From assembly GCA_016926475.1 (NCBI GenBank), contig JAFGON010000019.1:1-21731 (forward strand): 21,731 bases of DNA, written 5' to 3'. The stretch's first letter is position 1, and every line of letters starts with the position of its first letter. The DNA comes from a candidate division WOR-3 bacterium (GTDB taxonomy: Bacteria; SDB-A). The translations under genes were made by a program, and so were the position numbers. A model generated the notes under the pieces. It ran no database searches. It was given only the letters and a program-made list of their open reading frames with translations, and was not told the DNA's origin. Of this stretch, positions 1 to 21,731 are shown piece after piece.

Positions 1-983
1 CGATTGCGTACGGGAAAGAAACCTTGTCCGCCCTCGCCCTAAAACTCCCAGGATTCGACGGAATCCTTTCTTTTTTCATGTCCCCCGGCAAGGAATTTGC
101 AGACGAACTCAGCACGAGGCTTAAAGTGATAGCAGGTCTTGAAAAACCAAATCTTATGCACACCGAGGATTTTTATCTGAAAGAAAACAAGAAACTTCTC
201 GAAGAGCTTGAAAGGTCTCTTAAAACTGAAAAAAAGGATTCCATACTCGTATTATGGGGACCCCATGAGGATATTGAAACTGCGAGAGACGTAATCGAAG
301 AAAGATGTATGTTGCTCTTTGACGGAGTGCCCGGTGAGACAAGAAAAGGACTTTTGGACGGAACGACGATCTTTGAAAGGGTTTTGCCGGGACCAGATCG
401 TATGTATCCCGACACCGACTCTGCACCGATACCTATTGAAAATTCTTACATCGAAAAAATCGAAAACTCTCTCCCGATCTCCATTGAAGACAGGTTCTCC
501 CAGATGAAATCCTGGGATATCCCCGACGACGTCAATGTTTATCTGATGAAAAAAAACCTTCTGCCCGTCTTGGAAGAATTGCATACCAATTTCGAAATAG
601 ATCAAAAATTTCTTTCATGCCTATTCGGGCATTACATTAAAAACCTCGAAGGCAGATACAAAAAGAATTTTCCATACACAAAATTACCGGTCGTATTCCA
701 ATACATGAAATCTCAATCAATAGTTTTCGAAAAAATCAAAGATGTCTCAAAAATACTAATTGAGAATCCAAACATGGAGCCCGAGTCTCTTTTTTCAACG
801 GCGGGATTCGTCAAAAAAGACAAAAAAGAAATAATTGCCATGATTCCGGAGCTGAAAAAAAACTTTTCTAAAATCAGAAAATCCAAAAACGACGGCGCAG
901 AAAAAAGATGGCTCATGGGAAGATTAAAAGACCTTTCCACCGGCAACATACCCCTTAAAGAGCTTGAAGCGGAGATAGACTAA
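1..983 (+). CDS. gatE: Glu-tRNA(Gln) amidotransferase subunit E, C-terminal part (truncated by window edge)
   Basis: GatE binds misacylated Glu-tRNA(Gln), phosphorylates the glutamyl group with ATP and, with ammonia from GatD, converts it to Gln-tRNA(Gln) in the cytoplasm. The reading frame is open to base 1, so the gene starts outside the window; the TTG at 24 is only an internal codon. About 327 residues are visible of a family that usually has about 620. They cover the end of the catalytic cradle, the AspRS-like insertion domain, and the helical and tail domains that hold the tRNA. The diagnostic stretch is GVPGETRKGLLDGT followed by LPGPDRMYPDTD at about bases 324-420. The stop overlaps the gatD start by one base (TAATG), giving translational coupling. 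GatDE is classically archaeal whereas the neighbourhood is bacterial. A GatB origin is unlikely because GatB lacks this insertion and is not paired with an asparaginase-like partner. Confidence 0.93.
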   Translation, partial: IAYGKETLSALALKLPGFDGILSFFMSPGKEFADELSTRLKVIAGLEKPNLMHTEDFYLKENKKLLEELERSLKTEKKDSILVLWGPHEDIETARDVIEERCMLLFDGVPGETRKGLLDGTTIFERVLPGPDRMYPDTDSAPIPIENSYIEKIENSLPISIEDRFSQMKSWDIPDDVNVYLMKKNLLPVLEELHTNFEIDQKFLSCLFGHYIKNLEGRYKKNFPYTKLPVVFQYMKSQSIVFEKIKDVSKILIENPNMEPESLFSTAGFVKKDKKEIIAMIPELKKNFSKIRKSKNDGAEKRWLMGRLKDLSTGNIPLKELEAEID

Positions 984-2365
984 TGCTTGAAATCTACAAG
1001 GGCTACCGGGGAATTTCTCTTGATGTTTTGAAAAAATTCAACGCGCCTGTATGGACGGATGTAATCATAAAAACCAAAAGAGGCGAATTCAGAGGTATTA
1101 TCCTTCCGAGATCCGTAAACGACGACGACCGGCACATAGTCCTGAAAATACCCAACGGATACAACATCGGCATATCGGCTGACATAATAACCGAAATCGA
1201 AAACGTAGGATACAAAGAAGCCCATTACAAAATTCCCGAAAAAGAATTTTTCTTCTCCGCGAACAAACCCCAGATCAAACTTTTCGGAACCGGCGGAACC
1301 ATAGCTTCGAGACTCGACTACAGGACAGGCGCTGTCATACCTGCATTTTCACCGGGAGAACTTTACGGCGCGGTTCCGGAATTAGCAGACATCTGCAATC
1401 TCTCCACGGAAAAGCTTTTCGCCGTTTTCAGCGAGAACATGGGTCCACAGCAATACAAGACACTCGCCGTCGCTATAGGCGAAGAGATAAAAAAAGGCAC
1501 CAAGGGAATAGTCATAGGACACGGAACAGACACAATGCACCACACAGCGGCGGCTCTTTCCTTCATGATCCAAAATTCACCTATACCGATAGTCATGGTC
1601 GGATCTCAAAGATCATCCGACCGGCCGTCTTCCGATGCAGCGCTCAATTTAATACACGCCGTGAAAACAGCAGCGGAATCAGACATAGCTGAAGTAATGG
1701 TGTGCATGTTCGGTCCGACTTCCGATAAATTCGGTCTTCTGCACAGCGGAACAAGGGTCAGGAAGATGCATTCCTCGTACAGGTCAACTTTCCGCACTGT
1801 AGGCGATATACCGATAGCTATGGTCGACAGGGAAAAAATCACACCTATCAGAAAGAAATACAAAAAGAGGAGAACTGACAGAAACGTCGGAATTTTTCCT
1901 TATTTTGAAGAAAAAGTCGCTATGATCTACTACTACCCCAACATGGCTCCCGATATGATAGATTCGCTGGTCGAAAACGGCTACAGAGGAATAATAATTA
2001 TTGGAACCGGCCTTGGACACGTAAACAAACCTCTATATCCCGCTATAGAGAGGGCGGCCAAAAAGAATGTCCTGATGTTCATGACTGTCCAGACCTTATG
2101 GGGTTATACCCACATGTTCGTCTACGACACAGGCAGGGATCTTATGAGCCTTGGGGTTATACCGGCTGAGAACATGCTCCCCGAAGTTGCTTACATAAAA
2201 TTAGGCTGGGCTCTCGGGCAATCAGATGACCCTGATGAAGTCAAGAAAATCATGCTCTCTCCTGTTTGCGATGAAATCACCGAAAGAGAACCTTATAACG
2301 GATACCTCATATTCCAGGGAGGAATACCCGAGGTGGAAGATTTTCTGGGCAAGATTCATAAATAG
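983..2365 (+). CDS. gatD: Glu-tRNA(Gln) amidotransferase subunit D (asparaginase-like glutaminase)
   Basis: GatD hydrolyses an amide donor (Asn or Gln) and passes ammonia to GatE. The product has 460 residues, a normal length for GatD. An N-terminal domain of about 95 residues, absent from plain asparaginases, is followed by an asparaginase I fold. Visible active-site elements are FGTGGTIAS with nucleophile Thr106, GHGTDT with Thr182 and Asp183, and GTRVRKMHSS with Lys261, matching the Thr-Thr-Asp-Lys set of the family. The start ATG overlaps the gatE stop by one base, and the downstream folC-like gene begins 5 bases after the stop, so all three are probably one transcript. The extra N-terminal domain and the linkage to gatE separate it from ansA/ansB. 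No mutation of a key residue is visible, so the complex should be active. Confidence 0.95.
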   Translation: MLEIYKGYRGISLDVLKKFNAPVWTDVIIKTKRGEFRGIILPRSVNDDDRHIVLKIPNGYNIGISADIITEIENVGYKEAHYKIPEKEFFFSANKPQIKLFGTGGTIASRLDYRTGAVIPAFSPGELYGAVPELADICNLSTEKLFAVFSENMGPQQYKTLAVAIGEEIKKGTKGIVIGHGTDTMHHTAAALSFMIQNSPIPIVMVGSQRSSDRPSSDAALNLIHAVKTAAESDIAEVMVCMFGPTSDKFGLLHSGTRVRKMHSSYRSTFRTVGDIPIAMVDREKITPIRKKYKKRRTDRNVGIFPYFEEKVAMIYYYPNMAPDMIDSLVENGYRGIIIIGTGLGHVNKPLYPAIERAAKKNVLMFMTVQTLWGYTHMFVYDTGRDLMSLGVIPAENMLPEVAYIKLGWALGQSDDPDEVKKIMLSPVCDEITEREPYNGYLIFQGGIPEVEDFLGKIHK

Positions 2366-2370
2366 CCTAA

Positions 2371-3663
2371 ATGTCAAATTACCCCTATTACACAGACGTC
2401 GATCAGATCTATCATTGTGATTGGACTGCCCAAAAGTATCTGCGTTTTAGTCTTATGAAAGAGGTTTTGGGCGAACTCTTTCCCCAAAACCACCGTTCAA
2501 AATTCATTCAAATAGCAGGAACAAGCGGTAAAGGATCGGTGTGCCGTTTTCTCGAAGCGGCTTTTTCTGTTGAATACAAAACAGGCGCATTCGTCAATCC
2601 TCATCTTTTCGACTTCAGAGAAAGATTTTCTGTAAACGGAAAAATCGTCGATCAGAACGAAATTTTGGATATTTGGGAGAATACACTTTTGCCACTGAGC
2701 GTTAAAATGCTTTCAAAAAAACGCTTGGCATTGTCCTACAGCGAGGTCTGCGTCCTTTTTGCGCTTTTGATTTTTCAAAAACATGAAGTCGACTGGGCAT
2801 TTATGGAGACAGGTTGCGGCGGCAGATACGAAAGGCTGACCGCATTGAAAGCCGAAGCGGCCGTGATCACATCCGTTGGATACGACCATCCGCTGAGCCT
2901 CGGAGAAGAAAAATGGCAGAGAGCATGCGACAAAGCCGGAATAATCAGAACTGGAAAACCTCTTTTCACCGCTGAGCCAGACGACGAAATCGTCCGAATC
3001 TTTGCACAATTCTGCGAAAAACAAAATGCGGATTTGATTAGGTTGAAAGAAAAAAGTGTCGAAGAAGTCCGGAATTTCCATTTAGGTGAAGGTAAAAACT
3101 TCCTGATTTTCAACCAGGAACATCAAATCAAAAACGCCGCTCTCGCCCTTGAGATCTTCAGATTTTTCAAAGGCAAGGGAGACATACGCAAAGCCCTGAA
3201 AAAAATGGGAGAAGTCGTTTTTTTGGGGAGGTTTGAAGAAATTGCCCCGGGCGTTTTCATCGACATCGCTCACAATGAAGATAAAATTCATGCGCTGTTT
3301 GAACATCTCCAAAAGAATTTTTTTGAAAAAAAAATCATTTTAGTCGTAGCTCTCTCGAATCTCAGGTCTCCAGATAAGATTTTCAAAAACATCTCTTCCA
3401 TAGCCGAAAGAATAATCGTGACCCGCGCTTCATACAGTTCGGTCGAACCCGAGGATATCGCCAAATCCCTTCAACTATCGTCCGCGGTTCCTGTCGAAAT
3501 AATCGAAAATCCCAGAGAGGCTTACGAAAAGGCCGTCTCTTTGAAAACCGACAATTCCATAGTCGTGCTGACCGGCTCAAACTATATGATAGACCAAGCT
3601 ATCAACCCAGACAGACACCTGTCCCATCTCAATCTCACATACGGGTGGAGATACAAGCATTAG
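2371..3663 (+). CDS. folC: Folylpolyglutamate synthase / dihydrofolate synthase family Mur-ligase
   Basis: Members of this family add glutamate to folates, and the bifunctional ones also make dihydrofolate from dihydropteroate, using ATP. In this 430-residue protein the P-loop is GTSGKGS (residues 50-56). It is followed by NPHLFDFRERFSVNG (76-90), ETGCGGR (146-152), ITSVGYDH (166-173), the DKAGI segment whose Lys188 is normally carbamylated, GRFE (286-289) at the domain junction and DIAHN (298-302) in the C-terminal domain. These are FolC hallmarks in the right order and spacing. No strong Shine-Dalgarno precedes the ATG; the 5-base gap after gatD suggests coupled translation. It converges on the GGDEF gene with only 6 bases between stops. 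Whether it has both activities or only glutamate ligation cannot be read from sequence alone. Assignment to FolC rather than MurC/D/E rests on the motifs and length. Confidence 0.87.
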   Translation: MSNYPYYTDVDQIYHCDWTAQKYLRFSLMKEVLGELFPQNHRSKFIQIAGTSGKGSVCRFLEAAFSVEYKTGAFVNPHLFDFRERFSVNGKIVDQNEILDIWENTLLPLSVKMLSKKRLALSYSEVCVLFALLIFQKHEVDWAFMETGCGGRYERLTALKAEAAVITSVGYDHPLSLGEEKWQRACDKAGIIRTGKPLFTAEPDDEIVRIFAQFCEKQNADLIRLKEKSVEEVRNFHLGEGKNFLIFNQEHQIKNAALALEIFRFFKGKGDIRKALKKMGEVVFLGRFEEIAPGVFIDIAHNEDKIHALFEHLQKNFFEKKIILVVALSNLRSPDKIFKNISSIAERIIVTRASYSSVEPEDIAKSLQLSSAVPVEIIENPREAYEKAVSLKTDNSIVVLTGSNYMIDQAINPDRHLSHLNLTYGWRYKH

Positions 3664-3669
3664 TGGAAT

Positions 3670-5097
3670 TCAGTAATAAACATCCATACGGTTTTTGCCC
3701 TTGTACTTGGCTCTGTAAAGAGCTTTGTCTGATTGTCTGAGCAAATCGGAAAAATTTTCGCAACCCTTTTGAACTTCTGCAATGCCGATGCTGTTCGTTA
3801 TTTTTATGCTCCTCCCGTCCACTTCAATTTCCTTGTCCTGAAACTCTTTGAGTATTTTTTTGCTCAACTCGACCGCTCCCTGGAGGTCGGTTCTCGGCAA
3901 TAGGATCATGAACTCATCTCCTCCGTATCTGGCTAAAACATCGAAATTCCGGATTATTGATTTTAAAATTCTCGCGGTTTTTTTTATAATTTGGTCTCCT
4001 ACCAAGTGTCCGTAAACATCGTTGACTTTTTTAAAATCATCTATGTCAATCAACAAAAGAGAAAGAGGCTCCGAAAACCTCGTCGCTTTGAAGTATTCTT
4101 TGTCGGCTATTGTGAAAAATAACCTTCTGTTGAAAAGATCCGTCAACTCGTCAGTCATTGAAAGGTAGTGAAGCTGGCTGAATATTTTAGAATTCTCGAT
4201 CGAGATTGCCGCCTGATTCGTGATTTGCGTCAGAATTTCAACTTGTCTCTCGTCGTAATGAGATTCTTCCTCATGGTGCAGGGTCAGTAAACCGAGAACG
4301 TTTTCTCTTCTCACAATAGGCATGCAAATGGCTGATTTGAAATTCGAATTGTCGTCGTCAATTTTTATCCACCTCTTGTCTTTATCAGTGTTTTTTATCA
4401 AGGCGGCTGTTTTGTTCTGATAAACCCAACCCGCCAATCCATTTTGCATTATCTTTTCAACAACAGCGGTTTGCTTTTTTTTGGATCCGTATTCTCGTGA
4501 AAGGATTTTCTTTATGACGTTACCCCCGGAATCGGTCAAAAAAATGGTTCCGGACACAGAATCGGTGATTTTGACGGTGAGTTGCAAGATTTGCTCAATT
4601 ACGACGTCTATGTCGAGGGAAGAATTAAAAATTCCCGACGTCTCGTAGAGAAACCTCAGTTGAAGCGCGTTTTCTCGAAGTTTTTTAAACGAATCGGTTT
4701 TTGAAACAGCCTGTAAAAGCCGGGGTATCAATTCTTCAGAGACTTTTTTCTTTTCGACATAGTCGTCAGCTCCGGCCTTGAAAGCTTCTTCGATTTTCAG
4801 GTTTCTGGGGTTGGCAATGACTACCAGAGCCGGATCTGCGTGATTTTCAGAATTTTTAATAGAATCAATTATCTTTGAAATCTCCATTTCGGAAGAATAT
4901 ATTACAATGAAAGCAGAAAAATCTTCGGGTTTAATTTCAGTTCCTTCTTTTAAAAAATTTTCTGTTTCAAAAAATTCTACCCCTTCCCCGTTCAATATAC
5001 CGACGACCTTTTCGTGTACGGGGTCTTTTACTCCGCACAAAACTATCTTCAAATTTTTTGGGGAGATTCTTTTCGTTCGAACGTCTTGGCGCATCAT
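3670..5097 (-). CDS. Diguanylate cyclase with pseudo-receiver, GAF and GGDEF domains
   Basis: The protein (475 residues) probably makes cyclic di-GMP from GTP in response to a ligand or partner. Residues about 15-132 have a response-regulator fold, recognisable from AFKAGADDYVEKK near 105-117. The acidic pair after strand 1 and the phospho-acceptor Asp after strand 3 are absent (IVIYSSEM at 64-71), so it should not be phosphorylated; the Lys at 116 remains. A GAF domain spans about 160-305 and a GGDEF domain about 310-475. The catalytic signature YGGDEF is intact (391-396), and RNFD (383-386) sits five residues before it, which is a complete inhibitory I-site. No transmembrane segment is visible, so it is cytoplasmic. 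ATG at 5097 is preceded by a modest AAGG. It is monocistronic, divergent from the YacP operon and convergent with folC. Confidence 0.92.
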   Translation of the reverse strand: MMRQDVRTKRISPKNLKIVLCGVKDPVHEKVVGILNGEGVEFFETENFLKEGTEIKPEDFSAFIVIYSSEMEISKIIDSIKNSENHADPALVVIANPRNLKIEEAFKAGADDYVEKKKVSEELIPRLLQAVSKTDSFKKLRENALQLRFLYETSGIFNSSLDIDVVIEQILQLTVKITDSVSGTIFLTDSGGNVIKKILSREYGSKKKQTAVVEKIMQNGLAGWVYQNKTAALIKNTDKDKRWIKIDDDNSNFKSAICMPIVRRENVLGLLTLHHEEESHYDERQVEILTQITNQAAISIENSKIFSQLHYLSMTDELTDLFNRRLFFTIADKEYFKATRFSEPLSLLLIDIDDFKKVNDVYGHLVGDQIIKKTARILKSIIRNFDVLARYGGDEFMILLPRTDLQGAVELSKKILKEFQDKEIEVDGRSIKITNSIGIAEVQKGCENFSDLLRQSDKALYRAKYKGKNRMDVYY

Positions 5098-5123
5098 AAA
5101 AAACCTTATTTTTAGTTAATTTT

Positions 5124-5133
5124 ACTATATAAT
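5124..5133. promoter_or_regulatory. Possible divergent -10 elements between the GGDEF gene and the YacP operon
   Basis: The 71-bp gap between two divergent starts is AT-rich. It holds TATAAT on the plus strand (5128-5133) and, overlapping it, TATAGT on the minus strand (5124-5129). No convincing -35 box is seen at the right distance for either, so these are candidate -10 elements only. Confidence 0.35.
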
Positions 5134-5168
5134 TTCTCTGAATTCACCATCTTTGTATTGAACAGAAC

Positions 5169-5633
5169 GTGAAGAAAATTCTTATTATAGACGGATACAA
5201 CATCCTGGGTAGAAACCCTGACAGCCTTTTCGGAGAAGAGGAACGTGAAAATCTGATGTCCAAGGTCAGAGCTTTGACCTCCGGATCAAATTTTTATACT
5301 TTCGTTGTCTTCGACGGCAGCGGAAAAACATCATCGAGAGAAAAAAGACCGGGGGTTGAAATCATGTTTTCCAGCTCGGAAGACTCGGCGGACGAACTTA
5401 TAGTCAATTTGGTTGAAAAAAGCGCTACAGCAGGTCAAAGGGTATTTGTCGTCACAGCCGACAGGGAGCTCTCTTTTAGATGCAAAAAGTTTGGCGCTCT
5501 TGTTTTCAAAGACGCCTCTTTAGCGGTGAAAAAAAAGAAGAAACCTCTCAAGAAAGATGATAAAATCAGTCCGTCTGAAAGTGTGGATTACTGGTTGAAA
5601 CTCTTCAACAAAGGAGATGCAGATGAAGTATGA
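5169..5633 (+). CDS. YacP-like NYN-domain (PIN-fold) ribonuclease-like protein
   Basis: This 154-residue protein opens with ILIIDGYNILG (residues 4-14), the signature of the NYN/YacP family. That family includes Bacillus Rae1, a ribosome-associated mRNA endonuclease. Acidic residues expected to bind metal are present: Asp8, Asp49 in VVFDGSGK, Asp75 in SADELI and Asp98 in TADREL. A lysine-rich run at 121-129 could contact RNA. The start is a GTG; no later in-frame start keeps the first strand and Asp8. Its 3' end overlaps the following AIM24-family gene, whose Shine-Dalgarno lies inside it. RNA cleavage is inferred from the family. A role tied to the ribosome would fit many relatives, but the sequence does not prove it. 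Confidence 0.82.
   Translation: MKKILIIDGYNILGRNPDSLFGEEERENLMSKVRALTSGSNFYTFVVFDGSGKTSSREKRPGVEIMFSSSEDSADELIVNLVEKSATAGQRVFVVTADRELSFRCKKFGALVFKDASLAVKKKKKPLKKDDKISPSESVDYWLKLFNKGDADEV
5611..5616 (+). promoter_or_regulatory. Ribosome binding site that fixes the AIM24-family start
   Basis: AAGGAG directly abuts an ATG at 5617 (zero spacing, not usable) and lies 6 bases before the ATG at 5623. The later ATG is therefore the likely start. Confidence 0.75.
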
Positions 5634-6312
5634 AATTCTCTACCAGCCCAGCTATTCCGTGGCTAAAGTTTTTTTGGACAAAGACGAATCTCTGACAGGC
5701 GAAGCCGGAGCTATGGTCGCAATGACTCCGAACATAGAATTAAAATCCGAGATGGGTGGCGGAAAATCGGGTTTCGGCGGTTTTATGAAAGCCGCCGCGA
5801 GATCTTTTGTCGGAGAAAGTTTTTTTCAAGCTAAATACACAGCTCTTAATTCACCCGGAGAGATAATTCTCGCCCCTTCAGGAGTAGGCGACGTAACAGT
5901 AATTGAACTTCAAAATCAATCCTACATGGTCCAATCCGGATCTTACCTCGCCTCTTCTTCCTCTCTGATAATCGACACCAAGTTCACCGGAGGAAAAAGC
6001 TTCTTTTCCAGAGAAGGCCTTTTCATGATAAAAGTGACAGGGACAGGGACGCTTTTTGTATCGAGTTTCGGAGCGATACACCAAGTCGAAATACCTTCGG
6101 GACAAGAATACATCGTCGACAACGGGCACATTGTAGCTTTCGACGCCACGGTTCAATACAAAATCGAAAAAGCCGCCAAGGGTTTCATATCTTCCGTCAC
6201 TTCCGGCGAAGGTTTCGTGTGCAGATATCAAGGCCCCGGCAAAATTTATCTGCAGACAAGGCAAGTGGAAGGCTTGGCTAATCTGATAATACCTTACGTG
6301 CCTAAAAAATGA
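5623..6312 (+). CDS. AIM24 family protein (TIGR00266-like)
   Basis: The predicted product has 229 residues and is built almost wholly of beta strands and glycine turns. Diagnostic stretches are LTGEAGAMVAM near the N-terminus, a glycine-rich linker followed by GESFFQAKYTA, a middle GEIILAPSG segment, the YMVQSGSYLASS segment, and VDNGHIVAFD near the C-terminus. The domain is a double-psi or beta-helix-like fold whose biochemical role is unknown in bacteria. In yeast the namesake AIM24 is mitochondrial and affects inner-membrane organisation. No signal peptide is visible. The start was chosen at 5623, not the ATG six bases earlier, because of Shine-Dalgarno spacing. It overlaps the YacP-like gene by 11 bases and the YgiQ gene by 4 (ATGA), so the three are co-translated. 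Family assignment is firm; function is not. Confidence 0.85.
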   Translation: MKYEILYQPSYSVAKVFLDKDESLTGEAGAMVAMTPNIELKSEMGGGKSGFGGFMKAAARSFVGESFFQAKYTALNSPGEIILAPSGVGDVTVIELQNQSYMVQSGSYLASSSSLIIDTKFTGGKSFFSREGLFMIKVTGTGTLFVSSFGAIHQVEIPSGQEYIVDNGHIVAFDATVQYKIEKAAKGFISSVTSGEGFVCRYQGPGKIYLQTRQVEGLANLIIPYVPKK

Positions 6313-8000
6313 CGCTTCCTTCGTCGAGAGAAGAAATACTCTGGACGTATAAAACAGGTTACGATGTTCTTCTTTTGACGGGCGACGCTTACGTCGACCA
6401 CCCTTCATTCGGAGTCTCGCTTATTGCGAGACTCCTTCAGCATCATGGATACAAGACCGCCGTTTGTTCCCAGCCAACAAAAGAAACATTAAAGAAAATT
6501 CCAAAACCTGATCTTTTTGTCGGCATAACCGCCGGAAATCTCGATTCGATAGTATCTAATTACACGGGCAACAGAAAAATCAGAAATGACGACAAATTCT
6601 CTTCGTTCGGAAGAGCTTTCAGAAACGACGGCACGAAGAGAAGACCGGACAGAGCGAGCATAGTATATTCTAACTGGGCTAAAGAATTATACAAAAATAC
6701 ACCTATTGTTCTCGGGGGAGTTGAATCTTCTCTGAGAAGAATAGCCCACTACGATTATTTCAGCGACAACATAAGAAAATCGGCTATTGCCGATTCTAAA
6801 GCGGATTTTCTTGTTTTCGGAATGGGAGAGACCCAAATTCTTGAGATAGCCGAAAGGATAAGATCAAACCCTGAAAATTTTGACAAGAAGGGTATACCAG
6901 GGACATGCTACCTATCTGGCGAACCCGATGGTCTGGAAATACCGTCTTTCGAAAACGTCAAAAATGATCCAGCGGCTTTTCTCGAATCGCAGATCGCTGT
7001 CAACGCAAATTCCCATCCTGTCTTCGGAAAATTATTTTCTCAAAAACAGGATACTCGTTATGTCGTATGCAATCCGCCCGCAATGCCCGTGAAAAGCGCT
7101 TTTTTGGATCTTGTCTATTCGTTGCCTTATTCGAGAAAAGCCCATGTATCATCTCGAAGGGTTCCCGCCCTCGAAATGATAGCTAATTCAATAACTTCGC
7201 ATAGGGGTTGCGCAGGTTCCTGCTCGTTTTGTTCGATTAAACTGCATCAGGGCAAAACAATCGTCTCCAGATCCGAAGATTCCATAATGGATGAATTGGA
7301 TGCTATAACACGAAATACTTTCTTCAGAGGGCACATAACCGACGTTGGAGGCCCCAGCGCAGACATGTACGGGAGCTATTGCTCTAAATATCCCGGGAGC
7401 GGATGCAACGACAGAGAGTGCCTCTATCCTGAAAAGTGCCCATTTTTCAAGACAGATCCCGAAAAGTATTTAGGTCTTCTCGACAAAATCGCGAGCAAGA
7501 AAGGCGTCAAGAAAGTCAGTATCGGTTCCGGCCTAAGACTCGACATAATTCTCGTGGAAGACAGATATCTCAAAAAAATATTACTGAACTACACAAGCGG
7601 AATTCTAAAGGTCGCACCGGAGCACATAAGCCCGTCGGTGTTGAAGATCATCAGGAAATACAGACCTCATGAATTTGAAGATTTTATACAAAGGTTCCAC
7701 GCGGCAAAAGTTCAATTCGGTTCGAGAGTCGAGTTGGTGCCGTATTTTATACTTTCACACCCGGGGGAAGGAGAAAAAGAGTTTAAAGAGCTGCTCGATT
7801 TCTCAAAAAAAAGCATGGTATTCAACAGGTCTTTTCAGGATTTCACCCCAACGCCAATGACAGACTCTACCTGCGCCTACTACACCGGCATTGACGCAGC
7901 GACAAAAAAACCGGTTGTAACAGTTAAAAAACAGAGCGAGAGGCACAAAAGAAGAGAAAATTTCGCTGGTGGAGCTTCAAAGAAATTTCATGAACTCTAA
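6309..8000 (+). CDS. ygiQ: YgiQ family radical SAM protein
   Basis: This 563-residue protein is a two-part radical SAM enzyme. An N-terminal domain (about 1-280) carries the conserved LLLTGDAYVDHPSFG and VLGGVESSLRRIAHYDYFSD signatures. The radical SAM core follows with HRGCAGSCSFCSIKLHQG, whose Cys301, Cys305 and Cys308 should bind the catalytic [4Fe-4S] cluster. A second cysteine group (358, 366, 371, 377) follows GGPSADMYG and is typical of the family; it may hold another metal centre. The C-terminal APEHIS and DFTPTPMTDSTCAYYTG segments also match. The substrate is not known for this family. It is shorter than the roughly 740-residue Escherichia coli protein, mainly at the C-terminus. Its start overlaps the AIM24-family stop (ATGA), and its 3' end overlaps the convergent VOC gene by 24 bases. 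Confidence 0.92.
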   Translation: MTLPSSREEILWTYKTGYDVLLLTGDAYVDHPSFGVSLIARLLQHHGYKTAVCSQPTKETLKKIPKPDLFVGITAGNLDSIVSNYTGNRKIRNDDKFSSFGRAFRNDGTKRRPDRASIVYSNWAKELYKNTPIVLGGVESSLRRIAHYDYFSDNIRKSAIADSKADFLVFGMGETQILEIAERIRSNPENFDKKGIPGTCYLSGEPDGLEIPSFENVKNDPAAFLESQIAVNANSHPVFGKLFSQKQDTRYVVCNPPAMPVKSAFLDLVYSLPYSRKAHVSSRRVPALEMIANSITSHRGCAGSCSFCSIKLHQGKTIVSRSEDSIMDELDAITRNTFFRGHITDVGGPSADMYGSYCSKYPGSGCNDRECLYPEKCPFFKTDPEKYLGLLDKIASKKGVKKVSIGSGLRLDIILVEDRYLKKILLNYTSGILKVAPEHISPSVLKIIRKYRPHEFEDFIQRFHAAKVQFGSRVELVPYFILSHPGEGEKEFKELLDFSKKSMVFNRSFQDFTPTPMTDSTCAYYTGIDAATKKPVVTVKKQSERHKRRENFAGGASKKFHEL

Positions 8001-8330
8001 AGTATTACCCGCCGGATCTACGCCGTAGAAATGGTAAACTCCGTGCTTTTCATTTTTTTGTGGATCTGTCATCGCGAAACCGGCTTTTTTGATCTTTTCA
8101 TGCCATTCATCGACATTCTCCACGCAAAACGAAACCATGCACCCGAGAGAAGAAGTATTTTCTCCATGAGCTCTGCAGTAGCCGATCCCGGCATTTTTTG
8201 ACTCGTTTAAAAAGATTTCGCAGTTATCGCTTTTTCTAAAAGATGTAAAACCCAGTGTGTCGACTGCGAATTCAGAGCATTTTTCGAATTCATCAACTTT
8301 GAAGTATACTATCATTTTGTCCGTTTTCAT
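7977..8330 (-). CDS. VOC-superfamily (glyoxalase/bleomycin-resistance fold) protein
   Basis: A 117-residue single-module protein with the two beta-alpha-beta-beta-beta repeats of the vicinal oxygen chelate fold. The first half contains FAVDTLGFTSFRKSD, the second VENVDEWHEKIKKAGF and the closing GVDPAGNTLEF. Of the usual metal ligands, the terminal Glu (in TLEF, residue 112) is present. The first-strand His is replaced (IVYFKVDE), so a glyoxalase I activity is doubtful and ligand binding or an unknown reaction is more likely. AAAGGA lies 10 bases before the ATG at 8330. It is the last gene of the minus-strand operon, its start lies 38 bases inside the upstream membrane-protein gene, and its end overlaps the convergent ygiQ. 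Confidence 0.82.
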   Translation of the reverse strand: MKTDKMIVYFKVDEFEKCSEFAVDTLGFTSFRKSDNCEIFLNESKNAGIGYCRAHGENTSSLGCMVSFCVENVDEWHEKIKKAGFAMTDPQKNEKHGVYHFYGVDPAGNTLEFMKFL

Positions 8331-8700
8331 CGGACTTGTTCCTTTGAATCTGATTTTGAGATCTTAACCCGTAGAAAACACTCACCAAGGCGCCAGCGAC
8401 GAGAAGAGACCATTCAAAAACTCTCAAAGAACCCCACAAAGGTATCGGAGGAGCGCTTTCGAGCCCTTGGCGAATGGCTGCTCTCTGGGCTGATACATCA
8501 GCGATCACGTGAAAAATATAAACCGCGAAAGCTGAAAAAAAACCCAGAAATATGTAGAACCCAGATAAAATTTTGTTCTTGTCGGGAGACCTTTCGCCTT
8601 TCAGCTTCGACCACCTGATGAAGCCCCAGACAGTGCCTGCAATCAATATCATAAAATAGACTATTTCTCTCCAGGTTACAACTTTTCCTAACCACCACAT
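8293..8700 (-). CDS. Small three-helix membrane protein of unknown function
   Basis: I do not recognise this family. The 135-residue product has three hydrophobic segments, roughly IVYFMILIAGTVWGF, FYIFLGFFSAFAVYIFHV and WSLLVAGALVSVFYGL. A short basic linker (RWSKLKGERSPDKNK) separates the first two, and the polar C-terminal tail is rich in Gln, Asn and Ser. The start is placed at 8700, not at an ATG 21 bases earlier. The later one has a textbook AAGGAGG six bases before it and overlaps the pcm stop in a TGATG. Its 3' end overlaps the VOC gene by 38 bases. Position in the operon suggests an envelope-associated role, which is inference only. Confidence 0.7.
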   Translation of the reverse strand: MWWLGKVVTWREIVYFMILIAGTVWGFIRWSKLKGERSPDKNKILSGFYIFLGFFSAFAVYIFHVIADVSAQRAAIRQGLESAPPIPLWGSLRVFEWSLLVAGALVSVFYGLRSQNQIQRNKSDENGQNDSILQS

Positions 8701-9347
8701 CAGAATCCTCCTTGTTTCCATCCTCTAATTCCGATCAGAGGAACAAATACGCATCCAAATTTCTTCTCAATATCATAACCGTCTTTTTTCTTGACAACAA
8801 CCAACAGTTCTTGAAAATTCAAAGATCCAACAGGAATAACCAAACGTCCGCCCACGGCAAGTTGTCCGACAAGAGTTTCTGGGACTTCAGGACAGCCTGC
8901 CGTCACTATTATGCCTTCAAAGGGAGCCATCTCCGGCCAGCCCACTGAACCGTCTCCAACTCTGACGTTGATATTTTTATAACCCAATTCGTCAAATTTT
9001 TCTTTGGCGTCTTTAGCCAGTTCAGGAATCCGCTCAATTGTATAAACTCTCTCGACTATTTCCGCAAGAACGGCGGCTTGGTAACCGCAACCAGTACCAA
9101 TTTCAAGAAAAGTGCCCCCCGGTCGCGGTTCAGCCAGTTCTGTCATTTTAGCCACCATGTACGGCTGCGAAATAGTCTGGTTTTCTCCTATCGGCAGAGG
9201 TGAGTCATCGTATGCCCTGGACCTGAATTCTTCCGGCACGAAAAGATGCCTCGGAACAGACAACATCGCTTTTAAAACCAAGGGATTTTTAACTGGGTCT
9301 TCTTTTTTTTGGATAATCTTCACCATCATCTCCCTGGAAAGTCTCAT
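8700..9347 (-). CDS. pcm: Protein-L-isoaspartate O-methyltransferase
   Basis: PCM uses S-adenosylmethionine to methylate L-isoaspartyl residues in aged proteins, which starts their repair to aspartate. The 215-residue product has the usual bacterial length. Motifs in order are VPRHLFVPE (31-39), the PCM-specific ENQTISQPYMVA (55-66), and the SAM-binding LEIGTGCGYQAAVLA (81-95). They are followed by VYTIER, the GDG segment near 132-134, IIVTAGCPEVP and GGRLVIPVG. Its start overlaps the surE stop by four bases (ATGA), and its stop shares one base with the next start. The surE-pcm pairing is common in bacteria and is usually linked to stationary-phase survival. Nothing looks broken. Confidence 0.95.
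   Translation of the reverse strand: MRLSREMMVKIIQKKEDPVKNPLVLKAMLSVPRHLFVPEEFRSRAYDDSPLPIGENQTISQPYMVAKMTELAEPRPGGTFLEIGTGCGYQAAVLAEIVERVYTIERIPELAKDAKEKFDELGYKNINVRVGDGSVGWPEMAPFEGIIVTAGCPEVPETLVGQLAVGGRLVIPVGSLNFQELLVVVKKKDGYDIEKKFGCVFVPLIGIRGWKQGGF
8707..8713 (-). promoter_or_regulatory. Ribosome binding site deciding the start of the small membrane protein
   Basis: AAGGAGG on the minus strand, six bases before the ATG at 8700. It lies inside the 3' end of pcm and supports the shorter product over the in-frame ATG at 8721. Confidence 0.75.
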
Positions 9348-10084
9348 CCCCCCTCGCCTTCCAACACTCCGACAATACTCTGGGCGAGATCGGAATCAAA
9401 CAGGTTTTTTATCTTATAAGGAGACAGAGAAGGGTACCCTTTTTCAACAGCGGCTATGTCGGTTCCCTCTATTACATCCCATAGAGGTTTATCACCAGAA
9501 AGCCAATAATAAACCCTCCCCAAAGGGTCCTGCCTCGGTTCAATTTCTCTGTCGTATTTCCTGTGGCCCATCAAAGTTATCTTAACCGAGCATGAAACCG
9601 GATTTTTCGGAACGTTTAAATTCCAGAGTCCTCCCAATTTGAGCACTACAGGAAGGATTTTTGCGGCGATTTCACCGGTTTTCAAAAAAGTTGAAAACTC
9701 TTTTGAGTATTCTTGAGAAACAGCCAATGACGGCAAATCAGAAAGCGAAGCCTCGGCCGCGGCGGCAAAAGTACCTGAATACAAAATATCTTCTCCGATG
9801 TTGTATCCTTGGTTTATTCCCGAAACCACTAAATCGGGTTTTGGACAAAATCCGCCTCTGAGCGCGAGGACAACACAATCGGTTGGCGTCCCTGAAACGG
9901 AATAAACCCTTTCTTTTAAATTCTTCACGATCACGGGTTTTCTAAGTGATATGCCATGGCTTGAAGCGCTCTGTTCCTCTGCCGGAGCCACTACATAAAC
10001 TTCCCCCAGGTCTGAAAGGTTTTGCTCCAGCGCTTGCAAACCCATAGCGTTTATGCCGTCGTCGTTGGTTATTAAAATTTTCAC
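9344..10084 (-). CDS. surE: 5'-nucleotidase SurE
   Basis: SurE removes phosphate from nucleoside 5'-(or 3'-)monophosphates using a divalent metal, and some members also act on exopolyphosphate. The 246-residue product starts with MKILITNDDG, where Asp8 and Asp9 are metal ligands. Ser39 in the APAEEQSASSHG segment and Asn91 in SGINQGYNIG complete the metal site. SGTPTDCV (64-71) and YSGTFAAAAEA (102-112) are also family hallmarks. The start codon is GTG, one base after the stop of the glycosyltransferase gene. The gene overlaps pcm by four bases. The middle of the operon position implies co-expression with envelope genes rather than with its own promoter. Confidence 0.95.
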   Translation of the reverse strand: MKILITNDDGINAMGLQALEQNLSDLGEVYVVAPAEEQSASSHGISLRKPVIVKNLKERVYSVSGTPTDCVVLALRGGFCPKPDLVVSGINQGYNIGEDILYSGTFAAAAEASLSDLPSLAVSQEYSKEFSTFLKTGEIAAKILPVVLKLGGLWNLNVPKNPVSCSVKITLMGHRKYDREIEPRQDPLGRVYYWLSGDKPLWDVIEGTDIAAVEKGYPSLSPYKIKNLFDSDLAQSIVGVLEGEGG

Positions 10085-10085
10085 T

Positions 10086-10823
10086 TCATGATTCCGATAA
10101 AAACATAAAAATCAGTTTTATGAACCTCAGGGTATCCACAAAAGGGTTTATGTGGCTTTTTTCACCTGCGTAAAGAGTCTGAACCGAAACTTCCCTTATT
10201 TCCGATCGCATTTTCGCGGCACGTATTATCATCTCCGTCTCAGTTTGAAACCTCTTGGTCTTAAGATGCATTTTTCGGAAAATTTCAGAAGAAAGATACC
10301 TGAAGCCGCATTGAGAATCTCTTATCCTTTGTTTAGAGAGAATAGAACAGACAAGTGATGTCGTCCTGTTTGAAATTATTCTCGGCAGGGGCATGTTCAG
10401 AACAGTGAATTTCCTCACCCCTACTATCACGCAGTTAAAACCTAATTCTAACGATTCTATGAATCCCTTCAAATCAGACGGGGAATGCTGGCCGTCACCA
10501 TCCATGAGGAAAGCTCCTTTGAAAGAATTCTTCACTGCCCAGTCCATTCCTTTTATGATCGCGGCTCCTTTACCACTGTTCTTATCGATCCTCAAGACCC
10601 ACGCGCCTTTTTCCTTCGCCTTTTCAGCTGTCTTGTCAGAAGAGGCGTCATCGACAACACAGACTTTTAAACCGTAATTTCCCCTTATATTTTCTACCAA
10701 TTCTCCTATCGACTTCTCTTCGTTGAAAGCAGGGATGACTACAGCGACTTCATTTAAAAAATCGCCTGTAGAAATGCCATTGCTCCGGGAAATTTCCTGC
10801 GTAGTTTTCGTACAATTTGACAT
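10086..10823 (-). CDS. Family 2 glycosyltransferase (dolichol/polyprenyl-phosphate sugar synthase-like)
   Basis: The 245-residue product is a GT-A fold transferase that probably moves a sugar from a nucleotide donor to a lipid phosphate or other acceptor. Visible motifs are VVIPAFNEEKSIGELV (28-43), VVDDASSDKT (57-66), NSGKGAAIIKGMD (82-94), the metal-binding DGDGQH (108-113), and RDSQCGFRYLS (168-178), the acceptor-site region shared with DPM1/DPG synthases. It lacks the C-terminal transmembrane pair of ArnC-type enzymes and ends in one hydrophobic stretch (FIKLIFMFLS). No other in-frame start exists upstream of the first strand, so its ATG really does lie 74 bases inside the acyltransferase gene. 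The donor sugar cannot be told. Confidence 0.9.
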   Translation of the reverse strand: MSNCTKTTQEISRSNGISTGDFLNEVAVVIPAFNEEKSIGELVENIRGNYGLKVCVVDDASSDKTAEKAKEKGAWVLRIDKNSGKGAAIIKGMDWAVKNSFKGAFLMDGDGQHSPSDLKGFIESLELGFNCVIVGVRKFTVLNMPLPRIISNRTTSLVCSILSKQRIRDSQCGFRYLSSEIFRKMHLKTKRFQTETEMIIRAAKMRSEIREVSVQTLYAGEKSHINPFVDTLRFIKLIFMFLSES

Positions 10824-11610
10824 ATTTTTTCAACAGTTTCCTTTTTGCAAAATCTGCACTCTCATCATTGCCTGTTTCATAAGGGCCGTGTATATAAACT
10901 ATATATTTACCATTTCCAGTTTTCAAAGCAAAAGGAAAAACCGCGTATCTGTAGAATTTTTGGGCTAGTTTAAAAGAAGACTGCGAAAAAACCGAAACAC
11001 CTCCGAAAATTTCAATTTCAACTTTTCTGCCATAATCACTCCTGTCCGCCAGGACCGCGAGTATATGAGGATCTTGATTTTTTTTCAGGAACGAATAAAT
11101 TCTGCCGGCGCAAATGCTCCCAACACCTCTTTCTTCTCGCTTTCTCATGAATAGCTCTGAATCGCCCTCAAAATAATGTTCGGCGGCTATTACGTAAAGG
11201 GGATGGCCAAAAACAGTTCCAAAAGAGCCCAGAAGCTCCCAGTTTCCGATATGCCCGCTTAAAGCGATTATACTTTCTCCTCCATCGAGCAATTTTCTGA
11301 TTGAATCGACGTCTCCTTCGATTCCTTCGACCATCTCTTCAGCTTTTCTGCCGGAGCGCCCTAAAAATTCGATTAGATTCAGCGCGAAAAGGTTGAAATT
11401 TTTTTCGGCTATGAGTTTGTAATTATTTTGATTTACACCTCCGTAGGAGATGGCGATTGACAGGTTTTTCAAAAGGGCTGAATGGTTTCTTTTCAGAATG
11501 ATTCGAGCGATTTTTGAAGATGATTGGGCTAATTTCAGATAGCTGTTTTCGTTAAAGGTTTCAATAATTCTTTCCAAAAATACGTAGACAGAAAACTTGT
11601 TCAAAAACAA
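10750..11610 (-). CDS. Lipid A biosynthesis (LpxL/HtrB-type) acyltransferase family protein
   Basis: Family members transfer acyl chains to lipid A precursors or related glycolipids at the cytoplasmic face of the inner membrane. This 286-residue product carries the catalytic HX4E motif in ALSGHIGNWELLG (His120, Glu125). It also has the conserved middle stretch AVLADRSDYGRKVEIEIFGG (the counterpart of the substrate-site DQ segment) and ends with NFPEQWHFYRRF, close to the family's PEQW..HRRF ending. The N-terminal segment is moderately hydrophobic but less clearly a membrane anchor than in Escherichia coli LpxL. The start is TTG with AAAGGGG a few bases before it. As first gene of the minus-strand operon it points to an outer membrane with LPS-like lipids. 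The acceptor could also be another glycolipid. Confidence 0.87.
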   Translation of the reverse strand: MFLNKFSVYVFLERIIETFNENSYLKLAQSSSKIARIILKRNHSALLKNLSIAISYGGVNQNNYKLIAEKNFNLFALNLIEFLGRSGRKAEEMVEGIEGDVDSIRKLLDGGESIIALSGHIGNWELLGSFGTVFGHPLYVIAAEHYFEGDSELFMRKREERGVGSICAGRIYSFLKKNQDPHILAVLADRSDYGRKVEIEIFGGVSVFSQSSFKLAQKFYRYAVFPFALKTGNGKYIVYIHGPYETGNDESADFAKRKLLKKYVKLYENYAGNFPEQWHFYRRFFK

Positions 11611-11635
11611 ACGCCCCTTTGTTTATAAATTGAGA

Positions 11636-11663
11636 TTGACACGAAATTATTTTTCCTTAACAT
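11636..11663 (+). promoter_or_regulatory. Putative sigma-70-type promoter for the MFS gene
   Basis: A consensus TTGACA (11636-11641) is followed after 16 bases by TAACAT (11658-11663), placing the transcript start about 15 bases before the MFS start codon. The same 75-bp gap must also hold the promoter of the divergent acyltransferase operon. TATAAA on the minus strand within 11622-11628 is a weak candidate -10 for it. Confidence 0.45.
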
Positions 11664-11685
11664 CACTGAAAACTCAATTAAGTAT

Positions 11686-13095
11686 ATGATAAAAGAAAAG
11701 ACCAAATCAAATTCTTCCTTTGTAAAAATTTCCTTTACCGAAGGAGCTTTCGCCCAGGTCTTCTCCTCTATCGCTGCTCCAGGCAGCATTTTCATCACAA
11801 AATTTGCCATCATGATTGGCGCCGGACCCCTATATTTCGGTCTTCTGACTGCTATAGGCCAGCTATCCCAGCTATTCCAACCCCTGGGTTTCCTGATAAC
11901 AAGAAAGCAGACCTACAGAAAAAAAATTCTCGTAAACCTCCTCTTGTACAGCAGGTTTTTGACCTTGTTCTTCGGGTTCTTGCCGTTTTTGTTCAAAGAC
12001 GATTTGTCAAAAATATTATTCGCTTTTCTTTTTTTCACCGTAACGGCGGTTCAAGCTACGGCTGGAAACATTTGGATATCATGGATCGCTGATTTTGTTC
12101 CTGAGAGAGTGAGAGGCAGGTTTTTTTCAAAAAGAACACAATTTTTGATGCTCACCGCGCTCATGACCGGTTTCGTCTTCAGCTTCATTTTTGACCTATT
12201 CGAATCTCAGGGCAAGCTCTATGAATTCATACGTCAATCTGGTTCAACGTTTTCCAGTCTTTTCACAAAAAATAACACTATCTACGCTTTCGCCGCGGCA
12301 TTTTCCGTAGCCGCCATATCAGGGGTTTTAAGCGCGATAATACTCTCAAGACAAAAGGAAAGACCCAGGAAACCTTCCGAAGAAAATTTCAAGGACAGCG
12401 TCTATTCCCCTTTTCGAGACGTGAATTTCATCAAACTGCTGATTTTTGCCACCTGGTTTACGTTAGCCGTGGGGGTCGGATCTCCTTTTTGGGCGCCCTT
12501 CATGATTCAAAAGTTGAAAATGAACCTTTTTTTGATACAGGTTTACGGCACTGTCAGTGTCGTTTCTTCGATAATATCTCTCAGGTATTGGGGCAGTTTC
12601 ATAGACCGGTTCGGAAACAAAACGACAATGAGAATGACGATTGTTCTAGGCGGTTTGAACCCTATGCTGTGGATTTTTCTGAAAGAAAGCAATTTTTGGC
12701 TTGTCTATATTGAAGCTATATCTTCGGGTATAATGTGGTCAGCGACGAATATTATTTTCACGAACTTCGTCCTATCCATAGCTCCCAAAGACAGAACCCA
12801 AGTATATTCAGGGTTTTTCGGAGCTTTCACGGCTCTCGGAATAGTAGTGAGTTCTCTGTTGTCTGGGATTTTCATGCCCCCTGCTTTCAAATCCTCTCAT
12901 TTTTACCTTGAACCCGAGCAAATTCTTTTCGCCCTGACCGGAATCTTGCGACTGACGTCGGAAATCCCTCTTTCTTGGGTACATGAGACTAAATCAAGAC
13001 CTCTGGGCTTTGCCCTGATGTACATGATGACTTCTGTCAAGATGAGGATAATCAACAGAGCTCTTCTACTGCGGGGTATTGTCGTAAAGAAATAG
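11686..13095 (+). CDS. Major facilitator superfamily transporter
   Basis: A 469-residue polytopic membrane protein with about 10-12 hydrophobic segments in two halves. A more polar middle stretch (about residues 218-240, RQKERPRKPSEENFKD) separates them, as expected for MFS. In the first half, the loop WIADFVPERVRGRFFSKR (about 142-159) matches the charged ERVRGR loop typical of MFS members. In the second half, RYWGSFIDRFGNK is the equivalent of the GRLADRFG-type loop. A short cytoplasmic N-terminus precedes the first segment. The start codon has only a weak Shine-Dalgarno; the promoter lies close upstream. The substrate cannot be inferred. The gene is divergent from the acyltransferase operon and no terminator is visible after its stop. 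Confidence 0.83.
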   Translation: MIKEKTKSNSSFVKISFTEGAFAQVFSSIAAPGSIFITKFAIMIGAGPLYFGLLTAIGQLSQLFQPLGFLITRKQTYRKKILVNLLLYSRFLTLFFGFLPFLFKDDLSKILFAFLFFTVTAVQATAGNIWISWIADFVPERVRGRFFSKRTQFLMLTALMTGFVFSFIFDLFESQGKLYEFIRQSGSTFSSLFTKNNTIYAFAAAFSVAAISGVLSAIILSRQKERPRKPSEENFKDSVYSPFRDVNFIKLLIFATWFTLAVGVGSPFWAPFMIQKLKMNLFLIQVYGTVSVVSSIISLRYWGSFIDRFGNKTTMRMTIVLGGLNPMLWIFLKESNFWLVYIEAISSGIMWSATNIIFTNFVLSIAPKDRTQVYSGFFGAFTALGIVVSSLLSGIFMPPAFKSSHFYLEPEQILFALTGILRLTSEIPLSWVHETKSRPLGFALMYMMTSVKMRIINRALLLRGIVVKK

Positions 13096-13280
13096 TGTTT
13101 AATCGAATATACCCCCTCACCGGACTTATATATTATAAGAGCAGTCGCATATTAAATTGCGGCAAGAAGCAAATCCAAAAACTTGCCCAAAGCCATGAGT
13201 ACTGCTTCTGACATTGCTTGCCGGCATAGATTGACTTCATTTGATAAATGGATGAAAGTCTATTAGATTAGATATTTTCC

Positions 13281-13323
13281 GTTCAACCCCGACCACGACT
13301 CTTCACGGGGAACTAAACGTGGT
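13281..13323 (+). other. Pseudoknot-like crossing stems (candidate structured RNA)
   Basis: CCCCG (13287-13291) is complementary to CGGGG (13306-13310). ACCACG (13292-13297) is complementary to CGTGGT (13318-13323). The two pairings interleave in the order 1-2-1'-2', the topology of an H-type pseudoknot or of two mutually exclusive hairpins. GTT at 13281-13283 could extend the first stem against AAC at 13311-13313. No named riboswitch or RNA family is recognised. Confidence 0.35.
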
Positions 13324-13357
13324 AAACATGGAATCAAACTCATCATGAAAAATATTC

Positions 13358-13386
13358 TTGACAAAATGGTTTTTTTAATAAATCAT
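13358..13386 (+). promoter_or_regulatory. Possible promoter upstream of the ABC exporter operon
   Basis: TTGACA at 13358-13363 is a full -35 consensus. At 17 bases the -10 would be AATCAT (13381-13386), a four-of-six match. It overlaps the left arm of a 10-bp inverted repeat (13379-13388 with 13412-13421), which could act as an operator or a leader hairpin. Confidence 0.35.
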
Positions 13387-13511
13387 CTTTCATCTTTTAG
13401 CGGTGAGGTGCAGATGATTTACTCCGGCGTCATACTCGGCAATTAGCTGTTGCCGCCCCTATCGGGCAGAATTTCCAAAAGAAATAAAAACGATTAACCA
13501 TGCGTTTTTGC

Positions 13512-13517
13512 AGAGGG
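13512..13517 (+). promoter_or_regulatory. Ribosome binding site choosing the start of the first ABC subunit
   Basis: AGAGGG lies one base before an ATG at 13519 and seven bases before the in-frame ATG at 13525. The spacing favours 13525. Confidence 0.6.
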
Positions 13518-13524
13518 TATGTTT

Positions 13525-15387
13525 ATGTTCACGAAATTAAAACAAATGAACGAAATAATGAAAGGACACCGCCTCCCTTTTTTTTCATCATTGATATGCA
13601 TGTCGCTTGCGTCTGCGTTTGCTTTTTTGACACCTTTAATTATAAGACACGTAATTGACTTCATACTCGGGGGAAGCGAAGCTCAAATCCCTTTTTTCTT
13701 GAAGAAAGTTTTCTTTTTTGACGGCAAAAGCCCTTTAAGCAAAAATCTCTATTTTGCGGGATTTCTGCTCGTCTTTTCGACTCTATTTCAGGGTATTTTC
13801 ACTCTGCTGAAGGGTGCTCTCTCATCACGCTCTTCGGAAGGAGCGATAAGAGATTTAAGGGAGAGGCTCTACAACCATATTCAGCATTTGCCCTATTCAT
13901 ACCACACCGGGGTGAAAACAGGCGACTTAATCCAGAGGTGTTCTTCCGATGTAGAGACTATTCGAAGATTCTATTCAGTTCAGTTCATCGAAATCGGGAG
14001 GGCTCTTGTAATGCTGTGCCTTGTCTTGCCCATCATGGTCAACCTCAACCGAGTCATGACTTTTTACTCGATGGCTATAATACCGGTTATTTTCGGTTTT
14101 GCCGTTTTTTTCTTTTTGAAAGTGAAAAAAGCCTTCAAAATATCGGACGAAGCAGAAGGGGCGCTTTCCGCTACGCTGCAGGAAAATTTAACCGGAATAA
14201 GAATCGTGAGAGCTTTCGCCAGACAGGATTTTGAAATAAGCAAGTTTGACAGAAAAAACCTCGAATTCAGGGATTTGACCTACAAACTGATACAACTCTT
14301 GTCATTCTACTGGTCCGCTTCAGATTTTCTGTGTATGGCTCAAATAGCATTGATAACTGTCATAGGATCTAAAATGGCGCTATCCCACGAGCTTTCTATT
14401 GGGACTCTCGTTGTTTTCGTGACCTACGAAGGCCTTCTCCTCTGGCCTATAAGGCAGATGGGAAGAATTATCACGGATATGGGAAAAACTTTCGTCTCTG
14501 TAGAAAGGGTGAATGAAATACTTGGGGTTAACACAGAATACCCTATATCCAGAGACAACAGGGTCATCCCGGACAAAGAACTTGCCTCTGATTTTGAAAT
14601 AAAAGGAGACATTGAACTCAAGGGAGTCTGGCACTATTTTCATGAATCCGAAGAACCGTCTCTTAAAAATGTGTCTATGAAAATCAGAAAAGGTCAGACC
14701 GTAGCGCTTATGGGTCCTACCGGTTCCGGGAAGACATCTCTTGTCAGCCTTCTTCCGAGGCTGCACGAATACTCAAGCGGATCCATACTCGTAGACGGAA
14801 GAGAACTGAAAACGATTGACTATCACCACATTCGCAAAAACATCGGAATCGTTCTACAGGAACCTTTTTTGTTCTCAAAAACAATCAAAGAAAATTTGAA
14901 AATGGGAAAGAAAAAATCATCAGAAGAGGAATTGCGCAACGCTTCCGAACTTTCCGCTGTCCACGACGTGATTATGTCGTTCGAAAAGGGATATGAAACA
15001 ATTGTAGGAGAAAGAGGAGTCACGCTTTCTGGCGGACAAAAACAGAGAATAGCCATCTCGAGGACACTGCTAGGCGATCCTCCCGTTCTGATTTTTGACG
15101 ACTCTTTCAGCTCTCTTGATTCAGAGACGGACCAGAAGATCAGAGCCGCTCTCAAAAGCAGAAAAGGCAGGAGGACAACCATCATAATATCCCACAGGAT
15201 ATCCTCCATTTCTGGAGCGGACAAAATTTTCGTTCTTGAAAACGGCGAAATCAAACAAGAGGGGACGCACGAGGAATTAATCGAAGAGCAAGGGCTCTAT
15301 AAAAGAGTGTGGGATATTCAGTCTCAATTCGAAAAAGACGTCACACTCAAAACGCCTTCCAAAGAGAAGGAGGTGGCATATGAATGA
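13525..15387 (+). CDS. ABC exporter half-transporter, subunit with degenerate catalytic site
   Basis: A 620-residue fusion of a six-helix exporter domain (about 1-330) and a nucleotide-binding domain. Visible NBD motifs are Walker A GPTGSGKT (397-404), Q-loop VLQEPF (443-448), signature LSGGQ (501-505), Walker B LIFDD (522-526) and the switch His557 in ISHR. The residue after Walker B, normally a catalytic Glu, is Asp526 (FDDSFSSLD). That is the mark of the degenerate-site partner in heterodimeric exporters such as TM287/288 or BmrC/D types. The second subunit follows with an 8-base overlap and its own strong ribosome binding site. Substrate could be a lipid, peptide or drug. It is related to MsbA, but the paired arrangement argues against a simple MsbA homodimer. 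Confidence 0.93.
   Translation: MFTKLKQMNEIMKGHRLPFFSSLICMSLASAFAFLTPLIIRHVIDFILGGSEAQIPFFLKKVFFFDGKSPLSKNLYFAGFLLVFSTLFQGIFTLLKGALSSRSSEGAIRDLRERLYNHIQHLPYSYHTGVKTGDLIQRCSSDVETIRRFYSVQFIEIGRALVMLCLVLPIMVNLNRVMTFYSMAIIPVIFGFAVFFFLKVKKAFKISDEAEGALSATLQENLTGIRIVRAFARQDFEISKFDRKNLEFRDLTYKLIQLLSFYWSASDFLCMAQIALITVIGSKMALSHELSIGTLVVFVTYEGLLLWPIRQMGRIITDMGKTFVSVERVNEILGVNTEYPISRDNRVIPDKELASDFEIKGDIELKGVWHYFHESEEPSLKNVSMKIRKGQTVALMGPTGSGKTSLVSLLPRLHEYSSGSILVDGRELKTIDYHHIRKNIGIVLQEPFLFSKTIKENLKMGKKKSSEEELRNASELSAVHDVIMSFEKGYETIVGERGVTLSGGQKQRIAISRTLLGDPPVLIFDDSFSSLDSETDQKIRAALKSRKGRRTTIIISHRISSISGADKIFVLENGEIKQEGTHEELIEEQGLYKRVWDIQSQFEKDVTLKTPSKEKEVAYE
15367..15373 (+). promoter_or_regulatory. Strong ribosome binding site for the second ABC subunit
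   Basis: AAGGAGG lies six bases before the ATG at 15380, inside the coding end of the first subunit. This should balance synthesis of the two partners. Confidence 0.75.
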
Positions 15388-17200
15388 ATATTATTTCCAA
15401 GAAGAAGAATTCACAAAAGGCCTGAGTCCCGCCCTCTGGAAGAAGATACTTGCATTTGCCAGACCATACGCAAAATTCGTGGCTCTTCTCTTCGTAGTGA
15501 TGATATCCGTAGCCGTCATCGACGCCGCGTTTCCCTTGATGACCAAGTACGCGATAGACAAACTGGTGATTGAGAAGGACCACGCTTTCTTGGCGCCTTT
15601 TGTAATGACCTATGTTTTTCTGGTGATCTTTCAGAGCGTCAACGTATTTCTGCTGATTTCTGTCGCAGGGAAAATTGACATGTGGATGTGTTACGACATC
15701 AGAAAAAGCGCTTTTGAAAAGATTCAGACACTTTCATTTTCGTATTTCGACAAAACTCCCGTGGGTTGGATTATAGCGAGAATGACTTCGGATATTGAAA
15801 GAATAGCCGACACTTTCGCCTGGGGTTTTGTCGATCTCATCTGGGGCTTTACAATGATGTCGGCAATAAGCATTATAATGCTCTTCTTGAACTGGAAAAT
15901 CGCTCTTTTCGTTTTCGTCACAATACCCGCTCTCGTTATTATCAGTTTGAAATTTCAAAGATTGATACTTAAAAGCTACAGATCGGTAAGAAAAACAAAT
16001 TCTCGGATTACAGGAGCATACAACGAAGGCATAACAGGCGCCAAGACGACAAAAACTCTCGTGAGAGAATCGGAAAACCTGGAAGAATTCCGCTTTTTGA
16101 CAAAAAAGATGTTCAGAGCTTCATTTTCGGCGGCTCTTCGTTCGTCTTTGTACCTTCCTCTCGTCCTTCTGATTTCGAGCGTTGGAACCGCCATAGCGGT
16201 AATATACGGAGGGAAATCCGTCACTGTTGGATTGATAACATACGGAACGTTAGTAGCATTCATTTCATATTCGATAAGGTTTTTCGAACCTGTACAGGAT
16301 CTGGCGAGAATTTTTTCTGAGTTTCAGAACGCTCAGGCGTCTGCGGAAAGAGTGTTTTCACTTCTCGGCGTCAAACCTGAAATTTTCGATACACAGGAAG
16401 TCCTCCTCAAAGAAGCCTCGACCTCTGGGAATTCTGATTCCGTTGAAGGCGATATCAGGTTTCAAGATGTTAGTTTCGGTTACGGGCCGGGATCCTGGGT
16501 TCTGGAAAATTTCAACTTTCATGTAAAAAAGGGCGAAAGCGTCGCTCTGGTAGGAGAAACAGGGTCTGGAAAGACGACCATTGCCAGTCTTGTCTGCAGG
16601 TTTTACGAACCCATTTCAGGTAAAATCCTGATTGACGGAAAGGACTACAAGGAAATGTCTCTGCACAAGCTTCAGTCGAGCATAGGTATCATGCTTCAGA
16701 CTCCGCATCTTTTCAGCGGGACAATATCTAATAACATCAGATACGGCAAGCTAAACGCCGAGGATGATGAGGTGATAAGAGCCGCTGAAGCTGTCTTTGC
16801 CGACAAATTCATACTGAAAATGGATAAAGGCTTCGAATCGGAAGTCGGTGAAGGCGGAGGTTTTCTATCTGTAGGACAGAAACAACTCATATCGCTTGCC
16901 AGAGCGGTGCTGAGCGATCCCAAAATACTCATTCTCGATGAAGCGACGTCATCCGTCGACACTGAAACCGAAAAATTGATACAGATAGGCATCAAAAAAC
17001 TCATGAAAGGCAGAACGAGTATTGTAATCGCCCATAGACTCTCAACCATTACATCAGTCGACAGAATTATTCTGTTGGATCACGGGAAAATAACCGAGCA
17101 AGGATCCCACAAAGAGTTGATAAAAAAAGGCGGAAGGTATTTCAAGTTGTACAAAAACCAATTTATCCACGAAAAGGAAATTGAATACCTGGGCGCGTAA
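15380..17200 (+). CDS. ABC exporter half-transporter, partner with canonical Walker B glutamate
   Basis: A 606-residue exporter subunit with an N-terminal six-helix domain (about 25-325) and a C-terminal nucleotide-binding domain. Walker A is GETGSGKT (392-399), the Q-loop is MLQTPHLF (438-445), Walker B is LILDE with catalytic Glu521, and the switch His552 is in AHRLST. The signature is LSVGQ (496-500) in place of LSGGQ. The altered signature together with the partner's Asp-type Walker B would form the degenerate ATP site. This subunit's Glu521 faces the partner's intact LSGGQ to form the hydrolysing site. The gene overlaps the first subunit by 8 bases and ends just before a strong terminator, so the operon has these two genes only. 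Confidence 0.94.
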   Translation: MNEYYFQEEEFTKGLSPALWKKILAFARPYAKFVALLFVVMISVAVIDAAFPLMTKYAIDKLVIEKDHAFLAPFVMTYVFLVIFQSVNVFLLISVAGKIDMWMCYDIRKSAFEKIQTLSFSYFDKTPVGWIIARMTSDIERIADTFAWGFVDLIWGFTMMSAISIIMLFLNWKIALFVFVTIPALVIISLKFQRLILKSYRSVRKTNSRITGAYNEGITGAKTTKTLVRESENLEEFRFLTKKMFRASFSAALRSSLYLPLVLLISSVGTAIAVIYGGKSVTVGLITYGTLVAFISYSIRFFEPVQDLARIFSEFQNAQASAERVFSLLGVKPEIFDTQEVLLKEASTSGNSDSVEGDIRFQDVSFGYGPGSWVLENFNFHVKKGESVALVGETGSGKTTIASLVCRFYEPISGKILIDGKDYKEMSLHKLQSSIGIMLQTPHLFSGTISNNIRYGKLNAEDDEVIRAAEAVFADKFILKMDKGFESEVGEGGGFLSVGQKQLISLARAVLSDPKILILDEATSSVDTETEKLIQIGIKKLMKGRTSIVIAHRLSTITSVDRIILLDHGKITEQGSHKELIKKGGRYFKLYKNQFIHEKEIEYLGA

Positions 17201-17206
17201 AATTTT

Positions 17207-17240
17207 CCGACCGCTTCATCCAGAAGCGGTCGGGCTTTCA
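17207..17240. terminator. Strong hairpin terminator, probably bidirectional
   Basis: Perfect 11-bp stem CCGACCGCTTC / GAAGCGGTCGG (17207-17217 and 17223-17233) with a 5-base loop. It is followed on the plus strand by GCTTTCATTATT. AAAATTTT precedes it, which gives a short T run to the opposite strand. It sits between the convergent ABC operon and the minus-strand secreted-protein gene, so it can end both. Confidence 0.88.
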
Positions 17241-17243
17241 TTA

Positions 17244-17714
17244 TTAAAGAGGTGTAATGCTCTCTATGAATTCTTCGACTTCATCTTCGTGTAATTCGAT
17301 TTCTTCTTCGTCGGCAAAACCCAGCATTATGAGTCCCTTTTCATCGCACAATTCAAATATGAAATAAGCCACGAGTATTTCACCGCCAGATACAGATCCT
17401 TCTCCGTACAAAGCTCTCATTCCGTTTAGGGTCTCCTCTTCAGGTTCATCCAAATCGATTTCTCCTATTGATGCTTCTAAGTCTAAAATCATATCATCGA
17501 AATCTTCGACAAATGTCTCCTTGGTCGTCGGAGAAAATAATATGAACAGAATTTCGTCAGAGGTCCAGACCCACAGATCTTCACCTGCGTATTCTGCTTT
17601 CCAGTTGTCGAAGAGGTAAAAAGAAACGCCTAATTCTGGATATTCAACAACCTCGGCGGAGGAAAACGACGCGGTAAAAACCAAGATCAAAAAAGATAAA
17701 ACAGCGTGCTTCAT
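17244..17714 (-). CDS. Secreted acidic protein of unknown function
   Basis: I do not recognise the family with certainty. The 156-residue product starts with a classical signal peptide: Lys2, a hydrophobic core AVLSFLILVFTASF, and a likely cleavage after SSA at residue 20. No lipobox Cys follows, so a periplasmic or exported soluble protein is expected. The mature part is strongly acidic, with clusters such as EDFDDMILDLEA and EIELHEDEVEEF. Its opening, YPELGVSFYLFDNWKAE, weakly resembles the start of DUF1795/PsbP-like domains, which is only a hint. An in-frame ATG exists 33 bases earlier. The chosen start has AAAGGAG five bases before it and puts the signal peptide at the N-terminus. Last gene of the kinase operon. 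Confidence 0.75.
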   Translation of the reverse strand: MKHAVLSFLILVFTASFSSAEVVEYPELGVSFYLFDNWKAEYAGEDLWVWTSDEILFILFSPTTKETFVEDFDDMILDLEASIGEIDLDEPEEETLNGMRALYGEGSVSGGEILVAYFIFELCDEKGLIMLGFADEEEIELHEDEVEEFIESITPL

Positions 17715-17719
17715 CTCAA

Positions 17720-17726
17720 CTCCTTT
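17720..17726 (-). promoter_or_regulatory. Ribosome binding site deciding the secreted-protein start
   Basis: AAAGGAG on the minus strand, five bases before the ATG at 17714. It supports the shorter product that begins with a signal peptide. Confidence 0.7.
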
Positions 17727-17743
17727 AAATTTAAGGTCAAAAT

Positions 17744-18205
17744 TCACGACGATATCAAAATCAATTCACAAGATGATTTGGAAAACAAATCCGTTAGAAC
17801 GTAAAAAACCCTGTCGAGTCTTTTTTGCTCGTCGGATTTGATTTCTACCTCGAAGCAAGGCTCAAAATAGTCTGAATTTGAACGGGCAGTCACAATCAAA
17901 TCGGGAACCAAAAACAAATGGATTATCCTTTTATCCGGATTTTTTGAACAGTAATTTGCCACGGCGCTGTAAGAGCCGTCTTTGATGAAACAAAATTTAA
18001 AAAATTGCCCTTCGACTGTCTCTCCCATTGGAAGATGAGATTCTTCGGCAAATCTTCCAAGCGCTTTTTGAAACAATTCTTCAATTTTTTCGATTCCGTT
18101 GGGATTTGAAAAAATCAGCTTTTCGTAACACTTGGTGTTTAAACCAACACATTCATCTATATGTTTTTTAATTTTATTTTCCGTTGTTTTCATATCATCC
18201 GGCAA
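17744..18205 (-). CDS. Hypothetical cytoplasmic protein
   Basis: Not recognised. The 153-residue product has no signal peptide or membrane segment. An N-terminal half rich in Lys and Glu (likely helical, about 1-55) is followed by a mixed part with probable beta strands: FFKFCFIKDG, RIIHLFLVPDLIVTA and CFEVEIKSD. The end, RVFYVLTDLFSKSSCELILISS, looks like a helix and strand. Five cysteines are scattered without a metal-binding pattern. The likely start is TTG at 18205, which has GGGAGG six bases before it (18212-18217). An in-frame ATG four codons later is the alternative. It lies 16 bases after the aldo/keto reductase gene and 29 bases before the secreted-protein start, so it belongs to the same operon. 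Confidence 0.7.
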   Translation of the reverse strand: MPDDMKTTENKIKKHIDECVGLNTKCYEKLIFSNPNGIEKIEELFQKALGRFAEESHLPMGETVEGQFFKFCFIKDGSYSAVANYCSKNPDKRIIHLFLVPDLIVTARSNSDYFEPCFEVEIKSDEQKRLDRVFYVLTDLFSKSSCELILISS

Positions 18206-18221
18206 AAAATACCTCCCGCGA

Positions 18222-19346
18222 TCAGAAATCTACAACCTCGCGGAATCTATCGAGAAGATTTCTGATATCAAGTTTCTGCGGACATTTGCTTTCACACACG
18301 CCGCATTTGACGCATTGACCTGCTTTCGAGTTATCAGGCATAAAACGATACCTTATCTTTGTGTTTTGCCTGTTTCTATACATCAAAAAATCCGTGAAGA
18401 GAGATAAATTGGCCGGTATGTCGACCCCAGACGGGCAAGGCATGCAGTAAGAACAGCCACTGCAGTCGAATTCTTTCAAAGCATGGTAAGCCCTTTTTAC
18501 TTCCTCGAAAACACCGAGTTCTTCATCTGTCAAAGCAAAGGATTTTGAAATCTCCGCTGCCTGTGAATTCTCCCTGACTTGATCGACCGTGTTCATGCCG
18601 CTCAGCACTATGGAGACTTCTTTTTTGTTCCAGAGCCACAAAAGGCCCCATTGCGCGGGTGATTTCCCGGATTGGGACCAAAATTTTTGGACCTCCGGCG
18701 GCTGAACCGCCAAATTGCCTCCCAGAAGTGGCTCCATAACGATTACGGGTATTTTTTTTGAACCCGCGAGTTTTAAACCCCTTGTCCCTGCCTGAAAACT
18801 TTCATTCATGTAGTTGTACTGTATTTGACAAAAATCCCATTCGTCGTGACTGAATATAATTTCTTCAAAAACATTGTATTCATCATGAAATGAAAATCCA
18901 AGAGAACCGATAATTCCCTGGGCTTTGGCTTCAAGCGCTTTTTCTATCAAGGTAAATTTTTGAACCTTTTCCCATGTAGAAGATGAAAGGGCGTGCAGCA
19001 GATAGAAATCGATATAACCTGTCTGAAGTTTTTGCAGTTGTTCGCCTAAAAGCCTGTCAAAATCATCTGTCTTTTCTACTTTCCAAACAGGGAGTTTTGT
19101 CGCTAAATATATTTTTTTTCTTTGTTCACCCCTGAAAAATTCACCTAAAAAAATCTCGCTTTTACCTCCATGATAAGGATAAGCGGTGTCAAAGTAATTT
19201 ATTCCGGAATCGAGTGCTTGCGTAAGAACCTTCTCGGCTTCGAGATAATCGATATTATCAATTGAACCCTTAAAAGGAAGCCTCATGCAGCCCATTCCGA
19301 GAACAGAAACCATCTTTTCCGAGCCGCAAAATTCGACTTTTCTCAA
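18222..19346 (-). CDS. Aldo/keto reductase with C-terminal iron-sulfur domain (COG1453-like)
   Basis: The 374-residue product has an aldo/keto reductase barrel (about 1-270) and a ferredoxin-like tail. The catalytic tetrad is visible as Asp53 and Tyr58 in FDTAYPYHGGKSE, Lys84 in LATKLP and His118 in FYLLHAL. LGMGCMRLP near the N-terminus is typical of this subgroup. The tail carries two cysteine sets, CSGCSYCMPCP (295, 298, 301, 304) and CVKCGVCESKCP (345, 348, 351, 355), able to hold [4Fe-4S] clusters. Such proteins are NAD(P)H- or ferredoxin-linked oxidoreductases of unknown substrate. The start codon is TTG with AAGGA just before it and overlaps the kinase stop (TTGA), so translation is coupled to the sensor kinase upstream. 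Confidence 0.9.
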   Translation of the reverse strand: MRKVEFCGSEKMVSVLGMGCMRLPFKGSIDNIDYLEAEKVLTQALDSGINYFDTAYPYHGGKSEIFLGEFFRGEQRKKIYLATKLPVWKVEKTDDFDRLLGEQLQKLQTGYIDFYLLHALSSSTWEKVQKFTLIEKALEAKAQGIIGSLGFSFHDEYNVFEEIIFSHDEWDFCQIQYNYMNESFQAGTRGLKLAGSKKIPVIVMEPLLGGNLAVQPPEVQKFWSQSGKSPAQWGLLWLWNKKEVSIVLSGMNTVDQVRENSQAAEISKSFALTDEELGVFEEVKRAYHALKEFDCSGCSYCMPCPSGVDIPANLSLFTDFLMYRNRQNTKIRYRFMPDNSKAGQCVKCGVCESKCPQKLDIRNLLDRFREVVDF

Positions 19347-21731
19347 TTTTTCCTTCCCTGGGTTAATTCTGCGAGTTTGTTTTTGAGCGTCTTTATGTTG
19401 TAAGGTTTTTGTATGAAACCGTTCACTTCAATTTCATGAAATTCTTTCGACATGTCTTCTTCGCTGTACCCGCTTGAAATCACAACTCTGGCGTCTTTTT
19501 TTATCTCCCTGATTCTGAGCAGGCATTCCTTCCCGTCCATTTTCGGCATCGACAGATCTAAAATCACGACCGCTATCGAATCAGGATCAGAAGAGAATAC
19601 TTCTATTCCTTTTAAACCATCTTCAGCCGTCAAAACTCTGTAGCCGATTGAACTCAACATTTTTTCACAGATGTTTCTAACCATTTTTTCGTCTTCTATC
19701 AGCAATACGGTTTTTTTTTCAGAATGGATTTTTTTTTCGGTTTTTTCATCATTCTCTTTCTTGATAACAGGCAGAAAAACCTTGAAGACCGATCCTTTTC
19801 CCGGTTCCGAAACCACTTTAATAAAACCTTTATGCGCTTTGACTATTCCGAGAACCGCCGCCAGTCCAAGCCCTCTTCCGACGAATTTCGTTGAAAAAAA
19901 CGGGTCGAAAATCTTTGAAAGGGTATCCCTGTCCATCCCTGAACCGCTGTCGGAGACTTCTATTGAAATGTAGCTAACACTTTCGTTAATTTCTCCCAAA
20001 ATTTCGTTTTTGCCGTCTGCGACAATTTTTGGATAAACTTTTGTCCGTATGATAATCAATCCATTTCTGCCTTCGAGGGATTCAAAAGCGTTGGTTATAA
20101 GGTTGCCGACCATCTGCCTTAATTTAATTATGTCGCCCCTGATAAATGGTATCCCTTTTTCAAGGTCGTATTTTAACGTCACGTTTTTTGGAACCGAATG
20201 CCCGATAATCTGGTTCGATTCCTCTATCAATAGGTTTACATCCGCATACTGAGTTTCGAGTATTCCTTTACCGGAATATGACAGAAGTTTTTTTGTCAGT
20301 TCCGAAGCGCTTTTTGAAGCTTGCAGAATTTCCAGGATATGTGATTTAACGTCTGGTGAATTCTTCAGTTTAGCCGACAGGAGGTCGGCATTACCCATTA
20401 TACCCATTAAAAGATTGTTGAAATCGTGAGCGACTCCGCCTGCGAGAATTCCAAGACTTTCAAGTTTTTGGGATTTGATTATCTCCCTTTCCATTTTTTC
20501 TTTGGTTTCTTTGTCTTTTACTTGCTGGGTGACGTCGAAAATAACCTCCAGGACCTGAAATCCTTCGGTGTTTTCATCGTTGACTGCAAATGTTCTATGA
20601 TCGAACCATCTGTTGACCTTCGGGTCGAAATTCACCTGAATCTGGTTTAAACCCGTCAGAAAAGTTTTTACTACGGGACAATTGTCGCACGTCGAAGATC
20701 TTTTCGCGAAGTGCTCATAACAAATTCTGCCCACTGGATCTCCGTAGGGGAATATTTTTTTTATATATTCGTTGATCCAGAGGACATTCATGCTCTTGTC
20801 GTAAATTATGATACCTATCTCAAGAGAAGACAAAATCTTATCCATGAGCTCTTTTTCTTGTCTGCTCTTCTCTTGGGAAATCATTTTCTCGGTAATATCC
20901 CTCTGTATGCTCCAAATATCGTAAATTTTCTGATCTTTTATTTTGCCTATTATACTGTTGCTGAACACTTTGTTCTTCCCGTACCTGTCCTTTTCGTACG
21001 TCGTGACGTCTGACATTCTATAGCCTGATTCGATAAGTCTATGAACCATCTCATTGTTCTCGGGAATATCCAGTGGCAAAAACTCTTTCGCTTTTCTCCC
21101 TATCAATTCAGAAGAATTCTCAAAACCGTACATTTTGGCGTAAGCTTCATTGCACTCAGCAAGAAAAGCATTTTCATAAAATAACTCGATTTGTCTTTCA
21201 GGAGTCAGGTCGATGGAAACGCCGAATTTTATTTCAAACCTCATGATGCCGTCGCTTGTCTCGTGAAAGAGAAACCTGTATTTTTCTTCGCTCTCGGATA
21301 GAGATTTGTTGACCGAGACATAATCAGTGACATTTCTAACCGTCGACAAAACTTTGTTTTTCGACAAATAAATCAGAGTTGCCACGAAGTACCTTTCTTC
21401 GCCTTCGATATTCAGCGAATACTCCATCCGATTGTTCTTTTTTGTTTTGAGTGTGTCCCTTATAAGATTCAAAGCCTCTTCAGCGATGTCTTTTTGAAAA
21501 ATATCTTTTATGTTTTTCCCGACTATTGTATCCATCGGCAACAAAATGTCTTCGGATCTCTTTGAAATCACTTCTCTATAAAATCCCTGCTCGTCAAAAG
21601 TGAAAATCAAATCCGGCAGATTTTTGAAAACCGTCTCGTATGTCAGCAATTCTTCGTTGAGATCTTTTTCTTTTTTTCTCAGTGAAAGATTTCTCTTATA
21701 AAAATCGACCATGTAGAGCACTCCGAGAAAA
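19343..21731 (-). CDS. Hybrid sensor histidine kinase with three PAS domains and a receiver (5' end outside window)
   Basis: At least 795 residues. The frame is open through the right edge, and the residues before the GTG at 21721 (FLG, then VLYMVDFYKR) look like the end of a membrane helix, so the true start lies outside. Numbering from that GTG, PAS domains lie at about 28-135, 145-282 and 290-402. The third has CYEHF...CDNCPV (Cys334, 345, 348), seen in many PAS sensors. The dimerisation domain holds VAHDFNNLL with phospho-acceptor His432. The ATPase domain has Asn540 and Asn544, DSGSGM (591-596) and GRGLGL (615-620). The receiver has EDE (676-678), Asp722 in LDLSMP and Lys772 in KPY. No output domain follows the receiver, so phosphate would pass to a separate partner. 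The signal is unknown. Confidence 0.92.
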   Translation of the reverse strand, partial: FLGVLYMVDFYKRNLSLRKKEKDLNEELLTYETVFKNLPDLIFTFDEQGFYREVISKRSEDILLPMDTIVGKNIKDIFQKDIAEEALNLIRDTLKTKKNNRMEYSLNIEGEERYFVATLIYLSKNKVLSTVRNVTDYVSVNKSLSESEEKYRFLFHETSDGIMRFEIKFGVSIDLTPERQIELFYENAFLAECNEAYAKMYGFENSSELIGRKAKEFLPLDIPENNEMVHRLIESGYRMSDVTTYEKDRYGKNKVFSNSIIGKIKDQKIYDIWSIQRDITEKMISQEKSRQEKELMDKILSSLEIGIIIYDKSMNVLWINEYIKKIFPYGDPVGRICYEHFAKRSSTCDNCPVVKTFLTGLNQIQVNFDPKVNRWFDHRTFAVNDENTEGFQVLEVIFDVTQQVKDKETKEKMEREIIKSQKLESLGILAGGVAHDFNNLLMGIMGNADLLSAKLKNSPDVKSHILEILQASKSASELTKKLLSYSGKGILETQYADVNLLIEESNQIIGHSVPKNVTLKYDLEKGIPFIRGDIIKLRQMVGNLITNAFESLEGRNGLIIIRTKVYPKIVADGKNEILGEINESVSYISIEVSDSGSGMDRDTLSKIFDPFFSTKFVGRGLGLAAVLGIVKAHKGFIKVVSEPGKGSVFKVFLPVIKKENDEKTEKKIHSEKKTVLLIEDEKMVRNICEKMLSSIGYRVLTAEDGLKGIEVFSSDPDSIAVVILDLSMPKMDGKECLLRIREIKKDARVVISSGYSEEDMSKEFHEIEVNGFIQKPYNIKTLKNKLAELTQGRKN

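Follow-up and report, generated by a model that had tools for sequence, protein, structure and literature searches.

The window, that is, the whole stretch of 21,731 nucleotides analyzed, is the entire contig C19 of a WOR-3 genome of 2.15 Mb in 106 contigs, which is rated 100% complete and 0.27% contaminated. It opens with gatE and gatD, followed by folC, and the rest of gatE is found on contig C98 of the same genome:

3..983, plus strand: C-terminal part of gatE (325-326 codons; NCBIfam); the window begins within the gene
contig C98:1-996, minus strand: N-terminal part of gatE (332 codons)
983..2365, plus strand: complete gatD (460 aa; NCBIfam and Pfam), with a TAATG one-base overlap with gatE
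2371..3663, plus strand: folC (folylpolyglutamate/dihydrofolate synthase), a phylum-conserved neighbour that served as misjoin control and is not a part of GatDE
3664..3669, no strand: junction between folC and a GGDEF gene, where G053, of the same phylum, has a transporter, glnS and smr, and where the window genome and G051, of the same genus, have none of them

The window GatD reached 503.8 bits against the NCBIfam GatD equivalog (cut-off 310) and shows the Pfam domains GatD_N, Asparaginase and Asparaginase_C, with TGGT, HGTDT and RKMH motifs that align with those of P. abyssi and M. thermautotrophicus GatD. Base 983 is common to the TAA of gatE and the ATG of gatD. For the gatE half of the window, GatE is the top NCBIfam family, matched along profile positions 305-603 of 630, and the score stays under the whole-protein cut-off solely because the contig begins inside the gene. 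The last five bases of the C98 part (cgatt) are the first five of the window (C98 ends ...acacgatt and the window opens cgattgcg), and the joined gatE is in frame and encodes 657 aa, with SHT-I-AYGK across the join and SHT-R-AYGK in the uninterrupted gatE of locus L019. With an E of 3.8e-84 the joined protein matches the M. thermautotrophicus GatE (2D6F), and it also matches that of P. abyssi (1ZQ1). Both the GatD and the GatE calls are far beyond chance. An earlier note on this DNA had described an intact gatD with its catalytic residues, coupled by one base to the C-terminal half of gatE and surrounded by bacterial genes, and this description stands, since the neighbour family calls are bacterial. 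An RNA family search of the window found no match.

The asparaginase motifs are near-invariant across the aligned bacterial GatD sequences, and GatE keeps GLEIHQQL, RKQ..DGS..GFQRT, LEED, DRLG.PL.E and RMYP.TD. An AlphaFold2 model (pLDDT 83.4) was made for the sister GatE of L019, whose GatD is 90% identical to that of the window. Its best structural matches were the GatE proteins of 2D6F (Z 29.8) and 1ZQ1 (Z 27.4), with GatB ranking behind. Residues 309-439 of the model resemble the insertion domain of AspRS (Z about 11), which sets GatE apart from GatB, and the tail (601-658) resembles YqeY, with a Z of 5.5 that is weak by itself; the sister model therefore shows the whole GatE architecture of GatB-like cradle, AspRS-like insertion and tail. 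Comparison of gatD with L019 gave a dN of 0.066 and a synonymous distance that was not computable (-1) and was read as saturation, and the two together suggest strong purifying selection. According to motifs and model, gatE-gatD are predicted to encode a working bacterial glutamyl-tRNA(Gln) amidotransferase.

L019 belongs to the closest relative, a WOR-3 MAG, and has in common with the window the order of seven genes, gatE-gatD-folC-GGDEF-NYN-TIGR00266-ygiQ; gatE-gatD-folC is also kept in L008, which is of the same family per genome classification. Because L019 and L008 keep this order, the stretch 2365-3700 (folC) that had been suspected of chimerism is conserved in independent assemblies, and the proviso that this is not a chimeric assembly holds. 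A chimeric contig or archaeal contamination would agree with the description of GatDE as archaea-only (PMC8762117, PMC9499178), but synteny in independent MAGs refutes it for practical purposes. Its probability is negligible, as nucleotide composition is also uniform along the window, archaeal GatD rows are well apart from the bacterial ones, and the clade includes Zixibacteria chromosome records and the non-MAG Clostridium tagluense and Calditrichales MX18-03. The L008 record (LKUE01000395.1) is titled Desulfuromonas sp. SDB, an NCBI name that looks wrong in view of its family placement and its gatE-gatD-folC.

A scan of contigs from one genome per species gave at least 571 confirmed relatives, among whose lower ranks there may be asparaginases or archaea. 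All of the best 80 are bacterial, with 72-90% identity: they belong to Zixibacteria, Cloacimonadota, Bacteroidota, Aminicenantes, Ignavibacteria, Calditrichota, Acidobacteria, Lentisphaerae, a Bacteriovoracaceae MAG and the named C. tagluense. The GatD tree unites the bacteria in a single group, to the exclusion of the two archaeal references; these are the entire archaeal sampling and lie on very long branches, so that an archaeal origin of the clade is not placed. The bacterial sequences cluster mostly by phylum (two changes in Bacteroidota, two in Cloacimonadota and three in Zixibacteria), and some transfers within the clade are likely, for example in C. tagluense, which lies beside Calditrichales. 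The idea that this lineage had individually kept or acquired the archaeal system finds no support in a GatD that sits in so broad a bacterial clade, and neither does a placement of the window genes in an archaeon. By sequence, GatDE is a known enzyme in a domain from which it was said to be absent, and it forms a bacterial clade there. gatE adjoins gatD in nearly all relatives; no conserved functional partner was found beside gatDE in them, the other neighbours being lineage-local, and no plasmid-borne relatives were found. Downstream of the intact gatD of an Aminicenantes locus (L015:7933-8052), a fragment resembles the last 40 GatD residues (57% identity) and is possibly a duplication remnant.

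Gene content was compared in 50 GatDE genomes chosen by query similarity and without GatDE-less controls, for which no correlation is claimed. GlnRS scored over the curated cut-off in 47 of the 50, including two of the four of this phylum, and GatB was found in eight; 40 carry GlnRS and GatDE without GatB. These 47 genomes contradict the expectation that a bacterium with GatDE has no GlnRS. A Bacteroidales MAG (locus L061, genome G038) shows GatDE and GatB without GlnRS, and two amidotransferases could serve its tRNA(Gln). The genome of locus L038 (G022, L148) has no GlnRS over the cut-off and no GatB, with Lys replacing Arg at the R358 position of its GluRS, and is a second candidate for a GatDE-only bacterium.

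In the window genome, the GatB_N profile search gave one match, GatE itself, which scores 85.9 bits against the TIGR00133 cut-off of 314.8, and no GatB was found. It shows one class Ic Glu/Gln synthetase, gltX_bact (511 bits), and the GlnRS profile search at E<=10 found nothing except this GluRS, not even a fragment. AsnRS (516 bits), bacterial AspRS and LysRS are present, as well as tRNA-Gln genes with both UUG and CUG anticodons and a separate stand-alone asparaginase (C71, 320 aa). The lack of GlnRS and the presence of AsnRS are as the earlier note had predicted, and there is neither a GatB nor a GlnRS beside which GatDE would be redundant; these absence calls rest on a MAG whose rated completeness of 100% is not absolute. 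A tRNA-Sec gene (UCA) is also predicted (G000:C90:11495-11586; L126:95-188), which suggests a selenocysteine system in this genome.

The history of glnS was followed in four genomes of the GTDB phylum: the window genome (G000), G051 and G052, which belong to one genus, and G053. All four carry GatD, and two carry GlnRS, which is complete in G053 and partial in G051 (3' 360 aa, at a contig end); in G000 and G052 it was not seen. The gene adjoins smr in both carriers, being located between folC and the GGDEF gene in G053 and followed by smr, EamA and murJ in G051, and the two proteins show 60% identity, in line with vertical descent. G000 (C30) and G052 (C64) show an unbroken mnmE-smr-EamA-murJ, with mnmE-smr gaps of about 110 and 160 bp, respectively, where glnS would sit: its place next to smr is cleanly empty in both genomes. 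No clear branching order emerged among G000, G051 and G052, so that glnS may have been lost once or twice. No cell can do without GluRS, and in G052, also rated 100% complete, no GluRS match was found, so MAGs of this set do miss genes and a single missing gene proves little.

The sole GluRS of the window genome has Arg at the position of T. thermophilus Arg358, the discriminating signature, as do its GlnRS-bearing relatives. Of the prediction that GluRS charges tRNA(Gln), the single GluRS is borne out, and a non-discriminating signature was not seen at R358, where this Arg is retained. In T. thermophilus, mutation at the R358 position relaxed discrimination, but H. pylori GluRS1 was unaffected by it, and Arg358 is not a general predictor (PMC3927822). 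Both tRNA(Gln) of the window genome show U1-A72, G2-C71, G3-C70, G10 and G73. The first four belong to the set conserved in GlnRS genomes and G73 does not (PMC3927822); G73 is the bacterial discriminator base, and the archaeal GatDE substrates have A1-U72 and A73 (PMC9499178). The archaeal A1-U72 recognition feature is therefore missing here, although it is a trait of the substrate and not decisive for GatDE membership. The retained GlnRS-type bases fit either a recent loss of GlnRS or a missed GlnRS. G37 of tRNA(Gln) was discarded as a mark of GlnRS loss, since T. thermophilus has it together with a functional GlnRS (PMC3927822). In archaea, GluRS gains affinity for tRNA(Gln) by forming a complex with GatDE (PMC9499178), and by analogy a complex of this kind could apply in the window species.

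In the proposed route, GluRS would load Glu onto tRNA(Gln), the asparaginase-type site of GatD would free ammonia from Gln or Asn, and GatE, with ATP, would activate the tRNA-bound Glu and then amidate it to Gln-tRNA(Gln). The ancestral GlnRS gene would have been lost in the window species, which has no GatCAB as judged by GatB. One GluRS, the absence of GatB and GlnRS and the empty glnS site make GatDE probably the sole route, and we give a probability of about 0.72 to a working GatDE being the only source of Gln-tRNA(Gln) after GlnRS loss, with its activity, the use of tRNA(Gln) by GluRS and its essentiality as predicted components of this reading. The other bacteria of the clade have mostly kept GlnRS, and the simplest idea is that there GatDE may work in parallel or in repair, rescuing Glu-tRNA(Gln). 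On balance we also favour, with somewhat less assurance, the wider picture of GatDE as an established bacterial family, a repair or backup enzyme beside GlnRS in many phyla, which took over fully in this genus once GlnRS was lost, leaving neither GlnRS nor GatCAB.

It is also conceivable that GlnRS is present in an assembly or binning gap or has been relocated, and that GatDE is then a redundant backup or repair system for mischarged Glu-tRNA(Gln). GlnRS in 47 of 50 GatDE genomes and in G051 of the same genus would agree with this, as would the retained R358 and GlnRS identity bases of tRNA(Gln) and the example of G052, in which an essential gene was missed. Nevertheless, two genomes have an unbroken contig on which mnmE lies beside smr, the ancestral neighbour of glnS, no fragment was retrieved at E<=10 and completeness is rated 100%, and we regard a hidden GlnRS as unlikely. 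Another substrate or role, with Gln-tRNA(Gln) synthesis abandoned, is very improbable for bacterial GatDE: its persistence beside GlnRS in most carriers and a tRNA(Gln) without the archaeal A1-U72 contact might point to it, but both subunits keep their catalytic motifs, together with the tRNA-binding insertion and tail domains, and no conserved new partner gene lies nearby.

GatDE as probable sole route has its closest counterpart in archaeal GatDE (P. abyssi 1ZQ1; M. thermautotrophicus 2D6F with tRNA-Gln), which has the same subunits, motifs, AspRS-like insertion of GatE and tail. Bacterial GatDE differs in its host, its separate clade, its bacterial-type GluRS, its U1-A72/G73 tRNA(Gln) and the usual company of GlnRS. 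Bacterial GatCAB catalyzes the same overall reaction and its GatB has a fold common to GatE, but the window genome has no GatB and its ammonia would come from the asparaginase-type GatD instead of the amidase GatA. Type I/II L-asparaginases are homologous to the GatD catalytic domain, whereas GatD_N and the coupling to gatE are the GatD system's own. The direct route yields the same product by GlnRS, which was not found in the window genome.

GatDE is described as restricted to archaea in reviews of 2021-2022 (PMC8762117; PMC9499178; PMC8007984, 2021), and none of 366 bacterial genomes sorted in five classes was without both GlnRS and GatCAB (PMC3927822). No report of a bacterial GatDE was found in the literature, from which subscription journals were largely outside coverage, and prior notice is possible. 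Reviews use GatDE as an archaeal signature, on which ideas about LUCA and about co-evolution of GatDE and archaeal tRNA(Gln) are based; a bacterial clade that acts, or at least persists, with a U1-A72 tRNA(Gln) weakens this tie. A lineage without GlnRS and with GatDE would be a natural complementation experiment, and C. tagluense is the most tractable organism in which to ask why GatDE is retained alongside GlnRS in dozens of bacteria. In strain A121, whose genome has GlnRS and no GatB, gatE-gatD is located at positions 4040-7380 of locus L053.
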